Shown here: positions 1 through 64,000 of the stretch, in pieces
How the letters are laid out: each line of letters opens with the position of its first letter
Numbering within the stretch: position 1 is the first letter of the stretch
Assembly: GCA_903937385.1 (NCBI GenBank)
Contig: CAIZZF010000026.1
Coordinates: 124,001-188,000, forward strand
DNA length: 64,000 nt
Reading direction: 5' to 3'
Origin: an uncultured Holophagaceae bacterium
Lineage (GTDB): Bacteria; Acidobacteriota; Holophagae; Holophagales; Holophagaceae
The notes under the pieces: generated by a model
Database searches by the model: none
What the model saw: only the letters and a program-made list of their open reading frames with translations
What the model was told of the DNA's origin: nothing
Position numbers and translations under genes: made by a program

Positions 1-134
1 CGCCCCTCACCGTGGCCCTGGGTGGTGGCGGCTGCCTGGCCGTGGGCCTGCTCTTCACGCTCCGCCTGCCCCAATGGAAGCAGGGAGCGCACGCCCTCTT
101 CCGCACCGAAGAAGCCGCGCGAAAGGCCGAGTAG
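1..134 (+). CDS. C-terminal end of an MFS-type efflux transporter (partial)
   Basis: An open frame enters from the left edge (codons from position 3) and stops at 132-134. The 43 visible residues hold one hydrophobic glycine-rich segment (LTVALGGGGCLAVGLLFTL), a short basic turn (RLPQWK) and a polar tail. This is how the last transmembrane helix and cytoplasmic tail of a major facilitator superfamily exporter usually look. The substrate cannot be told. The next gene is on the other strand and ends 17 nt away, so the two are convergent. The frame and stop are seen directly; the MFS assignment is inference from one helix. Confidence 0.5.
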   Translation, partial: PLTVALGGGGCLAVGLLFTLRLPQWKQGAHALFRTEEAARKAE

Positions 135-150
135 GCGGCTGTCTGCGGCT

Positions 151-624
151 TTACAGCGGGCGCCAGTGGTGGAAGCAGGCGGCCTGGCCCTGCAGAGTTC
201 CAACCTCGTCCAGCAGGTTCCACACCACCGCCTGCTCGATGCGGAAGCGGCGGCCGTCTGCTGCCACCCGCACGCCGGCGTAGTCGTCGATGAAGCCCTG
301 GTCGGCAACCCGCCGCAGCAAGCGGTCCCGCTCCTCGCGGGCCACGGGCTCAGCGGAGAGCCGGGACGGCAGGCCCACGAAGGTCTGCCAGGAATAGCCA
401 AAGAGGTCCTGGGCCGCCCGGTTGGCGTAGTTGAAGCGAGGGTCGGGTTCGGTGCCATGGGACAGCAACACGAAGTCCGCCTCATACAGCAGACGACCCA
501 GGTCGGCCCCGGGGGCGGGCTCAATCAGGGGCAGACCCAGGAGGCGGTGGTAGCTGTCCGCCAGCAGAGCCGCGTGGGCCCCGCAGAATCCATTGGCGGC
601 GCTGGGGGGATGGGAAGCGTCCAT
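151..624 (-). CDS. MEKHLA domain protein (PAS-like)
   Basis: This 157-residue protein matches the MEKHLA family along its length. It has a PAS-like core with the motif RFNYANRAAQDLFGYSW at about residues 83-99, then a PSRLSAEP segment and a C-terminal RFRIEQAVVWNLLDEVG strand. MEKHLA domains were first noted at the end of plant HD-ZIP III regulators and also occur as small stand-alone bacterial proteins of unknown role. There is no signal peptide or membrane segment, so it is probably cytoplasmic. It follows the aldo/keto reductase gene by 9 nt and is the last gene of the minus-strand run. A small-molecule sensing role is a guess from the PAS-like fold. Confidence 0.75.
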   Translation of the reverse strand: MDASHPPSAANGFCGAHAALLADSYHRLLGLPLIEPAPGADLGRLLYEADFVLLSHGTEPDPRFNYANRAAQDLFGYSWQTFVGLPSRLSAEPVAREERDRLLRRVADQGFIDDYAGVRVAADGRRFRIEQAVVWNLLDEVGTLQGQAACFHHWRPL

Positions 625-633
625 CTTCTGCGG

Positions 634-1692
634 CTACTTCGGCGGGTTGGCCGGCGCGTCGCGCTTGAACCACTGGGCCTGGCCGTAGACGGGCTTCACC
701 TTCTGCTCGAGGGCCTCGAGCTGGCGCTGGTTCAGCGGCAAGAAGTCCCGGGCGATGCGGACGTTCTCCTCCAGCTGGGCGACATTGTCCACGCCGATGA
801 TGACGGTGCTCACCGGGTGGCTCAGGGTCCAGCGCATCGCCTCCTTGATGGTCAGGGTGCCGGGTCGGTCGTACTTGGCGGGGCCCCGCTGCTTGTCCGG
901 CGGCGGCGGCGGCACGCCCTCCAAGATGCGGCCCCGGGCGGGAATTTTCATGGCGATGATGCCCATCTCCTTCTCGACCGCCAGGGGCAGCAGCGTCTTC
1001 TTGAAGGGCAGGTGCCAGCTGTCCGCGGCGTTGAAGGCCATGAGCACCGTGTCGAAGGGGAAGCGGCGGATGGCCTCGGCCAGCACATCCGGATCTGTGT
1101 GGCCGCTGAGGCCCAGGAAGCGCACCAGCTTCTGGTCCCGCGCCTTCACGAAGGCCTCCAGGGCGCCGCCCTTGGCGCAGACCTGCTCCACGTCCTCCAT
1201 GGTGCTCATGGCATGCAGCTGCCAGAGGTCCACGTGATCCGTGTTCAGCAGCTTCAGCGAGATCTCCAGCAGGCGCAGGGAGCCGTCGGCGGTGCGGTCG
1301 TGGGTCTTGGTGGCCAGGAAGGCCTCGCGCCGGCGGTGTTTCATGACCTGCCCGAAGTACTGCTCGCTCCAGCGGGCCGGGCCGCCGTAGCGCGCGGAAG
1401 TGTCCAGGTAGTTCACGCCCAGGTCCAGGGCCCGCTCAATCAGGGGAATGGCCACCTTCTCGTTGTTGGGCTGTTCGATGCTGGCCTGGCCGCCCAGGCT
1501 GAAGAGCCCGACCCGATGCCCCGTGCGGCCGAGGTTGCGGGTCGGCATGGCCGTGGCGGGGTTGAAGGGCGCCGGCGGCAGCGGGCGCAGGCCCACGGGC
1601 TCTGTGCCCTCGATGGCGCCCAACCGGGTGGCGACCAGGCCCGCGGCGGTGGCGGCGCCCAGCTTGAACAGATCACGACGGGTGGTGGCCAT
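634..1692 (-). CDS. Tat-exported aldo/keto reductase
   Basis: A 352-residue aldo/keto reductase, an NAD(P)H-dependent carbonyl reductase with a TIM-barrel fold. The N-terminus carries a twin-arginine signal (TTRRDLFKLG, then an alanine-rich hydrophobic stretch to about residue 27), so the enzyme is probably exported already folded. The catalytic tetrad is recognisable: Asp in NYLDTSARYG, the Tyr in the same motif, Lys in ATKTHD and His in LWQLHAM. The start is supported by a GGAGGG ribosome site just upstream of the ATG. It lies between a DNPH1-like gene (27 nt upstream) and the MEKHLA gene (9 nt downstream) on the same strand. The substrate is unknown. Confidence 0.88.
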   Translation of the reverse strand: MATTRRDLFKLGAATAAGLVATRLGAIEGTEPVGLRPLPPAPFNPATAMPTRNLGRTGHRVGLFSLGGQASIEQPNNEKVAIPLIERALDLGVNYLDTSARYGGPARWSEQYFGQVMKHRRREAFLATKTHDRTADGSLRLLEISLKLLNTDHVDLWQLHAMSTMEDVEQVCAKGGALEAFVKARDQKLVRFLGLSGHTDPDVLAEAIRRFPFDTVLMAFNAADSWHLPFKKTLLPLAVEKEMGIIAMKIPARGRILEGVPPPPPDKQRGPAKYDRPGTLTIKEAMRWTLSHPVSTVIIGVDNVAQLEENVRIARDFLPLNQRQLEALEQKVKPVYGQAQWFKRDAPANPPK

Positions 1693-1719
1693 GGGGCCCT
1701 CCTCTAGGGGGAAGTGGAC

Positions 1720-2136
1720 CTAGTATCGCGCCAGGAAGGCTTCCATGCAGGCGAGGGCTTCCGCGGGGGTGCCGTAGGTGCCCACCTCGAAGCCTGGCGC
1801 ACGGAGACCCGTGAGCATCTTGCTGACGCGGACCTCGGCCCGGGCCAGGCAGAGCACGGGCTTGCCGCGCTCCAGGGCGTAGGCCACCTCGTAGCCCACG
1901 CCGTGGGACGGCGTGCTGACCTCCGCGATGACCGCGTCGCAGGCTCGCAGCCAGGCCGTGTCCCGCTGGTAGACAGCCTCGGGCGCCAGGGCGCTGTCCG
2001 CGGCCATCACCGTCGGCGACGCCAGATGCTCCGTCAGCACCCGGTGTCCCAGACCCTGCAGGTGGGTCACCATCGCCGCATAGGTCGGCTGGTCCTGGCG
2101 GCCGCCCGTCAGAGAGCAGGAAAAGTAGAGGTCCAT
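1720..2136 (-). CDS. DNPH1/RCL-like nucleoside 5'-monophosphate N-glycosidase
   Basis: This 138-residue protein looks like 2'-deoxynucleoside 5'-phosphate N-hydrolase (DNPH1, Rcl), which splits the N-glycosidic bond of deoxynucleoside monophosphates and belongs to the nucleoside deoxyribosyltransferase superfamily. It opens with the family loop YFSCSLTGGRQ (residues 4-14), has the VLTEHLA motif at 33-39, and carries PSHGVGYEVAYA, in which Glu83 lines up with the family's catalytic glutamate. The length suits the family. The start codon lies 2 nt beyond the stop of the first S46 peptidase gene, so the two are very probably translationally coupled. A link between nucleotide clean-up and dipeptide release is not obvious, so this may be simple operon co-membership. 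Confidence 0.82.
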   Translation of the reverse strand: MDLYFSCSLTGGRQDQPTYAAMVTHLQGLGHRVLTEHLASPTVMAADSALAPEAVYQRDTAWLRACDAVIAEVSTPSHGVGYEVAYALERGKPVLCLARAEVRVSKMLTGLRAPGFEVGTYGTPAEALACMEAFLARY

Positions 2137-2138
2137 GG

Positions 2139-4211
2139 TTACTTACCCATCAGCTCTGCCACCAGCCGGTCGGCGTCCATGATCTTGCGGAGGGCTTCGA
2201 CGATGGCCCGGACGTCCGTGGCCACGGCGCGCTTGGTGTCGGCGTCATAGACGTAGTAGCCGCCCTGCCCTTCATAGACGCTGTCGAAGTTGATGCCCAC
2301 GAACTCGCCCTTGAGGTTGACCACGGGGCTGCCGCTGTTGCCGCCCACGGTGTCGCAGGCGTAGATGAAGTTGAAGGGGGTGGTCAGGTCCAGCTTGGCC
2401 TGCCGGTCCAGCCAGCGCTGCGGCAGGGTCCAGGCGCCCTCTTCGGCGGCGGCGGTGTTGCCGCCCCAGCCCAGGTGGCGGTCGAACATGCCCATGTAGG
2501 TTGTGAAGGGCTGGGCCTTGGTGCCCGTGCCGTTGGCGTAGGTGGTGACCGGCCCGAAGCCCAGGCGCAGGGTGAAGGTAGCGTCAGGGTACAGCGTCTT
2601 GCCGAAGGTCTTGAACCGGGCCTCGGCGATGCGGCCGCCGTGCTCGCTGAGCACGCTGGTGACCTCGTCCTCCACCTGCTTGCGCACGGCGCGGTTGAAG
2701 GGATCCAGCTTTCGGGCCAGGGCCAGCATGGGATCGACGCTGGCCTCCAGGGCCCCCCGGCCACCCTCGGCCAGCTGCTTGCGCACGGCCGGATCGTCGA
2801 GCCGGCTGCCTTCCACGGCGGCCTTGGCAACGGCCTCCGGGGTCAGGCCGCCCAGCATGGCCTGCACGTAGGGATGCCCCGCGCCCAGCTGGTCCTGGGC
2901 CTCCCGCAGGCCCGCCGCCAGCAGGGTCACGTCGATGGGCTTCTGCACGGGGCGCGGCAGGACCAGGCGGGCCTTGGTGGCCTTCAGATTGCCTTCGCTG
3001 AACTCCGTCAGGCGCAGGGCCGAGGGCTTGGCTTCCTCGTCCGGCAGCCGCACCAGGGTGAGGGCATGGCCCAGCAGGGTGACGCGGCCCGCGGAGATGT
3101 AGCTGGACGCTTTCAGCAGAGCCTGCTGGCGTGCCACGGCCTGGTCCACCCTCTGCCAGCTCTCGGCCACGCGGGCCTGCAGAGCGGGATCCTTGGCCAC
3201 GGCTGTCTGCAGCGCTGCCTCGGCGTCGGCCACCTGCTTCAGGTTCTCGGCCTTGGCCAGGCCCAGCAGCTGCCCGCTGAGCCGCTTGTAGCCGTTCTCG
3301 ATGCCGTAGATGGCGTCGGCGGCGATGCGCCGGGCCTCGGGCGAGGTGGCGGACAGCGCCTGCAGCGCCGCCTTCTGGCGGTTCATGGACTTCAGCTGGA
3401 AGGGGATGCCGGTGTCCCGCGCATAGACCATCTGGCTGTGGGTCTGCTGGCGGAAGGTGGTGCCCGGATGGCCCGAGATGAAGGTCAGCTCGCCCATGGC
3501 GATGCCCTTGGCGCTGAAGGGCAGGAAGGCCTCGGGCCGGTAGGGCTGGCCGTTCTCGTAGACACGGAAGAGGGCGAAGTCCAGGTTGTGGCGGGGGTAG
3601 GTGTAGTTGTCGGGATCGCCGCCGAAGGCCGCCACCTGCAGCTCTGGCGAGGCGGCGAGGCGCACGTCCGTGAACTTCTTGTAGCGGTAGAGCCAGTATT
3701 CTCCGCCCTGGTAGAGGGTCACGGGCTCACAGGTGAGGCCGGTCCTCGCCTCCTCGGCCTTGCGCAGGTCCGCCAGGGCGTTGCGCCGGGCGGTGAGGGC
3801 GTCCTTGTCCGCGGTCCCGGGCTTCACGGCGGCATTGACCCGCGCGGTGACATCCTCCGTGGACACCAGCATCATCAGCTCGAGGCCCGGCACCTTGAGC
3901 TCCTGCTCGCGGGTGGCTGCCGTGAACCCGTCCCGGACCAGATCGGCCTTGGCGCTGGAGACCTGGGCGATGGAGCCCCGGCCCACGTGGTGGTTGGTGA
4001 CCACCAGCCCATCGCGGCTCACGAAGGCGCCAGTGCCCCCGGGGAACCGCACCGTGGCCAGCTGCAGGTTCTTCAGCCAGGACGGGCTCAGCTCCACCCC
4101 GTACTTCGCCTTGATCTTCTGCACCGGGATGTTGTCGAAGGTCCACATCCCCTCGTCAGCGCGGAGCGCCGGCAGGGCAAGCAGCAGGGCAAGGGCGGAA
4201 AGTCGGCGCAT
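2139..4211 (-). CDS. S46 family dipeptidyl-peptidase, paralogue 1 (serine at the S1 determinant)
   Basis: A 690-residue secreted S46 serine peptidase of the DPP7/DPP11 type, which removes dipeptides from the free N-terminus of peptides in the periplasm. The start is the ATG at 4211, not the in-frame TTG upstream, because GGGAG lies 5 nt before it and a signal peptide (RRLSALALLLALPALRA) follows directly. The catalytic triad is visible: His75 in TNHHV, Asp211 in RHNLDF and Ser626 in GGNSGSPV. The Asp before the S1-determining position (FD) is kept. That position itself, 18 residues after the catalytic Ser, is Ser644, where DPP7 types have Gly and DPP11 types Arg. Two S46 paralogues lie upstream and the DNPH1-like gene follows within 2 nt. 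Confidence 0.93.
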   Translation of the reverse strand: MRRLSALALLLALPALRADEGMWTFDNIPVQKIKAKYGVELSPSWLKNLQLATVRFPGGTGAFVSRDGLVVTNHHVGRGSIAQVSSAKADLVRDGFTAATREQELKVPGLELMMLVSTEDVTARVNAAVKPGTADKDALTARRNALADLRKAEEARTGLTCEPVTLYQGGEYWLYRYKKFTDVRLAASPELQVAAFGGDPDNYTYPRHNLDFALFRVYENGQPYRPEAFLPFSAKGIAMGELTFISGHPGTTFRQQTHSQMVYARDTGIPFQLKSMNRQKAALQALSATSPEARRIAADAIYGIENGYKRLSGQLLGLAKAENLKQVADAEAALQTAVAKDPALQARVAESWQRVDQAVARQQALLKASSYISAGRVTLLGHALTLVRLPDEEAKPSALRLTEFSEGNLKATKARLVLPRPVQKPIDVTLLAAGLREAQDQLGAGHPYVQAMLGGLTPEAVAKAAVEGSRLDDPAVRKQLAEGGRGALEASVDPMLALARKLDPFNRAVRKQVEDEVTSVLSEHGGRIAEARFKTFGKTLYPDATFTLRLGFGPVTTYANGTGTKAQPFTTYMGMFDRHLGWGGNTAAAEEGAWTLPQRWLDRQAKLDLTTPFNFIYACDTVGGNSGSPVVNLKGEFVGINFDSVYEGQGGYYVYDADTKRAVATDVRAIVEALRKIMDADRLVAELMGK

Positions 4212-4229
4212 GGGAACTCCCAAAAAAAA

Positions 4230-4303
4230 TTCACCGCGAAGACAGGAAGACCACGAAGAAGGGAGAAGGTTTTATTCTTCGTGGTCTTCGCGGTCTTCGT
4301 GGC
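4230..4303. repeat. Intergenic imperfect inverted repeat, CACGAAGA-unit type
   Basis: This lies between two S46 paralogues transcribed in the same direction. The left arm (4230-4260) reads as degenerate units of CACCGCGAAGA and CACGAAGA. The right arm (4275-4302) is its near reverse complement, so the RNA would fold into a hairpin of about 28 bp with a 14-nt loop. Each arm is itself made of 8-9 nt quasi-repeats. A close copy lies at 6417-6490. It could act as a transcript-stabilising or attenuating element between operon genes. Confidence 0.85.
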
Positions 4304-4312
4304 TAAAAAAAC

Positions 4313-6397
4313 CTACTTCCCGGTCAGCTCGGCGACGAGGTGCGGGGCGTCGTAGATCTTGCCCAGGGCCTCGAGGATGGCGCGGGCGTCCACGGAGACG
4401 CTCCGGTTCACCTTGTCGTCGTAGAAGTAGCGGCCGGCGTTGCCTTCGATGTTGCCGTCGAAGAGGAGGCCCACCAGCTCGCCCTTGCGGTTCACCACGG
4501 GGCTGCCGGAGTTGCCGCCGGTGGTGTCCACGGCGTGGGAGAAGTTCAGGGGGGTCTTCAGGTCCAGCTTGCCCATGCGGTCCAGCCAGCGCTGGGGCAG
4601 GGTCCAGTCGGTGTAGTCCTTGGCCTGATTGCCGCCCCAGCCCAGGTGGCGGTCGTAGAGGCCCAGGAAAGTGGTGAAGGGCTGCTGGAGGGTGCCGTTG
4701 GCCGGGTAGGTGGCGACGGCCCCGTAGGTGAGGCGCAGGCTGCTCGTGGCGTCCGGCGGCAGGGTCTTCCCGTAGACCGCGAAGCGCGCCTTGGCGATGC
4801 GGGCGGCGTGTTCCTCGACGATGGCCCGCACGTCATCCTGCTTCTTGCGCAGGCTGAGCAGGATGGGCTCCAGCTTGCGGGCCAGCTGGATCATGGGGTC
4901 GGTGCTCGCGGCCACGGCCTTGAGCCCGCCCTCCACCAGGGCCTTGCGCGCGCCGGGCTCCCCGAGCTTGGTGGCTCCCAGCAGGTTCTTGGCCACCGCC
5001 TCCGGCGCCTTCCCACCCAGCACCGCCACCACGTAGGGGTGCTTGGGACCCAGCGCCTGGGCGGCATCCTCGAGACCCCGGGTGAACATCAGGGTCTCCT
5101 GCTCCGCCGTGAAGGTCATGCCCATCATCCCCGTGGCGGGGCCCGCGAGCCGGGTCTTCAGGGTCTTCAGGCCGCTCTCGGACCGGTACTCCGTCAGTCG
5201 CTTCTCCGCAGGCAGCTCCAGCTGCTCGGCGAGCCGCACCAGCGCCAGGGCCTGCCCCAGGGTGGTGGAGCGGGCGCCGCCGAGGTGCTGGGCCTCGGTG
5301 AGGAAGCCCGCCTGCTGCTTCAGGGCCTGCTCGATGCGGGCCCAGCTCTTGCCGGTGCTGGCCTCCAGCTTGGGATCCTTGGCCACCGCGGCGCGCAGAG
5401 CCTTCTCGGCGGCCTCCAGGCGCTTCATGGCCTCGGCGTCCTTCAGCCCGGCCAGGGCGCCCTCGTTGGCCTTGGTGCCGTTGTTCACACCCAGGATCGC
5501 CGTCTGGACCTGGCGGGCGTGCTCGGGGCTGCGCTTGCCGTATTCCTCGAAGATGCCCCGCAGCCGCTCGGAAGACTTCAGGCCCGTGGGGATGCCGAGG
5601 TCCCGGTCGTACTTCATCTGGGCAAAGGTCTGGAGCCGGCTGGTTCGGCCCGGGTGACCCACCACGAAGGTGAGGTCGCCCGCCTGCAGGCCCTCAGTAC
5701 TCCAGGTCAGGTGGTGGGCGGGATGGTAGGGCTGGTCGTTCTCGTAGACGCGGACCAGGCTGAAGTCCAGGTCATGGCGCGGGTAGGTGAAGTTGTCGTA
5801 GTCGCCACCGAAGGCCGCCACGGCCATCTCGGGCGCGGCCACCAGGCGCACGTCCTTGAACACCTTGAAGCTGTAGACCCAGGTCTCGCCGCCCTGGTAG
5901 AGGTTCACGATGTCACAGGTGAGGCCGCTCTTCTTCTCCGACTCAGCCTTGATGGTTTCCAGCTCCTTGGCCCGGGCATCCGCCGCGGCCTTCTCGCTGA
6001 GGCCTGGCTTGAGGGCCTTGGCCAGGCGCTCGGTGATGTTCTCCATGGCCATGAGGGTGCGATAGGTCTGGCCGGGGATCTTGAGCTCCTGGCTCCGGTC
6101 CATGGCCACGAAGCCGTTCTTCACCAGGTTCTTCTCCTTGGTGGAGAGCCGCTGGATGGAGCCCCGGGTGCAGTGGTGGTTGGTGAGCACCAGGCCGTCA
6201 GCACTGACGAAGGAGCCGGTGCAGCCACCCAGGGTGAGGGTCGAGAGCCGCACGTGGTCGAGCCAGTCCCGACTTGGCTCGAAGGCATACTTCGCCTTCA
6301 GCTGCTTGAGCGGCAGGTTGTCGAAGGTCCACATCCCCTCCTCGGCGCGAAGCACCGGCAGGGCAAGCAGGAAGACAAGGGCGGAAAGTCGGCGCAC
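4313..6397 (-). CDS. S46 family dipeptidyl-peptidase, paralogue 2 (DPP7-like)
   Basis: A 694-residue secreted S46 peptidase, paralogous to both flanking genes. The start is GTG at 6397: GGAG lies just upstream and the following residues form a signal peptide (RRLSALVFLLALPVLRA). The sequence further upstream in this frame belongs to the intergenic repeat. The nucleophile Ser630 sits in GGNSGSPV, the catalytic His in TNHHC and the Asp in RHDLDF. The S1-determining position is Gly648 (LFDG), as in DPP7-type enzymes that prefer hydrophobic P1 residues. Its order within the run and the repeat elements on both sides suggest tandem duplication of a gene-plus-spacer unit. Confidence 0.93.
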   Translation of the reverse strand: MRRLSALVFLLALPVLRAEEGMWTFDNLPLKQLKAKYAFEPSRDWLDHVRLSTLTLGGCTGSFVSADGLVLTNHHCTRGSIQRLSTKEKNLVKNGFVAMDRSQELKIPGQTYRTLMAMENITERLAKALKPGLSEKAAADARAKELETIKAESEKKSGLTCDIVNLYQGGETWVYSFKVFKDVRLVAAPEMAVAAFGGDYDNFTYPRHDLDFSLVRVYENDQPYHPAHHLTWSTEGLQAGDLTFVVGHPGRTSRLQTFAQMKYDRDLGIPTGLKSSERLRGIFEEYGKRSPEHARQVQTAILGVNNGTKANEGALAGLKDAEAMKRLEAAEKALRAAVAKDPKLEASTGKSWARIEQALKQQAGFLTEAQHLGGARSTTLGQALALVRLAEQLELPAEKRLTEYRSESGLKTLKTRLAGPATGMMGMTFTAEQETLMFTRGLEDAAQALGPKHPYVVAVLGGKAPEAVAKNLLGATKLGEPGARKALVEGGLKAVAASTDPMIQLARKLEPILLSLRKKQDDVRAIVEEHAARIAKARFAVYGKTLPPDATSSLRLTYGAVATYPANGTLQQPFTTFLGLYDRHLGWGGNQAKDYTDWTLPQRWLDRMGKLDLKTPLNFSHAVDTTGGNSGSPVVNRKGELVGLLFDGNIEGNAGRYFYDDKVNRSVSVDARAILEALGKIYDAPHLVAELTGK

Positions 6398-6416
6398 GGG
6401 GACTCCAAGAAAAAGG

Positions 6417-6490
6417 TTCACCACGAAGACGGGAAGACCACGAAGAAGAGCCAGGTTTTTTTCTTCGTGGGCTTCGTGGTCTTCGTGGTT
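6417..6490. repeat. Intergenic imperfect inverted repeat, CACGAAGA-unit type
   Basis: The left arm 6417-6447 begins TTCACCACGAAGAC and repeats the CACGAAGA unit. The right arm 6461-6490 is its reverse complement with scattered mismatches, separated by a 13-nt loop. It closely resembles the elements at 4230-4303 and 41881-41962. It sits in the spacer between S46 paralogues 3 and 2, 19 nt upstream of the start of paralogue 2. Confidence 0.85.
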
Positions 6491-6499
6491 AAAAAAATC

Positions 6500-8581
6500 C
6501 TACTTGCCGGTCAGCTCGGCGACCAGGGCGGTGGCGCCGTAGACCTTGTCGAGGGCGAGGGTGAGGGCGCGGGCATCCACGGAGACGCCACGGTTCACGG
6601 CCTCGTCATAGAAGTAGTTGCCGGGCAGCATCTCGATGTTGCCATCGAAGATCAGGCCGACCAGCTCACCCTTGCGGTCAATGACCGGGCTGCCGGAGTT
6701 GCCGCCGATGATGTCCACCTTGTGGGCGAAGTTGAAGGGCACCGAGGGATCCAGGGCACCGCGCTTGTCCACCCAGCGCTGGGGGAGCGTCCAGGCGCCC
6801 TCGTGGGCCTTCGCCGCATTGCCGCCCCAACCGTCGTAGCGGTCAAAGAGGCCGCCGAAGGTGGTGAAGGGCTGGATGAGGGTGCCGTTGGCCGGATACT
6901 CCGCCACGGCGCCGTAGGTCAGGCGCAGGGTAAAGGTCGCATCGGGGTAGGTGTTCTTGCCGTAGGCGGCGAAGCGGGCCTTGGCGATGCGGGTACCGTG
7001 CTCGGTGATAACGCTCTGGACCTGCTCCTTCAGCTTCTTCTTGAGGTCCCGATCGATGGGCTCCAGCTTCCGGGCCAGGAGGATCATGGGATCCACGCTG
7101 GCATCCAGAGCCTTCTTGCCACCCGCCAGGAGGGCCTTGCGGACCTCAGGATCATTCAGCTTGGACCCGCTCACGGCGTTCTTGGCCACGGCCGCCGGCG
7201 AGCTTCCGCCCACCATGGCCTTCACGAAGGGATGGGCATCGCGCAGCTCAGCCACAGCCTCTTCGAGGCCCTTGGTGAAGAGGAAGACTTCCTGCTCTGG
7301 ATAGTAGGGGGCGGGGACACCCAGGCGGGCCTTGGCGGCCTTCAGGTTGGCGTCGCTGTACTCGGGAAGGCGCTGGTCGCCGGGCTTGGCCTCCTCGTCG
7401 GTAATGCGCACCAGGCTCAGAGCGTAGCCAAGCAGGGTGGAGCCGGCGGTACCCACGTAGGCGCTCTCCCGGGACAGGCTGGCAGACAGGGTGGTGGCCT
7501 GCTCGATCTTGGCCCAGCTCTGACCAGCCTCGGAGGCCAGCTTGGGATCCTTGGCCACCTTTGCCCGCAGGTCCTGCTCAGCAGCGGCGATCCTGGCCAT
7601 GGCGCCCGGGTCCTTGAGACCCGCCCAGTTGCCGGTGGTGGCCTTGATGCTGTTCTCGATGCCAAAGATCTGGGTGTTGACTTGGCGGGAGGCCTCGGGG
7701 GAGGTCTTGGCGTATTCCACCAGCGCAGTCTTGCGGCGCTCCATGGCCTTCAGGCGCAAGGGGATGGCGGTGTCCCGGCTGAAGAGCATCTGGGCATAGG
7801 TGTCCTGGCGGTTGGTGCGGCCCGGGTGGCCAATGACGAAGGTCAGATCCCCAGACCGCAGGCCCGTCCCAGTCCACTTGAGGTAGTCCTTGGGCTGGTA
7901 GGGCTTGCCGTTCTCATAGACGCGGAAGATGGAGAAGTCCAGGTTGTGCCGGGGGTAGGTGAAGTTGTCGGGGTCGCCTCCGAAGAAGGCGATCTGCTGC
8001 TCGGGCGCGAAGACCAGTCGCACGTCCGTGTGCTTCTTGTAGCTATAGATCCAGTGCTCGCCGCCCTGGTAGAGGGTGACGTGCTCGCAGGTGAGGCCGC
8101 CCTTCTCCTGCAGCTCCTTCTTGATGACCTCGATGGCCGATTCCCGCGCCTTGAGGGCCTCCGTCTCGCCCAGCGTGGCGGACACAGCCTTGGCGAGGCG
8201 GGCCGTGATGTCCTCCATGGCCACCAGGGTCATGAGCTCCAGGCCCGGCACCTTGATCTCCTGCTCCCGGGTGCTGGCGGCAAAGCCGTTCTTCACCAGG
8301 TCCTGTTCCTTGCTGCTCACGCGCTGGATCCAGCTCCGGCCCACGTGGTGGTTGGTCAGCACCAGGCCGTCCTTGCTCACGAAGGACCCGGACCCGCCGG
8401 GGAAGCGCAGGCAGGACAAGCGCACATGGTCCAGCCAGGCCTGGTCGGGGGCCCAGCCGAACTTGGCCTGGATGGCCTTGGTCGGAAGGTTGTCGAAGGT
8501 CCACATGCCCTCGTCGGCCCGAAGGGAGGCGCCAGTGAGCGCCAGGGTCAGCAGGGACAGGGTGAGTGAGCGGGTGTTCAT
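6500..8581 (-). CDS. S46 family dipeptidyl-peptidase, paralogue 3 (DPP7-like)
   Basis: A 693-residue S46 peptidase, the promoter-proximal member of the triplet. The start ATG at 8581 has a GGAG site 5 nt upstream and opens a signal peptide (LTLSLLTLALTGASLRA). The catalytic His lies in TNHHVGRSW, the Asp in RHNLDF and Ser629 in GGNSGSPVID. The S1 residue is Gly647 (IFDG), predicting DPP7-like preference for hydrophobic P1 side chains. All three paralogues have YPRH where characterised S46 enzymes have WPRH. Given the operon arrangement, this gene's promoter probably drives the whole run down to the MEKHLA gene. Confidence 0.93.
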   Translation of the reverse strand: MNTRSLTLSLLTLALTGASLRADEGMWTFDNLPTKAIQAKFGWAPDQAWLDHVRLSCLRFPGGSGSFVSKDGLVLTNHHVGRSWIQRVSSKEQDLVKNGFAASTREQEIKVPGLELMTLVAMEDITARLAKAVSATLGETEALKARESAIEVIKKELQEKGGLTCEHVTLYQGGEHWIYSYKKHTDVRLVFAPEQQIAFFGGDPDNFTYPRHNLDFSIFRVYENGKPYQPKDYLKWTGTGLRSGDLTFVIGHPGRTNRQDTYAQMLFSRDTAIPLRLKAMERRKTALVEYAKTSPEASRQVNTQIFGIENSIKATTGNWAGLKDPGAMARIAAAEQDLRAKVAKDPKLASEAGQSWAKIEQATTLSASLSRESAYVGTAGSTLLGYALSLVRITDEEAKPGDQRLPEYSDANLKAAKARLGVPAPYYPEQEVFLFTKGLEEAVAELRDAHPFVKAMVGGSSPAAVAKNAVSGSKLNDPEVRKALLAGGKKALDASVDPMILLARKLEPIDRDLKKKLKEQVQSVITEHGTRIAKARFAAYGKNTYPDATFTLRLTYGAVAEYPANGTLIQPFTTFGGLFDRYDGWGGNAAKAHEGAWTLPQRWVDKRGALDPSVPFNFAHKVDIIGGNSGSPVIDRKGELVGLIFDGNIEMLPGNYFYDEAVNRGVSVDARALTLALDKVYGATALVAELTGK

Positions 8582-8623
8582 GGGGACTCCACGGGGTTGG
8601 AACGACGAAACATCGTATCACTA

Positions 8624-8629
8624 AGTATA
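8624..8629 (-). promoter_or_regulatory. Possible -10 box for the S46 operon
   Basis: On the minus strand the hexamer TATACT lies 43 nt upstream of the start of S46 paralogue 3, in an AT-richer stretch of the divergent spacer 8582-8769. No good -35 box is seen at the normal distance, so this is a weak call. The same spacer holds an inverted repeat, GGTGAC-gagg-GTCACC at 8723-8738, closer to the divergent barrel gene and possibly an operator for it. Confidence 0.3.
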
Positions 8630-8769
8630 ATTTCGGCATTCTCGGTTCTTTCTTGGCTGGAATGTTCTGAAATCAAGCCTTGCCGCCGTTGTTCGATAAA
8701 CGATGGAGTCGGTATCCATTCTGGTGACGAGGGTCACCTTTGGAGCTGGCCCCCTTGAATGGAGCCTAA

Positions 8770-9621
8770 ATGAGATTCAGTATCAACTTCATGCTGAAGC
8801 AAGCCCTCCTCGCCCTACCCGCCCTTCTCCTGGCCACCTCCCTGAGCGCCCAGGAGAAGACCGCCGAGAAGAAGGAAGGCCCCATCCAGGACAACTCCTT
8901 CCTCATCGAGGAGGCATACAACCAGGAGACCGGGGTCGTCCAGCACATCAGCACCTTCACGCGGTACCAGGAATCCAAGGACTGGATCTACACCTTCACC
9001 CAGGAGTGGCCCGTCGGCAGCATCAAGCATCAGCTCAGCTTCACCCTGCCCTGGCAGCGCTTCGGGACCTCCCTCGACGGCAAGCAGGCCTTCGGCGACG
9101 TGGCGCTGAACTACCGCTACCAGCTGCTGGGGGACGGCGACGCCAAGGTGGCCATCTCGCCGAGGCTGTCGGTGCTGCTGCCCACCGGGGACGAGAAGAA
9201 GGGCTACGGCCGGGGCGCCACGGGCGTGCAGCTGATGCTGCCCATGAGCCTGGTCCTCAGCGAGTCTTTCGTGGCCCACACCAACGTGGGCATGACGCAC
9301 ACCCCGAAGGCGAAGAACTTCCTGGGGGAGAAGGCCAACACCCAGGACGTCACCCTGGGCCAGAGCCTGATCTGGCTGGCCCACCCGCGCTTCAACGTGA
9401 TGCTGGAATACGTGCACACCCAGGCCCAGGCCGTGGTGGGTCCCGACCGCACCGAGAAGGCCACTGCCACCTACCTCAGCCCCGGCATCCGCTGGTCCTA
9501 CAACTTCCCCAGCGGCCTGCAGATCGTCCCGGGCCTCGCCATGCCCATCGGCGTCGGCGCCAGCCGCGGCGAGAAGGCCATCTTCCTCTACCTCAGCTTC
9601 GAGCACCCCTTCAAGAAGTAG
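8770..9621 (+). CDS. Outer-membrane beta-barrel protein, MetA-phenol-degradation type
   Basis: A 283-residue exported protein. A signal peptide (MLKQALLALPALLLATSLSAQ, starting at residue 8) is followed by alternating amphipathic strands rich in aromatic girdle residues, ending in a strand YLSFEHPFKK. The strand pattern (LSFTLPWQRFG, ALNYRYQLLGDGDAKVAISPRLSVLLPTGD) is typical of the family annotated as putative MetA-pathway-of-phenol-degradation transporter or outer-membrane barrel. A GGAG site 6 nt before the ATG supports the start. It is divergent from the S46 operon and its stop lies 3 nt from the stop of the convergent TonB receptor gene. The cargo is unknown, and the family name should not be read as evidence of phenol metabolism. 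Confidence 0.72.
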   Translation: MRFSINFMLKQALLALPALLLATSLSAQEKTAEKKEGPIQDNSFLIEEAYNQETGVVQHISTFTRYQESKDWIYTFTQEWPVGSIKHQLSFTLPWQRFGTSLDGKQAFGDVALNYRYQLLGDGDAKVAISPRLSVLLPTGDEKKGYGRGATGVQLMLPMSLVLSESFVAHTNVGMTHTPKAKNFLGEKANTQDVTLGQSLIWLAHPRFNVMLEYVHTQAQAVVGPDRTEKATATYLSPGIRWSYNFPSGLQIVPGLAMPIGVGASRGEKAIFLYLSFEHPFKK

Positions 9622-9624
9622 GCC

Positions 9625-12018
9625 TCAGAACTTCCACTTCACATGCGCCGCCAACGTGCGGGGCGGGATGACGTGGGTGCCGCCGAAGGTGCTCAGGAAG
9701 TTGTAGAGGCCCTTCTCGTCGGTGACGTTGAGCAGGTCCAGGCCCAGGGAGAACCGGCGGGTGCCTGCCAGCTTCCAGGCCTGGCTGACGCTGAGGTCCC
9801 AGGTGGTGCGGGGCTTGATGCGCCAGGTGCCCTCGGCGTCGAGCCGCACATAGGCGGCCCCGAAGGCGTAGTCGAGGCTCCCCGCCGCCTGGGCGGGGTT
9901 GCTGGCCACCAGGCCTGAGTCATAGCGGCCCAGCACCTGGGCGATAAGTCCCTCCTGCTCGAAGACGATGCCAAGCTGGGCGCTCAGCTTCTGGTCGTGG
10001 TCGATGAGGAAGCGCGCGCCCGGTGCGGCCTCGGAGGCATCCAGCTGCAGGCCGCCCACCAGGGGCGCCTGGAAGATGGCCCGGGTGCGGCCCAGGCTCA
10101 GATAGCCGGACCACCCATGCACAGGCACCAGCTCCACCCGCAGGTTCATGCCCCGGAAGATGCCCCGGTCGGCCCCCACGGGGAACAGCACGCCGGTGTT
10201 GAGGAACTGGGCGTTGTCGCCGGCGTTGCGGCTCCGCTTCTCCCAATACTCGACCATCAGCCGCCCGGCCTTGCCCAGCTGCTGCTCCACACCGTAGCTG
10301 AATGAGTCCTGGTGCTCGGACCGCAGGGGCTGCCGCGGGGTGCCCGCGTAGGGCCCCAGATCCCAGGCCTGCTGGGACATGGACAGGGCCAGGTTCTCGT
10401 TCTCCCGCAGCACCATCAGGCGGTCATAGCTGGCGCGCAGCACGGTGCCCGTGGCGTCAAAGCGATAGCTGAGCCCCAACCGTGGCTGCAGCTGGCTGTC
10501 GGAGACCTCCGCCACGGTGTAGGCGTCGTGGCGCAGACCCAGGGCCAGGAAGAAGGCACCCAGGTGCAGGTCGTTCTGCACGAAGGCTGAGGTCAGGACC
10601 GGGTGCAGCGAGCCGTCGAAGCGGAAGAGGTTCCCGCCACCCGCAGGCGTGTAGCGATACAGCGGGTCGGCGGGGTCGGTGACCAGCCCGGGGTCCGTGA
10701 TGGCGAAGCTGAAGCGCTCGTGCAGGGGATACGCGATGCGCTGGAGGCCCGCCTTCAGGAGGTTGCCACCGCCCCACTGCTGGGTGAACGAGACCTGGAC
10801 ACCCTGGTTGTCGAGGCTGCGGTCCTGCCTGGCCCAGGTGGGGAAGTCCGGATGCCCCGTGGCGCTGAAGCCTGGCGCCAGCTCCTCCGTGGGCCTGAGC
10901 TCGGCGCGGGAGCCCCGGAAGAACACCGAGGCATCGAGGCTGCGGGTGGGGCTGAACAGGTGGGACCAGGCCAGGCTAAGGCTCGCGTCCGAAGTGACCG
11001 CCCGCTGGTTCTGCCCTCGGGCCTGCTGAGAGGCCAGGTTGACCACCTCCCGCCGCGTGTCGCCGCCGGAGGCCGAGAAGCGCAGGGTGTCCGCGCTGCC
11101 GAGGATCCAGTCGAAGCGGGTGAAGATCCGGCCGGTCGTCCCGTGGTTGTGCCGGTTCTCGAAGTTGACGGGATCCAGGAAGCGGTCGCTCTCGCTGGCG
11201 GAGGCGCTCACAAACCAGCCGAAGTCCGCCTTGCCGCCGCGGGCGTTGAAGCCCGCCTCCGCGGTGCCGAAGCGGGCCGCGCCGAAGGAGGCCTCACCCT
11301 CGAAGCCATTCGGGGCCCCCAGGCCCGACTTGGTGTTGACGTTCACGACCACCACGGGCTTGCCGCCGAACTCCGCGGAGATGCCGCCGGTGATCACCTC
11401 CAGGCTCTCCACCTGGCTGGGATCCAGGCTGTTGCTGAAGGTGGCGTGCAGCTGATCCGAGACCGGGATGCCATCCACCACATAGGTCATCTGCCCGTGG
11501 CTGCCCCGGAAGTGGAAGCGGCCGTTCTCGTCGGCGATGAAGCCCGGCGTGGCCAGGAGGATGCCCTCCATGGCGCGGCTCTGCACGGCCGCCGGGGTGC
11601 GCTCGATGGCGCTCTTGTCGATGTCCAGGTGCGTGGAGGGGTGGTCCTCCACCAGGCGCAGGTCCTCCTCCACCACCACCACCGCGCTCTCGGGCTTCAG
11701 GGCCACGGGCACGGCCAGGGGCAGCTGGCTGTGGACATCCAGGTCCAGGTGGACCGGCTGCAGGCCCGGGGCCTGGATGTCCAGGTGGTAGGGATTGAAC
11801 GGCACGTTCTGGAAGGCGTAGGCCCCCTTGGCATCGCTGCGGATCCGCAGCCGGTAGCCCGTGACGCTGTTCGACAGCACCAGCGTGGCGCCCGCCACCG
11901 GCCGCCCCTGGTCGTCGAGAACCTGGCCCGCCACGCTGCCACTGCCGGCGCTGGCCGCCAGCAAGGGAGCGGCGGCCAGCAGGGTCAGCAGGATCGAGCG
12001 AGTCAAGGAACGGGGCAT
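9625..12018 (-). CDS. TonB-dependent receptor with carboxypeptidase-regulatory N-terminal domain
   Basis: A 797-residue outer-membrane receptor. After a signal peptide (residues 1-22) comes an Ig-like carboxypeptidase-regulatory domain (GSVAGQVLDDQGRPVAGATL and following, about 26-110). A valine-rich AVVVVEEDL segment may be the TonB box. A plug domain follows (about 125-235, with FHFRGSHGQMTYVVDGIPVSD and SLEVITGGISAEFGG), then a C-terminal barrel ending in aromatic Phe (HVKWKF). This Cna-like plus TonB layout is typical of large receptor families in Acidobacteriota and Bacteroidota that import oligosaccharides, peptides or metal chelates. The ligand is unknown. It is divergent from the MacA-like export genes and close to secreted peptidases, so peptide uptake is possible but unproven. 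Confidence 0.92.
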   Translation of the reverse strand: MPRSLTRSILLTLLAAAPLLAASAGSGSVAGQVLDDQGRPVAGATLVLSNSVTGYRLRIRSDAKGAYAFQNVPFNPYHLDIQAPGLQPVHLDLDVHSQLPLAVPVALKPESAVVVVEEDLRLVEDHPSTHLDIDKSAIERTPAAVQSRAMEGILLATPGFIADENGRFHFRGSHGQMTYVVDGIPVSDQLHATFSNSLDPSQVESLEVITGGISAEFGGKPVVVVNVNTKSGLGAPNGFEGEASFGAARFGTAEAGFNARGGKADFGWFVSASASESDRFLDPVNFENRHNHGTTGRIFTRFDWILGSADTLRFSASGGDTRREVVNLASQQARGQNQRAVTSDASLSLAWSHLFSPTRSLDASVFFRGSRAELRPTEELAPGFSATGHPDFPTWARQDRSLDNQGVQVSFTQQWGGGNLLKAGLQRIAYPLHERFSFAITDPGLVTDPADPLYRYTPAGGGNLFRFDGSLHPVLTSAFVQNDLHLGAFFLALGLRHDAYTVAEVSDSQLQPRLGLSYRFDATGTVLRASYDRLMVLRENENLALSMSQQAWDLGPYAGTPRQPLRSEHQDSFSYGVEQQLGKAGRLMVEYWEKRSRNAGDNAQFLNTGVLFPVGADRGIFRGMNLRVELVPVHGWSGYLSLGRTRAIFQAPLVGGLQLDASEAAPGARFLIDHDQKLSAQLGIVFEQEGLIAQVLGRYDSGLVASNPAQAAGSLDYAFGAAYVRLDAEGTWRIKPRTTWDLSVSQAWKLAGTRRFSLGLDLLNVTDEKGLYNFLSTFGGTHVIPPRTLAAHVKWKF

Positions 12019-12037
12019 GCGGTGTGCTCCAGATAGA

Positions 12038-12066
12038 ATTGTTTTCTATTTATAAGCTTCCGTCAA
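12038..12066 (-). promoter_or_regulatory. Possible sigma-70 promoter of the TonB receptor gene
   Basis: On the minus strand TTGACG (12066-12061) is followed after 17 nt by AACAAT (12043-12038), about 20 nt before the start codon. The match is 5/6 to -35 and 4/6 to -10. The adjoining spacer holds a short direct repeat, GCAGGCAA, at about 12068 and 12092, which may be a regulator site shared with the divergent adaptor gene. Confidence 0.35.
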
Positions 12067-12167
12067 GGCAGGCAATCTTCACTCAAGACGCAGGCAAGCC
12101 CTAAACCGTTGCCAGCCTCCTCCGAAGCATGTGTATCTATTTATTGGTTCTTGGGGAGAGCTTTGCC

Positions 12168-13388
12168 ATGAAACGGAAACAGTGGTGGATTCTGGGTGGC
12201 GGTCTGGTGGTCGTGCTGGCCGGGGGCCTCGGCGTCGCCAGCACCCGGGACCAGGGCATTGCCGTGCAGGCGGCTCCCGTAGGCCGGGAGAACCTGCAGT
12301 CGAAGGTCAGTGCCAACGGCAAGGTCCAGGCGGTCACCAAGGCTGACATCTCCGCCAACGTCATGGGACAGGTCACCCGCCTGGCCGTGAAGGAGGGGGA
12401 TCGCGTCACCCGGGGCCAGTTCCTCATGGAGATCGACCCACGGAATGCCCGGGCCATCTCCGACGCCATGCAGGCCAGCCTCCAGGCCACCAGGTCCGAC
12501 TTGGCTTCGGCCACCGCAACCATGGCCCAGGCGAAGGCTGACTTCGAGCGCGCCAAGGCCAATCGGCAGGCGGGCATCATCTCCACCTCGGACTTCGAGA
12601 AGGCCCGGACCGCCCTGGAGACCGCCCAGGCAGCCCAGGAGTCCTACACCCGGCGCATGGAGCAGGCCAAGGCCACCGTCGCCCAGTCCCGTGTGGGCCT
12701 GGGCAACTCCACCATCACGGCCCCCATGGACGGCACCGTCACCGCCCGGCGCATCGAGCTTGGTGAGACCGCCGTGCCCGGCATCCAGAACCAGGCCGGC
12801 ACCGTGCTGGTCACCATCTCGGACATGAGCAAGGTCGAGGCTGAGATGGAAGTCGACGAAGCCTCCATCCCCACGGTCAAGCTGGCCCAGAAGGCCCAGG
12901 TCCGCATCGACGCCTACCCCAACCAGTCCTTCGAGGGTGAGGTCACGGAGGTGGGCGGCAGCCCCATCCTGAAGACCAGCATCAACGAGGCCACCAAGTT
13001 CAAGGTGAAGGTCTGGATCAAGAACCCGCCCCTCACCATCAAGCCGGGCCTGTCGGTCCAGGCGGATATCTTCACCGGCAGCCGCGACCAGGCCCTGGCC
13101 ATCCCGTTCCAGGCCCTCGTTATGCGCGAGATCAAGCTCAAGCCCGGGGAGACCCGCCAGCCCGGCGCGCCCCGCGAGGAGGAAGGGGTCTTCCTCCAGG
13201 AGGGCGGCAAGGCCAAGTTCGTGGGCGTCAAGACCGGCCTCATGGGTGACCTGTCCGTGGAAGTCATCTCGGGCCTCAAGGGCGGTGAGTCCCTCATCAC
13301 CGGGCCCAACCGCGCCCTCCGGGATCTCAAGGGCGGTGAGAAGGTCCGCGTCGAGAAGACCAAGAAGCCGGATCCGCCCAAGAGCTGA
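12168..13388 (+). CDS. MacA-like periplasmic adaptor (HlyD/RND-type membrane fusion protein)
   Basis: A 406-residue adaptor anchored by one N-terminal transmembrane helix (WWILGGGLVVVLAGGLGVA). It has a lipoyl/barrel-sandwich half (ANVMGQVTRLAVKEGDRVTRGQFL), an alanine- and glutamine-rich alpha-helical hairpin (about residues 85-180), the second barrel half (NSTITAPMDGTVTARRIELGE) and a beta-barrel domain. The start is the ATG at 12168, because GGGAGAG lies 7 nt upstream. Proteins of this kind bridge an inner-membrane ABC transporter of the MacB type to a TolC channel. Two MacB-type permease subunits follow within 12 nt, but no ATPase or TolC gene lies next to them. Confidence 0.87.
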   Translation: MKRKQWWILGGGLVVVLAGGLGVASTRDQGIAVQAAPVGRENLQSKVSANGKVQAVTKADISANVMGQVTRLAVKEGDRVTRGQFLMEIDPRNARAISDAMQASLQATRSDLASATATMAQAKADFERAKANRQAGIISTSDFEKARTALETAQAAQESYTRRMEQAKATVAQSRVGLGNSTITAPMDGTVTARRIELGETAVPGIQNQAGTVLVTISDMSKVEAEMEVDEASIPTVKLAQKAQVRIDAYPNQSFEGEVTEVGGSPILKTSINEATKFKVKVWIKNPPLTIKPGLSVQADIFTGSRDQALAIPFQALVMREIKLKPGETRQPGAPREEEGVFLQEGGKAKFVGVKTGLMGDLSVEVISGLKGGESLITGPNRALRDLKGGEKVRVEKTKKPDPPKS

Positions 13389-13399
13389 CGGGCCTCCCC

Positions 13400-14626
13400 A
13401 TGAACCCCACCGAACTCCTCCGCGCCTCCCTCCGGGCGATCCGGGCCCACACCCTCCGCAGCTTCCTCACGCTGCTGGGAGTCATCATCGGCGTGGCCAC
13501 CATCGTGGCCGTGGTCGGCGTGATCTCCGGGCTGAACACCTACGTGAAGGAGAAGATCATCGTCCTGGCGCCGGACGTCTTCATCGTCACCAAGTTCGGC
13601 ATCATCCGCTCCCGCAATGAGTTCATCCAGGCCCTCAAGCGACCACCGATCACCTGGTCCGAGTACGAGCGCCTGAGCAGCGGCATCCTCCAGGAGTCCA
13701 CCCAGGTCTCCGCCGCGTCGGGCATGGCCCTGCCCATCAACTACGGGGACAAGCGCCTGCCCGACATCGCCGTCATGGGGGCCACCGGCAACTTCGCGGA
13801 CCTGTTCAGCCTGGAGATCGAAGCCGGGCGCTACTTCAGCGAGAGCGAGAACCAGGCCTCCCAGGCCGTAGCCGTCATTGGCGCCAACACCCGGGAGGAG
13901 CTGTTCCCCCACCTGGATCCCATCGGCCGGGTGGTGCTCATCCGGGGCCTGCCCTTCCGCATCATCGGCGTGATGCCCAAGCAGGGACGCACCTTCGGCT
14001 TCAACCAGGACGGGCGGATCTACATCCCCCTGCAGGTCTATCGCAAGAACTTCATGGCGGCCAATGAGAGCCTGGAGCTGCACATCAAGGCCCGAGACGG
14101 CGTGGAGGGCCTGGACGCTTCCATGGACGAGGTGCGGGCGTTGTTCCGCGCCATGCGGCACACGGGCTTCCGCAGCCCCGACCCCTTCGGCATCATCACC
14201 CAGGAGAGCCTGCAGCAGCTCTGGAAGACCATCAGCAGCGCGGCCTTCGTGCTCCTGATGCTGATCTCCAGCGTGAGCCTGGGCGTGGGCGGCATCGTGA
14301 TCATGAACATCATGCTGGTGAGCGTGGTGGAGCGCACCCAGGAGATCGGCGTCCGGATGGCCCTCGGCGCCAAGAAGCGCGACATCCGCCGCCAGTTCCT
14401 GCTGGAGGCGGCCCTGCTCTCGGCTGCGGGCGGCGTCATCGGCGTGCTGGTGGGCGCGGCGGGGGCCTTCCTCGTGCGGGCCCTCGCGGACTTCCCTGCC
14501 CAGATCACCCCAGGCATCGTGTTCACGGGCATTCTCGTCAGCACCCTCGTGGGCCTGGCGGCGGGCTTCCTGCCGGCCTACCGGGCCTCCAACCTCGTCG
14601 TCATCGACGCGATCCGGGCGGAGTGA
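13400..14626 (+). CDS. MacB/FtsX-type ABC transporter permease 1
   Basis: A 408-residue permease with the four-helix MacB layout. The first transmembrane helix follows a basic start (LRSFLTLLGVIIGVATIVAVVGVI). A large periplasmic MacB_PCD domain spans about residues 45-270. Three C-terminal helices include SVSLGVGGIVIMNIMLVSVVERTQEIGVRMALGA, which holds the conserved coupling segment RTQEIGVRMALGA that contacts the ATPase. There is no nucleotide-binding domain in the chain, unlike E. coli MacB, so an ATPase must come from elsewhere. Such systems act as mechanotransmission exporters of lipoproteins, peptides or drugs; the substrate here is unknown. It lies 11 nt after the adaptor gene and overlaps the next permease region. 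Confidence 0.88.
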   Translation: MNPTELLRASLRAIRAHTLRSFLTLLGVIIGVATIVAVVGVISGLNTYVKEKIIVLAPDVFIVTKFGIIRSRNEFIQALKRPPITWSEYERLSSGILQESTQVSAASGMALPINYGDKRLPDIAVMGATGNFADLFSLEIEAGRYFSESENQASQAVAVIGANTREELFPHLDPIGRVVLIRGLPFRIIGVMPKQGRTFGFNQDGRIYIPLQVYRKNFMAANESLELHIKARDGVEGLDASMDEVRALFRAMRHTGFRSPDPFGIITQESLQQLWKTISSAAFVLLMLISSVSLGVGGIVIMNIMLVSVVERTQEIGVRMALGAKKRDIRRQFLLEAALLSAAGGVIGVLVGAAGAFLVRALADFPAQITPGIVFTGILVSTLVGLAAGFLPAYRASNLVVIDAIRAE

Positions 14627-14628
14627 CC

Positions 14629-15921
14629 ATGGCCTCCAGGCACGCCGGGTTCCGGGGCATCGGCAGCGAGAACATCCGCTTCGCCCTGCGGGCCCTGGTC
14701 TCCCAGAAGCTGCGCAGCTTCCTCACGCTGCTCGGCATCGTCGCGGGCGTCGCCACGGTCATCGCCATGGTGAGCTTCGTGTCGGGCTTCAACGCCGCGG
14801 TCACCGACAGCTTCAGCGCCTTCGGCACCACCCTGGTCCAGTTCCAGAAATACGAGCCCCGCTTCGGCGGCGGCGCCAGCGGCCCGCTGCCCGAGGAGCA
14901 GAAGCGCCGGAGGAACCTCACCATCGAGGACGCCGAGGCCCTGAAGCGCCACTGCCCCCTGGCGAGAGCGGTCTCCCAGGAGCGCTACCTCTTCGGCCCC
15001 GCCGCCACCTCCCTCACAATCAAGACCCCCGAGGGCACCGAGGCCAACGGTCCCACCTTCCTGGGCACCAACCCCGACTACGCCGCTGCCAACAACAGCT
15101 TCATCCAGGATGGGCGCTTCCTCGTGGAGGCCGACATCACGCACGCCTCCCGCACCTGCGTCATGGGCCCGCAGACCGCCACGACCCTCTACGGCCAGAA
15201 GGATCCCATCGGCCGCACCGTGCTGGTGAACGGCATCGCCTTCGGCGTCGTGGGCCTGCTGGAGAAGAAGGGCAGCTTCCTGGGCGGGGATGCCGACAAC
15301 ATCCTGATGATCCCCATCAGCACCTTCGACGAGATGTTCCCTCAGGTGAAGAACGGTACTGGTGACAACCTGCACATCGCCACGGTGCCCAAGGACCCCA
15401 AGCAGATGAACGAGATGATGGACCAGGAAGTGGCCGTCCTCCGGGCGCGCCGGGGCCTGCGCGCGAACCAGCCCAACGACTTCGCCATCTTCACCAGCGA
15501 GGCCCAGCTGAAGACCTTCCAGCAGATCACCGGCGGCATCGCCGGCGCCATGATCCTCATCGCCGGCATCGCCCTGCTGGTGGGCGGCGTGGGCGTCATG
15601 AACATCATGCTGGTCAGCGTCACGGAGCGCACCCGGGAGATCGGCATCCGCAAGGCTCTGGGCGCCACCCGCAAGGACATCGCCATGCAGTTCCTGGTGG
15701 AGGCCGTCAGCCTCACCGGCGTGGGCGGCGCCATCGGCATCGCCGTGGGCCTGGGCATCGCCCTGCTGGTGCGCCTGGTCTTCGAGTTCCCGGCGGCGGC
15801 CCCCCTCTGGAGCATCGCCTTGGGCTTCGGCGTCAGCACGGCTGTGGGGCTGGTGTTCGGCATCTGGCCCGCCCTGAAGGCCGCGAAGCAGGATCCGATT
15901 GAGGCCCTCCGCTACGAGTAG
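14629..15921 (+). CDS. MacB/FtsX-type ABC transporter permease 2
   Basis: A 430-residue paralogue of the preceding permease with the same four-helix plus periplasmic-domain design (LRSFLTLLGIVAGVATVIAMV near the N-terminus, and VGVMNIMLVSVTERTREIGIRKALGA near the C-terminus). The ATG at 14629 has GGAG 5 nt upstream; an in-frame GTG at 14623, overlapping the previous stop, is the alternative. The pair probably forms a heterodimeric transmembrane unit. No ATPase domain is present. No further gene follows before the 189-nt spacer to the porin cassette, so the operon ends here. Confidence 0.88.
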   Translation: MASRHAGFRGIGSENIRFALRALVSQKLRSFLTLLGIVAGVATVIAMVSFVSGFNAAVTDSFSAFGTTLVQFQKYEPRFGGGASGPLPEEQKRRRNLTIEDAEALKRHCPLARAVSQERYLFGPAATSLTIKTPEGTEANGPTFLGTNPDYAAANNSFIQDGRFLVEADITHASRTCVMGPQTATTLYGQKDPIGRTVLVNGIAFGVVGLLEKKGSFLGGDADNILMIPISTFDEMFPQVKNGTGDNLHIATVPKDPKQMNEMMDQEVAVLRARRGLRANQPNDFAIFTSEAQLKTFQQITGGIAGAMILIAGIALLVGGVGVMNIMLVSVTERTREIGIRKALGATRKDIAMQFLVEAVSLTGVGGAIGIAVGLGIALLVRLVFEFPAAAPLWSIALGFGVSTAVGLVFGIWPALKAAKQDPIEALRYE

Positions 15922-16043
15922 GCCTTTCCAGCGCCCGTGGGCCAGCGCCTGGGCGCCCGAGAAGGCCTCGCGCACGGCGCCTACGCCCCACCAGGGTTAA
16001 TGGCCAACTCAACGTGTAAATAAAAAGTTTAAGTTTTCTGGAT

Positions 16044-16072
16044 TTGACGCCGTTATTATCCCAGACAAGATG
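16044..16072 (+). promoter_or_regulatory. Possible sigma-70 promoter of the porin-PBP-kinase cassette
   Basis: TTGACG at 16044-16049 and AAGATG at 16067-16072 with a 17-nt spacer lie about 40 nt before the porin start codon, in the only AT-rich stretch of the spacer. The -35 is 5/6 and the -10 is weak. The rest of the 15922-16110 spacer shows GC-rich inverted segments but no clear terminator. Confidence 0.35.
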
Positions 16073-16110
16073 CGTTGATCTTGTATCAAGTCTGCAGCGG
16101 GGGAGGTTTC

Positions 16111-17364
16111 ATGTCCTTGCGAATGATTGCCTGGATCACCCTGGTGGCTCTGGCTCTGCCCCTGACGGCACAGGAGGCGGACTGCGGCTTGAAGGTCAGC
16201 GGCTTCGGCACGCTGGGGCTGGCCTTGAACTCCAGTGACCGGGCGGAGTACGTGCGGGAACCCACCCAGCCGAGAGGTGTCCTGCGCAGCCTGAACCCCA
16301 GCCTGGACAGCCGCCTGGGCCTCCAGGTGAATCAGAACCTGGGGGGTGACCTCAGCTTCGTCGGCCAGATCATCAGCAAGTACCGATTCGACTACACCTT
16401 CAAACCTGACATCTCCTGGGCGTTCCTGAGCTACAAGCCCACCTCCTCGATCCAGGCCCGGGCGGGACGGCTTGGTTTCGATGTGTTCCAGATCGCGGAT
16501 ACCCGGAATGTCGGCTACTCCTATCTGTGGGTGCGGCCTCCCGTGGACTTCTTCGGCCCGCTCATGCTCTCCAGCCTGGACGGTGGCGACCTGACCTGGA
16601 CGACCCCCCTGAATGAAGGCCTTAACCTGCGGCTGAAAGTCGCCGCGGGCCGCACCGCCTCCATCGACAAGGTGCCCTTTGGCAACGAGGGGGGCTATGT
16701 CCCTCTGGGCGGCTCGAAGCTCTTCGGCGCCGTGGCCGAGCTGGACTGGAGGGACCTGAACCTGCGCCTGTCCTTTGCCAGGGCCCAGCCTTCCGAGAAA
16801 TTTCCCGCGCCCATCACCGACCTCCAGGACGGGCTCAACGCCTTCGCCCTGCTCTTGAACGATCCCCGCCTGGCCCAGCAGGCCCGGGGCGTGGACTTCC
16901 AGGAGAACTGCTTCCGGTATCTCTCGGCCGGCGTCAACTGGCAAGGCGGCCCCTTCCGGGTGGAGGCGGTCGGAGCCCAGGTCCGGACGGGTGACGGCCC
17001 CATCCCCGATCTGAAGTCCGGCTACCTCTCCGTGGGCTACCGCGAAGGCGCCTTCGTGCCCTACTTCCTGGCCTCCCGCATCGTGTCGGATCCGCATCCT
17101 CTCTACCTGGGCGCCCTGCCAACCCTGGGGCCCCAGGCTGCGGCCCTGGCTGAGGGTGTCACTGCCTTCATCCAGCACCAGCGGGCCAACCAGACCACCC
17201 TGGCCCTGGGCCTGCGGTGGGACTTCCAACCCAGGACCGCCCTCAAATTCCAGATCGACCGCATCGAGGGCAGGCCGAATGACGTCATGCTCTGGCTCAA
17301 TGTCCGGCCCGGATGGGAAGGAAAGGCCACCGTCGGCTCCGTCACCCTTGACTTCGTCTTCTGA
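16111..17364 (+). CDS. Outer-membrane porin-like beta-barrel
   Basis: A 417-residue exported barrel. A signal peptide (LRMIAWITLVALALPLTAQ) precedes a porin-like first strand (LKVSGFGTLGLALNSSD), many amphipathic strands, and a C-terminal Phe (VTLDFVF) as needed for barrel assembly. GGGGAGG upstream of the ATG at 16111 decides the start over an upstream in-frame ATG. The next two genes encode a phosphate-binding-like protein and a sensor kinase at 9-nt spacings. Such porin, binding-protein and kinase sets occur in other Gram-negative genomes; the porin may admit the ligand that the kinase senses. The transported solute is unknown. Confidence 0.75.
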   Translation: MSLRMIAWITLVALALPLTAQEADCGLKVSGFGTLGLALNSSDRAEYVREPTQPRGVLRSLNPSLDSRLGLQVNQNLGGDLSFVGQIISKYRFDYTFKPDISWAFLSYKPTSSIQARAGRLGFDVFQIADTRNVGYSYLWVRPPVDFFGPLMLSSLDGGDLTWTTPLNEGLNLRLKVAAGRTASIDKVPFGNEGGYVPLGGSKLFGAVAELDWRDLNLRLSFARAQPSEKFPAPITDLQDGLNAFALLLNDPRLAQQARGVDFQENCFRYLSAGVNWQGGPFRVEAVGAQVRTGDGPIPDLKSGYLSVGYREGAFVPYFLASRIVSDPHPLYLGALPTLGPQAAALAEGVTAFIQHQRANQTTLALGLRWDFQPRTALKFQIDRIEGRPNDVMLWLNVRPGWEGKATVGSVTLDFVF

Positions 17365-17373
17365 GCCGACGCC

Positions 17374-17814
17374 ATGAGAGCCCTCTCCCTCGTGCGTTGC
17401 ACCCCCCTCTTCCTGGCAACTCTGCTGGGCTTCAGCCCTGCCCGCGCCGGGGAACCTGTCGTCATCGTCCACCCAGACAGCAAGGTCCAGAGCCTCACCC
17501 GCGACGAGGTGATCAATCTGTTCATGGGCCGCCAGAAACGGCTGCCCTCAGGCCTCGTGGCATCTCCGGTGGAGCAGGCCGAGCCCCCGGCCACCCGAGC
17601 CCGTTTCTACCACCTGCTCGTGGGCAAGGACCTGCCTGATATACATGCCTACTGGGCCCGGCTGCTCTACTCGGGCCAGGCCCAGCCCCCCCGACAGGCC
17701 CCCAGCGCCGAGGAAGTGCTCGAGTTCGTCGCCGCGAACAAGGGCGCCATCGGGGTCGTGGATGGTGCCCGGGTGGACCGGCGGGTCCGAGTCGTCCTGG
17801 ACCTGGGGAAGTAG
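17374..17814 (+). CDS. Small periplasmic phosphate-binding-like protein (PstS-like)
   Basis: A 146-residue secreted protein (signal peptide to about residue 25, ending in ARA). It has the half-domain seen in PstS-like binding-protein relatives: VVIVHPDSKVQSLTRDEVINLFMGRQKRLPSG, then a central helix RARFYHLLVGKDLP and a C-terminal VAANKGAIGVVD segment. It is much shorter than a transport PstS (about 320 residues), so it is probably not a transporter component. Its position, 9 nt after the porin and 9 nt before the hybrid kinase, suggests a ligand-presenting partner for the kinase's periplasmic domain. That role is inference from gene order. Confidence 0.72.
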   Translation: MRALSLVRCTPLFLATLLGFSPARAGEPVVIVHPDSKVQSLTRDEVINLFMGRQKRLPSGLVASPVEQAEPPATRARFYHLLVGKDLPDIHAYWARLLYSGQAQPPRQAPSAEEVLEFVAANKGAIGVVDGARVDRRVRVVLDLGK

Positions 17815-17823
17815 CGGCCCGCC

Positions 17824-19641
17824 ATGCCCCCTCCCCTGCTCCGCTCCAGCCTGGTGCTGCGCACCACCCTCCTGGTCCTGGGGGTGGCGCTGGGGATCGG
17901 CCTGCTCACCAATGAGATCGTCGCCCGCTTCGCGGCAAGCTACGAGTCCGCCCGCGCCCAGGATCGGATCCGGGGCCTGCTGACCGTGGTCGAGCCATCC
18001 GCCAGCGCCGCCTGCTTCGTGGGTGATCGGCGCCTGGCGGAGGAGACCGCCCTGGGGCTCCTGAAGTCTCCCAGCCTCGGCTCCGTGGAGATCCGGGCCG
18101 GCGAGGGCCTGCTGGCCCAGGCCCAACGGCCGGGCTGGGCCCGCGGGGAGAAGGAGATCGTGCACCCACTGGACTCACCTTTCACGAAGGGCGTGGTCGT
18201 CGGCGAGATCCGGGTGACCCCGGACGCTGACGAAGCCGCAAGGCAGGTCTCCCGCTACGTGTGGGCCCTGCGGGGCATCGTCTTCCTGCTGGCGGTCGTC
18301 ATGGGAACGGCCCTGGCCCTCACGGTCATGCGCACCGTGATCCAGCCCATCAAGATGATGTCCGACCGTCTGAACGGGCTGGACGCTTCCCGCGGCCTGC
18401 GCCTGGAGATCCCTCCGGGCCATGAGTCCGACGAGATCGGCCGGCTGGCCTGGAACATCAACGAGGCCCTGGCGGCGGTGGAGGAGCAGCACCGCCTCGA
18501 GCAGGAGGTGCAGCAGGCCCAGGCCCAGAAGATCAGCAGCCTGGGCAGCCTGGCGGGCGGCGTGGCGCACGACTTCAACAACATGCTGGCGGGCATCATG
18601 GGCCACGCCGACCTGCTGCTGTCGGAGGAGCAGGATCCCAAGCGCCAGAAGCGCATCAACGCCATCCTTGGCGCGGCCACACGCTCGAGCGAGCTCACGG
18701 CCAAGCTGCTGGCCTTCGGGCGCCGGGGCAAGCACCGGAAGGAGGCCGTGGACCTGAGCGCTGCCGTGGGGGAGTGCCTGGCCCTGATCCAGCCCTCCAT
18801 GCATGCGGACCTCAAGGTGGACACCCGGCTGGAAGAAGGCCTGCACGTGGACGGAGATCCTGCCCAGATCCAGCAGGTGCTGGTCAACCTCTGCATCAAC
18901 GCCACCGAGGCCATGCAGGGCAAGGGGAGGCTGACGATCACCTCCCGCCAGGTGGACCTGGGCGGAGCCGCGGCTGCGACCTTGAAGCTGCCCCCGGGGG
19001 CCTACATCGAGCTGCGGGTCAGCGACACGGGACCCGGCATGGACGAGGCGACCCTCCAGCGCATCTTCGAGCCGTTCTTCACCACCAAGACCACGAAGGA
19101 GCACATGGGCACCGGGCTCGGCCTCTCGACGGTCTATGGCATCGTGGGGGCCCACCATGGCGCCATCGATGTGGCCTCCCTGATCGGCAGCGGCAGCACC
19201 TTCATGGTGCACCTGCCCCTGGGCAGGCTGCTCCCGGAGCGGCCTCGCCCCGAGCACACCCCGGGCAGCGGCAAGGGCACGGTCCTGGTGGTGGAGGATG
19301 AGCCCGCCCTGCGGGAGCTGGCCCAGGCCATCCTCGAGAGCCTGGGCTACGGCGTCGAGACCGCCGAGGACGGCCGGACGGGAGTGGCCGCCTACCGGAG
19401 CAACCATCACCAGCTGCACGCCGTGCTGCTGGACCTCAAAATGCCCAACCTGGGCGGGCGGGACGCCTTCCACCAGATGCGCCTCATCGATGCTTCCATC
19501 CCGGTGATCATCTGCACCGGCTTCGGCGAGAACGAGGAAGTGCAGGACATCCTCAACCACGGCGGGGCGGGTCTGCTGCACAAGCCCTACCGCGTCATCC
19601 AGCTCTCGGAGGCCCTCGAGCGGGTCGGAGTGCGGGTCTGA
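17824..19641 (+). CDS. Membrane-bound hybrid histidine kinase with C-terminal receiver
   Basis: A 605-residue sensor. Transmembrane helix 1 is at about 10-30, a periplasmic sensor domain covers 31-148, helix 2 about 149-172 (ALRGIVFLLAVVMGTALAL), and a HAMP-like linker follows. The dimerisation domain has the phospho-acceptor His249 in GGVAHDFNNMLAG. The ATPase domain has an N-box (NLCINATEAM) and G-boxes (DTGPGMDE, GTGLGLSTV). The receiver starts at VLVVEDEP with phospho-acceptor Asp537 in LLDLKMP and Lys in LHKPY. The HDFNN H-box is typical of hybrid kinases that signal through a phosphorelay. No output regulator lies next to it. It completes the porin and binding-protein cassette, so the small binding protein is its likely periplasmic partner. 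Confidence 0.92.
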   Translation: MPPPLLRSSLVLRTTLLVLGVALGIGLLTNEIVARFAASYESARAQDRIRGLLTVVEPSASAACFVGDRRLAEETALGLLKSPSLGSVEIRAGEGLLAQAQRPGWARGEKEIVHPLDSPFTKGVVVGEIRVTPDADEAARQVSRYVWALRGIVFLLAVVMGTALALTVMRTVIQPIKMMSDRLNGLDASRGLRLEIPPGHESDEIGRLAWNINEALAAVEEQHRLEQEVQQAQAQKISSLGSLAGGVAHDFNNMLAGIMGHADLLLSEEQDPKRQKRINAILGAATRSSELTAKLLAFGRRGKHRKEAVDLSAAVGECLALIQPSMHADLKVDTRLEEGLHVDGDPAQIQQVLVNLCINATEAMQGKGRLTITSRQVDLGGAAAATLKLPPGAYIELRVSDTGPGMDEATLQRIFEPFFTTKTTKEHMGTGLGLSTVYGIVGAHHGAIDVASLIGSGSTFMVHLPLGRLLPERPRPEHTPGSGKGTVLVVEDEPALRELAQAILESLGYGVETAEDGRTGVAAYRSNHHQLHAVLLDLKMPNLGGRDAFHQMRLIDASIPVIICTGFGENEEVQDILNHGGAGLLHKPYRVIQLSEALERVGVRV

Positions 19642-19709
19642 GCCGAGTCCCAAATTGGACTTCACCGGGTCGGGCGCCGATGATCGGGATAACCCTGTCT
19701 GGAGCCGCC

Positions 19710-20507
19710 ATGAGAGCCCTGCCCCTGATCCTGTTGCTGGCGGCCCTGCCCATCGCCGCGGACGAACACCCGGCGCCGGCTCCCAAGGCCAAGCCCGCAG
19801 CCAAGGCCACGGCCAAGGTCGCCCCCGCCCCATCGGCCCACGCTGCCGCCCCGACCGAAGCCGGTCCAGCCACACCCAAGGCCGCCCTGGCGGAGCTCAG
19901 CGCGGGCAACGACCGCTTCGTGGCGGGCAAGCGGGTCCGGACCCTCGACACCGGCCACGACGCCGCCATGCGCGCCGCCCTGGTGAAGGGCCAGGCGCCC
20001 TTCGCCGTGGTGATCACCTGCTCGGATAGCCGAGTGCCCGACGCGCTCCTCTTCGACCAGGAGGCGGGCCGCCTCTTCACCATCCGCGAGGCGGGCAACG
20101 CGCCGGACTTGCAGGGCTTGGCCTCCGCGGAATACGCCGTGGAGCACCTGGGGTCGAAGGTCATTGTGGTCATGGGCCACACCAGCTGCGGCGCTGTGAA
20201 GGCCGTGCGCGAAGCCAACGGCAAGCCCCTGCCCGGCAACCTCTGGGCCCTGCAGGCGGGCATGGCGGGGCTGCTGGAGAGCACCCCCCAGGATCCCAAT
20301 GAGGATGCGGCCGCCCACATCGCCCACCTCGAGACAGCCAACGCCCGCCGCCAGGCCCAGGCGCTGCTTGACCGCTCGGTCCTGCTCCGTGACCTCGCCG
20401 CCGCCGACAAGCTCACGATCGTTCCGGCGCTCTACAACCTCGCCAGCGGCAAGGTGCAGTTCTTCAAGGCGGTCGCGGTCACCGCCGCGCCCGAGGCGCA
20501 CCACTAG
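19710..20507 (+). CDS. Secreted beta-class carbonic anhydrase
   Basis: A 265-residue beta-carbonic anhydrase that interconverts CO2 and bicarbonate. The zinc-site residues are present: Cys104 and the Asp106-Arg108 dyad in CSDSR, then His157 and Cys160 in GHTSCGA. The N-terminus has a signal peptide (LPLILLLAALPIAAD) and a 40-residue Ala/Pro/Lys linker before the catalytic domain. The enzyme should therefore act in the periplasm, whereas most beta-class enzymes are cytoplasmic. GGAG upstream of the ATG at 19710 decides the start. It is convergent with glgC across a perfect palindrome that includes its stop codon. Confidence 0.92.
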   Translation: MRALPLILLLAALPIAADEHPAPAPKAKPAAKATAKVAPAPSAHAAAPTEAGPATPKAALAELSAGNDRFVAGKRVRTLDTGHDAAMRAALVKGQAPFAVVITCSDSRVPDALLFDQEAGRLFTIREAGNAPDLQGLASAEYAVEHLGSKVIVVMGHTSCGAVKAVREANGKPLPGNLWALQAGMAGLLESTPQDPNEDAAAHIAHLETANARRQAQALLDRSVLLRDLAAADKLTIVPALYNLASGKVQFFKAVAVTAAPEAHH

Positions 20508-20532
20508 CGAAATCGCGTCGCGATTTCGCTAG
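20504..20532. terminator. Perfect 14-bp palindrome between convergent genes
   Basis: The arms CTAGCGAAATCGCG and CGCGATTTCGCTAG are perfect reverse complements around one central T. The left arm includes the stop codon of the carbonic anhydrase gene, and glgC ends 16 nt beyond the right arm. The hairpin would be strong in both directions but lacks a T-tract on either strand. It may be a bidirectional factor-independent terminator or a REP-like element. Related palindromes lie at 24973 and 38983. Confidence 0.6.
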
Positions 20533-20548
20533 GAGATGAAAGGCCGGC

Positions 20549-21769
20549 TCAGCTGAACTGGTAGTCCTTCGGCACCACGGTGATGCCCTTCTCGGACACA
20601 GTGAACCGCTCGCGGTCCCGCTCCACGTCGTAGCCGATGGCCTCCCCAGCGGGGATCTGCACATGCTTGTCGACGATGCAGCGCCGCAGCCGGGCCCCCT
20701 GCCCCACGGTGACGTGGTCGAAGAGGATGCTGTGCTCCACCAGGGCGTCTTCGTGGACCTGCACCCGGGAGGCGAGGATCGAGTGCCGGACCAGGCCGCC
20801 GATGATCAAGGTGCCGGCCCCGAGGCTGGAGTTGGCCATGATGCCGTCCCGCCCGCTGCTGCCCGGCACCACCCGCGCGGGCGGGTTCTGCGCGTGGTAG
20901 GTGCGGATGGACCAATCCGCCTGGTAGAGATCCAGGGGCGGCACCGGCTCCAGCAGGTCCATGTTGGCCTCGTAGTAGGCGTCGAGGCTGCCCACGTCCC
21001 GCCAGTAGCGATCCGGGGTGACCCGGCCCCGGACCCCGCCGAACTCGTAGGCGAAGACCCGGTGGGTGCCGACCATGGCGGGGATGATGTCCTTGCCGAA
21101 GTCATGGCTGGAGTCGGCCTGGGCCGCGTCCGCCTTCAGCATGTCGATGAGGAGCTCCTTCGGGAAAGCATAGATGCCCATGGACACCAGGGCTGTGTCC
21201 GGCTCGCCGGGGATGGCCTTGGGGTGCTCCGGCTTCTCCTGGAACTCCACGATGCGGCCCGCTCCGTCCACGGCCATCACGCCGAAGGCGCTGGCCTCGG
21301 CCAGGGGCACCCTCATGCAGGCCACGGTGAGGTCCGCAGCGTGCTCGTCATGGGCGGCGAGCATGGCCGCGTAGTCCATGCGGTAGATGTGATCCGCTGC
21401 CAGGATCAGCACCTTCCGGGCCGGGTTCCGGTCCAGCAGAAACAGGTTCTGGTGGATGGCGTCCGCCGTGCCCGCGTACCAGTTGGCCCCGTTGCGCATC
21501 TGGGGCGGCACCACGGTGATGTACTCGCCGCACTCCGGGTTGTAGATGGACCACCCGTCCCGCAGGTGCTTGTGCAGCGAGTGGGACTTGTACTGGGTCA
21601 GCACCAGCACCCGGCGCAGGCCCGAGTGCAGGCAGTTGGACAGCGTGAAGTCGATGACCCGGTACTTGCCGCCGAAGGACACCGCGGGCTTGGCGCGGTC
21701 CGCCGTGAGGGGCTGCAGTCGGGAGCCGCTGCCACCGGCCAGGAGGACCACCAGGGAATCATCGGCCAT
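20549..21769 (-). CDS. glgC: Glucose-1-phosphate adenylyltransferase
   Basis: A 406-residue ADP-glucose pyrophosphorylase that makes ADP-glucose from glucose-1-phosphate and ATP, the committed step of bacterial glycogen synthesis. The nucleotidyltransferase signature is intact (VVLLAGGSGSRLQPLT, then AKPAVSFGGKYRVIDF). So are the sugar-binding region (GTADAIHQN, ADHIYRMDY, VVEFQEKPE-like VEFQEKPEHP) and a C-terminal left-handed beta-helix with hexapeptide repeats (about residues 300-395). The start ATG at 21769 has GAGGTG 7 nt upstream and gives the usual family length. No other glycogen gene lies nearby, so it stands alone here. Confidence 0.96.
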   Translation of the reverse strand: MADDSLVVLLAGGSGSRLQPLTADRAKPAVSFGGKYRVIDFTLSNCLHSGLRRVLVLTQYKSHSLHKHLRDGWSIYNPECGEYITVVPPQMRNGANWYAGTADAIHQNLFLLDRNPARKVLILAADHIYRMDYAAMLAAHDEHAADLTVACMRVPLAEASAFGVMAVDGAGRIVEFQEKPEHPKAIPGEPDTALVSMGIYAFPKELLIDMLKADAAQADSSHDFGKDIIPAMVGTHRVFAYEFGGVRGRVTPDRYWRDVGSLDAYYEANMDLLEPVPPLDLYQADWSIRTYHAQNPPARVVPGSSGRDGIMANSSLGAGTLIIGGLVRHSILASRVQVHEDALVEHSILFDHVTVGQGARLRRCIVDKHVQIPAGEAIGYDVERDRERFTVSEKGITVVPKDYQFS

Positions 21770-22288
21770 GAGGACACCTCGAAGCAGGTTGCCAGTCACC
21801 TTGCAGGAAGGACCCGACCGGTGCCGGCACGCGGGTGGCCCAGGAAAGACTCACCGAAACGGAGGACAAGCCGCTGGCAAGTCTCCTCAAAGTAGCCGTA
21901 CCGCCCCCTCGAGCGCCAGCCATCTCCACCAACCCGTGCCTGTTTCCCGCAAATTCCTACCGATAGGTAGTCAAAGGACAAGAATCACCTCCCTATCTCA
22001 TTTGGTTCTTCCGGAATTTCCGGGAAGGCCAACTCTCACTGGATTCATCCAGCTCGTGGGGGAAGCACAACGACTCTCGCAGAGGGTGCGGAGGGGCTGA
22101 GGTTCGCAGAGAACAGCGGGTAACCCGCAACCCTCAGCGCCCCTCCGCTCCCCTCGTCTTTTCTCTGCGAGAGTGGTTGCTTTCCCCCGAGCGTGCGGAG
22201 ACGACATAGAGGGTGGGGGTGGCGTGTCGAGCCTCTTTCCCTGCAATCCCGGATGAACCTTTCTTGGGGTTCCGATCGGGGCCTGCGC
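21770..22288. other. 519-nt spacer upstream of glgC with two short palindromes and a long hairpin
   Basis: No credible gene lies here; the open frames that cross it start in glgC antisense or read through the hairpin. The glgC-proximal half holds CTACC-gata-GGTAG near 21957 and a near-palindrome CTTCCGGAATTTCCGGGAAG near 22007, which could be regulator sites for glgC. The araC-proximal half holds the long repeat at 22053-22192, probably part of the 3' region of the araC-type transcript. Confidence 0.6.
22053..22192. repeat. Long imperfect inverted repeat, CTCTCGCAGAG-unit type
   Basis: The outer arms GTGGGGGAAGCACAACGACT and its counterpart ending in GGTTGCTTTCCCCC pair over about 26 positions. 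Inner arms GTGCGGAGGGGCTGAGG and CCTCAGCGCCCCTCCGCTC pair further in, giving one hairpin of about 140 nt. The short internal units (CGCAGAG, GCGGAGGGG) make it a sequence-divergent member of the same architectural family as 26456-26544 and 41881-41962. It lies just past the 3' end of the AraC-type gene. Confidence 0.78.
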
Positions 22289-23296
22289 TCAGGCGCCGCC
22301 CTGCCCTTTCCGCACGCTGCCCGGCGGGTAGCCGAATTTCTTCTTGAAGGCGTAGATGAAGTTGTTCACGTGGCTGTAGCCGAGGTTGGCGGCGAGGGCC
22401 TTCATGGGGATGTCCGTCCGCTCGAGGGCCAGGTGGGCTTCCGTCAGGCGGAAGTCCGAGATGAACGCATAGATCGAGGTGCCGTTCTGCTTCCGGAACC
22501 CTTCGTTGAGCGCCTTGGCAGACAGGCCATACTTCTGGGCCAGCTCGCTGAGGTTGGGCACCTTCCCCTCCAGCCCCTGGAGCTCCGTGCGCAGCGCAGC
22601 CACCGCCTTGGCCAGGCGGGCCTCGCCCCGGGGCGGCGCCGCCGCACCCGCGAATAGGGCCGAGAGGGCGCAGAGGTATTCCAGCGTCTTGGCCTGGCTG
22701 AACAGGAGGCGCATCTGGCCGGAGAGCCCGGCCGGCAGCGTGTCATACAGGATCTGACTCACCGCATGGGGCAGGACCTTCGTGGCCGCGGAGGACAGCT
22801 TCGCGATGCCCAGGCTCTCCAGCAGCCGGTCCGCCGACTGCTGGCCCACCAGCGTGGCCAGCACGGGCACGCCCATGGTGATGACCGTGACCTCCACGGC
22901 CTCGCTGGCATCCACCAGCGACTCGAAGTCCAGGTGGGCCACATGCTGGAAGAGGGTGATCTCCTTTCGGAAGATCAGCTCAGCGCCGGCGCAGCGCTCC
23001 TTGATGACCACGGTGCCGGAGCGGGCCGAGTGCACGCCGAACATGGGCTCGGGCACGCTGCCCTGGGCCACGGCCACGGACACCAGCTGGCCCGTCATGG
23101 CCGGTGGAAAGCTGACCGTGCCCCGGCAGATGTCCATACCCTGCCCCAGGTGGTAGAGCTCGATGTGCCCCTGCCCGCGCCCCACCGGCAGGGGGATCTC
23201 CGTGCGCTCCAGGTCCGACCAGCCCCGCGGGAAGGAGAGGCTCTCGCTTCCAGGGGCGGTCAGCCACTCGAGGTCCCAGGAGGTCTTGGGTTGCAT
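22289..23296 (-). CDS. AraC-family transcriptional regulator (paralogue A)
   Basis: A 335-residue regulator with a C-terminal AraC-type double helix-turn-helix (about residues 235-330). It shows LSELAQKYGLSAKALNEGFRKQ for the first helix pair and the family signature MKALAANLGYSHVNNFIYAF with FKKKFGYPPGS for the second. The N-terminal 200 residues are not a familiar ligand domain. A related pattern, including an AKTLEYL segment before the DNA-binding domain, recurs in the regulator at 34046. The start ATG at 23296 gives a sensible N-terminus; the reading frame further upstream is basic and proline-rich. Its targets are unknown. It lies 46 nt downstream of the MazF-type toxin gene on the same strand, so partial co-transcription is possible. 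Confidence 0.87.
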   Translation of the reverse strand: MQPKTSWDLEWLTAPGSESLSFPRGWSDLERTEIPLPVGRGQGHIELYHLGQGMDICRGTVSFPPAMTGQLVSVAVAQGSVPEPMFGVHSARSGTVVIKERCAGAELIFRKEITLFQHVAHLDFESLVDASEAVEVTVITMGVPVLATLVGQQSADRLLESLGIAKLSSAATKVLPHAVSQILYDTLPAGLSGQMRLLFSQAKTLEYLCALSALFAGAAAPPRGEARLAKAVAALRTELQGLEGKVPNLSELAQKYGLSAKALNEGFRKQNGTSIYAFISDFRLTEAHLALERTDIPMKALAANLGYSHVNNFIYAFKKKFGYPPGSVRKGQGGA

Positions 23297-23342
23297 CGGG
23301 AAAGGATAGCAGGGGCACCCGGGGCGCCATCGCGCCCAACCC

Positions 23343-23702
23343 CTAGACCTCCAGAACCGCCCGCAGGGCCGCACCCAGGGCCCGCAGCTGGGCCGGGGTC
23401 ACGCGGCCCAGGCGCCTCGTGAGGCGGACCTTGTCCACGGTGAATACCTGCGTGGCGTTGGCCCAGGAGTCGGCGCTAAGGCCGTTGTCCTTGCCCTTGG
23501 GGATGGACACGTAGAAGACATAGGGCCGACCCTGGGTGGTGAGCGGCACCAGGATCGTGGTGTGGGCGCCCTCGGCGTGATTGCCCAGGTCCGACTGGAT
23601 CACGAGGCCCGGCCGGAAGCCCCCCTGCTCCGAGCCTCGCCGGGGATTCCAGTCCAGAAGCCAGATCTCGCCCCGGCTGCAGTGGGGCAACGCGCTGGTC
23701 AC
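23343..23702 (-). CDS. MazF/PemK-type toxin endoribonuclease
   Basis: A 119-residue MazF-like mRNA interferase. It has the typical opening GEIWLLDWNPRRGSEQGGFRPGLVIQSD (basic SH3-like barrel strands with the conserved Arg-Pro), then HTTILVPLTTQ and the C-terminal DKVRLTRRLG segment. MazF toxins cleave RNA at short sequences and are blocked by their antitoxin. The GTG start at 23702 overlaps the stop of the upstream antitoxin gene by 4 nt, a classic type II toxin-antitoxin arrangement. The active-site Arg and Ser/Thr seem retained, so it is probably functional. Confidence 0.9.
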   Translation of the reverse strand: MTSALPHCSRGEIWLLDWNPRRGSEQGGFRPGLVIQSDLGNHAEGAHTTILVPLTTQGRPYVFYVSIPKGKDNGLSADSWANATQVFTVDKVRLTRRLGRVTPAQLRALGAALRAVLEV

Positions 23703-23974
23703 TTCGACTTCCGGGCCCGGTAGCTGCGCCGCCGGGGCTCAGCGACGGACGCTGCCACCTCGGCCTGGGCGGCGAAGGCATAGTCCATGTCCTGGGCCTC
23801 CGCGTCCTTCCCGTAGGCCGCCCAGTCCGCCGCCAGCCGCTTCCGCGCCGCCGCCGCCTGCTCCCGCCGCAGCAGGGCCACCAGCCAGCCGTTCGCGCTC
23901 AGGGTGTGCGCTGCCGCAGCCTGGTGCAGGAAGGCCGCCAGATCGTCATCGAGTCGGAGCGTGGTGCTGAACAT
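23699..23974 (-). CDS. Antitoxin of a MazEF-type module (ribbon-helix-helix-like)
   Basis: A 91-residue protein whose first 20 residues (FSTTLRLDDDLAAFLHQAAA) look like a ribbon-helix-helix DNA-binding start with an alternating strand TTLRLDD. A basic, helical, alanine-rich tail (AAARKRLAADWAAYGKDAE and RRRSYRARKSK) is of the kind that wraps the toxin. The ATG at 23974 has GAGG upstream. It overlaps the MazF-type gene by 4 nt. Antitoxins of this type usually repress their own operon; the perfect 12-bp dyad at 24016-24042, just upstream, is the obvious candidate site. Confidence 0.82.
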   Translation of the reverse strand: MFSTTLRLDDDLAAFLHQAAAAHTLSANGWLVALLRREQAAAARKRLAADWAAYGKDAEAQDMDYAFAAQAEVAASVAEPRRRSYRARKSK

Positions 23975-24015
23975 GGGGCCTCGGGGTGGGTCGTAACCTG
24001 GGGGTTGGCACTTCG

Positions 24016-24042
24016 CTTTGAAATCATTTTATGATTTCAAAG
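24016..24042. promoter_or_regulatory. Perfect 12-bp AT-rich dyad upstream of the toxin-antitoxin operon
   Basis: The arms CTTTGAAATCAT and ATGATTTCAAAG are perfect reverse complements around TTT. The dyad lies 42 nt upstream of the antitoxin start and about 140 nt upstream of the divergent DUF2975 gene. Its AT content is far from the GC-rich background. It is most likely the operator bound by the antitoxin; use by the divergent HTH regulator is possible. Confidence 0.6.
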
Positions 24043-24132
24043 ATAGAAAGCAAGGACGGGAAGTGGGGTTGATTGAGTGTCCAGCCCATGCTGTTGTTCA
24101 GTATTTTTTTATTGTTTTTCGATATTTTTACA

Positions 24133-24161
24133 TTGACGGTCGATAATATCGAATCACATTC
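24133..24161 (+). promoter_or_regulatory. Promoter region with internal CGATA-a-TATCG dyad
   Basis: An AT-rich stretch precedes the DUF2975 gene. TTGACG at 24133-24138 could serve as a -35 box. GATAAT at 24142-24147 is the best -10 but would need a different -35 (TCGATA at 24119-24124). A perfect dyad CGATA-a-TATCG spans 24141-24151 and overlaps any of these choices, so it is placed to be an autoregulatory operator for the HTH protein encoded two genes on. Confidence 0.4.
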
Positions 24162-24180
24162 TTGGCCTAGGAGGTCACCC

Positions 24181-24735
24181 ATGGACCGCGTGCAGCGCCT
24201 CAGTCGGGTCTTGCGAAGAATCGCATCGGTGATGTTGTGGTGCAGTGTCATCGGCTTGGTGTTTTCCCCGGGCGCAGTGTTCCTCAAAGGCTTCGCACTG
24301 GACCACGCCAACTGGTGGCTACGGCATGGCCTGGATGTCGACGGCATCCGCTTCAGTCAGGGCCATGTGGGCTGGCTGCTCCGCTCCCTGGTGGCATGGT
24401 CGATGGCCAGCGCCTTGACTGTGGCCGTCCTCTCCCTTGGGGCCCTGATCCGTCTGCTGCATCAATTCGAGTCGAAGGAGCCTTTCTCCGAGGAGAGCAT
24501 ACGCATGCTTCGCTTCCTAGGCTGGGTGCAGGTGGCCAGTGCGCCCATCTATGCCCTTACCGTCTGGGTCGTCGCCCGTATCGCAAAGGTCCTGACCGGC
24601 CAGGTGATCAGTCCCTGGCCCGAGATGTTCAACGGGACGCTCGCTGTCCTATTCGAAGGCGGCTTGGTGCTCCTGATCGCCTTCGTCATGGAAGAAGCTC
24701 TCCGCCTGAAATCCGAGCAGGACCTGGTGATCTGA
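24181..24735 (+). CDS. DUF2975 membrane protein
   Basis: A 184-residue protein with four predicted membrane segments: about 14-36, 63-85, 105-130 and 155-175. A cytoplasmic loop (LLHQFESKEPFSEESIRMLR) between helices two and three carries the pattern typical of DUF2975. The ATG at 24181 has a strong AGGAGGT site 5 nt upstream. DUF2975 genes are very often followed, as here, by a small Cro-like regulator (YozG type). The pair resembles membrane-plus-repressor modules, but the biochemical role is unknown. Confidence 0.82.
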   Translation: MDRVQRLSRVLRRIASVMLWCSVIGLVFSPGAVFLKGFALDHANWWLRHGLDVDGIRFSQGHVGWLLRSLVAWSMASALTVAVLSLGALIRLLHQFESKEPFSEESIRMLRFLGWVQVASAPIYALTVWVVARIAKVLTGQVISPWPEMFNGTLAVLFEGGLVLLIAFVMEEALRLKSEQDLVI

Positions 24736-24746
24736 GAGGTATCCCC

Positions 24747-24953
24747 TTGCCCATCATCGTGACCCTCGACGTGGTACTGGCGCAGCGCAAGATGAAGCTG
24801 GGCGACCTGGCGGAGCGCGTGGACCTGACTCCGGCCAACCTCTCCATCCTGAAGACGGGCAAGGCCAAGGCCATCCGGTTCTCCACCCTGGAGGCCCTCT
24901 GCCGCGAGCTGAACTGCCAACCCGGCGATCTCCTCCGCCACGACCCCGACTGA
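24747..24953 (+). CDS. Small Cro/C1-type helix-turn-helix regulator (YozG-like)
   Basis: A 68-residue protein that is almost entirely an XRE-type helix-turn-helix. LDVVLAQRKMKLGDLAERVDLTPANLSILKTGKAKAIRFSTLEALCRELNCQPGDLL matches the YozG family closely, including the invariant NLSILK and GKAKAIRFSTLE. The start is TTG at 24747, because AGAGGT lies 6 nt upstream and family members begin at the PIIVTLD strand; a GTG inside the gene would cut it off. It lies 11 nt after the DUF2975 gene and is surely co-transcribed with it. It probably represses its own operon. Confidence 0.88.
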   Translation: MPIIVTLDVVLAQRKMKLGDLAERVDLTPANLSILKTGKAKAIRFSTLEALCRELNCQPGDLLRHDPD

Positions 24954-24972
24954 CCCCCCAGGCTTTTTACAC

Positions 24973-24997
24973 AACCCGATCGCGCAGCGATCGGGTT
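24973..24997. terminator. Perfect 11-bp palindrome after the HTH gene
   Basis: AACCCGATCGC and GCGATCGGGTT pair perfectly around GCA, 20 nt after the HTH stop and 13 nt before the decarboxylase start. There is no T-tract, but TTTTTAC lies just before the palindrome. It is either a terminator of the HTH operon or a REP-like element related to the palindromes at 20504 and 38983. Confidence 0.5.
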
Positions 24998-25009
24998 CAA
25001 CACGGCACA

Positions 25010-26431
25010 ATGGTCGGTATGGACGCCCAACACTTCCGCCGCCTTGGTTATCAGCTCGTGGACTGGATCGCGGACTACCGCGAGGGCCTCGAGCGCCTGC
25101 CCGTCATGAGCCAGGCCCAGCCCGGGGACATCCGGGCCGCGTTCCCGGATCACCCGCCGCTCAAAGGCGGGCGCATGGACCAGGCCCTGGCGGCGCTGGA
25201 CCGGGACATCCTGCCGGGCATCACCCACTGGAACCATCCATCGTTTTTTGCTTACTTCCCCAGTAACACCAGCTACAGCTCGATCCTCGGAGACCTTGCC
25301 ACGGCGGGCCTCGGCGCCCAGGGCATGAGCTGGCAGACCAGCCCCGCGGCCACCGAAGTCGAAGAAGTCGTCATGGACTGGCTGCGGCAGATGGTGGACC
25401 TCAGCCCGGCCTTCACCGGCGTCATCCATGACACGGCCAGCACCGCCACCTTCACGGCCCTGCTCTGCGCCCGGGAGCGCACCTCGGACTATGCCCAGAG
25501 CGGCGAGGGCCTGCAGAGCGGCGAGGCCCCCATGGTGGTCTACGCCTCGGACCAGGGCCACAGCAGCATCGAAAAAGCCGCACTGCTGGCGGGCTTCGGG
25601 CGCAGCTTTCTGCGGCTCATCCCCACGGACGACAACCATGCCCTGCGGGTGGACCTGCTGCGGGCCGCCATCGAGAAGGATCTGGAGATCGGCCTGCGGC
25701 CCTGCGCCCTGGTCGCCGCCGTGGGCACCACGGGCACTACCGCCCTGGACCCCATTGCCGAACTGGCGGCGCTGGCCAAAGAATACGGGCTCTGGCTCCA
25801 CGTGGACGCGGCCCTGGCGGGCACGGCCATGGTGCTGCCCGAGTGCCGCTGGATGTGGGCGGGCATCGAGGGCGCCGACAGCCTGGTCTTCAACCCCCAC
25901 AAGTGGATGGGCGTGGGCTTCGACTTCAGCGCCTACTACGTGCGGGACCCCCAGCACCTCATCCGCGTCATGAGCACCAACCCCGTCTACCTGCGTACGG
26001 CCCAGGACGGCCAGGTGAGCAACTTCCGGGACTGGCACATCCAGCTGGGCCGCCGCTTCCGGGCCCTGAAGCTGTGGTTCTACCTCATGGACGTCGGTGT
26101 CGAGGGCCTCCAGGCCCGCCTGCGCCGGGACCTGGACCACACCCAGTGGCTCAAGACCCAGGTGGACGCCGCCCCGGACTGGGAGCGCCTGGCCCCCGTG
26201 CCATTGCAGACCGTGTGCCTCCGCCATCTCAAGCCCGGCCTGGACGAGCCCGCCCTCGCCGCCCACAACCTCGCCATTGCCAAGCGCATCAACGACAGCG
26301 GCAAAGCCTACCTGACGCCCTCCGTCCTCAAAGGGACGCAGATGCTGCGAGTCAGCATCGGCGCCGAGACCACCGAGCGCCGCCACGTCGAAGCCCTCTG
26401 GACCCTGCTCACCCAGGCCGCGGCGGAATAA
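25010..26431 (+). CDS. PLP-dependent group II amino-acid decarboxylase (aromatic type)
   Basis: A 473-residue decarboxylase of the aromatic-L-amino-acid/tyrosine/glutamate group. The domain order is the N-terminal swap segment with LVDWIADY, the THWNHPSFFAYFPSN substrate loop, HDTASTATFTALLCARE for the PLP phosphate, VGTTGTTALDPI, HVDAALAG with the PLP-contacting Asp, and the Schiff-base Lys298 in NPHKWMGVGFD. These motifs fit aromatic amino-acid decarboxylases better than glutamate decarboxylases, so tyrosine, tryptophan or DOPA are likely substrates, but specificity cannot be read with confidence. A second ATG at 25019 is equally plausible as start; neither has a clear ribosome site. It is convergent with the STAS gene across a long inverted repeat. 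Confidence 0.9.
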   Translation: MVGMDAQHFRRLGYQLVDWIADYREGLERLPVMSQAQPGDIRAAFPDHPPLKGGRMDQALAALDRDILPGITHWNHPSFFAYFPSNTSYSSILGDLATAGLGAQGMSWQTSPAATEVEEVVMDWLRQMVDLSPAFTGVIHDTASTATFTALLCARERTSDYAQSGEGLQSGEAPMVVYASDQGHSSIEKAALLAGFGRSFLRLIPTDDNHALRVDLLRAAIEKDLEIGLRPCALVAAVGTTGTTALDPIAELAALAKEYGLWLHVDAALAGTAMVLPECRWMWAGIEGADSLVFNPHKWMGVGFDFSAYYVRDPQHLIRVMSTNPVYLRTAQDGQVSNFRDWHIQLGRRFRALKLWFYLMDVGVEGLQARLRRDLDHTQWLKTQVDAAPDWERLAPVPLQTVCLRHLKPGLDEPALAAHNLAIAKRINDSGKAYLTPSVLKGTQMLRVSIGAETTERRHVEALWTLLTQAAAE

Positions 26432-26455
26432 CACCACCGCAAAGAAAACTGACTT

Positions 26456-26544
26456 TTAACCGCAAAGAACACAAGGGGCAAAAAAAGGGATCTCCCTTTT
26501 GCGCCCTTTGCTTTTTTTGTGTTCTTTGTGCCCTTTGTGGTTAA
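26456..26544. repeat. Long imperfect inverted repeat, CACAAAGGG-unit type
   Basis: The left arm starts TTAACCGCAAAGAACACAAG. The right arm, read as reverse complement, starts TTAACCACAAAGGGCACAAAG and has an extra unit or two. Both arms share A7 runs and end in GGGA near the loop. The unit CACAAAGGG/CAAAGAACA repeats about every 9 nt. It lies between convergent genes (decarboxylase and STAS), so RNA from either side would carry the hairpin. Confidence 0.85.
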
Positions 26545-26605
26545 TTTTTTTCTTTTTCCTTACCCAGCAGTCCTTCTCTGCGGAGAACCCCCTGTTGTCG
26601 AAGGA

Positions 26606-26926
26606 CTAGGCACCCGGCGTGGTGTGCAGGCTGAAGAGCCGATCCAGGCTGGTGGCACGCAGGCTCTTGAGCACCAGGGCGGAGGGGTTGTGCAGCTCCA
26701 GCTGCCGACCCAGGCCCTCGGCCTGCTCGCGCAGCTGCAGCAGGGCCCCCAGGGCGCTGGAGTCCAGGAAGGTGACCCCGGCGAGGTCCAGCCGCAGGGG
26801 GCCGCTGAGCCCCTCCCGCAGCAGCACCCGCCCCGCCTTCACCAGCGCCTGCGCCTCCGCATAGTCCACGGGCCCCCGCACCACCAGCCAGGTCCCCGTC
26901 GCATCCTCCACCACCTGCACCTGCAT
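26606..26926 (-). CDS. STAS-domain protein (anti-anti-sigma-like)
   Basis: A 106-residue single STAS domain, as in anti-sigma-factor antagonists and in related lipid-trafficking or transporter STAS proteins. The core LRLDLAGVTFLDSSALGALLQL carries the DSSALG motif, whose Ser is phosphorylated in SpoIIAA-type proteins. The start is the ATG at 26926, with GGGAGG upstream, giving the normal domain length. It is the last gene after the surface-fibre cassette on the minus strand, 65 nt beyond the fibre stop. No partner anti-sigma kinase is nearby, so its role is open. Confidence 0.82.
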   Translation of the reverse strand: MQVQVVEDATGTWLVVRGPVDYAEAQALVKAGRVLLREGLSGPLRLDLAGVTFLDSSALGALLQLREQAEGLGRQLELHNPSALVLKSLRATSLDRLFSLHTTPGA

Positions 26927-26991
26927 CCAGCCTCCCAAGAGCAGCGGCCCGCCCAGTCACCCGGGACGGGCCGCGTGAACCAATAACCTTG

Positions 26992-29900
26992 CTACTTCTT
27001 TAGGAGCGCCTTGATCTCCGCCAGCTCAGCCTTGAGGGCATCCAAGTCCGAGCGCAGCTGATCGTTCTCGGCCTTTAGTTCCTGCACCGCCTTCACGGTG
27101 TAGGGAATGACCTGTTCGTAGCGCATACCCCAAAGGGCCTTGGTGTCATCTTCGGGACGATATACCGCGGTGGGAATGATGCCGCTGACTTCCTGGGCCA
27201 CGAAGCCCGCCTCGTCGTCGCCCCCATCCTCCAGCACCAGGGCGCCGTTCACAAAGTGGCTCCTGTGCTTGAAGTAGGTCTTGGGTTGCAGACGCATCAG
27301 GGTGGCAAGGGCATTGGCAATGGCCTTCTGACCGCCCTTCACGCGCCCATCGGACGTGTTGATGGCACTGGTGCCGGAATAGATCGTCTTCCACCTGAAT
27401 GTTGCGGAGCCAAAATCCGCCAGATTATCGTTGGATGGAATGACACTGGCCAGAGAGCTATTCGTATTGTTGTAGGTGCCAAATCGAATAAGCGTTACAG
27501 TGTCGCTCCCGAGGACAACAGCATTGTCCTCTTTTACAATGGAATTATATCCAATGGCCGTCTGATTTTGGGCATTGGGCATAATTGATTCTGCATAAGC
27601 GCCAATGAAGGTATTGTAGCTGCCCGTTGTATGACTTTGGCCGGTCAAATAGCCAATGCTGACATTGGAACCACCAGAGGTTACCACCGGAAGGGCATCG
27701 GCGCCGATCGCCACGTTCTGAGTCCCCGAGATCCATGTCGCGGTTCCTCCAGAATTCCCACCCAGCGACCTAGCTCCAAAGGCCGAGTTGTTTCCTGTGC
27801 TTGCAGAACCAGGTGCGAGTTGCTTCATTGCGGAATAACCAAACGCTGTATTCCCTGCGGGCGTATTACTCAACGTGGCTATTGAGTTGGTGCCGCCTTT
27901 GGTATTGAAGCTGCCATCGGAAGTAACAGAGCCACCAGCCGGGGCAGCGCTTGTCCAGGTCGTTCCATTGGAGGTCAAGACATTTCCGGAAGTGCTAGGG
28001 GCGACGACCTGCAAGGCACTTGTTCCATTGCCAAGCAGCACGTTGTTCGCGGTAAGCGTGGTTGCTCCCGTGCCACCGTTTGCGACGGGTAGCGTGCCAC
28101 TCACCCGCGCCACCGGCACGGTGCCAGTAGTGATGGTGCCCAGGGTAGTGATGGAGGTCTGACCGACGTAGCCGGCATCGATATCCACCGAAGGGGTGGT
28201 GGTCCCGCTCACGGCGATCCGGTTGGTCGTGCCACTGACACTGGTGACCCCACCCGAGGCCGGTGTGGTCCAGGCGAGGGTGCCACTGCCATCCGAAGCC
28301 GTCAGCACCTGGTTGGCGGAGCCAACGGCACCCGGCAGCGTGAGGGTGTAGCTGGTCCCCACCGTGGCTGGCGCCTGCAGCTTGATGCTGTTGGTGCCCC
28401 CCGTGGCGGCGAGGTAGAGCCCGCTCCAGGCATTCGTGGTCGAGCCCAAGGTGGCGGCGTTGTTCTTGGCGGGAATCACGCTGGCCAGGCTGCTGGCCGT
28501 CGACGTCCCAAGCTGCACCTGTGTGATGCCATCTCCGCCCAGCACGGCCTGGTTGTCTACCAAGACCCTGGCGTTGTAGCCGACCGCGATGCGGTTGGTG
28601 GCGGTGACGGCCGCAGCATTGTCCACATTGGTCCCGGCGCCCAGGAGGACGTTCTGGGCGCTGGCGCCCCCCGCAAAGGAACCACTGCTGTTGCCCAGAG
28701 TGGTGTTGCTGCTTCCAGTGAAGGTGTTGGAGCTCAGCGTATTGGAGCCGATCCCGACGTTCGAGCTACCGGAAGCATAGATCATGGCCCAATTGCCGAG
28801 CGCGACATTGTTGCTGCCAGTGCCACCCCCTTGCGAGAAGGCGTTGTAACCGACGATCGTGTTGCTGCCGCCTGTGCCAAGACCGCCACCGGCATTGGCC
28901 CCCACCGCCGTGTTGTTGCCACCGGTAGCGCTGCGCAGGGCCGTGTCGCCCACGGCGACGTTCCACTGACCGCTCACGTTATTGTTCAAGGCGCGGTTGC
29001 CGACGGCGACGTTGCCCGTGCCCGAGGTGTTTGAGGCCATGGCCAGATAGCCGAAGGCGTTGTTGCCACGGTCATCGGAGGTATTTCCGCTTCCCGGGTT
29101 GGTGGCAGATAACGCGCCGGCCCCAAAAGCGGTGTTGAACCGGGAGGTGGTATTGAGCGTCAGGGCCTGGTAGCCGAAGGCGGTGTTGGACTGCCCCGTG
29201 CTGGCGACGGTCGCCGCCAGGGCGCTGGTGCCGCCTGCGGTGTTCCCGGTACCGAAGGAGCCGAGGCCCGTGGCCACCACATTGGTGAGCTGGGAGCCAT
29301 CCACCACTGGCAGCTTCGAAGAGGCATTCAGCTGCACCAGGTTGTTGGCCCCGGTGCCTGCGTTGAGGATCGCGGCGGTGCCAAGCCCAAGGGCTGTCCG
29401 TGCGGCGGCAGCATCCGAGGCTCCCGTCCCGCCATTGGCCAGGGGCAGGATACCGGTGACTTCGCTGGTGAGGTTGACCGCCGCACCGTTGGTGGCGGAG
29501 GTCAGGCGCCCCTGGGCGTCCACCGTGACATTGGCGCGGGTGTAGCTGCCTGCGCTGACCGCGGTATTGGCCAGGCCGAGGGTGCCCGTGGTGGTGATGG
29601 GGCCTCCCGTCAGGCCCGTGCCCGCCGCCACGCTGCTCACGGTGCCCGTGGCCGCCGCGGTGGGCGCCCACTTGGCGCCGTCCCAGGCCAGCACCTTGCC
29701 GGTGCCGTTGCCGGTGAGGGTGACGTCACTGAGGTCCGCGCTGGACAGCGTCACCGTGCCCGTCTTCCCGGCCACGCTGGCCACGGCCTGGGTCTGGCTG
29801 ATCTTCTGCCAGGCGGTGCCGTTGGAGATCATCCAGTCGCCCACGCCGAAGGCCAGGCCGCTGCCGGTCTCGGTGCCGGCGGCGCCGATGATGTAGTAGT

Positions 29901-32694
29901 TGCCGGAGCCTTCCACCGTCACGGTGGGGTTGCCCGAAAGGGTCTTATTGCCCTTGTAGGTGAGGCCGCTGATGGGCAGCAGGGCCGTGGGGATCTTGCC
30001 CGCCCCGTCCAGCACCGGCACGTTGCCGCTGCCCGTGCCCGTATCCGCCACGGCTGCGGTGCCGAGGCCCAGGTTGACCCGCGCCGTGGGGGCGTCGGAG
30101 GCGCTGGTGCCGCCGTTGGCCACGGCCACGATGCCCGTCACGTTGGCCGCGGTGCCGCTGACATTGCCCACCACGTTGCCCGTGAGGCTGCCGGTGACGT
30201 TGCCCGTGAGGTTGGCGGTGATGGTGCCCGCGGCGAAGTTGCCGGAGCCATCTCGGCTCACCACCGTGGAGGCCCCGGCGGCACTGGCCGCGGTCAGGGT
30301 GGCCGTGTTGCCAAGGCCGAGGCTGGTGCGCGCGCTGGCGGCATCCGTGCCGCCGGTGCCACCCGCCGTCAGCGGCAGGGTGCCCGTGACCTTGGCGCTG
30401 TTGAGGTCCACGGCCCCCGTGGCCAGGTGGTTCCCGGTGATGCCGCCGGTGGCGATGCTCACGTTGGGGGCGTTGTAGGCCAGTCCCCCGCCAAAGAGAT
30501 AGGTCGAGCCCGCGAACTGCACCCACTGCGTGCTGGCTGAGAGGTAGACATAGCCGTTGGAGCGCGCCGTGGCGAACACCGAGGTGCTGTTGGCGGGTGC
30601 CGTATAGCCCCAGGCAGCCCCATCCCACTGGGCAATGGCGTTGACATGGGTGTCCCAGGGGCTGATGGCTGAGGGGCCCACGATGTAGCGGTCTCCCGTT
30701 GCGGGAGATAAGCCTGAGGGATCCGCCACGATGTCGATGACCGGGTCCTTCCAGGAGAGGCCGGCGGCGATGCTGTCCACGTAGGCCTTGTTGGCGGCAT
30801 CCCCGGTCTGGGTGGGCGTCCCCAGCCCGGTGATGGCGGCTGCGGCGAAGCCGCCCGAACCATCCCGCTTCACCAGGGTCGAGGCCGTGCCAGAGCTCGT
30901 CGCCGCCCCCGTCAACGCCACGCTGGCGGCCACATTGGCTGCGCTGACGCCCCCCACGGAGGCCACCACGGTGGATCCCTGGGTGCCCGTCACGTCTCCC
31001 AGCAGGGAGCCCGTGAAGCCCGCCGCCGTCCCGGTCACATTGCCCACGACGTTGCCGGTCAGGGTGCCCGCGACATTGCCGGTCACGTTGCCGGTCACGC
31101 TGCCCGTGAGCGGGCCGGAGAAGGCCGGGGCCGTCACCGTGCCCGTGAAGGTCGGGCTGGCCAGAGGCGCCTTGGCGTCCAGGGCCGTCTGTGTGGCGGC
31201 GGACACCGGCTTGCTGGCGTCCGAGGTGTTGCTGACGTTGCCCAGCCCCAGGTTGCTGCGGGCGGTGCCCGCGCTGGCCAGGTCGCTCAGGTTGCTGGCG
31301 GCCTTGAGGCTGCCCGTGGTGCCGGAGCTGAAGGTCGCGAAGTCCGTGGCGGCCAGGTAGCCGTCCACGCTGCCGGTGGCCTTGGCCAGGCTCACGACCG
31401 GAGCCGTGGTGCCGGTCACGGTCACCGGGGCCGTGCCGGTCACCCCCGTCACACTGCCGCTGCCCACCGGGGCCCAGGCGGCACCGTCGTATTGGTAGAG
31501 GCCCGCCGGGGCATCGGTCTGGTAGACCAGCAGGCCCGTGGCGGGCGAGGCGATGGCGCCGCGCTGGACGGCAGTCATGCGTGGCGTGAGGAAGCCTTTG
31601 GTGGTGCTGGCCACCTCCAGGGCGGCGCTGGCGTTGGGGGCGGCGGGCGTGCCCGCCAGGGTGGAGCCAATCCCCACAGAGCCCGCGGTGTAGACGGCAT
31701 TGCTGCCGTTCAGCGTGAAGGGGCTGGCCCCCGCCGCGCCCGTGGCGCCTGCGGCACCGGTTGCACCCGTGGCCCCAGCCAGACCCGTGGGGCCGATGGG
31801 ACCCTGGGCACCCGCCGCTCCAATGGGACCCTGGGCACCCGTGGCGCCAGCGGCACCCGTCGCGCCCGGGGTCCCCGCCAGGCTCACGCCGGAGACAGGC
31901 CAGGCACCGGCGACCTTGGGGCCCCACAGGGTGTTGGTCGTGGTGTTCAGGTAGAAGTCGCCGTTGCTGCCCATGCCCACGGCGGGGATGGTGGTGCCGT
32001 TCAGCACGGTTCTGCCGTCGAGGCCAGCGGCGCCGGCGGCACCGGCGGCTCCCGCCGCGCCCGGCAGGCCAATGGGGCCCTGCGGGCCGGTGGCGCCCGT
32101 CGCCCCCGCCGGTCCCGTGTCGCCCTTGACGCCGACGACACTGCTGGGCACGAACTTGGTACCGTTGAAGGCGAGCACCTGGCCCGTGGTGGGCTTGGTG
32201 GTGGTCAGGTCGATGGACACACCCTGGATCTGGGTGATGAGGGTCTGGTTCTGCGTGCCGGTGACGTCGCCGCTGAAGGCGCCCACCAGCTCCCAGGCGG
32301 ACCGCGCCTGGAAAGCCGGCACCAGGTCCACGTCCGGCAGCAGAGGCGTCCCGCCGATGAGCAGGTGCAGCTTCAGGCCCGCGAGGCCCAGCACCGAGGA
32401 CGAGATGGGCGTCATCCCTGTGGAGCCCAGCACCACGGAGTAGAGACCGTCCGTGACCGTGACGGTGACGGTGCCGGAGTTCCAGACTTCGAGGCCCGTG
32501 CTGTCCAGCAGCGAGAACACGAAGCTGCGGGCGCCATTCGCGGCGACACCAGCCTCCTTGAGGCGGCCCTGGTAGGCCAGCTGCGGCAGAGGCGCGGCGG
32601 CGACGGCGGCGGCGGCCGCCGGCTCCTGGGCCGACAGGGGGCTGCCCAGGGCGATGAGGGTGGCCACGGTGGGGGTCAGGAAGGGATGGCGCAT
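26992..32694 (-). CDS. Giant modular surface fibre: collagen-like, YadA-head-like repeats, S74 chaperone domain
   Basis: A 1900-residue exported protein. The start is ATG at 32694 with GGAG upstream; reading frame further upstream is antisense-like Pro/Ala sequence over the lipoprotein gene. A signal peptide to about residue 23 is followed by a YQGRLKEAG beta domain (40-110) and collagen-like Gly-X-Y runs (about 188-325, interrupted once). Next come long NVTGNVTG/GNGGTGASDAAAARTALGLG-type repeats as in phage tail fibres (to about 1140). YadA-head-like repeats (NTAFGYQAL, NVAVGNRAL, NTIVGYNAF) lie at about 1148-1395 and again at 1608-1741. The S74 self-cleaving intramolecular chaperone starts at TSDGRVK (Ser1781, Lys1786), and a leucine-zipper coiled coil (about 1870-1900) ends the chain. 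There is no YadA membrane anchor, so it is probably a trimeric fibre held on the surface by other proteins, perhaps those encoded just upstream. Confidence 0.9.
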   Translation of the reverse strand: MRHPFLTPTVATLIALGSPLSAQEPAAAAAVAAAPLPQLAYQGRLKEAGVAANGARSFVFSLLDSTGLEVWNSGTVTVTVTDGLYSVVLGSTGMTPISSSVLGLAGLKLHLLIGGTPLLPDVDLVPAFQARSAWELVGAFSGDVTGTQNQTLITQIQGVSIDLTTTKPTTGQVLAFNGTKFVPSSVVGVKGDTGPAGATGATGPQGPIGLPGAAGAAGAAGAAGLDGRTVLNGTTIPAVGMGSNGDFYLNTTTNTLWGPKVAGAWPVSGVSLAGTPGATGAAGATGAQGPIGAAGAQGPIGPTGLAGATGATGAAGATGAAGASPFTLNGSNAVYTAGSVGIGSTLAGTPAAPNASAALEVASTTKGFLTPRMTAVQRGAIASPATGLLVYQTDAPAGLYQYDGAAWAPVGSGSVTGVTGTAPVTVTGTTAPVVSLAKATGSVDGYLAATDFATFSSGTTGSLKAASNLSDLASAGTARSNLGLGNVSNTSDASKPVSAATQTALDAKAPLASPTFTGTVTAPAFSGPLTGSVTGNVTGNVAGTLTGNVVGNVTGTAAGFTGSLLGDVTGTQGSTVVASVGGVSAANVAASVALTGAATSSGTASTLVKRDGSGGFAAAAITGLGTPTQTGDAANKAYVDSIAAGLSWKDPVIDIVADPSGLSPATGDRYIVGPSAISPWDTHVNAIAQWDGAAWGYTAPANSTSVFATARSNGYVYLSASTQWVQFAGSTYLFGGGLAYNAPNVSIATGGITGNHLATGAVDLNSAKVTGTLPLTAGGTGGTDAASARTSLGLGNTATLTAASAAGASTVVSRDGSGNFAAGTITANLTGNVTGSLTGNVVGNVSGTAANVTGIVAVANGGTSASDAPTARVNLGLGTAAVADTGTGSGNVPVLDGAGKIPTALLPISGLTYKGNKTLSGNPTVTVEGSGNYYIIGAAGTETGSGLAFGVGDWMISNGTAWQKISQTQAVASVAGKTGTVTLSSADLSDVTLTGNGTGKVLAWDGAKWAPTAAATGTVSSVAAGTGLTGGPITTTGTLGLANTAVSAGSYTRANVTVDAQGRLTSATNGAAVNLTSEVTGILPLANGGTGASDAAAARTALGLGTAAILNAGTGANNLVQLNASSKLPVVDGSQLTNVVATGLGSFGTGNTAGGTSALAATVASTGQSNTAFGYQALTLNTTSRFNTAFGAGALSATNPGSGNTSDDRGNNAFGYLAMASNTSGTGNVAVGNRALNNNVSGQWNVAVGDTALRSATGGNNTAVGANAGGGLGTGGSNTIVGYNAFSQGGGTGSNNVALGNWAMIYASGSSNVGIGSNTLSSNTFTGSSNTTLGNSSGSFAGGASAQNVLLGAGTNVDNAAAVTATNRIAVGYNARVLVDNQAVLGGDGITQVQLGTSTASSLASVIPAKNNAATLGSTTNAWSGLYLAATGGTNSIKLQAPATVGTSYTLTLPGAVGSANQVLTASDGSGTLAWTTPASGGVTSVSGTTNRIAVSGTTTPSVDIDAGYVGQTSITTLGTITTGTVPVARVSGTLPVANGGTGATTLTANNVLLGNGTSALQVVAPSTSGNVLTSNGTTWTSAAPAGGSVTSDGSFNTKGGTNSIATLSNTPAGNTAFGYSAMKQLAPGSASTGNNSAFGARSLGGNSGGTATWISGTQNVAIGADALPVVTSGGSNVSIGYLTGQSHTTGSYNTFIGAYAESIMPNAQNQTAIGYNSIVKEDNAVVLGSDTVTLIRFGTYNNTNSSLASVIPSNDNLADFGSATFRWKTIYSGTSAINTSDGRVKGGQKAIANALATLMRLQPKTYFKHRSHFVNGALVLEDGGDDEAGFVAQEVSGIIPTAVYRPEDDTKALWGMRYEQVIPYTVKAVQELKAENDQLRSDLDALKAELAEIKALLKK

Positions 32695-32746
32695 GGGGTC
32701 TCCAAAAGGGGCAAGCAGGCAGTTCGCGGAAGCAGAGGGGCTGGAC

Positions 32747-33268
32747 CTACTGGCCCGAGGGGGTGTAGCCGTGGCGGACCTGCACCGTGGCGCTGGCATC
32801 CGCGGCGGTGCGTACCACCATGGGCTCGCCCACCACGGCGGCGTTCTGGACAGCCCCGCTGGCGGAGCCCTGCTGGCTGCCATTGGCGGACACCACGTCG
32901 GGCCTGGACACGGCGGGCGGGGGCGGGGGCAGCACCGTGGCCTGGGCGCTGGCGGTGTAGCGCACGTCCCCGTTCCACATGGCGACGATGCGGTAGCTGC
33001 CGGGCGCGCTGGCGGCCGTGAACAGGCCCCCGGGCGTGAAGGTGCCGCCCGTGGCGGGCACCACGGACCAGGTGGCGGTGCCACCCCAGGGGATGACGGC
33101 CGTGAACTGCAGGCTCTGGCCCACGCTCAGGGTGGCCTCGGCGGGGCTCACGGTCATGACCTGGTTGATGGTGGCCAAGCGGTCGCCGGTGGTGCGGTCG
33201 CCGCCGCCGCAGGCCAGCAGCAGCAGGGCAGAGGTCGGGAGCAGGGTTCGGAGGCGTGGGGTGCGCAT
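32747..33268 (-). CDS. Lipoprotein with bacterial Ig-like domain
   Basis: A 173-residue protein with a lipoprotein signal (LLPTSALLLLACGGG; the Cys of the lipobox is about residue 20). One Ig-like (Big-2-type) domain follows (VMTVSPAEATLSVGQSLQFTAVIPWGG to TASAQATVLPP). A Pro run leads to a C-terminal segment with the pattern SANGSQQGSASGAVQNAAVVGEP and a closing RHGYTPSGQ, reminiscent of the short repeat tails found beside fibre proteins of this type. GGGAAT upstream of the ATG supports the start. It lies 52 nt upstream of the fibre gene and 9 nt downstream of the barrel gene, so a surface-anchoring or assembly role with the fibre is plausible but unproven. Confidence 0.78.
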   Translation of the reverse strand: MRTPRLRTLLPTSALLLLACGGGDRTTGDRLATINQVMTVSPAEATLSVGQSLQFTAVIPWGGTATWSVVPATGGTFTPGGLFTAASAPGSYRIVAMWNGDVRYTASAQATVLPPPPPAVSRPDVVSANGSQQGSASGAVQNAAVVGEPMVVRTAADASATVQVRHGYTPSGQ

Positions 33269-33277
33269 GGGGATTCC

Positions 33278-33880
33278 CTAGAAGCGCCAGAGGAGACCGC
33301 AGCTCGCGGCGTTCGCGGGCTGGTTCTCCTGGCCGTAGCGGCTGAAGGTGGCCCGGACCTCGGCCTCGAGGTGGCGCGAGAGGCGGCAGGTGAGCACAGG
33401 ACCCAGGCCCAGGCGCCACCAGTGGGCGGTGCCGCTGACGCTGACGGGGGCGGCGCCGGGCGTGGGGGTCACCCGATTGGTGCTGGCCACGGACCAGCGG
33501 AGCTCCTGGATGCCCACGCCCACGGCCCAGCGGTCATCCAGGCGGCGGAGGTAGTCGGCGCCCAGGGCCAGCGAGCGCACCCGGGTGTCCAGGGACTGGG
33601 GCGTCACCGGGCCCGAGGTGGTCTGGTTCCGGCCCGGGAAGGCGACGACATCCACCCGGGGCCGCAGCTCGTGGCCCGGTGCGAAGGCCCAGGTCCCATG
33701 CAGCCCCAGGGACAGCCCCGGTGACCCCGCCGTGAGCCGCAGGTCCGGGCTGGCCGGGAAGACCAGCGCCGCCTGCGCGCCGAACTGCCCCGCGCCGGGC
33801 AGGTCCACGGCCTGAAGTCCCGGCGCCGAAACCAGGCAAACAAGGCAAACCAGGGGCAGGCATCGCTTCAGTCCGGCCAT
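33278..33880 (-). CDS. Small outer-membrane beta-barrel protein
   Basis: A 200-residue protein with a signal peptide (CLPLVCLVCLVSAPGLQA). It is followed by about eight amphipathic strands (LSLGLHGTWAFAP, ELRPRVDVVAFPG, VRSLALGADYLRRLDDRWAVGVGIQELRW, HWWRLGLGPVLTCRLSRHLEAEVRATFSRYG) and a terminal aromatic strand SCGLLWRF ending in Phe. That is the size and pattern of an OmpA/OmpX-type eight-strand barrel. The start at 33880 follows GGGTGGACGAG; a GTG 9 nt upstream is an alternative. It is the first gene of the minus-strand fibre cassette, divergent from an AraC regulator. It may anchor or help export the fibre. Confidence 0.75.
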   Translation of the reverse strand: MAGLKRCLPLVCLVCLVSAPGLQAVDLPGAGQFGAQAALVFPASPDLRLTAGSPGLSLGLHGTWAFAPGHELRPRVDVVAFPGRNQTTSGPVTPQSLDTRVRSLALGADYLRRLDDRWAVGVGIQELRWSVASTNRVTPTPGAAPVSVSGTAHWWRLGLGPVLTCRLSRHLEAEVRATFSRYGQENQPANAASCGLLWRF

Positions 33881-34045
33881 CTCGTCCACCCTTTTCGCTG
33901 AACAGGGCGCCCAATGGCCCCACTGGTCGATTATTCGGTGGCGCCTGGAGGGTCTGAAGCTGGGCGTTCTATGAAAAGCGGACTGATTTCTATGACCTGT
34001 GGCCGTCAAGATCTTTTGCTCCTCCGCGAGTCCTAGACTCACGCC

Positions 34046-35074
34046 ATGGAACCCAGCTTCGCCCGCCTGCGATTCGAATGGCTCGTTGACGCGGCCAAGG
34101 AGAGCTTCGCGTTCAGCCCCGGGGATGGGGACCTGGAGCACCAGTCCCTGCACCTCCCGCCGGAGCTCGGCGAGGGACACTTCGACAACTACAACCTCGC
34201 CCTGGGCATGAGCCTCTACCGGAGCACGCACCGGATGCTGCCCGCAGCCTCGGGCCACCTGGTGCCCATCGCCGAGATCGAGATCGACTATGGTGGCCCC
34301 GCCTTCGTGGCCCAGAGCCTGCGGGGGGGCCGCATCTGCCAGCAGGAACGGGCGCCCAAGACCGACCTCATCTTCGAGGAGGGGCGGGACTTCTTCCTCC
34401 ACATCCAGAAACGGCAGGTGCTGCCCCTGGTCGATGGTTCCGCCGACTCCACCATGGTCGCCGTCCAGACCCGGTTCGCCACCCTGGAGCGCCTCCTCGG
34501 GGAACAGGAAGCGGGCGCCCTGCTCCAGGCCCTGGACCTGACCACCCTGCCTTCGGTGGCAGTCCGGACCATCCCCCGCCAGATCAGCGCCCCGCTGCAC
34601 CAGGCCATGGCCCGGTCGCTCACAGGGGCGACGCAGAAGCTCTACGCCCAGGCCAAGGTGCTCGAATACTTGTCAGGCCTTTCGGAGCACCTGAGCCTGG
34701 AGGGCACCGTCGACCCCGCCGCCACCACGCTGAAGGAGTGCGTGGCGGCCTGCCGGGACCACCTCCTAGGCCTAGAGGGGAAGCTGCCCAGCCTTGTCTC
34801 CCTAGCGCAGACGTTCAACCTGCCCGCGAAGCGCCTCAATGCCGCCTTCAGCGAGACCTACGGTCAGACCATCTTCGCGTTCATCACGGCCCACCGGCTG
34901 GACCAGGCGAGGCACGCCCTCCTGGAGACCGACGTGCCCATGAAGGCACTTGCCCACAAGCTGGGCTACTCCCACGTGAACAACTTCATCACCGCCTTCC
35001 AGAAGCGCTTCGGCCAGTCCCCCGGCAGCCTGCGCACCCGGGAAGGCAAGCCCCTCAAGCCGCGGATCGCCTAG
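34046..35074 (+). CDS. AraC-family transcriptional regulator (paralogue B)
   Basis: A 342-residue regulator with a C-terminal AraC domain (about 240-335): LVSLAQTFNLPAKRLNAAFSETYG for the first helix pair and MKALAHKLGYSHVNNFITAFQKRFGQSPGSLR for the second. The N-terminal part is not a recognised ligand domain. An AKVLEYLSGL segment before the DNA-binding domain is shared with the regulator at 22289, so the two are paralogues. It is transcribed away from the surface-fibre cassette across a 165-nt spacer, which makes that cassette the first target to consider. An intergenic repeat follows its stop. Confidence 0.87.
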   Translation: MEPSFARLRFEWLVDAAKESFAFSPGDGDLEHQSLHLPPELGEGHFDNYNLALGMSLYRSTHRMLPAASGHLVPIAEIEIDYGGPAFVAQSLRGGRICQQERAPKTDLIFEEGRDFFLHIQKRQVLPLVDGSADSTMVAVQTRFATLERLLGEQEAGALLQALDLTTLPSVAVRTIPRQISAPLHQAMARSLTGATQKLYAQAKVLEYLSGLSEHLSLEGTVDPAATTLKECVAACRDHLLGLEGKLPSLVSLAQTFNLPAKRLNAAFSETYGQTIFAFITAHRLDQARHALLETDVPMKALAHKLGYSHVNNFITAFQKRFGQSPGSLRTREGKPLKPRIA

Positions 35075-35087
35075 GCGCATCCGGTCG

Positions 35088-35145
35088 AACCACCGCAGAG
35101 AAAAGGAATTTCTAACCACAAAGAGCACAAAGGGCACAAAGGGAA
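35088..35145. repeat. Single-arm repeat, CACAAAGGG-unit type
   Basis: The sequence reads AACCACCGCAGAGAAAAGGA, then AACCACAAAGAGCACAAAGGGCACAAAGGG-like units with a period of about 9 nt. Unlike the elements at 26456 and 41881, no matching opposite arm is seen nearby. It looks like a half-element or a remnant. It lies just after the AraC gene and upstream of proBA. Confidence 0.7.
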
Positions 35146-35274
35146 TCCCCTTGCGCGACCTGGGTTCCCTCGCGCACACTGGCAGCATCATGACTGTCTC
35201 CGTGAGTTCCGACCCGCGCCCTAGCCACCCCACCCCGATGGTTGGGTCAAAGGGCGTCTGAGCTGATTTTCTGA

Positions 35275-35334
35275 GTGTTCGCTCTGCCGCCCCCGACCCT
35301 ACCGGATCGGGGGTTCCTGTTTCTGAGGTTCCCC
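35275..35334 (+). promoter_or_regulatory. Possible proBA leader: proline-rich in-frame segment over a hairpin
   Basis: Directly before the chosen proBA start lie 20 in-frame codons from a GTG, with 5 prolines, three of them consecutive. The same bases form a hairpin with a 7-bp stem: CCCCCGA at 35290-35296 pairs with TCGGGGG at 35307-35313, around a 10-nt loop. A ribosome pausing on the Pro codons would unfold it. No stop codon separates this segment from proBA, so it is not a textbook leader peptide, and C-rich runs in GC-rich DNA give Pro codons by chance. Confidence 0.3.
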
Positions 35335-37521
35335 ATGTCTGACCAGCACCCCACTGCAGTGTCCTCGGGCCGGAAGACCCCGATCCAGACTCGGCCCGAG
35401 CTGAGCAGGGCCCGGCGCATCGTCATCAAGCTGGGCACCCAGGTGGTGGTGGACGCTGAGGGCCGTCCGGCCCTCGGCCGGCTCTACGGGCTCATGGAGG
35501 CCGTGGCCGCCATGGCGGCGCGCGGCTGCCAGCCGGTGCTGGTCTCCTCGGGCGCCGTGGGCCTCGGCGCCCGCCGCCTGGGCATCCACCCTCGGGAGCT
35601 GGCGGACAAGCAGGCCAGCGCCGCCGTGGGCCAGGGTGAGCTTATGTCGCTGTACCAGGACGGCCTCGGGCGCCTGGGCTTCCCCGCGGCGCAGGTGCTG
35701 CTCACGGAAGACGACTTCGCGGACCCCACCCGCCACGCCAACCTGAAGCGCACCCTGGAGACCCTGCTCTCCCTGGGCACCGTCCCCGTGCTGAACGAGA
35801 ACGACACGGTCTCCACCCTGGAGCTGGAGCGCCCCGCCGAGGACCGCACCCCGATCTTCAGCGACAACGACCACCTCTCGGCCCTGGTGGCCGCCCACCT
35901 GGACGCGGACCTGCTGGTGCTGCTCTCGGACGTCACGGCCCTGCACACCCGCAACCCCGGCCTGGACCCCACGGCGGAGCCCATCCTGGATGTGCCCTAC
36001 GCCAGCCAGCCGCCTGTGGAAGTGCAGGGCAGCAACGGCCGGGGCCGCGGCGGCATGGCCAGCAAGCTCACGGCGGCGCGGCTGGCTGCGGCCCAGGGCG
36101 TCCCGGTGGTGATGGCCTCGGGCCTGATGCCGCAGGTCCTCGAGCGCATCCTGGCGGGCGACCCCGTGGGCACCCTCTTCGCGCCGAACCCCGACCCCGC
36201 GGCGCCCAGCCACCCCATCCTGGCGGACAACCCCGTGCGGCCCCTGGCTCAGGCGGCCCGGGAGGCCTCCCGGCGGCTGGCAGTCACCGACGGGGCCACC
36301 CGGAACCACGCCCTCGCCGCACTGGCGGACGTCCTGCTGCGGAAGACCCACCGCATCCTGGCCGCCAACGAGCGGGACCTGGATGCGGCGGTGAGCCACA
36401 TCAGCAACTCGGCCTACCAGCGGCTGCGCCTGGACGAGGCCAAGCTGCGCGAGATGGCCGCGGGCGTGCGCGCCGTGGCGGCCCTGCCGGATCCGCTCCA
36501 CCACGTGCAACTGCGCCGGAGCCTGGACGAGGGCCTAGAGCTGACTCGCGTGAGCTGCCCCCTGGGCGTGCTGGGGGTGGTCTTCGAGTCCCGGCCCGAC
36601 GCCCTGATCCAGATCAGCGCCCTCGCCCTGAAGAGCGGCAACGCCGTGCTGCTCAAGGGCGGCCACGAGGCGCTGCACTCCAACGCCGCCCTGCTCTCGG
36701 CGGTGCAGGAGGCCCTGCAGGCCGTGGGCCTGCCCGTGGCGGCGGTGCAGGGTCTGGAGGACCGCGCCTCGGTGGAGGCCCTGCTGAGCCTGCCGGAGCT
36801 GGTGGACCTGGTGATCCCCCGGGGCTCCAACGCCCTGGTGAAGCGCATCCAGTCCGCCACGCGAATCCCCGTTTTGGGCCATGCCGAGGGCATCTGCCAC
36901 ATGTACCTGGACGCCACCGCCGACCCGACGATGGCGGTGGCCCTGGTGCGGGACGCCAAGCTGCAGTATCCCTCCGCCTGCAACGCGGTGGAGACCGTCC
37001 TGGTGCACGCCGCCGCGGCGCCGCGCCTGCTGCCCCTGCTCGCCGCGGACCTGCGCAGCCACCAGGTGGAGCTGCGGGGCTGCGCCCAGTGCCAGGCGCT
37101 GGTGCCAGACCTGGCCGCCGCCACGGCCGAGGACTGGGACACGGAATACGGCGAGCCGATCCTGGCCATCAAGGTGGTCCGGGACCTGGACGAGGCCCTC
37201 GCGCACATCCGCCACCACGGCAGCGGTCACACCGAGGCCATCGTCACCGAGGACCCCGCCGCCGCGGCCCGGTTCCTGGCCGAGGTGGACGCCGCCGGGG
37301 TCTACCACAACGCCTCGACCCGCTTCGCGGACGGCTTCCGCTACGGCTTTGGCGCCGAGGTGGGCATCAGCACCGGCCGGATCCACGCCCGGGGTCCCGT
37401 GGGGCTGGAGGGGCTGCTGAGCCACCGCTACCTGCTGCGGGGCCAGGGCCAGCGCGTCGCGGACTACGCGGGACCCTCCGCCCGGCCCTTTCTCCACCGG
37501 GATCTGCCCATTGAGTCATAA
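35335..37521 (+). CDS. proBA: Fused glutamate 5-kinase / gamma-glutamyl phosphate reductase (P5CS-like)
   Basis: A 728-residue bifunctional enzyme for the first two steps of proline synthesis (glutamate to gamma-glutamyl phosphate to glutamate semialdehyde). Residues about 20-275 are the kinase: RIVIKLGTQVVVDAEG, VSSGAVGLGARRLG, VPVLNENDTVST and GRGGMASKLTAA. Residues about 300-728 are the reductase, with the catalytic Cys549 in YPSACNAVETVLVH and the nucleotide loop VIPRGSN. There is no PUA domain after the kinase, unlike E. coli ProB. Most bacteria encode two proteins, while plants and animals have this fusion as P5CS. The start at 35335 follows a GAGG site. Proline feedback sites cannot be judged. 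Confidence 0.95.
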   Translation: MSDQHPTAVSSGRKTPIQTRPELSRARRIVIKLGTQVVVDAEGRPALGRLYGLMEAVAAMAARGCQPVLVSSGAVGLGARRLGIHPRELADKQASAAVGQGELMSLYQDGLGRLGFPAAQVLLTEDDFADPTRHANLKRTLETLLSLGTVPVLNENDTVSTLELERPAEDRTPIFSDNDHLSALVAAHLDADLLVLLSDVTALHTRNPGLDPTAEPILDVPYASQPPVEVQGSNGRGRGGMASKLTAARLAAAQGVPVVMASGLMPQVLERILAGDPVGTLFAPNPDPAAPSHPILADNPVRPLAQAAREASRRLAVTDGATRNHALAALADVLLRKTHRILAANERDLDAAVSHISNSAYQRLRLDEAKLREMAAGVRAVAALPDPLHHVQLRRSLDEGLELTRVSCPLGVLGVVFESRPDALIQISALALKSGNAVLLKGGHEALHSNAALLSAVQEALQAVGLPVAAVQGLEDRASVEALLSLPELVDLVIPRGSNALVKRIQSATRIPVLGHAEGICHMYLDATADPTMAVALVRDAKLQYPSACNAVETVLVHAAAAPRLLPLLAADLRSHQVELRGCAQCQALVPDLAAATAEDWDTEYGEPILAIKVVRDLDEALAHIRHHGSGHTEAIVTEDPAAAARFLAEVDAAGVYHNASTRFADGFRYGFGAEVGISTGRIHARGPVGLEGLLSHRYLLRGQGQRVADYAGPSARPFLHRDLPIES

Positions 37522-37640
37522 ATCAAATTAATCAAAGCATAAATCCAGATAACTTGAGCTGGGGGTCTGAACTGTTAACCTTATAGAGATACTTGTCGCC
37601 CAACGACTGTCGGGGCGGCATTTTCTTACTGGGAGGTACC

Positions 37641-38951
37641 GTGTCCACCCTTCTCTCCCCTGAGACTCCGGCCTATGCCGTTCCCGAGGCCAACCTCGTC
37701 CCGGTGAGCAACCACCTGGGCAGCATGCTGGCCATCCCACCCTCCCGCATGTTCCTCATCAACAAATCGCTCAAGGTCTTCCAGGAGAAGCAGCCCGGCG
37801 TGCCGGTCTTCGACGCCAGCCAGGGCGACGGCGGGGCCTCCCTGCCCGGCGTGCCCGAGGCCCTGCTCGACCGCGCCTTCGAGCTGCAGAAGCAGCACGG
37901 CACCGCCTACGACATGCCCTTCGGCACCGACGCCTACCGGAAGGCCGTGGCCGAGCAGTACTGGAAGCTGGCCCCGGAGACGGGCTGGGGACCGGCCAAC
38001 GTCATCGGCACCCAGGGCGGCCGCGACGGCCTCGTGAAGGCCTACCAGGCCATGCTGGCCCTGGGCCACGGCCGCCAGGGCGATGTCATCGTCGTCAGCC
38101 GCGTGCCCTGGATCAGCTACAACTGGGGTCCCTATGGCATCGGCGCCAACGTCATGTGGGCTCCAGGCCGCCCCGAGGAGGCTTGGTCCTACTCGGAAGA
38201 GGGCATCCAGGCCTGCGTGGATGAAGCCGCGAAGCAGGGCCGCAAGGTGGCGGGCCTCGTCATCACCAGCCCCGACAACCCCACGGGCCAGACCCTCACG
38301 CTGGAGCGCCAGATCGCCCTGGGCCGGGCGGCCCTGGAAGCGGGCGTGGCCTTCGTCCTCTACGACTGGATGTATCACGCGGTCACCGACGGCGGGATGA
38401 CCGATGTGAACGCGCTGCTGCTCGCCTTCGAGCCCGCGCTCCGCAACCGCATCATGGTGCTGGACGGCATCACCAAGTGCCTGGGCGGCTCCAACATCCG
38501 CAACTGCCACCTGCTGGCCCCCGAGGCCGTGGTGAAGATGATCGTGGCCCAGGCCTCGCACACGGTGATCCCGTCCTTCTTCAGCCTGGCCGTGGCCATG
38601 GCCGCCTATGAGAAGGGCCTGCTCAACGCCGCCGCGCCCATCATCGAGCCCACCCGCGCCAGCCGCGCCTGGCTGAAGGCCTACCTCAAGGAGCAGGGCC
38701 TCACCCACATCATCGGGCAGGGCTACTACGCCTTCATCAAGGTCGCCGACTCCCTGGCGGCCAAGGGCTGGGCCGACTCCGAGCCCATGGGCCAGTACCT
38801 GGCCGAGAACCACGGCGTGGCCATCGTGCCCGGCGCCTTCTTCAGCCCCTATGGTGGCGAGTGGGTCCGGTTCTCCTACGCCACCCCCCGCGAGCGCACC
38901 CAGGGCGCCGCCGAACGCCTCGTCGCCGCGCTGAATGACTTGAAGAAGTGA
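37641..38951 (+). CDS. Class I/II PLP-dependent aminotransferase
   Basis: A 436-residue aminotransferase of the aspartate/aromatic fold type I. It has TQGGRDGLVKAYQAM for the PLP phosphate region, ITSPDNPTGQTLT (the SNPxNPTG-like motif), YDWMYHAV with the PLP-stacking and Asp-containing strand, and the Schiff-base Lys in DGITKCLGGSNIR. A C-terminal Arg in WVRFSYA is placed to bind the substrate carboxylate. The start is GTG at 37641 with GGGAGG upstream. It lies between proBA and the ligase-M20 fusion on the same strand, but with 119- and 107-nt spacers, so separate promoters are likely. A GC-rich stem (GTCGCCC with GGGCGGC) lies in its leader. The amino donor is unknown. Confidence 0.87.
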   Translation: MSTLLSPETPAYAVPEANLVPVSNHLGSMLAIPPSRMFLINKSLKVFQEKQPGVPVFDASQGDGGASLPGVPEALLDRAFELQKQHGTAYDMPFGTDAYRKAVAEQYWKLAPETGWGPANVIGTQGGRDGLVKAYQAMLALGHGRQGDVIVVSRVPWISYNWGPYGIGANVMWAPGRPEEAWSYSEEGIQACVDEAAKQGRKVAGLVITSPDNPTGQTLTLERQIALGRAALEAGVAFVLYDWMYHAVTDGGMTDVNALLLAFEPALRNRIMVLDGITKCLGGSNIRNCHLLAPEAVVKMIVAQASHTVIPSFFSLAVAMAAYEKGLLNAAAPIIEPTRASRAWLKAYLKEQGLTHIIGQGYYAFIKVADSLAAKGWADSEPMGQYLAENHGVAIVPGAFFSPYGGEWVRFSYATPRERTQGAAERLVAALNDLKK

Positions 38952-39030
38952 TTCACCACCAAGGCACCAAGGTTCTTTACGCCTCGCGAATCGGCTTCGC
39001 CGATTCGCGAGACGAACAGACTATTGGTGG
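38951..39030. repeat. Intergenic element, CACCAAGG-unit type, enclosing a perfect palindrome
   Basis: The left part ATTCACCACCAAGGCACCAAGG (38951-38972) repeats the CACCAAGG unit. A short matching end CTATTGGTGG (39021-39030) closes it. In between lies the perfect palindrome at 38983-39011. The whole sits between the aminotransferase stop and the ligase-M20 start, 28 nt before the latter. It is the shortest and most decayed-looking two-sided member of the family. Confidence 0.6.
38983..39011. terminator. Perfect 13-bp palindrome after the aminotransferase gene
   Basis: CTCGCGAATCGGC and GCCGATTCGCGAG pair perfectly around TTC, 31 nt after the aminotransferase stop. No T-tract follows. The core CGAATCG/CGATTCG resembles those of the palindromes at 20504 and 24973. 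It may terminate the aminotransferase transcript or be a REP-like unit. Confidence 0.5.
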
Positions 39031-39058
39031 ATCTCAGTACTAACTGTCCGGAGTCCCC

Positions 39059-41869
39059 GTGTTTGACCTGAATGCCTTCGTCGAGAAGTTCCAGCTGGCC
39101 CGGCGCACGGCGCTGGAGACGCGGCCCGGCGGTGGGCTCTGCGGGCTCGAGCTGGAATGGAACCTGGTGGACCCGCAGTTCCGTCCCCTGCTCACGGTGG
39201 GCACCGGCCCCGATCACATGTCCTTCGTGGACCACCTGCGCACCAAGGTGCTCTCGCCCTGGACCGAGGAATACCACCAGCTCGAGGTCTTCCACTGGAT
39301 GATCGAGTGGGTCACCCGGCCCTATCACACCCCCAAGGGCGCCGTGTATGAAGGGCGCATGCTGGAAGCGGCCCTCATCAACGCGCTGGCCAAGACCAGC
39401 CGCGCCTTCGGTGAGCCGATCCACTACTGGCACGGCAACCTGCTCGTGCTGCCCAAGATCGGCCCCGACTGCGTGCCCGAGTCCTGGCACCTGGCCAAGC
39501 GCCGCTACCTCCAGCGCTGCGTGGAGCTCTACGGCACCGAGCTGGCCACGGCGGGCACCCACTCCAACCTCAGCCTGCCTGAGCCCATGCTGGCCTGGGA
39601 CTTCATGCACCTGCCGGCCTCAGAGCGCGGCGAGATCCACCTGGACGACTACAAGAACCAGGTCTACATCACTGGCACCCGGCTCATGCGGGCTTTCGCG
39701 GCCCTGTTCATCTCGGCCAGCGCCAGCACGCCCCTGCAGGCTTCGGAGGAGAACGGCGAGCCCGTGGTGCGGCTCACGCCCTTCGAGTCCGTGCGCAACC
39801 TGACCTTCCCCAACCCGCCCTCCCTGGACGTGCCGGACCTGAACCGCAGCCACCCGGACTACCTGCGCCTGTCCTACGACCTGGTGCGCCGGGGCGTGCG
39901 CTTCGGCAACAACAACTGGATCCCCGTCCGCGCCCGCTCCCAGGCGGAGCCGGTAGAGCGCCTCATCCAGGTCACCAGCGACCAGCTGCACGACATCTAC
40001 GCCCGGGGCCTCTTCGCCGCCGGCGAGACGCGGAACGTCGAGGACATGGCGGCCCAGATCGAGCGCCAGAACCTCTTCGCCCGCATCGACCTGCCCATGG
40101 CCCGCGTGGAAGTCCGCACGGATGATCCCTGCCATGACCTGGCGCTCGACGTCGCCAACCTCACCCTGAAGCACCTGCTGCTGCTCCGCTTCTACGCCGA
40201 CTCCGACTTCGCCCGGAGCTTCCGCTACGACGCCGAGGACATCAAGCGGGCCCGCCGCAACGAAGAGCTGGCCGCCCGGGAAGGCCTGCGCGCCACCATC
40301 GAGAACCCCCTCACCGCCAAGCCCATCACCATGCGCGCCTTCCTGGCCTGGACGCTGAACGAGATGCGCCCCCTGGCCGAGGCCCTGGGCATGTGGGAGG
40401 ACCTGCAGCCCCTCCGCGACATGGCCGACGGCGCCCCCAGCACCGCCGAGCGCATCCGCCAGCACCTCAAGAGCAAGCTGGGCACCTCCGAGATCGTGCC
40501 CCCGGACATGCTGGTGGCCCTGGCCGAGGCCCGCAAGGATCAGGTGCGCAACGAGGTCCAGACCGTCACGGCCCACCTCTCCGACCTCGGCAAGGAAGAA
40601 GGCAAGCTCCGGGACTTTCTGGAGCACGCCCGCGAGGAAGTGCACACGGATCCCCAGGCGCCCATCCGCTTCCGCCCCAAGCCCGAGGCCCTGGTGGACG
40701 CGGCCTATCCGGACAAGACCAGCGAAGTGCTGGCCATGTCCCAGCGCCTGGTCCGCATTCCCAGCGTCACCGCCTGCCCCGAGGAGCGCCTCCCCGAGAT
40801 CCACCGCGCAGCGACCCTCATCTACGACTACCTGCGCAACCACGGCGTGCCCGTGGTGAGCTTCGACCAGGGTCCCTTCCCTTCCCTGCTGGCCCACTTC
40901 CCTGGTGGCGAGAAGGCCCCGGCCATGCTCTGCGGGCACTTCGATGTGGTGGCGCCGGAGCCCGACGACAGCCAGTTCGACCCCCGCATCGAGGGCGACT
41001 ACCTCTGGGGCCGCGGCGCCGCGGACATGAAGACCGTGGTCTCCACCTACCTCGTCTGGATGAAGGACACCCTCAAGAAGGGCGCGCCCTACCCCCCCGT
41101 GAACCTGCTGCTGGTGGGCAACGAGGAGAACGGCGAGCTCGATCCCATGGGCACGCCGCACGTGCTGAAGCAGCTCAAGGAGCAGTGGGACTACGAGCCC
41201 AGCTTCTTCGTGGCCGGCGAGCGCACGGGCGAGAAGGGCACCGAGCTCTGGGGCGAGGTCTGCACCCAGAACCGCGGCGTCCTGCGCTTTGAGCTCATCG
41301 CCCACGGCACCCGCGGCCACAGCGGGCTGGCTGGCGGCACCGACCTGACCGAGCGCGTGCTCAGCGCCCGCGAGGCCCTGCGCGAGCTGTTCGCCAAGCA
41401 CCTCACCCTCAAGTCCGCGGATGGCTGGCAGTCCCTGGCCCGCTTCGCCTACGTCCAGGTGGGCACCCCCGGCATCTTCAACATCACCGCGGACCGCGGT
41501 GCCATCGGCGTGGAGATCCGGCCCATCCCCCAGGATGATGTTTCCAGGATGCGCGCCGACATCGAGGCCCTGGCCGCCGAGCGTGGGCTGGAGTTCATTC
41601 CCTCCGCCTGGGAAGCCGGCGTGGCCTGCGATCCCGAGAACCCCTGCCTCAAGGCCCTGCTGGCCGGCATCGAGGCCGCGGGCGGTGACGTCCGCATCGG
41701 CCGCAAGGGCGCCGGCACCTCCGCCCGCTTCGCCCCCGGCGGCCAGGGCGTGGTCTGGGGCCAGACCGGCATCGGCCCCCACGCCGCCAGCGAGCGCCAC
41801 TACATCCCCAGCATCGACCCCTACTACCGCGCCCTGGATGCCTTCGCAGCCGAGCTTAAGAAGAACTGA
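39059..41869 (+). CDS. Fusion of a GCS2-type carboxylate-amine ligase domain with an M20 metallopeptidase
   Basis: A 936-residue chain. Residues about 1-510 resemble the GCS2 family of glutamate-cysteine ligases and YbdK-like carboxylate-amine ligases: LCGLELEWNLVD near the start, IHYWHGNLLVLPKIGP, ATAGTHSNLSLPEP, MARVEVRTDDPCHDLALDV. These use ATP to form gamma-glutamyl or similar amide bonds. A helical linker (about 510-560) leads to an M20 peptidase (about 565-936). Its metal-site residues are present: His627 and Asp629 in CGHFDVV, Asp656 in GAADMK, Glu689-Glu690 in NEENGE and His908 near the end. M20 enzymes hydrolyse amide bonds (DapE, ArgE, carboxypeptidase G2). The GTG start has GGAG 5 nt upstream. 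The substrate is unknown; an enzyme that builds and trims gamma-glutamyl-type amides is one reading. Confidence 0.87.
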   Translation: MFDLNAFVEKFQLARRTALETRPGGGLCGLELEWNLVDPQFRPLLTVGTGPDHMSFVDHLRTKVLSPWTEEYHQLEVFHWMIEWVTRPYHTPKGAVYEGRMLEAALINALAKTSRAFGEPIHYWHGNLLVLPKIGPDCVPESWHLAKRRYLQRCVELYGTELATAGTHSNLSLPEPMLAWDFMHLPASERGEIHLDDYKNQVYITGTRLMRAFAALFISASASTPLQASEENGEPVVRLTPFESVRNLTFPNPPSLDVPDLNRSHPDYLRLSYDLVRRGVRFGNNNWIPVRARSQAEPVERLIQVTSDQLHDIYARGLFAAGETRNVEDMAAQIERQNLFARIDLPMARVEVRTDDPCHDLALDVANLTLKHLLLLRFYADSDFARSFRYDAEDIKRARRNEELAAREGLRATIENPLTAKPITMRAFLAWTLNEMRPLAEALGMWEDLQPLRDMADGAPSTAERIRQHLKSKLGTSEIVPPDMLVALAEARKDQVRNEVQTVTAHLSDLGKEEGKLRDFLEHAREEVHTDPQAPIRFRPKPEALVDAAYPDKTSEVLAMSQRLVRIPSVTACPEERLPEIHRAATLIYDYLRNHGVPVVSFDQGPFPSLLAHFPGGEKAPAMLCGHFDVVAPEPDDSQFDPRIEGDYLWGRGAADMKTVVSTYLVWMKDTLKKGAPYPPVNLLLVGNEENGELDPMGTPHVLKQLKEQWDYEPSFFVAGERTGEKGTELWGEVCTQNRGVLRFELIAHGTRGHSGLAGGTDLTERVLSAREALRELFAKHLTLKSADGWQSLARFAYVQVGTPGIFNITADRGAIGVEIRPIPQDDVSRMRADIEALAAERGLEFIPSAWEAGVACDPENPCLKALLAGIEAAGGDVRIGRKGAGTSARFAPGGQGVVWGQTGIGPHAASERHYIPSIDPYYRALDAFAAELKKN

Positions 41870-41880
41870 ACAAGGACGGA

Positions 41881-41962
41881 TTCACCACGAAGACAGGAAG
41901 ACCACGAAGGAAGACAAGTGACCATGTCTTCTTCTTCGTGGTCTTTCCGTCTTCGTGGTTAT
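41881..41962. repeat. Long imperfect inverted repeat, CACGAAGA-unit type
   Basis: The left arm 41881-41916 (TTCACCACGAAGACAGGAAG and on) and the right arm 41925-41962 are near-perfect reverse complements over about 36 nt with an 8-nt loop. This is the best-paired copy in the window. It lies between the convergent ligase-M20 and malate synthase genes and shares its arm sequence with the S46 spacers at 4230 and 6417. Confidence 0.88.
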
Positions 41963-41983
41963 AGCCCTTTCACTTAAAGGCCC

Positions 41984-43858
41984 TCAGAAGTCCTGGTTCT
42001 CGGTGAGGCGGGTACCGTCCTTGGCGAAGGCTTCGAGGTAGTGGGCGATGCGGCCTTCGGCGGTCTTGAGGTCGTCGAGGCTGAGGTTGAGGTTCAGCAG
42101 ATCCACGTACCAGGGAGCCTTGAGGGGGCTCTGGACGTAGGTCTGCACGATGGCCCGGGCGATGGGCAGGGTGGTGTCCTTGGAGTCATCGTGGACATCG
42201 CGGTTGCTGGCCTGGCGGAGCTTGGCGTATTCCTCCTTCAGCAGGCGGGCAAAGAGGGCCTGGGTGAAGGGCTCCCCCTCGACGCAGCCGGTCTCGGCAT
42301 CGCCCTCGGTGAGCAGGGCGCCCTTGTGGATCCACTCCCAGAGGATGGACAGGCGGATCTCGCCCGTGGCCATATCCTCCATGAGGTAGAGGACGTCGTC
42401 ATTGCCGAAGAAGTCCGCGGGCTTCAGGGCGGCGGCCTGGAAGCCCCGCAGGAAGGCGTTGCCATACTGCAGGGCCACGGAGAGCAGGTCCCGGGCGCCG
42501 GCGATGGTGCGGGGGGCGGGCTCGAGCAGCATCAGCCCGGCGGCATCCGCGGGCCCGTAGGTCAGGGCCGGGAAGGCGCGGCCCAGCTGGTTGGCCTGGC
42601 CCACCTTCTCCCAGACCGGCCGGACGATGTGGACCATCTTCCAGTGGGCTACCCACTTGCCGGAGGCGCCCTCGCGCTGCTCGCGCTCGGCCCCGGCCAC
42701 GGCCCGCTTCATGCTCGCGGCCACGCCCTCGGCCGAGCCCACGGGGATGTTGGGCTCCATACCGCCCTGCCAGAGGGTGCAGCGGCCGTTGCGGTCCGGC
42801 GTGTTCATGGCCCGGCGCACGCGGTCCTCGTAGTTGCGCATGTAGCCGTAGGTCATGGTGATGGCCTGGATGTTGGGGTTGACGAACTCCTGGTCCCAAG
42901 CCAGCGCGTCCGAGACGCTGTTGATGTAGTCCCAGCGGCCCGTATTGAAGCCCACGAAGTGCGGGGAGAGGGCGGCGCGGATCTCCATGAGCTGGAAACA
43001 CTGCTCCAGCTGCTCCACCAGCACGTAGCACTTGATGGTGCCCACGGGCAGGCCCAGGTGACCCTCCAGGGCCAGGATGAAGTCGTTCCAGAGGGCTGCG
43101 TCCTCGGCGGTCTGGGTCTTCGGCAGGTAGATGACGATGCTGCGGCCCGCGGCCAGGAGGCGCTCGTGGTTGTTCACGACGTAGAGCACCAGATCCGAGA
43201 TGGAGGCTGAGAAGCCGCGGCCATCCTGGCGGATGTGCCGGTCATCCAGGTGCAGGCCCCGGCAGCGGAAGATGACGGTGGTGAAGTCCAGCTGCTGGCG
43301 CCAGTCGGCGATGATGGGGTGGCCCAGGAAGCCCTGGGCCCAGGTGTTCATCTCCCCGGCCACCTCCTCGGCGACCTCCAGGAAGAGCGGGTCCCGGTCG
43401 ATGGCCAGCTTGAGGTTGCGGTGGTTGTCCAGGGACATGGTGTCCACCTGGCCCAGGGCGTCCTCGCCGTCGAACATCCAGCCGTCGGCGCCGGAGAGCA
43501 GCGCGTAGGCCACGTTGCGGATGCCCGAGCGCACATCAGAGCGAGGCTTGGTGGCGGGGCCCGTGCCCTGGATCCACTGGCGCTGGAGGTCTGGCGGGAT
43601 GATGGCGCCGTCGAAGTTGCCGGACCGGGCATCGGCCACCTTGATCTGGGTGCCCGGGATCAGGGCCTCGGGATCCAGGAAGGCGATCCGTTCGCCTCGC
43701 TCCGCGCGCCGCTTGCGCAGGGCGGTGCGGGCCGCCATCCGCTCGTGGCGGCGGTGGTTGAGGGGCGCCAGCACTTCCAGGGCCGCCAGGGCCGCCGGGG
43801 TATAGACATCGGGATAGGACGTCAGGACCGCATCGCGGAATTCCAGGGTGGAAGTCAT
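41984..43858 (-). CDS. aceB: Malate synthase
   Basis: A 624-residue malate synthase that condenses glyoxylate with acetyl-CoA to malate in the cytoplasm. It is of the A-type family, somewhat longer than E. coli AceB (533). Recognisable parts are the LDPEALIPGTQIKVADARSG opening, the GWMFDGEDALGQV substrate loop, TIKCYVLVEQL, FVGFNTGRWDYI and the catalytic-base segment YLMEDMATGEIRLSILWEWIH, with Asp495 as likely general base. No isocitrate lyase is in the window; with the glycolate/lactate-type permeases upstream, it may serve glycolate or glyoxylate assimilation. The ribosome site AGGAGC directly follows a terminator T-tract, so expression probably depends on read-through or conditional termination. 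Confidence 0.93.
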   Translation of the reverse strand: MTSTLEFRDAVLTSYPDVYTPAALAALEVLAPLNHRRHERMAARTALRKRRAERGERIAFLDPEALIPGTQIKVADARSGNFDGAIIPPDLQRQWIQGTGPATKPRSDVRSGIRNVAYALLSGADGWMFDGEDALGQVDTMSLDNHRNLKLAIDRDPLFLEVAEEVAGEMNTWAQGFLGHPIIADWRQQLDFTTVIFRCRGLHLDDRHIRQDGRGFSASISDLVLYVVNNHERLLAAGRSIVIYLPKTQTAEDAALWNDFILALEGHLGLPVGTIKCYVLVEQLEQCFQLMEIRAALSPHFVGFNTGRWDYINSVSDALAWDQEFVNPNIQAITMTYGYMRNYEDRVRRAMNTPDRNGRCTLWQGGMEPNIPVGSAEGVAASMKRAVAGAEREQREGASGKWVAHWKMVHIVRPVWEKVGQANQLGRAFPALTYGPADAAGLMLLEPAPRTIAGARDLLSVALQYGNAFLRGFQAAALKPADFFGNDDVLYLMEDMATGEIRLSILWEWIHKGALLTEGDAETGCVEGEPFTQALFARLLKEEYAKLRQASNRDVHDDSKDTTLPIARAIVQTYVQSPLKAPWYVDLLNLNLSLDDLKTAEGRIAHYLEAFAKDGTRLTENQDF

Positions 43859-43869
43859 ATCTAGCTCCT

Positions 43870-43904
43870 AAAAAGAGAAGCACCCTCTGATTAGGTGCTT
43901 CTCT
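43870..43904 (-). terminator. Intrinsic terminator whose T-tract abuts the malate synthase ribosome site
   Basis: On the minus strand AGAGAAGCACC (43904-43894) pairs perfectly with GGTGCTTCTCT (43884-43874) around a 9-nt loop, followed by TTTTT (43874-43870). The next bases are AGGAGC, the ribosome site of the malate synthase gene. The hairpin follows the lactate permease stop by 59 nt. It is a good terminator of the permease transcript, yet leaves no room for a promoter between itself and the malate synthase start. Confidence 0.82.
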
Positions 43905-43963
43905 GGTTTTCGTGTGCCATAAGGGGGGGAAAAAGACCTGATTCCTTCAAGCCGCCTGGGTGG

Positions 43964-45625
43964 TCAGCTCACGGCTGGCGCGGTGGGCAGGATCCAGGGG
44001 ATGACAAAGGCTTGCAAGAGGACAATGACTATCACCATACCCAACAGGATCATCGAATACTTGAGCGTCTTCCGGAAGATATCGGTTTCCTTGCCCACCA
44101 GACCCACGGCCGCGCAGGCCACGGCGATGGACTGCGGGGAGATGAGCTTGCCCATGACGCCGCCGAAGAGGTTCGCGGAGGTGGTGAGCACGGGGTTCAG
44201 GCCCAGCTGGATGGCGGTGACCTGCTGGAGCTTGCCGAAGAGGGCCGCCGACGAGGTCACCGAGCCCGTGAGGAACACACCAATGAGGCCGATGATCGGG
44301 CTGAAGATGGGGAAGGCCATGCCCGTGAGCACCGCCATGGCCAGGCCCAGGGTGAAGGACATGCCCGAGTAGTTGGCCAGGAAGCCGAGGCCGATGACCG
44401 AGGCCAGGGTGATGAGGGCGAAGCGCAGCTGCATGAAGGTCTTGGCGAACACCCGGGCACCGATGGCGGGGGAGATCTTCAGCACGACCATGGAGAGCAG
44501 GGCGGAGAGGAACATCGCCGTGCCGGGGGCCGTGAGGTACTGCCACTTGTAGCTGGCGGCGTAGGCGGCGGGTTTGGCGACGATGGGCGCGGCCTTGAAG
44601 ACGATGCCGTCCAGCCCGGGCCACTTGGGCACGGCCAGGAACCAGTGGTGAGTCTTCTCGGCATAGGCCTTGAAGGCGGGGGTGCCCCAGATGCCCATGA
44701 CGACCATGAGAATGAGGAAGGGCGACCAGGCCTTGAAGACCTGACCCGCGGTGTGGGCGGTGGCGTTGGCGGTCGCGTCAGCCGCATCGTTCTCGAAGGT
44801 CCAGATGGTCTTCGGCTGCCAGATCTTGATGAAGCCCACGAGGCAGACGAGCGACACCACCGAGGCGGTGATGGCCGGCAGCTCGGGCCCGAACCAGGTG
44901 GAGAGCACCAGGGAGGCCGCGGCGTAGCTGACACCCGCTACCAGGGCCGCGGGCAGCACTTCCTTGGCCTTCTGGAAGCCCACCATGACCACCACCATGA
45001 AGAAGGGGATGATCAGGGCCATGATGGCCATGTCGATGCCCACGGCGCGGGCCATGGTGGTGGCGGGAATCCCGGTCACGGTCGACATCATGATCGTGGG
45101 CACACCCACGGGGCCGAAGGGCACGGGGGGCGTATTGGCCACGAGGCAGATGACCGCGGCAGTCAGTGGCGGGAAGCCCAGACCGATGAGCATGGCCGCG
45201 GCCACGGCCACGGGCGCACCCTGACCGGCCACGCCCTCCATGAAGGCAGAGAACGAGAAAGCAATCAGCAGGGCCTGGATGCGGCGATCCGGGGACAGGG
45301 ACGAGATGGAGCTCTTGATGACCTCGAACTGGCCCGACTCGACCGTGAGGTTGAACAGGAACACCGCCGTGAGGATGATCCAGCCGATGGGGAACAGGCC
45401 CGTCAGCATGCCCAGGGCCGAGGCCGAGAGCGCTGCGGTGATGGGCATGCGGTAGACCAGCACGCTGATGACGATGGTGAGGGCCAGCGTGAGCAGGCCT
45501 GCCACATGGCCCTTCATCCGCTTCACCGCCAGGGCCCAGAACAGGAAGAAGATGGGGATGGCCACCACGAGGGCCGTCAGCAGCAGGCTCCCGTTCAACG
45601 CGGCATAGTTCTGATTCCAGGGCAT
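43964..45625 (-). CDS. LctP-family L-lactate/glycolate permease 1
   Basis: A 553-residue polytopic permease of the LctP family (lactate and glycolate:H+ symport). It starts with MPWNQNYAALNGSLLLTALVV, as LctP proteins do, and has 12-14 hydrophobic segments. Conserved signatures include GVAGQGAPVAVAAAMLIGLGF, NTPPVPFGPVGVPT, and the C-terminal GSVTSSAALFGKLQ with MGKLISPQSIAVA. The ATG at 45625 has AAGGT upstream; an in-frame upstream extension lacks family similarity. It is divergent from a LysR regulator and lies upstream of malate synthase, which favours glycolate or lactate as substrate. Confidence 0.9.
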   Translation of the reverse strand: MPWNQNYAALNGSLLLTALVVAIPIFFLFWALAVKRMKGHVAGLLTLALTIVISVLVYRMPITAALSASALGMLTGLFPIGWIILTAVFLFNLTVESGQFEVIKSSISSLSPDRRIQALLIAFSFSAFMEGVAGQGAPVAVAAAMLIGLGFPPLTAAVICLVANTPPVPFGPVGVPTIMMSTVTGIPATTMARAVGIDMAIMALIIPFFMVVVMVGFQKAKEVLPAALVAGVSYAAASLVLSTWFGPELPAITASVVSLVCLVGFIKIWQPKTIWTFENDAADATANATAHTAGQVFKAWSPFLILMVVMGIWGTPAFKAYAEKTHHWFLAVPKWPGLDGIVFKAAPIVAKPAAYAASYKWQYLTAPGTAMFLSALLSMVVLKISPAIGARVFAKTFMQLRFALITLASVIGLGFLANYSGMSFTLGLAMAVLTGMAFPIFSPIIGLIGVFLTGSVTSSAALFGKLQQVTAIQLGLNPVLTTSANLFGGVMGKLISPQSIAVACAAVGLVGKETDIFRKTLKYSMILLGMVIVIVLLQAFVIPWILPTAPAVS

Positions 45626-45739
45626 GGGATGACCTTTCAACGGAACAGTGGAGGGGGGGGGCATCGGACAAAGTCGATGCGTGAGTCCTGAAATTCCAAT
45701 CTTCCTTCGACCCTGATTCTTGACCAGATGGTAATTTCT

Positions 45740-45766
45740 GATGCTTAGCATCGGGTTTTCCGATGC
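45740..45766. promoter_or_regulatory. Inverted repeats in the divergent LysR/permease spacer
   Basis: GCATCGG-gtttt-CCGATGC (45748-45766) is a perfect 7-bp dyad. It overlaps a second one, GATGC-tta-GCATC (45740-45752). Two more half-sites, GCATCG at 45661-45666 and CGATGC at 45675-45680, lie closer to the permease. This spacing of related half-sites between a LysR gene and its divergent target is what LysR-type regulators usually bind. Confidence 0.6.
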
Positions 45767-45807
45767 AGGCCCCTTGCCGGGAGCGGTGAACCGGTAGACT
45801 ACGAGCC

Positions 45808-46704
45808 ATGGATGTCCGCACCCTCTCCACCTTCTGCGCCGCCGCCCGGACGCTGAACTTCACCCACGCCGCCGCCGGTCTGGGCTATGCCCAGTCCAGC
45901 GTCACGGCCCAGATCAAGAGCCTGGAGGAGGACCTGGGAACGGACCTGTTCAACCGGGTGGGCAACCGCCTGGAGCTGACAGAGCCCGGGGCGCGGTTCC
46001 TGGTGTATGCGGAGCGCATCCTCTCCCTGACTCACGAGGCCAAGGCCTCGGTCCTGGAGGAGGAAGGTGTGGGCACCCTCCGCTTCACGGGACCCGAGTC
46101 CGTCTGCACCTACCTCCTGCCCCCTCTCCTCCGAACCTTCCGGGCGAAGTTCCCCCGGGTGCGGCTGCAGTTCCAGCCGGGCTTCGTGCGGGACTTCAAG
46201 CGCCAGGTGCTGGAGGGCGCCGTGGACTTCGCCTTCATCCTGGAGGAGCCCTTCCCCTCCAAGACGCTGGCCGTGGAGCGGCTCCGGGACGAGGAGATCC
46301 TCATCCTCGCCGCCCCCTCCCACCGGTTGGCCTTCGCCCCCAATGTCTCCGCCCAGGACCTCATGGGTGAGGAGGTCCTGCTCAAGGCCCTGGGCTGCAG
46401 CTACCGCAACCAGTTCGAGCGGCAGCTCATCACCGCGGGGGCCCACCCCGGGGACTTCACCGAGTTCCAGGGCGTGGAGACCATCAAGCGCTGCGTGATG
46501 GAGGGCCTGGGCGTCGCGCCCCTGCCACGCATGGCCGTGGAAGCCGAGCTCCGGGCCGGCACCCTGGTGGCCCTGCACTGGGATGGCCCAGCGATCCTGA
46601 TCTCCTCCCACCTGGTGTGGAACCCCGCCCGGCACCTCAGCGCCGCCGAGAAGGCCTTCTTCCAGCACGTACGCGAGCAGCTGAAGGCCGTGCCTGTGGC
46701 TTAG
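45808..46704 (+). CDS. LysR-family transcriptional regulator
   Basis: A 298-residue LysR-type regulator. The N-terminal winged helix-turn-helix (residues 1-60) has the family pattern LSTFCAAARTLNFTHAAAGLGYAQSSVTAQIKSLEEDLG. The effector domain (about 88-295) has two lobes (LRFTGPESVCTYLLPPLLRTF; GEEVLLKALGCSYRNQFERQL; VETIKRCVMEGLGVAPLP). It is divergent from the LctP-family permease, with inverted repeats between them, so it probably controls the permease and malate synthase in response to an organic acid. The ATG start sits right after the regulatory spacer. It is convergent with glycerate kinase over a 579-nt repeat-rich gap. Confidence 0.93.
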   Translation: MDVRTLSTFCAAARTLNFTHAAAGLGYAQSSVTAQIKSLEEDLGTDLFNRVGNRLELTEPGARFLVYAERILSLTHEAKASVLEEEGVGTLRFTGPESVCTYLLPPLLRTFRAKFPRVRLQFQPGFVRDFKRQVLEGAVDFAFILEEPFPSKTLAVERLRDEEILILAAPSHRLAFAPNVSAQDLMGEEVLLKALGCSYRNQFERQLITAGAHPGDFTEFQGVETIKRCVMEGLGVAPLPRMAVEAELRAGTLVALHWDGPAILISSHLVWNPARHLSAAEKAFFQHVREQLKAVPVA

Positions 46705-47283
46705 GCGAAATAAAAAAAATTAGCCACCGATGAGCACCGATAAAAGCCTATAAAGAAAATACTTAGGTTATCTATTTGCTTCGAGTCCAAGGGCCTTTGA
46801 CGGGGATCAAAGGGATGGACGGGGATAAAGCGGCTGGGGGTCCATGGGCAGCGACGCATGGGCTCCTTCCCGGTGTGCCATGCAGAGGATGGGTCGGCGC
46901 CCCTCTGCGTTCTCTGCGGTTAAATCGTTTCCTGGTTATCGGCCAGACTCCACTAAAAAGACGCTCTGCGGGCGCAAGTAGCACACGAATGCCCCTTGAC
47001 TCACCGCGGGCATCCCCAAGGGGGCGGTCGCACGCGACCGGGGGCCCCAGGTCCGGATGCCCTGTCGGCGCGATGACTGCGCCTTCGTGGTCCTTCGGGG
47101 TAGTTCTTCGTGTCCTTGGTAGAGATCTTTGAAGGTCAAATTTGGCGGAGCAAGGCCGATAACCAGGACGTGTTTTTCATCATGCTTTTATCGGTGTTCA
47201 TCGGTGTTCATCGGTGGCTGATTTGCTTTTAGCTTTTAGCAGTGTTTAACAGCCTTCACCGGTGGCTGCTTTGCCTTTTGCTG
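46705..47283. other. 579-nt convergent spacer packed with repeat remnants of several unit types
   Basis: No credible gene is present. The outer parts form a long inverted repeat: the left arm 46719-46747 has two CACCGATGA-type units and ends in ATAAAAGC; the right arm 47184-47222 has three. Inside are further half-elements: GGGGATCAAAGGGATGGACG-like units near 46802, a TTCTCTGCGGTTAAA piece near 46909 (as in the 22053 element), and CTTCGTGGTCCTTCGGGGTA near 47083 (CACGAAGA type). A TTCACCGGTGGCTGCTTTGC copy follows near 47255. It looks like a graveyard or landing site for this repeat class. Confidence 0.75.
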
Positions 47284-48426
47284 TTACCGAAGCGCCCGCC
47301 CCACCTGCAGCAGGCGACAGACCCGGGCGGCAGCGGCTTCCAGCAGGGCGGCCCCCTGGGCCATGCAGTCCTCCAGCGCCATGGGCTGGGGCACGATGCT
47401 GGCAAGGCCGTCGATGCCATGGGCCAGCACGTCGTCGGCCCCCTCGCCCAGGCCGCCCGAAAGGCAGAGCACCGGGACGCCGTGCCGCTTGGCCACGGCG
47501 GCCACGCCCACGGGCGCCTTGCCCATGGCGGTCTGGAAGTCCGTGCGACCTTCGCCGGTGATGACCAGATCAGCATCCTTCACCAGGGCGTCGAAGCCCG
47601 TGGTCTCCAGCACGATGGCCACGCCGGGCCGGAGGCTGGCGGGGGTGAAGAACAGCAGGCCCGCGCCTAGGCCGCCGGCGGCGCCAGCGCCTGACTGGGT
47701 CGCCATGTCCCGGCCCGTGGCCTCGGCAGCCACGCGGGCAAAGACACCCAGGGCGGCATCGAGTTCGGCCACGATCTCGGGCGTGGCCCCCTTCTGCGGG
47801 CCATAGACCGCCGAGGCACCCCGGGGACCGCAGAGAGGATTGTCCACATCGCAGGCCACCAGGAGACTGGCCTCGGCCACGCGGGGATCCAGCCCGGAGA
47901 GGTCGATCTTCGCCAGCCGAGCCAGGGCGCCGCCACCTTCCGGCAGGTCCACGCCCGCAGCGTCGAGGAAGCGGATGCCCAGGGCGCGCGCCATGCCCGT
48001 GCCGCCATCGTTGGTGGCGCTGCCGCCGATGCCAATGACCAGCTTGCGCAGGCCCGCGTCGAGGGCGGCCTGCATCAGCTGGCCCGTGCCGTAGGTGCTG
48101 GTGAGGCGGGGATCGCGCTGGTCCTTCGGCACCAGGGGCAGGCCCGAGGCCGAGGCCATTTCAATGAAAGCCGTGGCCCCGTCGCCGGAGACGCCCCAGT
48201 GGGCGCGCACGGGGCTGCCCAGGGGACCACGCACCTCCGTGTGCCGCAGCTGCCCACCGGTGGCCGCCACCAGGGCCTCCACGGTGCCCTCGCCGCCATC
48301 GGCGATGGGCACCTTGAAGACCTCGGCAGTCGGAAACACGGCGTGGATGCCACGCTCCATGGCCTCGGCCACACCCAGGGCCGACACGCTGCCCTTGAAG
48401 GAATCCGGAGCAACGATGATGCGCAT
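47284..48426 (-). CDS. Glycerate 2-kinase (GlxK/GarK family)
   Basis: A 380-residue glycerate kinase of the GlxK/GarK fold, which makes 2-phosphoglycerate from D-glycerate and ATP. The family start MRIIVAPDSFKGS is present, as are VPIADGGEGTVEAL, GIGGSATNDGGTGMARALG, DVDNPLCGPRGASAVYGPQKGA and ITGEGRTDFQTAMGKAP. The ATG at 48426 has AGAGGTGG upstream; the ORF further upstream has no family match. Glycerate arises from glyoxylate by the tartronate-semialdehyde route, so this gene fits the malate synthase and permease neighbours. It follows the second LctP-family permease by 36 nt and is probably in its operon. Confidence 0.94.
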   Translation of the reverse strand: MRIIVAPDSFKGSVSALGVAEAMERGIHAVFPTAEVFKVPIADGGEGTVEALVAATGGQLRHTEVRGPLGSPVRAHWGVSGDGATAFIEMASASGLPLVPKDQRDPRLTSTYGTGQLMQAALDAGLRKLVIGIGGSATNDGGTGMARALGIRFLDAAGVDLPEGGGALARLAKIDLSGLDPRVAEASLLVACDVDNPLCGPRGASAVYGPQKGATPEIVAELDAALGVFARVAAEATGRDMATQSGAGAAGGLGAGLLFFTPASLRPGVAIVLETTGFDALVKDADLVITGEGRTDFQTAMGKAPVGVAAVAKRHGVPVLCLSGGLGEGADDVLAHGIDGLASIVPQPMALEDCMAQGAALLEAAAARVCRLLQVGRALR

Positions 48427-48462
48427 GGTATCCACCTCTCTCGGCACGTCAGGCTGACGGGA

Positions 48463-50094
48463 TCAGGGTACGAGCCCGGGGAACAGGAAGGCAAAGCCCC
48501 AGGTCATGAGGGCCAGCAGGATCACGTAGGGGATCGTGTACTTGATCGTCTGCCGCATGATGAGGCCTTCCTTGCCGGCCAGGCCCACGGCGGCGGCGGC
48601 GATGACGATGCTCTGGGGAGAGATCATCTTGCCCGCGGAAGCGCCGGCGCTGCCGGCCGAGGTCATGAGGATGTCCGACAGGCCCATGCCCTGGGCGGTG
48701 AGCTTCTGCAGGTTCCCGAAGAGGGCATTCGCCGAGGTGTTGCTGCCCGTGAGGAACACGCCGATGGTGCCGAAGAGGGGGCTCAGCAGCGGGTAGACGT
48801 GCTGGCTGACCAGGGCCACGATGCCGTTGGCCATGGTGGCCACCATGGAGATCTGCTTGTTGGCCAGGTCGCCGGCGAAGGCCAGCTTGGTCTTGGGATC
48901 GATGATGGGCAGGGCCAGGTTCATGACCGAGGCGATGGAGAGGATGCAGGCCACGGCGATGAAGGAGGGGATCATCTGCTTGAAGGTCTTGCCGACCTGC
49001 TCGCCCATCACGGAATACTTGATGCCCATGAAGGGGAAGGCGATGGCGCCGGCGATGAGCATGATGGTGCCGGGGGTCTGGAGCCAAGTGAACGCATAGA
49101 ACTTGGCAGGATTCGGGTCGGCGATCTGCACCTTGAACACAGCCCAGTTCCAGCCCGCCGTGGCACCGGAGAACAGGGGCTTGGTCTTGGGCAGGTTCAC
49201 CGCGATGACAAGAACAGCCAGGAGCAGGTAAGGCAGCCAGGAGAGGAACAGCTCCTTGAGGTTGAACGCCTTGGGGGTGTTGTCAGCCGGGGCGTCGCCC
49301 TCGAAGAGCCAGGGCTGGGCGTGCTTCTGGAACTTCAGGTAGATGGCCGTGGCGATGAGGCAGGCGAGTCCCGCCAGCACGGAGGTGAGGTCTGCGCCGA
49401 TGAAGTTGGACACCAGGAACTGGGTGATGGAGAAGCTGAGGCCGGCCACCAGGATGGTCCCGATGGCGCCCTTGAGGCCCTTGCTCTTGGACATGGCATA
49501 GACCGTGGCGAAGGCCATGATCAGCGCCAGCGGCGCCATGAAGCGGCCGGTCATCTGGGAGAGCTTCATGATGTCCAGGCCCGTGGTCTTGGCCAGGGTC
49601 ACCGTGGGAATGGCCAGGGAGCCGAAGGGCACGGGGCCCGTGTTGGCCACCAGGCAGACCAGGGCTGCCATCATCGGGTTGTAGCCCAGGCCGATGAGGA
49701 TGCTGGCGGGGATGGCCACCGGCGCGCCGAAGCCACAGATGCCCTCCAGGAAGGCGCCGAAGCCGAAGGCGATGAGCAGGGCCTGCGCGCGGCGGTCAAC
49801 GGTGAGGCTGGCCATGGCGCCCTGCATCTTGTCCATCCAGCCCGTGACCTTGAGGACGTTGTAGACCACCAGGGCGCCGAAGGGGATGTACATGATCGGG
49901 AAGAGCCCCGTGAGGCCGCCCTGGAGGGCTGCCAGCAGCGTCACCTTCGTCGGGAAGTGGAAGACGAAGATGGCCGTGAGCACGGTCACCAGCCAGGCCA
50001 CGGGGGCGACTTTGGCGGCCGGCTTCATCAGGATCGGGATTCCGATCAGGAGGACGATCAGGGGGAGCGTGGCCGCGAGGGCACTGTAGTGCAT
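48463..50094 (-). CDS. LctP-family L-lactate/glycolate permease 2
   Basis: A 543-residue paralogue of the permease at 43964. It has the same topology and signatures: GICGFGAPVAIPASILIGLGY, NTGPVPFGSLAIPTVTLA, GSNTSANALFGNLQ, SAGKMISPQSIVIAAAAVGL. The two differ through most loops, so they are old paralogues and may carry different hydroxy-acids (lactate, glycolate or glycerate). Given the glycerate kinase 36 nt downstream, glycerate is a reasonable guess for this one. The ATG at 50094 has a purine-rich AGGT site upstream. The upstream spacer carries repeated CATGCACC sites. Confidence 0.9.
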   Translation of the reverse strand: MHYSALAATLPLIVLLIGIPILMKPAAKVAPVAWLVTVLTAIFVFHFPTKVTLLAALQGGLTGLFPIMYIPFGALVVYNVLKVTGWMDKMQGAMASLTVDRRAQALLIAFGFGAFLEGICGFGAPVAIPASILIGLGYNPMMAALVCLVANTGPVPFGSLAIPTVTLAKTTGLDIMKLSQMTGRFMAPLALIMAFATVYAMSKSKGLKGAIGTILVAGLSFSITQFLVSNFIGADLTSVLAGLACLIATAIYLKFQKHAQPWLFEGDAPADNTPKAFNLKELFLSWLPYLLLAVLVIAVNLPKTKPLFSGATAGWNWAVFKVQIADPNPAKFYAFTWLQTPGTIMLIAGAIAFPFMGIKYSVMGEQVGKTFKQMIPSFIAVACILSIASVMNLALPIIDPKTKLAFAGDLANKQISMVATMANGIVALVSQHVYPLLSPLFGTIGVFLTGSNTSANALFGNLQKLTAQGMGLSDILMTSAGSAGASAGKMISPQSIVIAAAAVGLAGKEGLIMRQTIKYTIPYVILLALMTWGFAFLFPGLVP

Positions 50095-50140
50095 TGTTTA
50101 CCTCCAGGTGAACGAAACAGACGTTAGCAGGGAGGGGGTT

Positions 50141-50222
50141 CATGCACCGCAGTAAAATGCATCAAAAAACGAGGTTTCTTACAATGACTTAGACGACCCA
50201 TGCACCATCTATAAACAGATGG
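50141..50222. promoter_or_regulatory. Repeated CATGCACC sites and a 6-bp dyad upstream of permease 2
   Basis: CATGCACC occurs at 50141-50148 and again at 50199-50206, with a related ATGCATC between. A perfect dyad CCATCT-ataaac-AGATGG spans 50205-50222. The spacing suggests binding sites of a regulator acting on permease 2 and glycerate kinase. TGCAT cores recall the GATGC half-sites near the LysR gene, but the match is short. Confidence 0.4.
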
Positions 50223-50247
50223 GATATTCCCGGCGCAATTATCAGGT

Positions 50248-53200
50248 CTATTTGGTCTTGACGGGATCCGCCGGGCGCTTGGGCAGCTGCATGGGCGTCT
50301 CGGCCAGGCGCTTCAGGACCTCCTGGACCCCCCGCTCGAGTTGCAGATCCCGGCCCGCGAGCAGGGAGATCGGGTCATCCTCCACCTCGATGTCGGGGGT
50401 CACGCCCTTGCCTTCGATGATCCACTCGCCTGTGGGGGAGTTGGTGCCGGACTGGGGTACGAAGACACTGCCGCCGTCGATGAGCGGCGAGTTGCCGCCG
50501 CCCACGACGCCGCCCCAGGTGCGCTTGCCGATGAGGGGGCCGAGGCCCGCCGAGCGGAAGTGGTAGGGGAAGATGTCGCCGTCGCTGGCGCTGGTCTCGC
50601 TGGTGAGCGCCACCATGTACCCATGGAAGACCGTGGAGGGGTAGGTGGTGGGCTGGTCGCCCACGTGTCCGAAGCGGGTGCCCAGCAGCTTCTTGCCGAG
50701 GCGCTCCAGGATCATCTGGCTGATGTTCCCGCCGCCGTTGGCGCGGACGTCCACCACCAGACCTTCCTTGCGGATCTGCGGGTAGTACCACTTGATGAAC
50801 TCGTAGAGACCGGGAGCCCCCATGTCGGGGATGTGCAGGTAGCCCACCTTGCCGCCGCTGAGGCGGTCCACGGTCTCCTTGGAGCGCAGCACGAAGTCCA
50901 GGTAGCGCAGGCTCGCGTCGCTGTCGATGGGCCGGTAGGTGGCCTGCCGGGCGCCTTCGGCGACGGGCTTGTCATTGAGGGTGAGGGTCACGGCGAAGGT
51001 CTTGTTGCGGAGCAGCTGGTAGGGGTTGTCCTGGGCCTTCAGCTCCACGCCGTCGATGGCGAGGATGAAGTCCCCTTCCCGGGCATCCACGCCCACCTCG
51101 GTCAGGGGGCTCCGGTACTTGGGTTCCTCGTTGTGGCCCCGGTAGATCTTCGCGAGGCGGTAGCGGCCCGACGTGGCATCCAGCTCGATGCGGGCGCCGG
51201 GCAGGCCCACCTTGGCGCGCTCCGGCAGGTAGGCGTCGCCGCCTTCGGTGTAGGTGTGGCCGATGTTGAGCTCGGAGATGAGCTCCGTGAGGACGTAGGT
51301 CAGGTCCGAGCGGTGGGTCACATACTGCAGCCAGGGGCGGTACTGCTCGCGCAGGGCCTTCCAGTCATAGCCGTGCATGTTCTTCACGTAGAAGAAGTCC
51401 CGGAACCGACGCCAGGCCTCGTCGTAGACCTCGCGCCACTCCTCGGCGGGGATGCGGTCCACGTAGAGGTCCTTGGTGGAGACCGGCTTCTTGTCGCCGC
51501 CCTTGGGCTTGGCGTCCACCAACTGATAGCCACTGGCGGGGCCTTGTCCAGCCCGGGCCAGGATCTTTGTGCCGTCTTGGCTGAGGGTCCAGCCCTGCAC
51601 CTCAGTGAGCAGCTCACTCTCCTGGCGCTTCTTGAGGTCGAAGATCCAGAGGCTGCTGCCGCCGCCCCGGCGACCGGTGGCTTCGCCGTTCACGTTGGGG
51701 GCAGCCTTCGTGTAGAGCAGGAAGCCCCGGATGGCCTCGAGGGCGCTGAGGTTGTCCGCGGGCACGGGCACGCGGGTGCCGCGCTGCTCGAAGCCCTCGA
51801 AGTCGATGCGGACCGCGACCGGCGCCCGGGGGGCCTCGGCCTTCTTCTCGCCCTCTTCCCGCTTCTCGGCGCTGGCGCCGACTTCATCGCTCTCCTGCGG
51901 GAAGGGATGCGGCACGTCCCGGCGCAGGGCGTAGGCCACGATGTCCTGGTTGCGGTTGCCCGCGTAGTCGAACTCCAGGTTGCTCATCTGCGGCGCGTAG
52001 TCCCGGCGGCTGAGGGCGTAGAGGTACTTGCCCTCGGGATCCCAGGCGGGATCCATCACCGGGAACAGCTCCCCTGTCAGGCGGTGCAGCTGCTGGTCCG
52101 CCAGGCCCCAGACGTGGAGGCTGCGGACACCGTTGGGATTGCTGAGGGAGAAGGCCAGAAACTGGCCGTCCGGCGACCAGGCCAGGTCGCTCACGCGGCC
52201 GTTGGCATCCCGGGCGGCCTGCACCAGCTTCCGGTCGGCGAGGGTGACCACATACACCACACCATTCTTGTCGGTGGAGGCCAGGCGCTTGCCATCCGGG
52301 GCCCAGAAGGGGGCGTTGAGCTGCACGGCCAGGTCCGTGGTGAGGGCCTCGGGGCGGCCCTTGCCGTCCTGGGCCACCAGGTAGAGCTGGTCCTCGCCCG
52401 ACAGGTCTGAGATGAAGGCGATCTTCTTGCCATCCGGGGACCAGCGGGCGTGCTTGTCGTGGGCGCCGGAGCTGTTCGTCAGGTTCCGCACGGGGCCCTT
52501 CTCCACGGGCACCGTGAACACATCGCCCCGGGCCACGAAGAGGGCCCGCTCGCCCTTGGGGGACAGGGCGAAGCCTTCGATGTTGCGCTCGACGCTGATG
52601 CGCGAGGGCCGCGAGGCGCCGCCGTCCGTGGGCACGGTGATGGCGAGGGCCGTGTCGCCGCCGTCCTTCACGTTGAAGATGCGCAGCTCGCCGTTGAGCT
52701 CGTAGACGATGCGCGAGGCATGGTCGCTGGAGGGCCAGCGCACATCCCAGGTCTTCTGGAAGGTCAGCTGCTTCACGGCGTCCGTGGCTGGATCCACGGC
52801 GTAGAGATTGAGGGTGCCATCGCGGTCCGAGGCGAAGCAGACCTGGTCGCCGATCCACATGGGATCCCGCTCGGTGCGGGGGCTGGAGGCGATCTTCTTC
52901 TGCTGGCTCGTGGCGAGGTCGAAGACGTAGAGCTCCTGGGCCCAGCCGCCCTCGTAGCGCTTCCAGTGGCGGAAGTCGCGGAACATGGGCGCGTAGACGA
53001 TGCGCTTGCCATCGGGGGAGAAGGAACCCGGCCCGGCCGTGGGCATGGGCAGCTTCTTCGGCAGACCGCCCCCGACGAGGCTCACGGTGTAGAGGGCCGT
53101 GCGGCTGAGGACGCCATCCGCGTCCGTGCCGGCCCGGAAGAGCACGCTGCTGCCATCGGGCGTCCAGCCCACCACCTGGTGGTCGTAGCCGCCCCGCGGC

Positions 53201-53538
53201 GGCAGGGGCCCGACGGCGGGGTCAAAGGTGAGCTGGCGCGGAATGCCGCCGGTGCTGGGAATGACGTAGACCTGCTCGTCGCCGTCGTACTGCCCGGTGA
53301 AGGCGATCCACTTGCCGTCGGGGCTGAACTTGGCAAAGACCTCCAGGCCCGGATGGGCCGTGAGCCGCGTGGCCAAGCCGCCGGTGGTGGCAGCGGTCCA
53401 GAGGTCCCCGCCGTGGGTGAAGACCACGCGATCCCCATGAATGTCCGGGAAGCGCAGCAGCTTGGTCTGGGCCTGCGCCAAACCGGCCAGGGCCAGTGCC
53501 AGGGCCAAACCACGGAACATCAGAGCGGAACCAACCAT
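50248..53538 (-). CDS. Tricorn-type protease homologue (S41 family, secreted)
   Basis: A 1096-residue protease with a signal peptide (FRGLALALALAGLAQAQ). Two beta-propellers follow (about 30-330 and 330-640; repeated PDGKRIAFxS-type blade motifs such as FSPDGKWIAFTGQYDGDEQVYV and WSPDGKKIAFISDLSGEDQLYLV). Then come a linker, a PDZ domain (about 770-870) and a C-terminal S41 core. Catalytic residues line up with tricorn: His722 in KNMHGYDW, and Ser985-Asp986 in TSASDGDIF. Tricorn cuts peptides downstream of larger proteases; this version is probably periplasmic. It would feed the S46 peptidases or M20-type enzymes with substrates. The ATG at 53538 has GAGGTGA upstream. Confidence 0.93.
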   Translation of the reverse strand: MVGSALMFRGLALALALAGLAQAQTKLLRFPDIHGDRVVFTHGGDLWTAATTGGLATRLTAHPGLEVFAKFSPDGKWIAFTGQYDGDEQVYVIPSTGGIPRQLTFDPAVGPLPPRGGYDHQVVGWTPDGSSVLFRAGTDADGVLSRTALYTVSLVGGGLPKKLPMPTAGPGSFSPDGKRIVYAPMFRDFRHWKRYEGGWAQELYVFDLATSQQKKIASSPRTERDPMWIGDQVCFASDRDGTLNLYAVDPATDAVKQLTFQKTWDVRWPSSDHASRIVYELNGELRIFNVKDGGDTALAITVPTDGGASRPSRISVERNIEGFALSPKGERALFVARGDVFTVPVEKGPVRNLTNSSGAHDKHARWSPDGKKIAFISDLSGEDQLYLVAQDGKGRPEALTTDLAVQLNAPFWAPDGKRLASTDKNGVVYVVTLADRKLVQAARDANGRVSDLAWSPDGQFLAFSLSNPNGVRSLHVWGLADQQLHRLTGELFPVMDPAWDPEGKYLYALSRRDYAPQMSNLEFDYAGNRNQDIVAYALRRDVPHPFPQESDEVGASAEKREEGEKKAEAPRAPVAVRIDFEGFEQRGTRVPVPADNLSALEAIRGFLLYTKAAPNVNGEATGRRGGGSSLWIFDLKKRQESELLTEVQGWTLSQDGTKILARAGQGPASGYQLVDAKPKGGDKKPVSTKDLYVDRIPAEEWREVYDEAWRRFRDFFYVKNMHGYDWKALREQYRPWLQYVTHRSDLTYVLTELISELNIGHTYTEGGDAYLPERAKVGLPGARIELDATSGRYRLAKIYRGHNEEPKYRSPLTEVGVDAREGDFILAIDGVELKAQDNPYQLLRNKTFAVTLTLNDKPVAEGARQATYRPIDSDASLRYLDFVLRSKETVDRLSGGKVGYLHIPDMGAPGLYEFIKWYYPQIRKEGLVVDVRANGGGNISQMILERLGKKLLGTRFGHVGDQPTTYPSTVFHGYMVALTSETSASDGDIFPYHFRSAGLGPLIGKRTWGGVVGGGNSPLIDGGSVFVPQSGTNSPTGEWIIEGKGVTPDIEVEDDPISLLAGRDLQLERGVQEVLKRLAETPMQLPKRPADPVKTK

Positions 53539-53619
53539 CAGGTCACCTCGCAAGGGAGATCAGCATTGTAATACGAGGCAGCCAGCCCGGGCGGGATTCC
53601 CCAAGGGCTCCATGCGATC

Positions 53620-54939
53620 ATGCGGGCCATGGACGCGCCTCTCTCTGTCAAGCGCCTGCTGGAGCAGGTAAAGACCCGCATCGAACCGCCCTTCTCGGCG
53701 GTCTGCGTGGTGGGGGAGGTCTCGAACTTCAAGGTCTCAGGCAAGCACTGGTACTTCACCCTCAAGGAGGAAGGCGCCGCCATCGGGTGCGCGGTCTGGG
53801 CCAGCGCCCAGCGGTTCCTGCCCCAGCGCCCGGCAGATGGGCAGCGGGTGGTGCTCAAGGGCAGCCTCGACCTCTACGTGCCCGGCGGAAGCCTCAAGCT
53901 CATCGTCACCCACTGCGAGCCCGCCGGCGTGGGCGATCTCCAGGCCCGCCTGCGGCAGCTGGAGGCGGAGCTCCGCGGCCAGGGGTTCTTCGACCGGCCC
54001 AAGCGCCCCCTGCCCCGCTTCCCACGCAAGCTCGGGGTGGTGGCGGCCCTGGGTGGGGCCGCCCTGCGGGACGTGTTGGAAGTGACCGCCGGGCGCGCCC
54101 CGGGTATTCACCTGCTCATCGCCCCCGCCGCGGCCCAGGGCGAGCGCTGCGTGCCCGAGACCCTGCTGGCCCTGCAGGAGCTCCAGGATCCCCACTGGGG
54201 CTGCGAGGCGCTGCTGCTGGTGCGCGGCGGCGGCAGCCTGGAGGACCTCTGGGCCTTCAACGACCCGGCCCTGGTGCGGGCCGTGGCGGACTGCCGCATC
54301 CCCGTCATCACGGGCGTGGGCCACGAGATCGACACGACCCTGGTGGACCTGGCGGCGGACCGGCGGGCGGCGACCCCCAGCCAGGCGGCGGAGCTGGCCA
54401 CCCCGGACCGGCAGGCCCTGGCGGCGGACCTGCGCCGCCGCGGCGAGGCCCTCCTCGCCAAGACTCAGTGGCGCCTGCGAGGTCTGGAGACCACCCTCAA
54501 CCTCCTGGTGGACCAGGGCCTGCAGCGGGTCGAGCCCCTGGCGGCACCGGCCCTGCGCCTCGCGGGCCTCGGCCAGCGCCTGGCCCTCGCCCACCCCAGC
54601 CGCCACCTGGACCAGGCTGTCACCCGGGCGGCCCTGCTGCGGCAGCGGCTGCGCCACGCCGCCGCCCTCGTGGCCCGGGAGGCAGACCTGCCCCGGGTGC
54701 GGGAGGCCCAGCGCCGTCTGGCCCCGGCAGCCCTCCGAAGCCTCCAGCGCCGGGATCAGCGCTTGGCTGTGCTGGCCCAGCGGCTCCAGGGCCTGGACCC
54801 CACGGGCCCGCTCCAGCGAGGCTTCGTGTTGGCCCTGGACGGGGAGGGGCGCCCCGTGACCCGGGCCGCCGCCCTACCCGCCGGCGCCGGCCTCCGGCTG
54901 CGCTGGCAGGACGGGGAGCGCAAGGCCCATCTGGACTGA
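53620..54939 (+). CDS. xseA: Exodeoxyribonuclease VII large subunit
   Basis: A 439-residue XseA, the catalytic large subunit of exonuclease VII, which degrades single-stranded DNA from both ends. The N-terminal OB-fold (about 5-100) has FSAVCVVGEVSNFKVSGKHWYFTLK. The catalytic domain has RKLGVVAALGGAALRDVL, LLLVRGGGSLEDLWAFND and the family signature GVGHEIDTTLVDLAADRR followed by TPSQAAE. A long coiled-coil C-terminus (about 270-400) binds XseB subunits, and a GFVLALD tail ends the chain. An ATG at 53629 is an alternative start. The small subunit gene xseB is not next to it. It is divergent from the tricorn gene across 81 nt. Confidence 0.95.
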   Translation: MRAMDAPLSVKRLLEQVKTRIEPPFSAVCVVGEVSNFKVSGKHWYFTLKEEGAAIGCAVWASAQRFLPQRPADGQRVVLKGSLDLYVPGGSLKLIVTHCEPAGVGDLQARLRQLEAELRGQGFFDRPKRPLPRFPRKLGVVAALGGAALRDVLEVTAGRAPGIHLLIAPAAAQGERCVPETLLALQELQDPHWGCEALLLVRGGGSLEDLWAFNDPALVRAVADCRIPVITGVGHEIDTTLVDLAADRRAATPSQAAELATPDRQALAADLRRRGEALLAKTQWRLRGLETTLNLLVDQGLQRVEPLAAPALRLAGLGQRLALAHPSRHLDQAVTRAALLRQRLRHAAALVAREADLPRVREAQRRLAPAALRSLQRRDQRLAVLAQRLQGLDPTGPLQRGFVLALDGEGRPVTRAAALPAGAGLRLRWQDGERKAHLD

Positions 54940-54990
54940 CCAAATCTCAGGCAGCCCCTGCCCAGAGTCGATAGAGGACTAGGCAGGGGT

Positions 54991-57588
54991 ATGTTCAAGA
55001 GCACTTTTCTACCATTCCGAGCACTTCGGCTGCTGGCGGTCGCGGCCATGGCCCTGCTTGGCATGGTCAGCCTTGAGGCTGCGCCGCGCCGGGTCGTGAC
55101 CGTCGCCGTCTTTCCCCATGCCCCGGCGCTCTTCATGGGCGAGGACGGCACCGCCAGGGGCTTCTATGCGGACATGCTCCGCGAGGTCGCCGCCCGGGAG
55201 GACTGGGAGCTGCGGTTCCAGCCAGGCACCTTCCAGGAGGGACTCGACCGCGTCCGCAGCGGCCAGGCGGACCTCCACACCAGCGTCGCCCTGACCCAAG
55301 CGCGCAGTGTCTACCTCGACTACGGCAAGGAGTCCTCCTTCACGGTCTGGAGCATCCTCTACTCGCACCCCAAGGCGGCCATCCACACAGTTCTGGACGT
55401 GCAAAACCGCCGCATCGGCCTCATGCGCGGGGATGTGAACGGCGACCACTTTCGCGAGCTCTGCGCGAAGTTCAACCTCCAGGTCACCTACGTCGAATAC
55501 GGCAGCTTCGTGGACGTCATGAGGGCCGTGGAGACCGGCCAGGTGGACGGGGGCGTGGCCACCAACATCTTCGGCTACTCGCAGGAGTCGCGCTTCAAGG
55601 TGGAGCGGACGCCCATCGTCTTCAGCCCCTTCGACACCTTCTTCGTGACCACGAAGGGACGCAACCCGGAGCTGCTGAAGGCACTGGACACCTATCTTGC
55701 CGAAGGCAAACGGAATCCCGACTCGAGGTACCGCCAGGCCCTCAACCGCTGGCTGGCCCCCCAGCTGAAGACTGGCCTGCCGACCTGGCTGGTCCCCACG
55801 AGCCTGGGCGTCCTGGCGGCCCTGGCGCTGGCCATCCTGGCCGCGCTGGCCTTCCGGCGTCAGGTAGACGCCGCGACGGGCGAGATCCGCGCCCTCAATG
55901 TCGGCCTCGAGCGGGAGCTGGGGGAGCGGCGGCGCATGGAGGCCCAGATCCTCCACGTGGCCAGTGGCGTCTCCGGCTCCTACGGCGAGTCCTTCTTCCA
56001 GGATCTGGTGCTGCACCTCGCCCAGGCCATCGGCGCGGACGGGGCCCTCATCGGCGAGACCGTCCTCGTGGGAGGCGAGAAGCGGGTGCAGACCCTGGCC
56101 GTCTGCCTGGATGGCCGCTCCGTGGAGAACCGGGACTACCCCCTCCACGGGTCGCCCTGCGAGCGGGCCCTCAATGGGGAGATCTGCATCATCCCCTCGG
56201 GGGTCCAGGAGCGCTTCCCGGACTTCCGCCTGCTCAAGGAGCTGCAGGCCGAGGCCTACATCGGCTCGCCCCTCACGGATTCGCAGGGCAAGATCCGGGG
56301 CCTCCTGGTGGTCATCCACCGCAGCATCCTCCCGGCCCCGGCAGAGGCGGCCTCCCTGCTGCGGATCTTCTCGACCCGGGCCGCGACGGAGCTGGAGCGG
56401 CGCAGCAGTGAAGGCGCACAGCAGCTCCTGGAGCGCCAGATGCAGCATGCCCAGAAGCTGGAGAGCCTCGGCGTGCTGGCGGGCGGCATCGCGCACGACT
56501 TCAACAACCTGCTCACCGCCATGCTGGGCCACATGAACGTCGCGGAGACCAAGCTGGCCCCGGAATCCCCGGCCCGGCCCCACCTGGAGCGCCTGGAGCG
56601 CATCATCCACCGCGCCGCAGACCTCACCCGCCAGATGCTCGCCTATTCCGGCAAGGGGCGTTTCGTGGTGCGCTCCTACGACCTGAACCAGGTGGTGCAG
56701 GAGGTGACCCACCTGCTGGAAGTCTCCATCTCCAAGAAGATCGCCCTGCGCTTCGACCTGGCCCCCAGCCTGCCCGCCGTGGAGGCCGATGCGGCCCAGA
56801 TCCAGCAGGTGATCATGAACCTGGTGACCAACGCCGCCGATGCCATCGGCGACCGGGAGGGCACCATCCGGCTCATCACCGGGACCCACTACCTGGATCG
56901 GGCCTACCTGGACCAGGTGTTCCAGGGCCAGGATCTCCTGCCGGGCACCTACGTCACGCTGGAGGTCAGCGACACCGGCTGCGGCATGACCGGGGACGTG
57001 CTGGAGCGCATCTTCGAGCCCTTCTTCACCACAAAGGTGGCCGGGCGGGGCCTGGGCCTCTCGGCCACCATCGGCATCCTGAAGGGGCACCGCGCGGGCA
57101 TGCGGATCTACAGCGAGCCGAGCCGCGGCACCACCTTCAAGCTGCTGTTCCCGACGACCGAAGTGAAGCGCCAGGACGAGGCCATCCAGACGGCGCTGCC
57201 CGCCCTGGCGCGGCAGGCGACCATCCTGCTGGTGGACGACGAGGAGATGATCCGGGAGGCCGCCACGGCGGTGCTCGAGTCCCTGGGCCTGGTCGTGATT
57301 TCGGCCTGCGATGGACGGGAGGCGGTGGCAGCCGTGCAGCGACCGGACCTGAAGCTGGATCTGGTGCTCATGGACCTGACCATGCCCCACATGGACGGCA
57401 AGGAGGCCTTCCAGATCATCCGCCGCCTCCAGCCCGACCTGCCGGTGATCCTCAGCAGCGGCTACAACGAGCAGGAGTCCATGCAGTCCTTCTCGGGCCG
57501 GGGGCTGGACGCCTTCCTGCAGAAGCCCTACACCCTGCGCGCCCTGGAACGCACGGTGCTCGAGGTGCTGGCCCGGAGCCGAGCCTAG
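54991..57588 (+). CDS. Hybrid histidine kinase with periplasmic solute-binding sensor domain
   Basis: An 865-residue sensor. After a signal-anchor (about 10-28) comes a periplasmic SBP_bac_3-like domain (about 37-255; VVTVAVFPHAPALFMGEDGTARGFYADMLREV is the characteristic opening). A transmembrane helix lies at 268-288, followed by a short coiled coil and a GAF-like domain (about 320-470). The kinase core has His502 in GGIAHDFNNLLTA, an N-box NLVTNAADAI and G-boxes DTGCGM and GRGLGLS. The receiver begins TILLVDDEEMIREAA, with Asp795 in LMDLTMP and Lys in LQKPY. It probably senses amino acids or other small polar solutes. No response regulator lies next to it. Its stop overlaps that of the convergent fabG. 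Confidence 0.92.
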   Translation: MFKSTFLPFRALRLLAVAAMALLGMVSLEAAPRRVVTVAVFPHAPALFMGEDGTARGFYADMLREVAAREDWELRFQPGTFQEGLDRVRSGQADLHTSVALTQARSVYLDYGKESSFTVWSILYSHPKAAIHTVLDVQNRRIGLMRGDVNGDHFRELCAKFNLQVTYVEYGSFVDVMRAVETGQVDGGVATNIFGYSQESRFKVERTPIVFSPFDTFFVTTKGRNPELLKALDTYLAEGKRNPDSRYRQALNRWLAPQLKTGLPTWLVPTSLGVLAALALAILAALAFRRQVDAATGEIRALNVGLERELGERRRMEAQILHVASGVSGSYGESFFQDLVLHLAQAIGADGALIGETVLVGGEKRVQTLAVCLDGRSVENRDYPLHGSPCERALNGEICIIPSGVQERFPDFRLLKELQAEAYIGSPLTDSQGKIRGLLVVIHRSILPAPAEAASLLRIFSTRAATELERRSSEGAQQLLERQMQHAQKLESLGVLAGGIAHDFNNLLTAMLGHMNVAETKLAPESPARPHLERLERIIHRAADLTRQMLAYSGKGRFVVRSYDLNQVVQEVTHLLEVSISKKIALRFDLAPSLPAVEADAAQIQQVIMNLVTNAADAIGDREGTIRLITGTHYLDRAYLDQVFQGQDLLPGTYVTLEVSDTGCGMTGDVLERIFEPFFTTKVAGRGLGLSATIGILKGHRAGMRIYSEPSRGTTFKLLFPTTEVKRQDEAIQTALPALARQATILLVDDEEMIREAATAVLESLGLVVISACDGREAVAAVQRPDLKLDLVLMDLTMPHMDGKEAFQIIRRLQPDLPVILSSGYNEQESMQSFSGRGLDAFLQKPYTLRALERTVLEVLARSRA

Positions 57589-58331
57589 GCCATGAGCAGG
57601 CCGCCGTTGACGCTCAGGACCTGGCCCGTGACGTAGCTGGCCTCGTCGCTGGCGAGGAACACCACCGCAGCGGCGATGTCCTCCCCGGTGCCCATGCGGC
57701 CCAGGGGAATCTGCTGGGTGAAGGTGGCCTTCACCTCTGCGGAGAGGCCCGCGGTCATAGCCGTTTCGATATAGCCCGGCGTGACGGCGTTGGCGGTGAC
57801 GTTGCGGCTGGCCAGCTCCCGCGCCACGGACTTGGTGAGGCCGATGAGGCCCGCCTTGGCGGCCACGTAGTTCGCCTGGCCCGGGTTGCCCATCTGCCCC
57901 ACCACGGAGGCAATGTTGATGATCCGGCCCCAGCGCTGCTTCATCATGGGCTTCGTCGCGGCTTGGATGGCCGTCCAGGCGCCCTTGAGGTTCGTGTCCA
58001 GCACCGCGTCCCAGTCCTCTTCCTTCATCTGGATGAGGAGCTTGTCGCGGGTGATGCCGGCGTTGTTCACCAGGATGTGGATGGCTCCGTGGCGCTCAAT
58101 GGTGGTGGTGATCGCGGCCCGTACGGAAGCGCCGTCGCTGAGGTCCGCCTCAAGCACATCCGCCTTCCCACCCGCCTCGCGGATGGCGTCCGCCACCTGC
58201 TGCAGCTTGGTCAGCGTGCGCGCCGCGCACACCACCGTGGCGCCCTGGGCCGCCAGCCGCTTCGCGATGGCTTCGCCGATGCCCTGGCTGGCGCCGGTGA
58301 CCAGTGCGACCTTGCCATCGAGACGGAACAT
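57585..58331 (-). CDS. fabG: 3-oxoacyl-ACP reductase (SDR family)
   Basis: A 248-residue short-chain dehydrogenase that fits FabG, the NADPH-dependent ketoacyl-ACP reductase of fatty-acid synthesis. The cofactor loop is TGASQGIGEAIA, NNAG follows at about residue 90, the catalytic Ser is in INIASVVGQMGNPGQ, and Tyr and Lys are in ANYVAAKAG. The C-terminal VTGQVLSVNGGLLM is the usual FabG ending. The ATG at 58331 has GGAGGT directly upstream. No other fatty-acid gene lies nearby, so a different SDR role (PHA or secondary metabolism) is possible. It shares the last 4 nt with the convergent kinase gene. Confidence 0.9.
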   Translation of the reverse strand: MFRLDGKVALVTGASQGIGEAIAKRLAAQGATVVCAARTLTKLQQVADAIREAGGKADVLEADLSDGASVRAAITTTIERHGAIHILVNNAGITRDKLLIQMKEEDWDAVLDTNLKGAWTAIQAATKPMMKQRWGRIINIASVVGQMGNPGQANYVAAKAGLIGLTKSVARELASRNVTANAVTPGYIETAMTAGLSAEVKATFTQQIPLGRMGTGEDIAAAVVFLASDEASYVTGQVLSVNGGLLMA

Positions 58332-58378
58332 GGGACCTCCGTGGAGTGAACAGACAGCATAACAAGGGCTGCCTGTTG

Positions 58379-58450
58379 AACCACGAAGAGGCGAAGACCC
58401 CAGAGGCCAATGGGTAATCGAAACCACAGAGGGCGGAGAGGGAGCTGAGG
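58379..58450. repeat. Tandem half-elements, CACGAAGA and CACAGAGG unit types
   Basis: AACCACGAAGAGGCGAAGAC is followed by CCCCAGAGG, then after 12 nt by AACCACAGAGGGCGGAGAGG. These are two left arms in the same orientation, of two unit types, with no clear opposite arm. They lie in the 211-nt spacer upstream of fabG. A remnant pair is the simplest reading. Confidence 0.65.
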
Positions 58451-58542
58451 TAAAGACAGGGCCCTGCGACAGGGAGAAACAAACAGAAAGAATTTTTGAC
58501 GGGGATAGAAGGCCTTTTCTCGCGTCCTTCCGGACTCCGAGA

Positions 58543-58965
58543 TCAGCCACCCACGGGGGGACGGGCGCCCCGGGCCACCAGCCACTCGACGGCGCGGCGG
58601 GCGGATGAGCCGGTGGCCAAACGGATGGGCAAACCTGTCTCCGGCGCCTGCATGACCAGCTCCCGGCCAATCCACTCCAGGGCGAGGTCCTGCAGGGGCA
58701 CCCGGAGGCCGGGGCTGCGGAGTAGCCTCCGCCCGAGCGTCACCACTTCGAGGATGCCTGCGTCCACCGCCAGGACTTTCACCCAGATCCCGAGGCAGGC
58801 AGCCAGGAGACCCGTGCCCTGGAGCAGACCAATGCCGCCGTTCACCCAAAGGGCCGAACCTGGCACCCCCCGGCGCCACTCCACCCAGGTACGGCCGGCG
58901 ACCATCGCAACCCAGAGTGCCGTGGACACCCCCAAAACAATCCGCTGCCACGTCGACAGTTCCAT
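58543..58965 (-). CDS. Small two-helix membrane protein of unknown function
   Basis: A 140-residue protein with two strongly hydrophobic segments (about 5-27, WQRIVLGVSTALWVAMVAG; and about 38-65, ALWVNGGIGLLQGTGLLAACLG). A C-terminal soluble part (about 75-140) has a strand pattern (GILEVVTLGRRLLRSPGLRVPLQDLALEWIGREL) reminiscent of a small PH-like domain. I do not recognise a family. The start is the ATG at 58965, since the frame further upstream is charged and overlaps the spacer near the hydrolase gene. It lies between fabG and the alpha/beta hydrolase on the same strand, with gaps of 211 and 124 nt. Confidence 0.6.
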   Translation of the reverse strand: MELSTWQRIVLGVSTALWVAMVAGRTWVEWRRGVPGSALWVNGGIGLLQGTGLLAACLGIWVKVLAVDAGILEVVTLGRRLLRSPGLRVPLQDLALEWIGRELVMQAPETGLPIRLATGSSARRAVEWLVARGARPPVGG

Positions 58966-59089
58966 CCTCACTTCCAGGCGGTCCGGCACGGCTGGCTCCT
59001 GACCCCGCCATTCTAGGGCCGCCACCGGGTGCCCTTCAATCCTTGCCAAAGCGTCCAGAATTTCCCTCAGGGAGGCTCATGAATCACCG

Positions 59090-60412
59090 CTACTTGAGCG
59101 TCTTCAGCCACGCCGCCAGCGGACTCAGGTCAGCCAGGGGGGTGGTGTCGCCGTAGGTGGTCAGGGCGGCGGGGCCCGCGAGGCTGGCCTTGTCGCGGGT
59201 CTCGCGCTTGAAGAGGTGGTTGGCCTCGGGGATCTGGAGCACGGTGCCCTTGAACTCCGGGGGCACGGTAGCGGGCTTCCAGGTCTGGATGTCGCGCTCG
59301 CCCCACACCACGGCGCAGGGCACCGCGAGCCGCTGGGCCGAGCCCCAGGGATCCAGGTCCATCGTGGCGCGGACGAAGCCGCGGCTCTCGGGCCGGGTCA
59401 GGGACTTGGCCAGGTTGACGATGCCCTGGGCAATGCCTTCCGCTGCAGCGGGCAGTTCCTTGTCTCCGCGGATGGCCTCCAGCACGCCTTCCAGGTAGGT
59501 GAGGTTCTGCTTCTGAAACGCCTCGGGTGCCCCGCTGCTCTCAAGCTGACCCTTGACCTGGAGAACGATCAGCTTGCCCATGCTGATGCCGGGCATGGCC
59601 AGCAGCAGCGCGGCGTCAGCCTCGCCGGCGGCCAGCAGGGACAGGAGTGAGCCCTCGCTATGGCCCACCAGCAGCAGCTTCTTGCCCCTGGCTTCGGGCA
59701 GCAGCCGAGCCGCCTTCAGGGCCGCTTTGATGTCGCCCAGCTGCGCGTCGAGGGAGATGTCCAGCTTCGGATCCCGGGAGCCAATGAAGCGCTTGTCGTA
59801 GCGCAGGCTGCCCAGGCCATGGCCCTGGAGCCAGGCCGCGAAGTCCCGGCCCCCATGGCTGGGCACGCTGATGAGCGGATTCGACCAGTCGCGGTCCGTG
59901 GGCCCGGAACCCGCCACCATCACCGCGAAATAGGGATGCGCGCCGCCCGCCCGGACACTGCCCTTCAGGGGGAAGGCATTGAAGCCCGGGAAGCCGAGCT
60001 CGCGGTCCTGGGGATCCGGCTTGGGTGCGGCGGCTGCCACGGGGGCGGCGGCGCCGGCCCGGGCCAAAACAAAGGGGAAGACCTGCCCACCCTGGCTGAA
60101 CATCCCCTCGATGCGCCCCGCCTTGCCCAACTTGCCGCTGAACTTGGGGTCGCCGGGGATGCCGGGCATGACGAAGGACACGGCATCGCCGACCACCTTG
60201 ACCTCGCCCAGGGCCAGGTCCTTGGCGCCCTGGGGCGGGATGGAGATGCGACCCGACCAGGCCGCCCCAGCACCTTCCAGGGTCACCTGGATCTTCATCT
60301 CCGTTCCCGGGATCTGGATCGCGCCCTCCCAGGTGCCGGCAAAGGAGGGTGCGGACGGCTGGGCCACCAGGGGCGCGAGAGCGAGGAACAGGGCAGCGTG
60401 GGAACGGCGCAC
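59090..60412 (-). CDS. Secreted alpha/beta hydrolase
   Basis: A 440-residue hydrolase with an N-terminal signal peptide (AALFLALAPLVAQPS) and a 100-residue beta-rich region (FAGTWEGAIQIPGTEMKIQVTLEGAG). An alpha/beta hydrolase domain of the kind often annotated as a serine aminopeptidase or dienelactone-hydrolase-like esterase follows. The nucleophile Ser252 is in LVGHSEGSLLSLLAA, and HGGRDFAAWLQ with YDKRFIGSRDP precedes it. A late His in EANHLFKRE and an Asp in WGERDIQTW complete a plausible triad. The start is GTG at 60412 with GGAG upstream. It is 24 nt downstream of the SdpI-like gene. The substrate is unknown. Confidence 0.87.
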   Translation of the reverse strand: MRRSHAALFLALAPLVAQPSAPSFAGTWEGAIQIPGTEMKIQVTLEGAGAAWSGRISIPPQGAKDLALGEVKVVGDAVSFVMPGIPGDPKFSGKLGKAGRIEGMFSQGGQVFPFVLARAGAAAPVAAAAPKPDPQDRELGFPGFNAFPLKGSVRAGGAHPYFAVMVAGSGPTDRDWSNPLISVPSHGGRDFAAWLQGHGLGSLRYDKRFIGSRDPKLDISLDAQLGDIKAALKAARLLPEARGKKLLLVGHSEGSLLSLLAAGEADAALLLAMPGISMGKLIVLQVKGQLESSGAPEAFQKQNLTYLEGVLEAIRGDKELPAAAEGIAQGIVNLAKSLTRPESRGFVRATMDLDPWGSAQRLAVPCAVVWGERDIQTWKPATVPPEFKGTVLQIPEANHLFKRETRDKASLAGPAALTTYGDTTPLADLSPLAAWLKTLK

Positions 60413-60435
60413 GAGGAACTCCGAGAGAGACCCGG

Positions 60436-61131
60436 TCAGCGGGTGAGGGCCGCCCGCAGGCGGTAGGCATACACGGTGGGCACCAGGAAGAGTGCCACCA
60501 AGCCAGCAAAGGACACGACCATAGCAAAGGGTTCAGGCAAGAGGCAGGCGGGCAGAAGCGCCAGTCCCCCCAGCACGAAGACCCGGCCCGCCAGACGGTG
60601 GGTGCGCTTCCAGATATCCCGGTTCTCCAAGGTGGGGGGAATCCGGATCCCCACCCAGGCATTGGGTTCCAGGCGCGGCATGAGATTCCCCAGCAGGATC
60701 AGGAAGCCGTCGATGCAAGCCCAGAGCATCGCCCCCCGGAGGGTGCCCCCCTCCAGGGCGGCCCCCAGGATGACGGCGTGGAGGGCTCCTATAAACAGGA
60801 GGATAAGCATCCGTACCTGCCGTGCCGTGGCCACCGACATGGCCCGGGCCGCACGGAAATCGAGGCCACCCCAATCGATGGCGAGAATGAAGAGGTAGAT
60901 CCCCGTGGCCAGGGCGGGGGCCAGCACCGTGGCCTCCCAGGGACTGCCCCAGCGGTCCACCTGGCCCTGGAGGTTCCAGTGCACGGGCACTCGGCCGGGG
61001 AGGCGGGGGAACGCCAGGACACTCGCGCCCCATAGGACGGTGAGGATCAGCCAGGCCGGCCACTCCCGCGCGACTTCCCGCTTTCTTTCGGCCGGGGTGG
61101 GGACGGTTCCCGGAACAGGTTCATCAGCCAT
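60436..61131 (-). CDS. SdpI-like membrane immunity protein (DUF1648 plus SdpI domain)
   Basis: A 231-residue polytopic protein with about six membrane segments. The N-terminal part has the DUF1648 signature LPGRVPVHWNLQGQVDRWGSPW. The C-terminal part has the SdpI pattern (LEPNAWVGIRIPPTLENRDIWKRTHRLAGRVFV). In Bacillus subtilis SdpI protects against the SdpC toxin and controls the ArsR-type repressor SdpR at the membrane. Here too an ArsR-type gene lies directly upstream and overlaps this gene by 85 nt, so a sdpRI-like pair is likely. No SdpC-like toxin is seen in the window. Confidence 0.85.
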   Translation of the reverse strand: MADEPVPGTVPTPAERKREVAREWPAWLILTVLWGASVLAFPRLPGRVPVHWNLQGQVDRWGSPWEATVLAPALATGIYLFILAIDWGGLDFRAARAMSVATARQVRMLILLFIGALHAVILGAALEGGTLRGAMLWACIDGFLILLGNLMPRLEPNAWVGIRIPPTLENRDIWKRTHRLAGRVFVLGGLALLPACLLPEPFAMVVSFAGLVALFLVPTVYAYRLRAALTR

Positions 61132-61370
61132 TGAAGCGCCTCCTGGAAGACGGTGGTGTGGAGGGAGTAGATCTGCTGCTGGCCCTGGCGGCGCACCTGC
61201 ACCAAGCCCGCCTGCTTCAGCAGGTTCAGGTGGTGGGAGATGCTGGCCTTGCCGATGGGGAAGCCCTCGGCGAGCTCCCCGGCGTTCAGGTCCCGCTGCT
61301 GAAGGCGTTCAAGGATCTCCCGCCGGGTCGGATCCCCCAGTGCCTTGAAGACCAGTGAGCGTGATTCCAT
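61047..61370 (-). CDS. ArsR-family repressor (SdpR-like)
   Basis: A 107-residue winged-helix regulator: VFKALGDPTRREILERLQQRDLNAGELAEGF, then ASISHHLNLLKQAGLVQVRRQGQQQIYSL, which is the ArsR/SdpR signature. It lacks the metal-binding cysteines of arsenic-type sensors, as SdpR does. The start ATG at 61370 gives the usual length; the longer reading upstream crosses the operator. It overlaps the SdpI-like gene by 85 nt, so the two are co-translated. A dyad 33 nt upstream is its likely binding site. Confidence 0.87.
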   Translation of the reverse strand: MESRSLVFKALGDPTRREILERLQQRDLNAGELAEGFPIGKASISHHLNLLKQAGLVQVRRQGQQQIYSLHTTVFQEALQWLMNLFREPSPPRPKESGKSRGSGRPG

Positions 61371-61402
61371 CCCGTGGTACCTGCCTGGAATCAGGCTAGG
61401 CT

Positions 61403-61424
61403 TATTTTGAAGTTTGTCAAAATA
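61403..61424. promoter_or_regulatory. Operator TATTTTGA-N6-TCAAAATA overlapping a -35 box
   Basis: TATTTTGA and TCAAAATA are perfect reverse complements around AGTTTG, 33 nt upstream of the ArsR-type start. On the minus strand a consensus TTGACA -35 box (61420-61415) lies inside the dyad. Binding there would block the promoter, which suggests autorepression in the SdpR manner. Confidence 0.65.
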
Positions 61425-61691
61425 TCTAATCAATTCTGAGATGCGCCTTTGAGGAGCAATCCTGCCCGCGCCTTCGAAGCCTCCAGCCCCAAGCGGATCC
61501 GCGCCGCATCTTGCTTTGAACAACCTGAGCGGCGCGCGGAAACTTCGCTGAATGCTGACAATTCAGGCTGCAGGAATGCGTAAACTAAACCTCCGGTCCG
61601 GCGTCGAATGGCGGCCCGCGATCGACCACTGTCTGCGCAGGGCCACCCAGCGGTCTGGGTGCCTCGGCAAAGCGGCGGGATGGAGGTCTTC
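61425..61691. other. Spacer between the ArsR gene and the TolC gene, no gene seen
   Basis: Together with the operator, this 321-nt divergent gap (61371-61691) holds no credible gene. The TolC-side part has a TTCAGGCTGCAGGAATGC stretch and several GC-rich patches but no clear promoter. GGAGGTC at 61682 is the TolC ribosome site. Confidence 0.5.
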
Positions 61692-63056
61692 ATGTTCCGC
61701 AGCTTCTCTCGAGTTCCTGGCACCGCCCGCAGTCTCCGCGGCGCGGCCCTGGCCCTCGTGACCCTGGCCGCCGCCGGTCCCGGCCTCGCCCAGGCCCCCA
61801 CGGCCCCCAAGACCGTGCAGCTCACCCTGGCCCAGGCCCTGCGCAGGGCCCTGGACCAGAACCCCCGCGTCCACCTGTCGCTGCTGGCCATCGCCGAGAG
61901 CGGTGACGACCGCCGCGCCGCCGCCTCGGCCCTGATGCCCACCGTCGCCGCCCAGGCCATGGGCCAGCGGGCCAAGAACAACCTGGATGCATTCATCGGC
62001 ATCCCGACCCCCCACGGCCCGCAGGTCGTCGGCCCCTTCAACTGGGGCCAGGTGGGGCTTGAGGCCCACGTCTCGCTCTTCGACCTGAGCCTCTGGAAGA
62101 AGTGGCGGGCCGCCCAGTACGGCGAAGCCTCGGCCAAGGCCCAGAACCGCGCCGTGCGGGAGGAAGTCGCCGCCCTGGTGGTGGGTCAGTACCTCCGGAC
62201 CCTGCGCGCCCAGGCTTCGGTGAAGGCCGGGGAGTCCCGGGTCGAGCTGGCCGCAGCCCTGGCCCAGCTGGCTGAGAACCAGCAGAAGCAGGGCGTAGGG
62301 ACCAAGCTCGACACCCTGCGCGCCCAGCTGCAGCTGCAGACCGAGAAACAGCGGCTGATCCAGGCCCAGACCCAGCGCCTCACGTCCCTGGCGGGCCTGG
62401 GCCGCCTGCTGGACCTGGAGCCCACCACGCGCATCGAGCTGCTGGACACCCTGGCAGCCCCGGTGCTGCCTCAGATCGGCTTCCCGGAGGCCTACCAGAC
62501 CGGCCTGACCCAGCGACCGGAGCTGGCCGTGCTGGAGGCCCGGGAGCAGATCGCCGAGAACCTGCGCCAGGCCGCCCAGGGCCTGCGTCTACCCACCTTG
62601 GTCGCCACCGGCGCGTACAGCACCACGGGGCTCCAGTCCCAGCCCTGGGCCACCACCTACCAGCTGACCCTCGGAGTCCGGGTGCCGCTCTTCACGGGCG
62701 GCCTCGTGAGTTCCCGCATCTCCCGCGCCAAGTCCGAGCTGGACCGCGTCCAGGACACCCGGCGAGAGGTCCGCGCCCAGGTGGGCTATGAGGTCCAGGT
62801 GGCCCAGGCCGAGCAGGAGGCCGCCGCCAATGAGGTCCAGGTGGGCAACCTCGCCGTGAGCCTGAGCACCGAGGCGCTCAGCCAGGCGCGGCACCGCTTC
62901 GAGGCGGGCGTCAGCAGCAACATCGAAGTGATCAACGCCCAGGACGAGCTGGCCCGCGCCACGGACAACCAGATCAGCGCCCTCTATCGCCTGAACCAGG
63001 CCCGGGCAGACCTGGCCCGCGCCACCGGCCAGCTCGAAGCCTTCCTCGCCCGATGA
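61692..63056 (+). CDS. TolC-family outer-membrane efflux protein
   Basis: A 454-residue TolC-type protein. A signal peptide (FRSFSRVPGTARSLRGAALALVTLAAAGPGLAQ) is followed by two OEP repeats (about 45-235 and 255-450) with long helical stretches. The motif TLAQALRRALDQNPRV opens repeat 1, and the LPTLVATGAYSTTGLQ barrel strands lie in repeat 2. The ATG at 61692 has GGAGGT 5 nt upstream, within an in-frame upstream ATG region. It lies 11 nt before an EmrA-type adaptor, so the pair belongs to a tripartite efflux pump; the inner-membrane pump is beyond the window. It may also serve the MacA-like system at 12168, which has no TolC of its own. Confidence 0.92.
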   Translation: MFRSFSRVPGTARSLRGAALALVTLAAAGPGLAQAPTAPKTVQLTLAQALRRALDQNPRVHLSLLAIAESGDDRRAAASALMPTVAAQAMGQRAKNNLDAFIGIPTPHGPQVVGPFNWGQVGLEAHVSLFDLSLWKKWRAAQYGEASAKAQNRAVREEVAALVVGQYLRTLRAQASVKAGESRVELAAALAQLAENQQKQGVGTKLDTLRAQLQLQTEKQRLIQAQTQRLTSLAGLGRLLDLEPTTRIELLDTLAAPVLPQIGFPEAYQTGLTQRPELAVLEAREQIAENLRQAAQGLRLPTLVATGAYSTTGLQSQPWATTYQLTLGVRVPLFTGGLVSSRISRAKSELDRVQDTRREVRAQVGYEVQVAQAEQEAAANEVQVGNLAVSLSTEALSQARHRFEAGVSSNIEVINAQDELARATDNQISALYRLNQARADLARATGQLEAFLAR

Positions 63057-63067
63057 CGGAGACACCC

Positions 63068-64000
63068 ATGAACCAAGATGCATCCAACACGCCGGACAGT
63101 CCCGTCGAGGAAACCTCTGCCGCTGCGGGCACCTCCAAGGCCATGCGGGCGCTGCTGATCGGCACCCCCATCGCCCTGCTGCTGCTCGGCGGGGTGTGGT
63201 TCGTGAACCGCAACCACGTGAGCACCGACGATGCCCAGGTGGACGGCCACCTGGTGCCCGTCTCCAGCCGTGTCTATGGCAGCGTGGAGAAGGTGCTGGT
63301 GGAGGACAACCAGGCCGTGAAGGCCGGGGATCCCCTGGTGGCCATCGATCCCCGCGACATCCAGGCGCGCCTGGACCAGGCCAAGGCCGCCATGGCCCAG
63401 GCCAAGGCCCAGGTCGAGGGCGCCAAGGCCGAGCTGGAGCGCGGCAAGGTGGCCTTCCAGCAGGCCCGGGGCTCGGACCAGGAGACCGCCAAGGCCAACC
63501 TCGATGCCCGGAAGGCCAGCCTCGACAAGGCCAAGATGGATGTCCAGCGCATGAAGCCCCTGGCGGAGCGGGAAGAGATCTCCGCCCAGCAGTTCGACGG
63601 CTACCGCACCCAGGCCGACGTGGCCGATGGCGAGTGGCGCGCCGCCCAGCAGCGACTGGCCTCCCTCCAGCGGGAAGCGGACATCCGCAAGGTCGCCGTG
63701 AGCGCTGCCGAGGCGCGGCTGACCTCGGCCCTGGCCCAGGTGGACGCGGCCCGCGCCAACCAGGACGGCCTCGAGCTGCAGCTGGGCTACACCAAGATCC
63801 TCGCGCCAGTGGAGGGCGTGGTGACCCGCCGCTTCGTGGAGCAGGGCCAGACCATCCAGCCGGGTCAGGGCCTGCTGACGCTTATCCCCCTGCACCGCAC
63901 CTGGGTCACGGCCAACTTCAAGGAGACTCAGATCGCCCGCATGCGGCCCGGCCAGGAAGTCGAGATCAAGGTGGACATGACCGGCACCACCCTCAAGGGC
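63068..64000 (+). CDS. EmrA-type HlyD family membrane fusion protein (partial)
   Basis: The first 311 residues of an adaptor that runs off the right edge. A single transmembrane helix (LLIGTPIALLLLGGVWFV, about residues 29-46) is followed by NRNHVSTDDAQVDGHLVPVSSRVYGSVEKVLV, the EmrA-type start of the lipoyl half. A long helical hairpin (about 95-225) and ILAPVEGVVTRRFVEQGQTIQPGQGLL for the second half follow, then NFKETQIARMRPGQEVEI. EmrA proteins pair with an MFS pump (EmrB), which probably follows outside the window. GGAG 6 nt before the ATG supports the start. It is 11 nt after the TolC gene. Confidence 0.9.
   Translation, partial: MNQDASNTPDSPVEETSAAAGTSKAMRALLIGTPIALLLLGGVWFVNRNHVSTDDAQVDGHLVPVSSRVYGSVEKVLVEDNQAVKAGDPLVAIDPRDIQARLDQAKAAMAQAKAQVEGAKAELERGKVAFQQARGSDQETAKANLDARKASLDKAKMDVQRMKPLAEREEISAQQFDGYRTQADVADGEWRAAQQRLASLQREADIRKVAVSAAEARLTSALAQVDAARANQDGLELQLGYTKILAPVEGVVTRRFVEQGQTIQPGQGLLTLIPLHRTWVTANFKETQIARMRPGQEVEIKVDMTGTTLKG

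Follow-up and report, generated by a model that had tools for sequence, protein, structure and literature searches.

What does a small PstS-like protein do when its gene stands between those of a porin and a hybrid kinase? The question is raised by a locus of an uncultured Holophagaceae bacterium (GCA_903937385.1, contig CAIZZF010000026.1), and the analysed window is a whole stretch of 64,000 nucleotides, to which all positions refer. The locus contains the following features:

16111..17364, + strand: probable outer-membrane beta-barrel (porin-like), 417 aa, ATG 16111 to TGA 17364, from the ORF and sequence.
17374..17814, + strand: small periplasmic protein with one PstS lobe, 146 aa, ATG 17374 to TAG 17814, from the ORF, sequence, model and fold matches.
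17374..17448, + strand: probable Sec signal peptide of the small protein, cut after ARA (residue 25), read by eye.
17824..19641, + strand: hybrid sensor histidine kinase, 605 aa, ATG 17824 to TGA 19641, from the ORF and domain profiles.
17926..18249, + strand: putative periplasmic PAS-like input domain of the kinase, residues ~35-142 (model pLDDT 84; mostly weak fold matches).
18325..18480, + strand: kinase HAMP, residues 168-219, weak (E 0.025).
18544..18726, + strand: kinase HisKA, residues 241-301 (profile E 1.1e-7; HDFNN at 249).
18853..19224, + strand: kinase HATPase_c, residues 344-467 (profile E 3.3e-22).
19282..19617, + strand: kinase receiver domain (Response_reg), residues 487-598 (profile E 2.7e-21; LLDLKMP at 535).

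The gaps between the porin and small-protein genes and between the small-protein and kinase genes are 9 nt each, as read from the ORFs and the sequence, and the coordinates and spacings of the original prediction are thereby borne out. GGGGAGG stands 5' of the porin ATG, and a scan of 15850-20560 for promoters and terminators found none (shuffles gave 0.3 and 1.8). The ORFs and Pfam further place a carbonic anhydrase gene next to the trio and MacB-type permease genes on the far side of the porin. The porin has a signal-peptide-like N-terminus and ends in VTLDFVF, with F as the final residue; its match to Porin_4 (E 0.01) was under the Pfam cut-off.

The small protein also starts with a signal-peptide-like segment, ending in ARA. 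As a whole it gave no Pfam or NCBIfam match at E<=1, PBP_like_2 (PF12849) included; at the same threshold PBP_like_2 was matched by 38 of 62 aligned members of its family (best 1.3e-8), and a profile built from 14 members hit PDB chains of PstS (best E 3.2e-5). The structure model (pLDDT 96.8) was compared with PstS using Foldseek, giving a TM score of about 0.7 by query and 0.37 by target, and with residues 103-236 of 1twy using VIA (Z 14.5, rmsd 2.0, 108 aligned). The mature model of 122 residues covers, end to end, one part of PstS chains only: 103-236 in 1twy and 79-205 in 4q8r. Judging from the model, we are confident that the protein has the fold of a single PstS lobe, not that of the two-lobed PstS; having one lobe only, it could not close on a ligand in the manner of a two-lobed binding protein. 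No pstCAB genes were found among the neighbours of its gene, and four two-lobed PBP_like_2 genes lie elsewhere in the same genome, all of which agrees with the earlier view of a binding protein too small for transport.

The third gene product contains HisKA, HATPase_c and a receiver, the full set of a hybrid histidine kinase, and D537 of the receiver is presumably the phospho-acceptor. Two hydrophobic stretches are seen in the sequence, with the weak HAMP preceding the HisKA, HATPase_c and Response_reg domains; HAMP was detected in 11 of 13 aligned kinase/input-domain members at E<=1. The model of the input domain gave mostly weak fold matches to WalK, LapD-type and LuxQ domains, including LuxQ and LuxP-LuxQ structures (weak, E 0.05 and 0.77). 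Assignment to CHASE8 was considered for this domain but not retained: four of the 13 aligned members matched this family (best 1.4e-8), but the kinase of this locus did not, and a CHASE8 search of its own genome gave three matches elsewhere, all under the cut-off.

The arrangement is not confined to this locus. The porin and the small protein occur together in an identical set of 21 out of 77 Holophagaceae genomes, 13 of which also have the input domain, and a porin-family match lies directly upstream of the small-protein gene in 27 of 27 Holophagaceae loci. Directly downstream, the same input domain as in this kinase is encoded in 13 of the 27 loci, and 13 of its 15 matches in Holophagaceae are linked to the set, followed by HK-receiver, GGDEF or other tails. 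Because the order recurs, and because the porin and the small protein share the same genomes, the gene association goes beyond chance. The order being unique to this genome was the outcome set against the original prediction, and it did not come about: at 12 further Holophagaceae loci a porin gene is followed in turn by those for the small protein and for this input domain. No same-strand transducer stands behind the small protein in 12 of the 27 loci. The neighbour was scanned with Pfam in 10 of these 12, L052 and L058 being left out and the second gene behind being taken in L055 (only 516 bases lie behind the small-protein gene in L053); at one locus an MCP gene faces the set, and at the other nine the genes show no evident link. 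Consequently, the barrel and the small protein are the core of the set. The proposal that all three genes form one signalling unit is thus backed by the neighbourhood, but the constant unit is smaller, consisting of the barrel and the small protein. A porin and a kinase without the small protein were observed in one further locus, L154.

Comparable sets with other transducers are present in other Acidobacteriota and in Pseudomonadota, where the output is exchanged for an MCP, a kinase or a GGDEF/EAL protein. A barrel-like gene lies upstream on the same strand for 32 of 73 small-protein genes of other Acidobacteriota, compared with 2 of 141 background genes, and a signalling motif lies downstream on the same strand for 20 of 73, compared with 4 of 141; the background genes were drawn from these loci too, no nearer than 700 bases to the small-protein gene, and are not random genes of the genome. 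Both neighbours together are found in 10 of the 73 loci, while a recognised upstream barrel is absent in 41 and a recognised downstream signalling gene in 53. These counts rest on our own ORF picker and motif rules, with genes missed or misplaced in GC-rich DNA; that the rules miss genes is seen from the MCPs, for which the motifs gave 12 of 73 and Pfam, in a chosen set that overlaps the first, 16 of 27. For the Pfam analysis, 74 small-protein rows yielded 48 downstream and 69 upstream ORFs, of which 27 and 30 were run, Holophagaceae and some spurious-looking rows having been set aside. The 27 chosen downstream genes contained MCPsignal in 16 cases, HATPase_c in two and SpoIIE in one; among 16 same-strand downstream genes added from 29 later loci, HATPase_c and HAMP were found in seven each and Guanylate_cyc in one. 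The order CheA-CheW-small protein-MCP was seen in five of five checked loci (L126, L132, L133, L135, L136), with no barrel directly upstream. On named plasmids, a barrel-like protein adjoins the small-protein gene in 13 of 14 regions and a signalling gene is part of the set in 10 of 14. Small proteins of this kind are thus encoded in other bacteria, too, next to pores and to membrane signalling proteins of several types, which makes the small protein probably a reusable sensing part.

From these results, we consider it somewhat probable that the products of the operon form a sensing unit across both membranes, in which the small protein acts as a periplasmic adaptor from the outer-membrane barrel to the membrane transducer. 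The beta-barrel would be seated in the outer membrane, and the soluble adaptor, built from one PstS lobe, would respond either to the barrel's own state or to a solute that the barrel lets in. By docking on the kinase's PAS-like domain in the periplasm, it may then alter autophosphorylation and the flow to the receiver domain. Barrel and small protein would make up the constant part, and the transducer would be swappable between a hybrid kinase, a diguanylate cyclase or GGDEF/EAL protein, and a chemoreceptor. Co-location is no proof of contact; we infer the periplasmic contacts, the direction of the signal and the ligand. TonB_C, a domain that touches outer-membrane proteins, is fused to the lobe in three of 116 lobe ORFs, which speaks for the adaptor, though the fusions are few; no lobe-transducer fusion was found among the 116, and one ORF contains two lobes. 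Against the adaptor also stand the 12 Holophagaceae loci that have no same-strand transducer, the loci of other Acidobacteriota in which no barrel or signalling gene was recognised, and L154.

An unlikely explanation is that the small protein works for the barrel, as a plug or gate in the periplasm or as a docking or assembly partner, and relays no ligand, the kinase sensing something else or the condition of the barrel. It would account for barrel and small protein being the most constant pair in Holophagaceae (27 of 27, 12 of them without a same-strand transducer), for the adjoining barrels on plasmids and for the TonB_C fusions, but fits poorly with the five CheA-CheW-small protein-MCP operons that have no barrel directly upstream and with the downstream signalling motifs exceeding those of the background genes.

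Still less probable is a phosphate or oxyanion receptor, that is, a cut-down PstS reporting phosphate to the kinase. The second lobe of PstS carries R135, S139, G140 and T141, which we take to be phosphate contacts, and the other lobe, absent here, supplies half of the phosphate site. According to the PDB profile alignment, the first three are replaced by Q, P and A in the small protein of this locus and T141 is kept as T; among the 62 members, R is found at the R135 column in 2, G at the G140 column in 4 and T at the T141 column in 7, whereas S at the S139 column is retained in 30. The PstS phosphate contacts thus appear to be mostly lost, so phosphate is disfavoured as the ligand and this reading was ranked low, despite the PstS fold, the occurrence of Porin_O_P in 3 of 30 upstream genes (E<=0.01, Pfam) and the precedent of a full PstS as the input of the chemoreceptor CtpL, as given in PMC4926252. 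Co-transcription of the three genes for unrelated reasons is very improbable: bacterial operons often have such short gaps, and among close relatives the order is inherited, but similar neighbours with different transducer classes occur in another phylum and are enriched over background genes.

A wider form of the adaptor reading is offered tentatively, as a possibility: in Acidobacteriota, Pseudomonadota and probably Bacteroidota, a single PstS lobe may serve generally as a periplasmic adaptor between beta-barrels of the outer membrane and membrane transducers of every class, be they hybrid kinases, chemoreceptors, c-di-GMP enzymes or, possibly, nucleotide cyclases, so that half a binding protein links pore and receptor. 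Many such small proteins bear a transport label (13 of 20 plasmid records of small-protein matches read 'phosphate ABC transporter substrate-binding protein'), and the one at this locus is without a second lobe, most phosphate contacts and an adjoining transporter. If the general reading is true, a module for sensing from the outer membrane to the cytoplasm is hidden under that label. A definable input path would then be at hand for kinases, chemoreceptors and c-di-GMP enzymes of unknown input, and small soluble proteins would allow the role of outer-membrane barrels in signalling to be tested.

No published account of a set of barrel, PstS-lobe protein and transducer was found among the titles and abstracts of the open-access matches listed, although parts of the arrangement have parallels. 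As in systems of the LuxP-LuxQ and AioX-AioS kind, the gene for a secreted binding-type protein adjoins that of a kinase which has a domain in the periplasm. LuxP attaches to a hybrid kinase at a periplasmic, PAS-like domain, as is proposed for the small protein; however, LuxP is two-lobed, and one lobe is found here. YfiR is a small periplasmic protein controlling the CHASE8-type transducer YfiN, and CHASE8 was also matched by four of the 13 aligned input-domain members; the output and the fold of the small protein differ. In AioX-AioS-AioR arsenite sensing, As(III) binding requires Cys108 of AioX; the likeness lies in the gene arrangement of a three-component signalling system, the gene for a periplasmic binding protein adjoining that of the sensor kinase, but a barrel belongs to the set here and not there, as far as the system is described in passages of PMC7533571. 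DbfQ, too, is small and periplasmic; its gene adjoins that of the kinase DbfS, whose sensory domain it binds. DbfQ-like modules, as PMC12714742 describes them, have a PepSY-domain protein in place of a PstS lobe, and the word 'porin' is absent from the main text of that paper. Another parallel is the CtpL-PstS pair of P. aeruginosa phosphate chemotaxis (PMC4926252), where PstS is the input of a transducer that itself binds no ligand: in both cases a PstS-fold protein is the known or proposed input to a membrane transducer, but CtpL uses a full PstS that also takes part in transport, whereas the present locus encodes a single lobe, and its operon is a separate one that also carries a barrel gene and another type of transducer.

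The original prediction of a porin, a small PstS-like protein and a hybrid kinase as neighbouring genes at 9-nt spacings is borne out by the open reading frames of the window:

16111-17364, + strand: porin (ORF), 9 nt before the small-protein gene
17374-17814, + strand: small protein (ORF), 9 nt before the kinase gene
17824-19641, + strand: hybrid kinase (ORF)

The porin ends in ...VTLDFVF and has Porin_4 as its sole Pfam match, below threshold. The kinase contains two hydrophobic stretches, a weak HAMP match, and clear HisKA, HATPase_c and receiver domains (Pfam). A beta-carbonic anhydrase gene (Pro_CA, E 3.3e-32; window 19680-20507, + strand) with a signal-peptide-like start lies 38 nt behind the kinase; it is also found behind the kinase in the four closest relatives (84-93% identical), and a search for it in L031 gave no match (L, G and C numbers denote fetched loci, genomes and contigs). 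With this neighbour, bicarbonate would be one candidate ligand.

The small protein had no match in Pfam or NCBIfam, and a PDB search with a 14-member profile of it returned PstS chains (best E 3.2e-5). An AlphaFold2 model (62-member input, pLDDT 96.8) matched PstS in Foldseek (TM ~0.7 by query, 0.37 by target), and VIA-align superposed it on residues 103-236 of 1twy (Z 14.5, rmsd 2.0, 108 residues). Judged by this coverage of PstS, the small protein as modelled is a single lobe, that spanned by approximately residues 77-253 of E. coli PstS. At the columns that the PDB profile alignment equates with R135, S139, G140 and T141, which we take to be PstS contact residues, the PstS residue is retained in 2, 30, 4 and 7 of the 62 members, respectively. 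Membership in the PstS transport family was rejected on the three features tested: the fold is not two-lobed, the phosphate-contact residues are mostly not conserved, and no pstCAB genes lie alongside. Four two-lobed PBP_like_2 genes are present elsewhere in the same genome, G000, whose contig 26 holds the window and whose near relatives are Holophagaceae MAGs (Acidobacteriota); genes with an MCP motif were seen near full PBP_like_2 genes in L210 and L214 (G017:C149 and G000:C30).

In its model (pLDDT 84), the periplasmic input domain of the kinase is short and PAS-like, with a membrane helix on either side. Its top fold match was an integrative WalK-YycH model (E 1.5e-7), followed by LapD-type, WalK and LuxQ domains (E 0.007 to 0.05). 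CHASE8 was detected in 4/13 aligned members and was not found in the window kinase. Behind this domain, Holophagaceae loci have a histidine kinase with receiver, GGDEF (L045) or a short CxxC tail; the last belongs to L047, where the input domain and HAMP precede a tail bearing LPICAWCKKIRDD and a Pfam scan found no output domain. The same scan behind the input domain of L046 found nothing.

Within Holophagaceae, 21 of 77 genomes carry the small protein. The porin was found in exactly these 21, and the first 200 residues of the kinase were matched in 13 of them. A porin-family match lies directly upstream of all 27 small-protein genes, counting L006, where a contig end leaves only the last 23 porin residues. 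Downstream, 13/27 loci continue with the same input domain (window included; L048 is cut by a contig end). L045 continues with another porin-small protein-transducer set, the contig of L060 ends at this point, and 12 loci have no same-strand transducer, that is, membrane signalling protein. The next gene was scanned in ten of these 12: in L056 it encodes an MCP and points towards the pair, and in the other nine the neighbours, SmpB, MoeA and an MFS protein among them, have no obvious link. Because the barrel (porin-like protein) and lobe form the constant pair in the family, the strongest rival explanation gives the lobe a role at the barrel only; the scan of these ten neighbours strengthens it slightly. 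The input domain is itself linked to the small protein in 13 of its 15 family matches. In L154 (G069 contig 109) its kinase lies 60 nt behind a shorter porin (345 aa) with no lobe gene, owing to either gene loss or assembly error, and L076 holds a lone weak match (E 2.9e-4). L045 (G070) has two porin-lobe pairs in tandem before one GGDEF transducer.

The lobe profile matches 97/396 Acidobacteriota genomes, some through weak partial matches to ORFs of ~300 codons resembling full PstS. Among 73 non-family small-protein genes, a same-strand barrel-like gene lies upstream of 32 (vs 2/141 background genes), a same-strand signalling motif downstream of 20 (vs 4/141), and both accompany 10. For an initial subset of these loci, F or W is the last residue of 18/32 upstream ORFs of 250-1000 aa vs 6/129 (Fisher 1.1e-10). 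Pfam assigned MCPsignal to 16, HAMP to 15, HATPase_c to 2 and SpoIIE to 1 of 27 downstream genes (two from L034 and L035); HATPase_c to 7, HAMP to 7, Guanylate_cyc to 1 and protein kinase to 1 of 16 additional ones; and CheW to 7, Porin_O_P to 3, BBP2 to 2 and Porin_4 to 1 of 30 upstream genes. Five loci (L126, L132, L133, L135, L136) have CheA and CheW genes before the lobe gene (Pfam) and an MCP motif behind. From the neighbour counts and these five loci, the lobe gene therefore has two settings, barrel-lobe-transducer and CheA-CheW-lobe-MCP.

Beyond the phylum, tblastn of the lobe found 20 plasmid records, all from Pseudomonadota genera (taxonomy lines for 14/20). In 13 of the 14 regions examined (exception L175) a barrel-like protein, recognised from its length and C-terminal residues (F in 11 cases, FGQ or WGQ in the other two), adjoins the lobe gene; Pfam porin matches were obtained in 3/7 regions scanned (L170, L178, L180). 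Ten of the 14 contain a signalling gene within the set: an MCP behind (L168, L176), facing (L170, L172) or beyond the barrel (L174), GGDEF/EAL or GGDEF proteins (L167, L171, L179), and hybrid kinases in L178 (order kinase-lobe-barrel) and L180 (kinase divergent). No signalling gene was found in the sets of L169, L173, L175 and L177. On a Bacteroidia contig (L035), a PAS kinase follows the lobe gene, and no Pfam family matched the 366-residue gene that precedes the lobe gene.

Among 116 lobe ORFs, three carry TonB_C behind the lobe (L142, L144, L146; E 2.3e-14, 1.8e-20, 5.7e-14), one has two tandem PstS lobes (L133:3144-3980, flanked by CheW and MCP genes), and none is a lobe-transducer fusion. 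Since TonB_C contacts outer-membrane proteins, the three fusions fit a lobe-barrel contact.

Barrel, lobe and transducer are thus associated as genes, and most likely the lobe acts as a periplasmic adaptor between the other two. It would read a solute entering via the barrel, or the barrel's own state, and would dock on the transducer through a putative direct contact. The matches listed from the open-access literature include no paper on such a set. LuxP-LuxQ and YfiR-YfiN are analogous systems. The lobe set would also work like CtpL-PstS (PMC4926252), AioX-AioS (PMC7533571) and DbfQ-DbfS (PMC12714742).

Follow-up and report, generated by a model that had tools for sequence, protein, structure and literature searches.

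The question raised by this locus is what the short intergenic hairpins found near position 26456 are, and by which process they were dispersed. The stretch analysed (64,000 nucleotides, hereafter the window; 68% GC) comes from a source genome of 3.68 Mb, and its genus is represented in the collection by 47 species or more. The main element (26456..26547) lies between convergent genes and has arms of CACAAAGGG-type units with the outer ends TTAACCGCAAAG ... CTTTGTGGTTAA; the imperfect inverted repeat previously proposed here was borne out, with an RNA fold z of -4.8. All nine intergenic sites described by a sequence-only reading were found, exactly where reported or within about 20 bases, and its placement of those at 26456, 41881 and 46705 between convergent genes was correct. 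The design of arms facing each other holds at most sites, but not at 35088 and 58379, where arms occur in a single orientation: a solo arm of CACAAAGGG-type units at 35112..35143 (plus strand), whose partner was not found nearby, and degenerate arms read from the sequence at 58379..58450 (plus strand), in which CACGAAG and CACAGAGG units are mixed.

Strong hairpins, as judged by folding against shuffled sequence, are formed by the two-arm CACGAAGAC-type elements at 4230..4304 (z -8.4, identified by sequence and fold) and 6416..6492 (z -7.3), and by the element of the same type located between convergent genes at 41880..41964 (z -11.0; site G of the congener comparison). The element at 6416 is placed like that at 4230 relative to an adjoining gene of similar size. 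Indeed, both occupy matching places between three near-equal open reading frames (2139-4223, 4313-6424 and 6500-8581), and therefore the two elements may have been duplicated together with the genes. The two-arm CTCTCGCAGAG-type element at 22070..22175 reached a z of -6.2, and its type is also found without a gene at a thiolase site in congeners, described below. At 38952..39040 (z -5.8) the CACCAAGG-type left arm stands as previously described, but the right arm is degraded and the loop is formed by a different palindrome, CTCGCGAATCGG. A separate palindrome family, CTCGCG[A/T]ATCGG..., occurs as a loop within arms at 38975-39015 of the window and at two further loci (L371 and L373). No strand is assigned to these five elements or to the main one. 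The units reported at 46719 and 47184 are present; however, both arms belong to one element of about 500 bases with nested repeats. Its CACCGATGAA-type left arm (46720..46743, plus strand) and right arm (47190..47219, minus strand) were recognised by unit pattern, and sequence reading revealed GGGGAT-type units (46796..46826, plus strand) and a CGCAGAG-type arm (46900..46922, minus strand) nested between them. The list of unit types given previously was incomplete, since the CGCCAAG, CGCAGATGA, CACAGATTT, CAGGATTAA and GGGGAT families have the same design.

These elements exceed what is expected by chance. In the window, a loose unit-pair pattern gave 15 matches, against 3.2 expected from first-order resampled sequence. 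Host-wide counts, which rest on pattern searches and on sequence stretches, amounted to 65 matches for CACNAAGNNCACNAAG and 77 for CACNGATNN(N)CACNGAT, compared with 1 and 0, respectively, for the same patterns read backward. About 750 kb of the host genome that were read contained dozens of hairpin sites, some of them nested in one another (for instance L116 10683-11196 and L120 10568-10914). The arms consist of units 8-10 bases long, for example CACGAAGAC, CACAAAGGG and CACCGATGAA. In a set of 151 distinct elements, whose core positions were set by the search pattern and whose third unit was left free, 93% have an identical base immediately outside CCAC on the two sides (51% expected), and the agreement of unit type from one arm to the other is 80-93%, where about 50% is expected. 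Complementarity of the two-base unit spacers is only 44% and 41% (32% and 37% expected), so that the arms are matched by unit type and not maintained as perfect stems. The third unit is still conserved, at about 60-76% for each fixed base. A longer form (L296-L325; in the host L116, L120 and L145) encloses a conserved GC-rich interior of approximately 100-230 bases with several nested palindromes, and this interior, GGCATGGCCCC ... GTGTCGGCGC, is common to elements whose arms differ in unit type; such long interiors shared across arm types show the elements to be apparent mosaics.

Hairpins that fold strongly and lie near stop codons might be bidirectional terminators or mRNA-stabilising structures retained for their function. 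This explanation would also account for their relative rarity between divergent genes (10 of 84, compared with 73 of 313 other spacers, p 0.02) and for the enrichment of A bases 9-12 positions outside each arm. Nevertheless, the unit spacers of the two arms are only weakly complementary, a simple terminator scan of the main site found no match, and full elements reside within the rpoB-rpoC and ftsA-ftsZ operons, in which a strong terminator would carry a high cost. Furthermore, orthologous spacers are often empty or occupied by unrelated types. We therefore consider a retained terminator function improbable as the reason for the hairpins, although terminator or RNA effects could arise as a side effect of the elements.

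The turnover at orthologous spacers deserves a closer description, since the comparison of copies between relatives that had been proposed revealed both occupied and empty states. Nine host sites were picked and eight of them were compared in detail with congeners. At the site orthologous to 26456, G003 has a different unit mixture, and no element was present in the other congeners examined. At site E, an otherwise nearly identical element has a right arm of two units in the host but of eight units in G055, and the site is empty in G054 and G058. Site C is empty in G009 and G017; a single element is present there in G004 and G047, and G055 and G056 have several in a chain. At site G (41880), congeners have a remnant, a different unit family or three elements joined together; some genomes carry CACGAAG types, and others a CAGGATTAA type that shares the paired-arm design (the latter replacing the CACGAAG element at the orthologous spacer in L399, L400 and L401). 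The number of units per arm thus changes by whole units, through both expansion and contraction. At site I of G056 (L407), a 762-base insert resembling a small toxin-antitoxin pair takes the place of the hairpin.

A candidate partner of the hairpins was found at site D, where G017 has an open reading frame of the GxxExxY family between arms of 10-base units; for this reason the family (PF13366) was examined, and it was detected in 40 of 47 congeners. Using a test blind to the unit sequence (an inverted match with a score of at least 18 across the gene), arms were found to bound PF13366 genes at 23 of the 30 loci from the genus and at 19 of the 28 from the phylum, compared with 27 of 460 control genes; the controls came mostly from element-rich stretches, and some gene loci share one site, so that not all are independent. 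None of the 34 control genes within the window had an inverted match across the gene. In the gene-bearing forms, then, a PF13366/TIGR04256 gene is bounded by type-matched inverted arms of tandem units. Clear arms also surround a gene of Bacteroides finegoldii, located between radA and its neighbour (inverted-match score 24), and one of Bernardetia (score 20.5), while those of Treponema and Sphingomonas have weak arms and that of Gemmatirosa has another repeat at its flanks; the inverted-match test found no arms around the copies of Persicobacter and fusobacteria.

Series of states were obtained at two spacers whose gene identities were read from the sequence and not from a database. Between ftsA and ftsZ, the spacer is empty in G000, G002 and G012, contains the gene between CACGGAG arms in G033, G040, G009 and G049, and contains an internally deleted gene in G039 and a hairpin without a gene in G008, with arms as in the gene-bearing congeners. 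The spacer between the thiolase and 3-hydroxyacyl-CoA dehydrogenase genes can be empty; gene-bearing forms occur there with two arm types and gene-less forms with three, and a remnant contains a nested CACAAAG insertion. Copies at ftsA|ftsZ and rpoB|rpoC can be aligned over 461-472 bases with 83% identity; the homology starts at CACCACGGAG and ends at CCGTGGTGAATC(CT) or CCGTGGTGAATCCT, and the flanks are unrelated. The unit ends on both sides at the outer arm edges. Judged by these alignments, arms and GxxExxY gene are shown to form one unit that moves or has moved, and the ftsA|ftsZ series shows, at this one site, that gene loss can leave a hairpin. Only ftsA|ftsZ gives direct evidence of gene loss within the same arms, because elsewhere the gene-less hairpins often have another arm type; the same-arm gene-less orthologue was thus demonstrated for that spacer and not for the window's own hairpins.

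The opposite order of events has also to be considered, namely that the hairpins came first and that GxxExxY genes are parasites inserting into type-matched hairpin loops, similar to the insertion sequences that target REP palindromes. The hairpins of the host greatly outnumber its GxxExxY genes, the arms also enclose the GC-rich palindromes of the shared long interior and other nested repeats, and in G148 a GxxExxY unit is carried within an IS5-like element, all of which speaks for this order. However, the unit shared by ftsA|ftsZ and rpoB|rpoC includes the arms and stops at their outer edges, near-complete genomes devoid of the gene are almost free of hairpins, and the arm type tracks the protein phylogeny; insertion into pre-existing loops is, therefore, unlikely, although it retains more weight than the other alternatives. 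In G148 (L469-L488), the GxxExxY gene and its arms are passengers of an IS5-like insertion sequence, and many copies of the latter have an identical internal deletion of the passenger gene. Self-spread with internal deletions was rejected for these copies, which were excluded from the evidence because they are carried by the IS5-like element.

The association between arms, protein and repeat number was also evaluated. A tree was made of 40 GxxExxY proteins, with a single protein for each site after removal of same-site copies; on it, the arm class (xAG or GAT) changes twice, compared with a mean of 9.0 after shuffling, and none of 500 shuffles was as low. Of the genomes with a completeness of 93% or more, four lack the gene and had 0, 1, 2 and 2 unit matches, and the 26 that possess it had 5-148, in counts that ignore kinship and in a correlation that is partly trivial, since the arms of gene-bearing elements themselves add unit matches. 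In the genus, a three-unit pattern gave 0-49 matches per genome. The host has about 140 unit matches and one GxxExxY gene, which means that most hairpins either depend on action in trans or are old.

Dispersed palindromes at gene ends, arranged in doublets and clusters with patchy copy number, resemble REPINs or REP-like elements moved by a RAYT (Y1/HUH) transposase. As in the REPIN/RAYT system (PMC3116915), there are non-autonomous palindromic spacer doublets, a single-gene partner and co-evolution of repeat and partner. The partner in that system, however, is a Y1/HUH transposase, which is absent here: PF01797 had no match in the host, for which this origin was rejected, nor in the genomes richest in xAG-type repeats, and it occurs in 5 of 47 genomes, its presence being uncorrelated with unit matches in the 30 genomes at least 93% complete. 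In addition, the arms described here consist of tandem 8-10 base units (CACNRAG/CACNGAT, read by eye) with a gene between them in the full form. REP palindromes have a conserved GTAG/CGTC-type tag. A RAYT origin is consequently hardly credible, and the parallel is one of possible working, not of descent. MITEs and elements of the IS200/IS605 type are also similar, as short non-autonomous forms with inverted ends exist beside a gene-bearing form; but the present elements carry neither a DDE nor a HUH transposase between their arms, target-site duplications were not seen, and the ends are made of tandem units.

The single GxxExxY gene of the host (L144 10017-10403, minus strand) is located directly after leuS and adjoins a CACCGATGAA element. 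Its product matched the TIGR04256 (3e-38) and PF13366 (1e-38) profiles. In 24 diverse members of the family, the residues G, E and Y of its name and D66, E76, Q90 and Y94 are invariant, and K78, the lysine of ExK, is present in at least 90%; the protein at L212 is devoid of this lysine. D...ExK constitutes the active site of the PD-(D/E)XK superfamily, and QxxxY occurs in its RecB/Cas4-like members. The protein thus has the D...ExK residues of PD-(D/E)XK nucleases, although its structure prediction (pLDDT 49) was too poor to confirm the fold, and no solved structure related to it was found. Searches of the literature for the family (TIGR04256, PF13366 PDDEXK_3) yielded no described biology and no linked repeats, its name being mentioned in unrelated papers; searches by unit sequence returned unrelated papers only, and no work linking such repeats to GxxExxY was found, in a search mostly outside subscription journals.

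Taken together, our findings suggest, with a probability of roughly 0.7, that a compact element of bacteria and archaea exists in full copies, with a GxxExxY gene between two arms, and that the hairpins are its gene-less counterparts. The full element spans approximately 450-500 bases. Its left arm consists of about three units of 8-10 bases and is followed by a gene of about 120-130 codons belonging to TIGR04256/PF13366 and, putatively, to the PD-(D/E)XK superfamily, and by an inverted right arm of the same unit type; the element is placed directly after stop codons, within operons or between convergent genes. We hypothesize that the protein or its dimer recognises the cognate arms, that its cut may fall on an extruded hairpin or at, or close to, the outer CCAC/GTGG ends, and that host repair or template switching would then copy the element into another spacer, the nuclease thereby moving the arms. 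Gene-less hairpins would derive from internal deletion and might be copied in trans. Regarding the common mobile, recombination or RNA-based process previously suggested, mobility is supported by the occupied and empty orthologous sites, the nesting, the moved unit with defined ends and the gene partner; an RNA-based origin is neither needed nor shown.

The design extends far beyond the genus. Two units, a loop of 10-40 bases and two inverted units were scanned against GTDB contigs and found in at least 116 stretches from many bacterial phyla and archaea (Proteobacteria, Acidobacteriota, Chloroflexota, Planctomycetota, Verrucomicrobiota, Bacteroidota, Nitrospirota, archaea and others among the matches listed), against a chance expectation well under 1 by a base-count estimate. 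Among these cross-phylum matches listed, a GxxExxY gene lay within about 8 kb at 2 of 116 hairpin loci. Hairpins are also present in 32 IMG/VR stretches, but the gene was found neither in viral contigs (three queries) nor in 50,697 phage records, and a viral origin was rejected; among 72,556 plasmid records, just 8 contained the gene. We give even odds to the broader proposal that these elements represent an unrecognised mobile class of bacterial phyla and archaea, in which a RecB/Cas4-like PD-(D/E)XK GxxExxY nuclease copies itself and many empty hairpins by recognising the tandem 8-10 base units of the arms, nuclease and arms co-evolving.

That no named family exists for such hairpins, as the sequence-only reading stated, is supported by Rfam, which gave no match above the gathering score in the window and only a tmRNA in 14 further loci. 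However, Aklujkar 2009 (PMC2700814) had already listed similar paired sites of tandem units for Geobacter metallireducens, predicted there to be sites of global regulators (IHF/HU). In the part of that paper available to us, each class 2 site contains TCTCCGTS[Y] (reverse complement RSACGGAGA) three times in tandem, the sites being paired, one on either strand, at variable distance, and one further class is said to resemble multicopy sequences of many other genomes. The class 2 consensus fits the CACGGAG-type arms of the genus and of the cross-phylum set, and the window's own units differ from it by one or two bases. Paired arrays with a 9-10 base period and variable spacing would be compatible with protein binding, and the hairpins could then be chromosomal regulator sites, as proposed for Geobacter classes 1-4. 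Given that unit sequences are diverse within one genome, that occupancy turns over within the genus and that the arms flank one particular gene family, we regard this interpretation as very improbable. The same part of the paper describes no GxxExxY link, gene-bearing forms or orthologous empty sites, unlike the present work.

The reading as gene-less forms of a mobile element gives two unexplained things one shared testable hypothesis, as no accepted explanation exists for the repeats, which span many phyla, and annotation names GxxExxY without a described function. If the nuclease moves the hairpins, they would constitute a replicative partner system parallel to REPIN/RAYT with an unrelated enzyme; if true, this would account for common strain-to-strain differences in spacers, including those of the essential rpoB-rpoC and ftsA-ftsZ operons.

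Close to the main element, the window contains a minus-strand open reading frame of 2030 codons (26992-33084) with long stretches of 9-, 12- and 27-base periodicity, which resembles collagen-type Gly-X-Y repeats and possibly encodes a surface or fibre protein.

Follow-up and report, generated by a model that had tools for sequence, protein, structure and literature searches.

What use could a cell make of a single polypeptide that joins the fold of a ligase forming amide bonds to that of a hydrolase cleaving them? One locus of an uncultured Holophagaceae bacterium raises this question, and within the window, that is the whole stretch of 64,000 nucleotides that was analysed, the gene and its parts are laid out as follows:

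39059 to 41869, plus strand: fused gene for a GCS-fold ligase / M20 amidohydrolase, 936 aa, GTG start
39059 to 40573, plus strand: N-half, residues ~1-505, glutamate-cysteine-ligase fold (from predicted fold and motif residues)
40574 to 40702, plus strand: hypervariable linker, residues ~506-548 (from the alignment of relatives)
40703 to 41866, plus strand: C-half, residues ~549-936, M20 amidohydrolase (from Pfam, fold and active-site mapping)

We confirmed that this ORF is a genuine fusion of an N-terminal ligase-fold half and a C-terminal M20 half. It runs as a single open frame without any break from the GTG at 39059 to the stop at 41869, and this start is supported by the relatives, which have an ATG in the corresponding position (MFDLNAFVEK). 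Since full-length relatives occur in tens of independent genomes (80 loci were collected), among them G033 and G020, whose genomes each consist of a single contig, and G063 and G096, where it lies on one long contig, C1, the fusion is not an assembly artefact, and chance is excluded as the source of the two-half architecture.

The N-half was shown, by structure prediction and motif comparison, to possess a predicted glutamate-cysteine ligase fold together with the catalytic residues. Matches to both GCS and M20 families were already present for the full-length model (pLDDT 77), and the N-half modelled alone (530 aa, pLDDT 84.8, pTM 0.90) aligned best with 1tt4 from Salmonella (Z 29.7, 341 residues, rmsd 3.0), followed by YbdK 1r8g (Z 28.8), GshAB 3ln7/3ln6 (Z 25.9/24.6), GshA 3nzt/1va6 (Z 24.6/24.2) and plant GCL 2gwc (Z 21.8), with Dop/PafA (Z about 16-20), yeast GCL (16.5) and glutamine synthetases (13-15) further down. 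As the fold family includes Dop/PafA, glutamate-amino acid ligation is not its sole chemistry. Seven residues, E31, E33, E76, E83, H168, E351 and R353, are invariant over 40 aligned full-length relatives and one 51%-identical relative from another acidobacterial family, and correspond to E27, E29, D60, E67, H150, E328 and R330 of GshA, which we take to be catalytic there. These equivalences were set by motif and not by hhalign, with the GshA positions read from E. coli gshA: E76 and E83 keep the spacing of 7 seen between D60 and E67 of GshA (D60 being Glu in the fusion), H168 sits in GTHSNLSLP, whose GshA counterpart is GVHYNFSLP, and E351-x-R353 forms the ExR motif.

By sequence, a YbdK profile aligned with the N-half in hhalign (probability 96.7, 315 columns), YbdK was barely detected (E 0.077) when the PDB sequences were searched with a 40-member fusion profile, and NCBIfam returned a faint cyanobacterial GshA match over residues 348-469. 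Single profiles of plant-like GCL, CBS-GCS2 or GshA gave nothing informative against the N-half in hhalign, GshA alone being unaligned. The Pfam GCS2 (PF04107) cut-off was not reached, the window protein being missed and 4 of 40 members matching at all (best E 0.021), and on the whole 936 aa Pfam recognised Peptidase_M20 alone. The ligase half is therefore hidden from automatic annotation, because the profile libraries recognise the M20 half only. Among the matches listed, and fragments aside, no N-half occurred without its M20 partner. A different GCS-fold fusion was noticed in other acidobacteria, namely proteins of ~650 aa with a weak GCS2 match and, as read by eye, a C-terminal CBS-like part (L107 1351-3285, L108 412-2361 and L109 331-2322).

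The C-half, in turn, was shown to combine an M20 fold with the residues of both metal sites, with the catalytic Glu and His, and with the DapE-type clamp. It scored 61.1 bits against Pfam Peptidase_M20 (PF01546, cut-off 24.6), which 40 of 40 members match, and its fold agreed over the whole length with 2rb7 (Z 33.0) and with DapE (32.6 and below). In sequence as well as in fold, the characterised M20 enzymes nearest to it are DapE, ArgE and LysK; NCBIfam gave many sub-threshold DapE/ArgE matches, the best at 84.8 bits against a cut-off of 284, and it stayed below the DapE equivalog cut-off both there and at 55.5 against 361.8 bits. Fold and active site place each half within a known superfamily, and neither passes specific equivalog or GCS2 thresholds. 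By hhalign, H66, D68, D99, E133, E134, E162, H193 and H348 of E. coli DapE map to H627, D629, D656, E689, E690, E721, H754 and H908, of which the metal ligands (H627, D656, E690, E721, H908) as well as the catalytic D629, E689 and dimer-domain H754 are all invariant. In H. influenzae DapE, the proximal carboxylate of the substrate has been modelled on R258, T325 and N245, and H194, contributed by the other chain, is catalytic (PMC5919655). Once the numbering is shifted by one residue to that of E. coli, hhalign places these four positions at R821, T887, N808 and H754, again all invariant, and N244, a contact of DAP's far carboxylate, at F807. Because the alpha-carboxylate clamp R821/T887/N808 is invariant, the group released is probably an alpha-amino acid and not a plain amine; and because the clamp is kept while the N244 position is F807, the bond cut is probably the N-acyl amide of an alpha-amino acid other than DAP, as far as the mapped residues indicate.

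The domain boundary falls near residues 505-549. In the relatives' alignment, invariant positions amount to 146 of 505 in the N-half and 100 of 388 in the C-half, as compared to 3 of 43 in the linker, and mean pairwise identities are 0.72, 0.71 and 0.48, respectively. Down to 51% identity the active-site residues of both halves stay unchanged, and the linker alone varies. Furthermore, dN/dS of the window against five Holophagaceae relatives is 0.11-0.23 for the N-half and 0.14-0.30 for the C-half; both halves are under purifying selection and neither is decaying. The preliminary description had proposed one chain made of an amide-forming ligase fold and an M20 peptidase, and both parts agree with our results: the GCS2-type character of the N-half is borne out by its fold (1tt4 and YbdK leading) and its GshA-type residues, a departure from the GCS2 fold having been looked for in the predicted structure and the GCS fold found, and the metal ligands of the M20 half are indeed kept, all five of them. 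Its suggestion that the chain might make and edit, or recycle, a gamma-glutamyl conjugate is plausible. Its further suggestion that the peptidase fold might act as a transferase is unsupported, since the full hydrolytic set (D629, E689, H754 and the five ligands) is invariant.

The fusion does not travel alone, and the gene that accompanies it lies directly upstream:

37641 to 38951, plus strand: partner class I/II PLP aminotransferase, likely GTG start at 37641 (the listed ORF begins from a TTG at 37593)

A class I/II aminotransferase gene precedes the fusion on the same strand in 72 of the 80 loci, or 72 of the 75 with enough upstream sequence. Five of the eight loci lacking it are contig ends, and for the remaining three an orthologue was found elsewhere in the genome in two cases and a fragment at a contig end in the third. 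Hence each fusion-bearing genome examined has the aminotransferase (one as a contig-end fragment), nearly always adjoining. Its canonical PLP residues K278, D241, Y244, N212, R286 and R409 (P0002 numbering) are invariant, and its evolutionary distances correlate with those of the fusion at r 0.93-0.95; taken together, the distances of aminotransferase, N-half and C-half co-vary at r 0.92-0.95, a part of which is due to shared ancestry. The reverse dependence does not hold: 7 of 12 aminotransferase-bearing Anaerolineae genomes have no detectable fusion, so that the aminotransferase can act without a glutamyl cap, and among these aminotransferase-only genomes no neighbour gene was found in common. 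Strict interdependence was thus rejected; the fusion seems to need the aminotransferase, not vice versa. Naming its substrate from protein families was also discarded, as the best NCBIfam match, GntC, is too weak (100.7 bits against a cut-off of 415).

Whole or partial matches to the fusion were found in 35 of 37 genomes of the Geothrix genus, to which the window belongs, and the two genomes without it are 71% and 80% complete. In 16 other searched genomes of the same class the full-length fusion was not found, and of seven other acidobacterial families a single one possesses it. Beyond Acidobacteriota, the loci belong to numerous Anaerolineae, to other Chloroflexota bins and to an Aminicenantes record; when 150 Anaerolineae genomes were sampled evenly, 5 proved to carry the fusion. 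With identities of 57-66% from one phylum to another, this patchy range suggests that the fusion has been transferred horizontally.

The wider neighbourhood is less constant. Neighbour comparison revealed neither a third conserved module gene nor any further gene consistently linked to fusion and aminotransferase, and among the conserved neighbours of the fusion no small carrier-protein gene was seen. One frame of the window is given here for context only:

35275 to 37521, plus strand: proB-proA fused frame, upstream of the aminotransferase

The proBA genes lie upstream in about 17 Holophagaceae loci and are not at that position in others, a PLP decarboxylase gene lies upstream in 18 Holophagaceae loci, and in this family the usual order is decarboxylase, aminotransferase, fusion, with or without proB and proA between the first two. 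A link to aromatic amino acids or amines via this decarboxylase was dismissed, because neither L014, a close relative of the window, nor the loci outside Holophagaceae showed the decarboxylase gene. A LysE-type exporter gene directly follows the fusion in L043 and L077. As read by eye, aromatic-pathway genes precede and arginine genes follow in L071 and L081, the arginine genes being argS and argH in L071 and argH and apparent argG in L081; argH was confirmed. None of these neighbours, be it decarboxylase, proBA, exporter or aromatic/arginine genes, is common to all loci. As for proBA itself, the window encodes it as one P5CS-like frame of 748 aa (663 bits, below the equivalog cut-off of 796.75); in many relatives proB and proA are two abutting ORFs, and they are fused within some Holophagaceae, like the eukaryotic P5CS layout. 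On the other side of the fusion, a divergent malate-synthase-like protein of 624 aa (41984-43858, minus strand; TIGR01344 247.6 bits against a cut-off of 594.5) is encoded beside a lactate/glycolate-type permease (43964-45751, minus strand) and a LysR regulator (45808-46704, plus strand), and this group adjoins the fusion in about 24 Holophagaceae loci.

We tentatively propose, with somewhat less than even confidence, that the fusion is a bifunctional enzyme, both ligase and hydrolase of gamma-glutamyl-amino acids, with the aminotransferase as its dedicated partner. The N-half would use ATP to activate the gamma-carboxyl of L-glutamate and form an amide between this and the alpha-amino group of X, an amino acid or oxo-amino acid; the glutamyl cap would protect X during aminotransferase action, or keep the aminotransferase product capped; and the M20 half would finally hydrolyse that amide, releasing the amino acid and glutamate. 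That the donor would be glutamate and the linkage gamma is deduced from the GCS fold family only. A ligase and a hydrolase acting on one bond would waste ATP unless an intervening step or regulation parts them, and two versions of the proposal may be envisaged: either X is capped, transaminated and uncapped, so that glutamate would shield it in the manner of the protecting groups of LysW or DAP synthesis, or X is transaminated, capped and later uncapped, the conjugate being a store or active compound as with trypanothione synthetase-amidase. The former would explain why ligase, aminotransferase and hydrolase travel together, the latter would better explain aminotransferases without the fusion, and the genomes carrying the aminotransferase without the fusion weaken a strict three-step pathway.

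A narrower form of this proposal and its rivals carry less weight. Carrier-free amino-protection, in which free glutamate would mask an amino acid via its gamma-carboxyl during transamination and the M20 half would unmask it, is in itself unlikely; if true, it would stand as a further kind beside acetyl/succinyl and LysW protection and would possibly yield an unusual or diamino acid. That gamma-glutamyl-X is instead the end product, a solute, antioxidant or signal formed by the N-half and turned over by the M20 half, with the aminotransferase making X, is conceivable though on the improbable side. Opposing synthetase and amidase domains in one chain have a precedent (PMC2784880), an aminotransferase found alone is what one would expect if it merely supplied X, and the LysE-type exporter gene of L043 and L077 would fit as well. 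However, this exporter is unconserved in other loci, and DapE, ArgE and LysK are biosynthetic deacylases, not turnover switches. Alternatively, the N-half might be a true glutamate-cysteine ligase and the M20 half might degrade or recycle the thiol peptide, which we regard as quite unlikely. GCS enzymes are indeed the closest solved folds, and a PF04107 search of the 37 Geothrix-genus genomes matched neither the fusion nor any other protein, so that the fusion could be the only such ligase there; yet this reading leaves the aminotransferase partner unexplained, the fusion too stays below the PF04107 cut-off, and the hosts come, presumably, largely from anaerobic habitats, where we take glutathione to be uncommon. 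Least probable is that the N-half is no ligase or a Dop-like hydrolase and the protein a two-domain degrader of gamma-glutamyl peptides: although the hydrolytic Dop, with its GS/GCS-like fold, does match the N-half, most true ligases score higher (Z 22-30), the GshA-type equivalents are invariant (including D60, Glu here), and purifying selection on the N-half is strong.

Could the module replace the acyl-protected step of DAP/lysine or ornithine/arginine synthesis? Its three chemistries are the same as in DapD-DapC-DapE or ArgJ-ArgD-ArgE, and the proB-proA, argH, argG-like and argS neighbours would fit; nevertheless, we consider it very unlikely. For DAP, replacement of the acyl branch is rejected in Geothrix, where genome G000 has its own dapD adjoining a DapC-like aminotransferase gene, with dapB and a DapE-like M20 gene in the same region. 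DapL was above cut-off in none of 22 genomes, and three carriers have a DapL-like gene. Four fusion-bearing Anaerolineae (G061, G067, G070 and G071) showed no DapL-level, DapD or Ddh match. For arginine, ArgC is absent from 16 of 46 Anaerolineae/Aminicenantes carriers versus 4 of 32 non-carriers, OTC being retained almost throughout, and this had suggested replacement (Fisher p 0.035, which is weak as the genomes are related). However, ArgC is present in 4 of 4 Geothrix genomes tested and in 30 of the 46 carriers, and in most ArgC-less carriers an ornithine aminotransferase gene adjoins OTC, so that these have another way to ornithine and replacement is unsupported. As both tests reveal other routes, no standard amino-acid pathway clearly needs the module. 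Two ArgC-family genes were counted in 15 of 32 non-carriers versus 1 of 46 carriers (genomes again not independent), and the second gene may reflect LysW-type routes. Seven loci of Anaerolineae without ArgC (L145, L146, L147, L148, L150, L153 and L156) contain ornithine carbamoyltransferase followed by a class III ornithine aminotransferase, and also an alanine-dehydrogenase-like and a CoA-transferase/hydrolase-like gene; such loci might serve a proline/glutamate-to-arginine route or else the catabolism of arginine.

The gamma-glutamyl ligase/hydrolase thus remains our preferred reading. Whatever X may be, the architecture is conserved and apparently uncharacterised: two halves, opposite in their chemistry, have both stayed intact during long evolution, across phyla and with one fixed partner gene. 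Substrate identity would reveal a new amino-group protection or a novel gamma-glutamyl metabolite of anaerobic soil and sediment bacteria, and as there are cultured hosts, e.g. Geothrix fermentans, the fusion is testable now.

How, then, does the fusion compare with known systems? Searches of PDB, Pfam and NCBIfam returned no whole-length relative, PDB sequences matching the M20 half only, YbdK aside, and nothing on a GCS-M20 protein was found in the open-access literature, in line with the preliminary description, which knew of no characterised enzyme with such a layout. The anatomy given there stands; what it had overlooked are the partner aminotransferase, the taxonomic range, and the trypanothione synthetase-amidase as a bifunctional precedent working in opposite directions. 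With YbdK, GshA and GshAB (PF04107/PF04262) the N-half shares every catalytic motif residue as well as the fold, which aligns over ~340-420 residues (Z 22-30), but it is longer, falls below Pfam cut-offs and, fragments aside, was found only fused to M20 among the matches listed. Likewise, the C-half shares with DapE, ArgE and LysK the fold (Z 29-33), metal ligands, catalytic Glu, dimer-domain His and alpha-carboxylate clamp, but stays far under every equivalog cut-off, has F807 at the HiDapE N244 position, and is fused to a ligase.

In the LysX-LysJ-LysK route, the gamma-carboxyl of the terminal Glu of LysW serves as protecting group, and LysX is an ATP-grasp enzyme. A ligase, an aminotransferase and an M20 hydrolase, and an amino group masked by a glutamate gamma-carboxyl, would thus be common to the LysW system and our proposal, in contrast to the ligase fold, which differs from LysX, to the aminotransferase, which is class III in LysJ and class I/II here, and to the carrier protein and kinase/reductase, neither of which is consistently linked to the fusion. 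The proposed logic resembles that of LysX-LysJ-LysK or DapD-DapC-DapE, except that the protecting group would be free glutamate and that a single chain would both attach and remove it. Glutathionylspermidine and trypanothione synthetase-amidases (Gss/TryS) combine an ATP-grasp ligase with a cysteine amidase. They share with the fusion the principle of one chain in which an ATP-dependent amide ligase and an amidase act in opposite directions, as established for trypanothione synthetase-amidase (PMC2784880), but the domains here are GCS fold and M20, and Gss/TryS are not known to have an aminotransferase partner, so the analogy is functional only. The bifunctional amide synthetase-hydrolase is therefore known as an idea, whereas the pairing of a GCS-fold half with an M20 half, next to an aminotransferase partner, is not, as far as tested.
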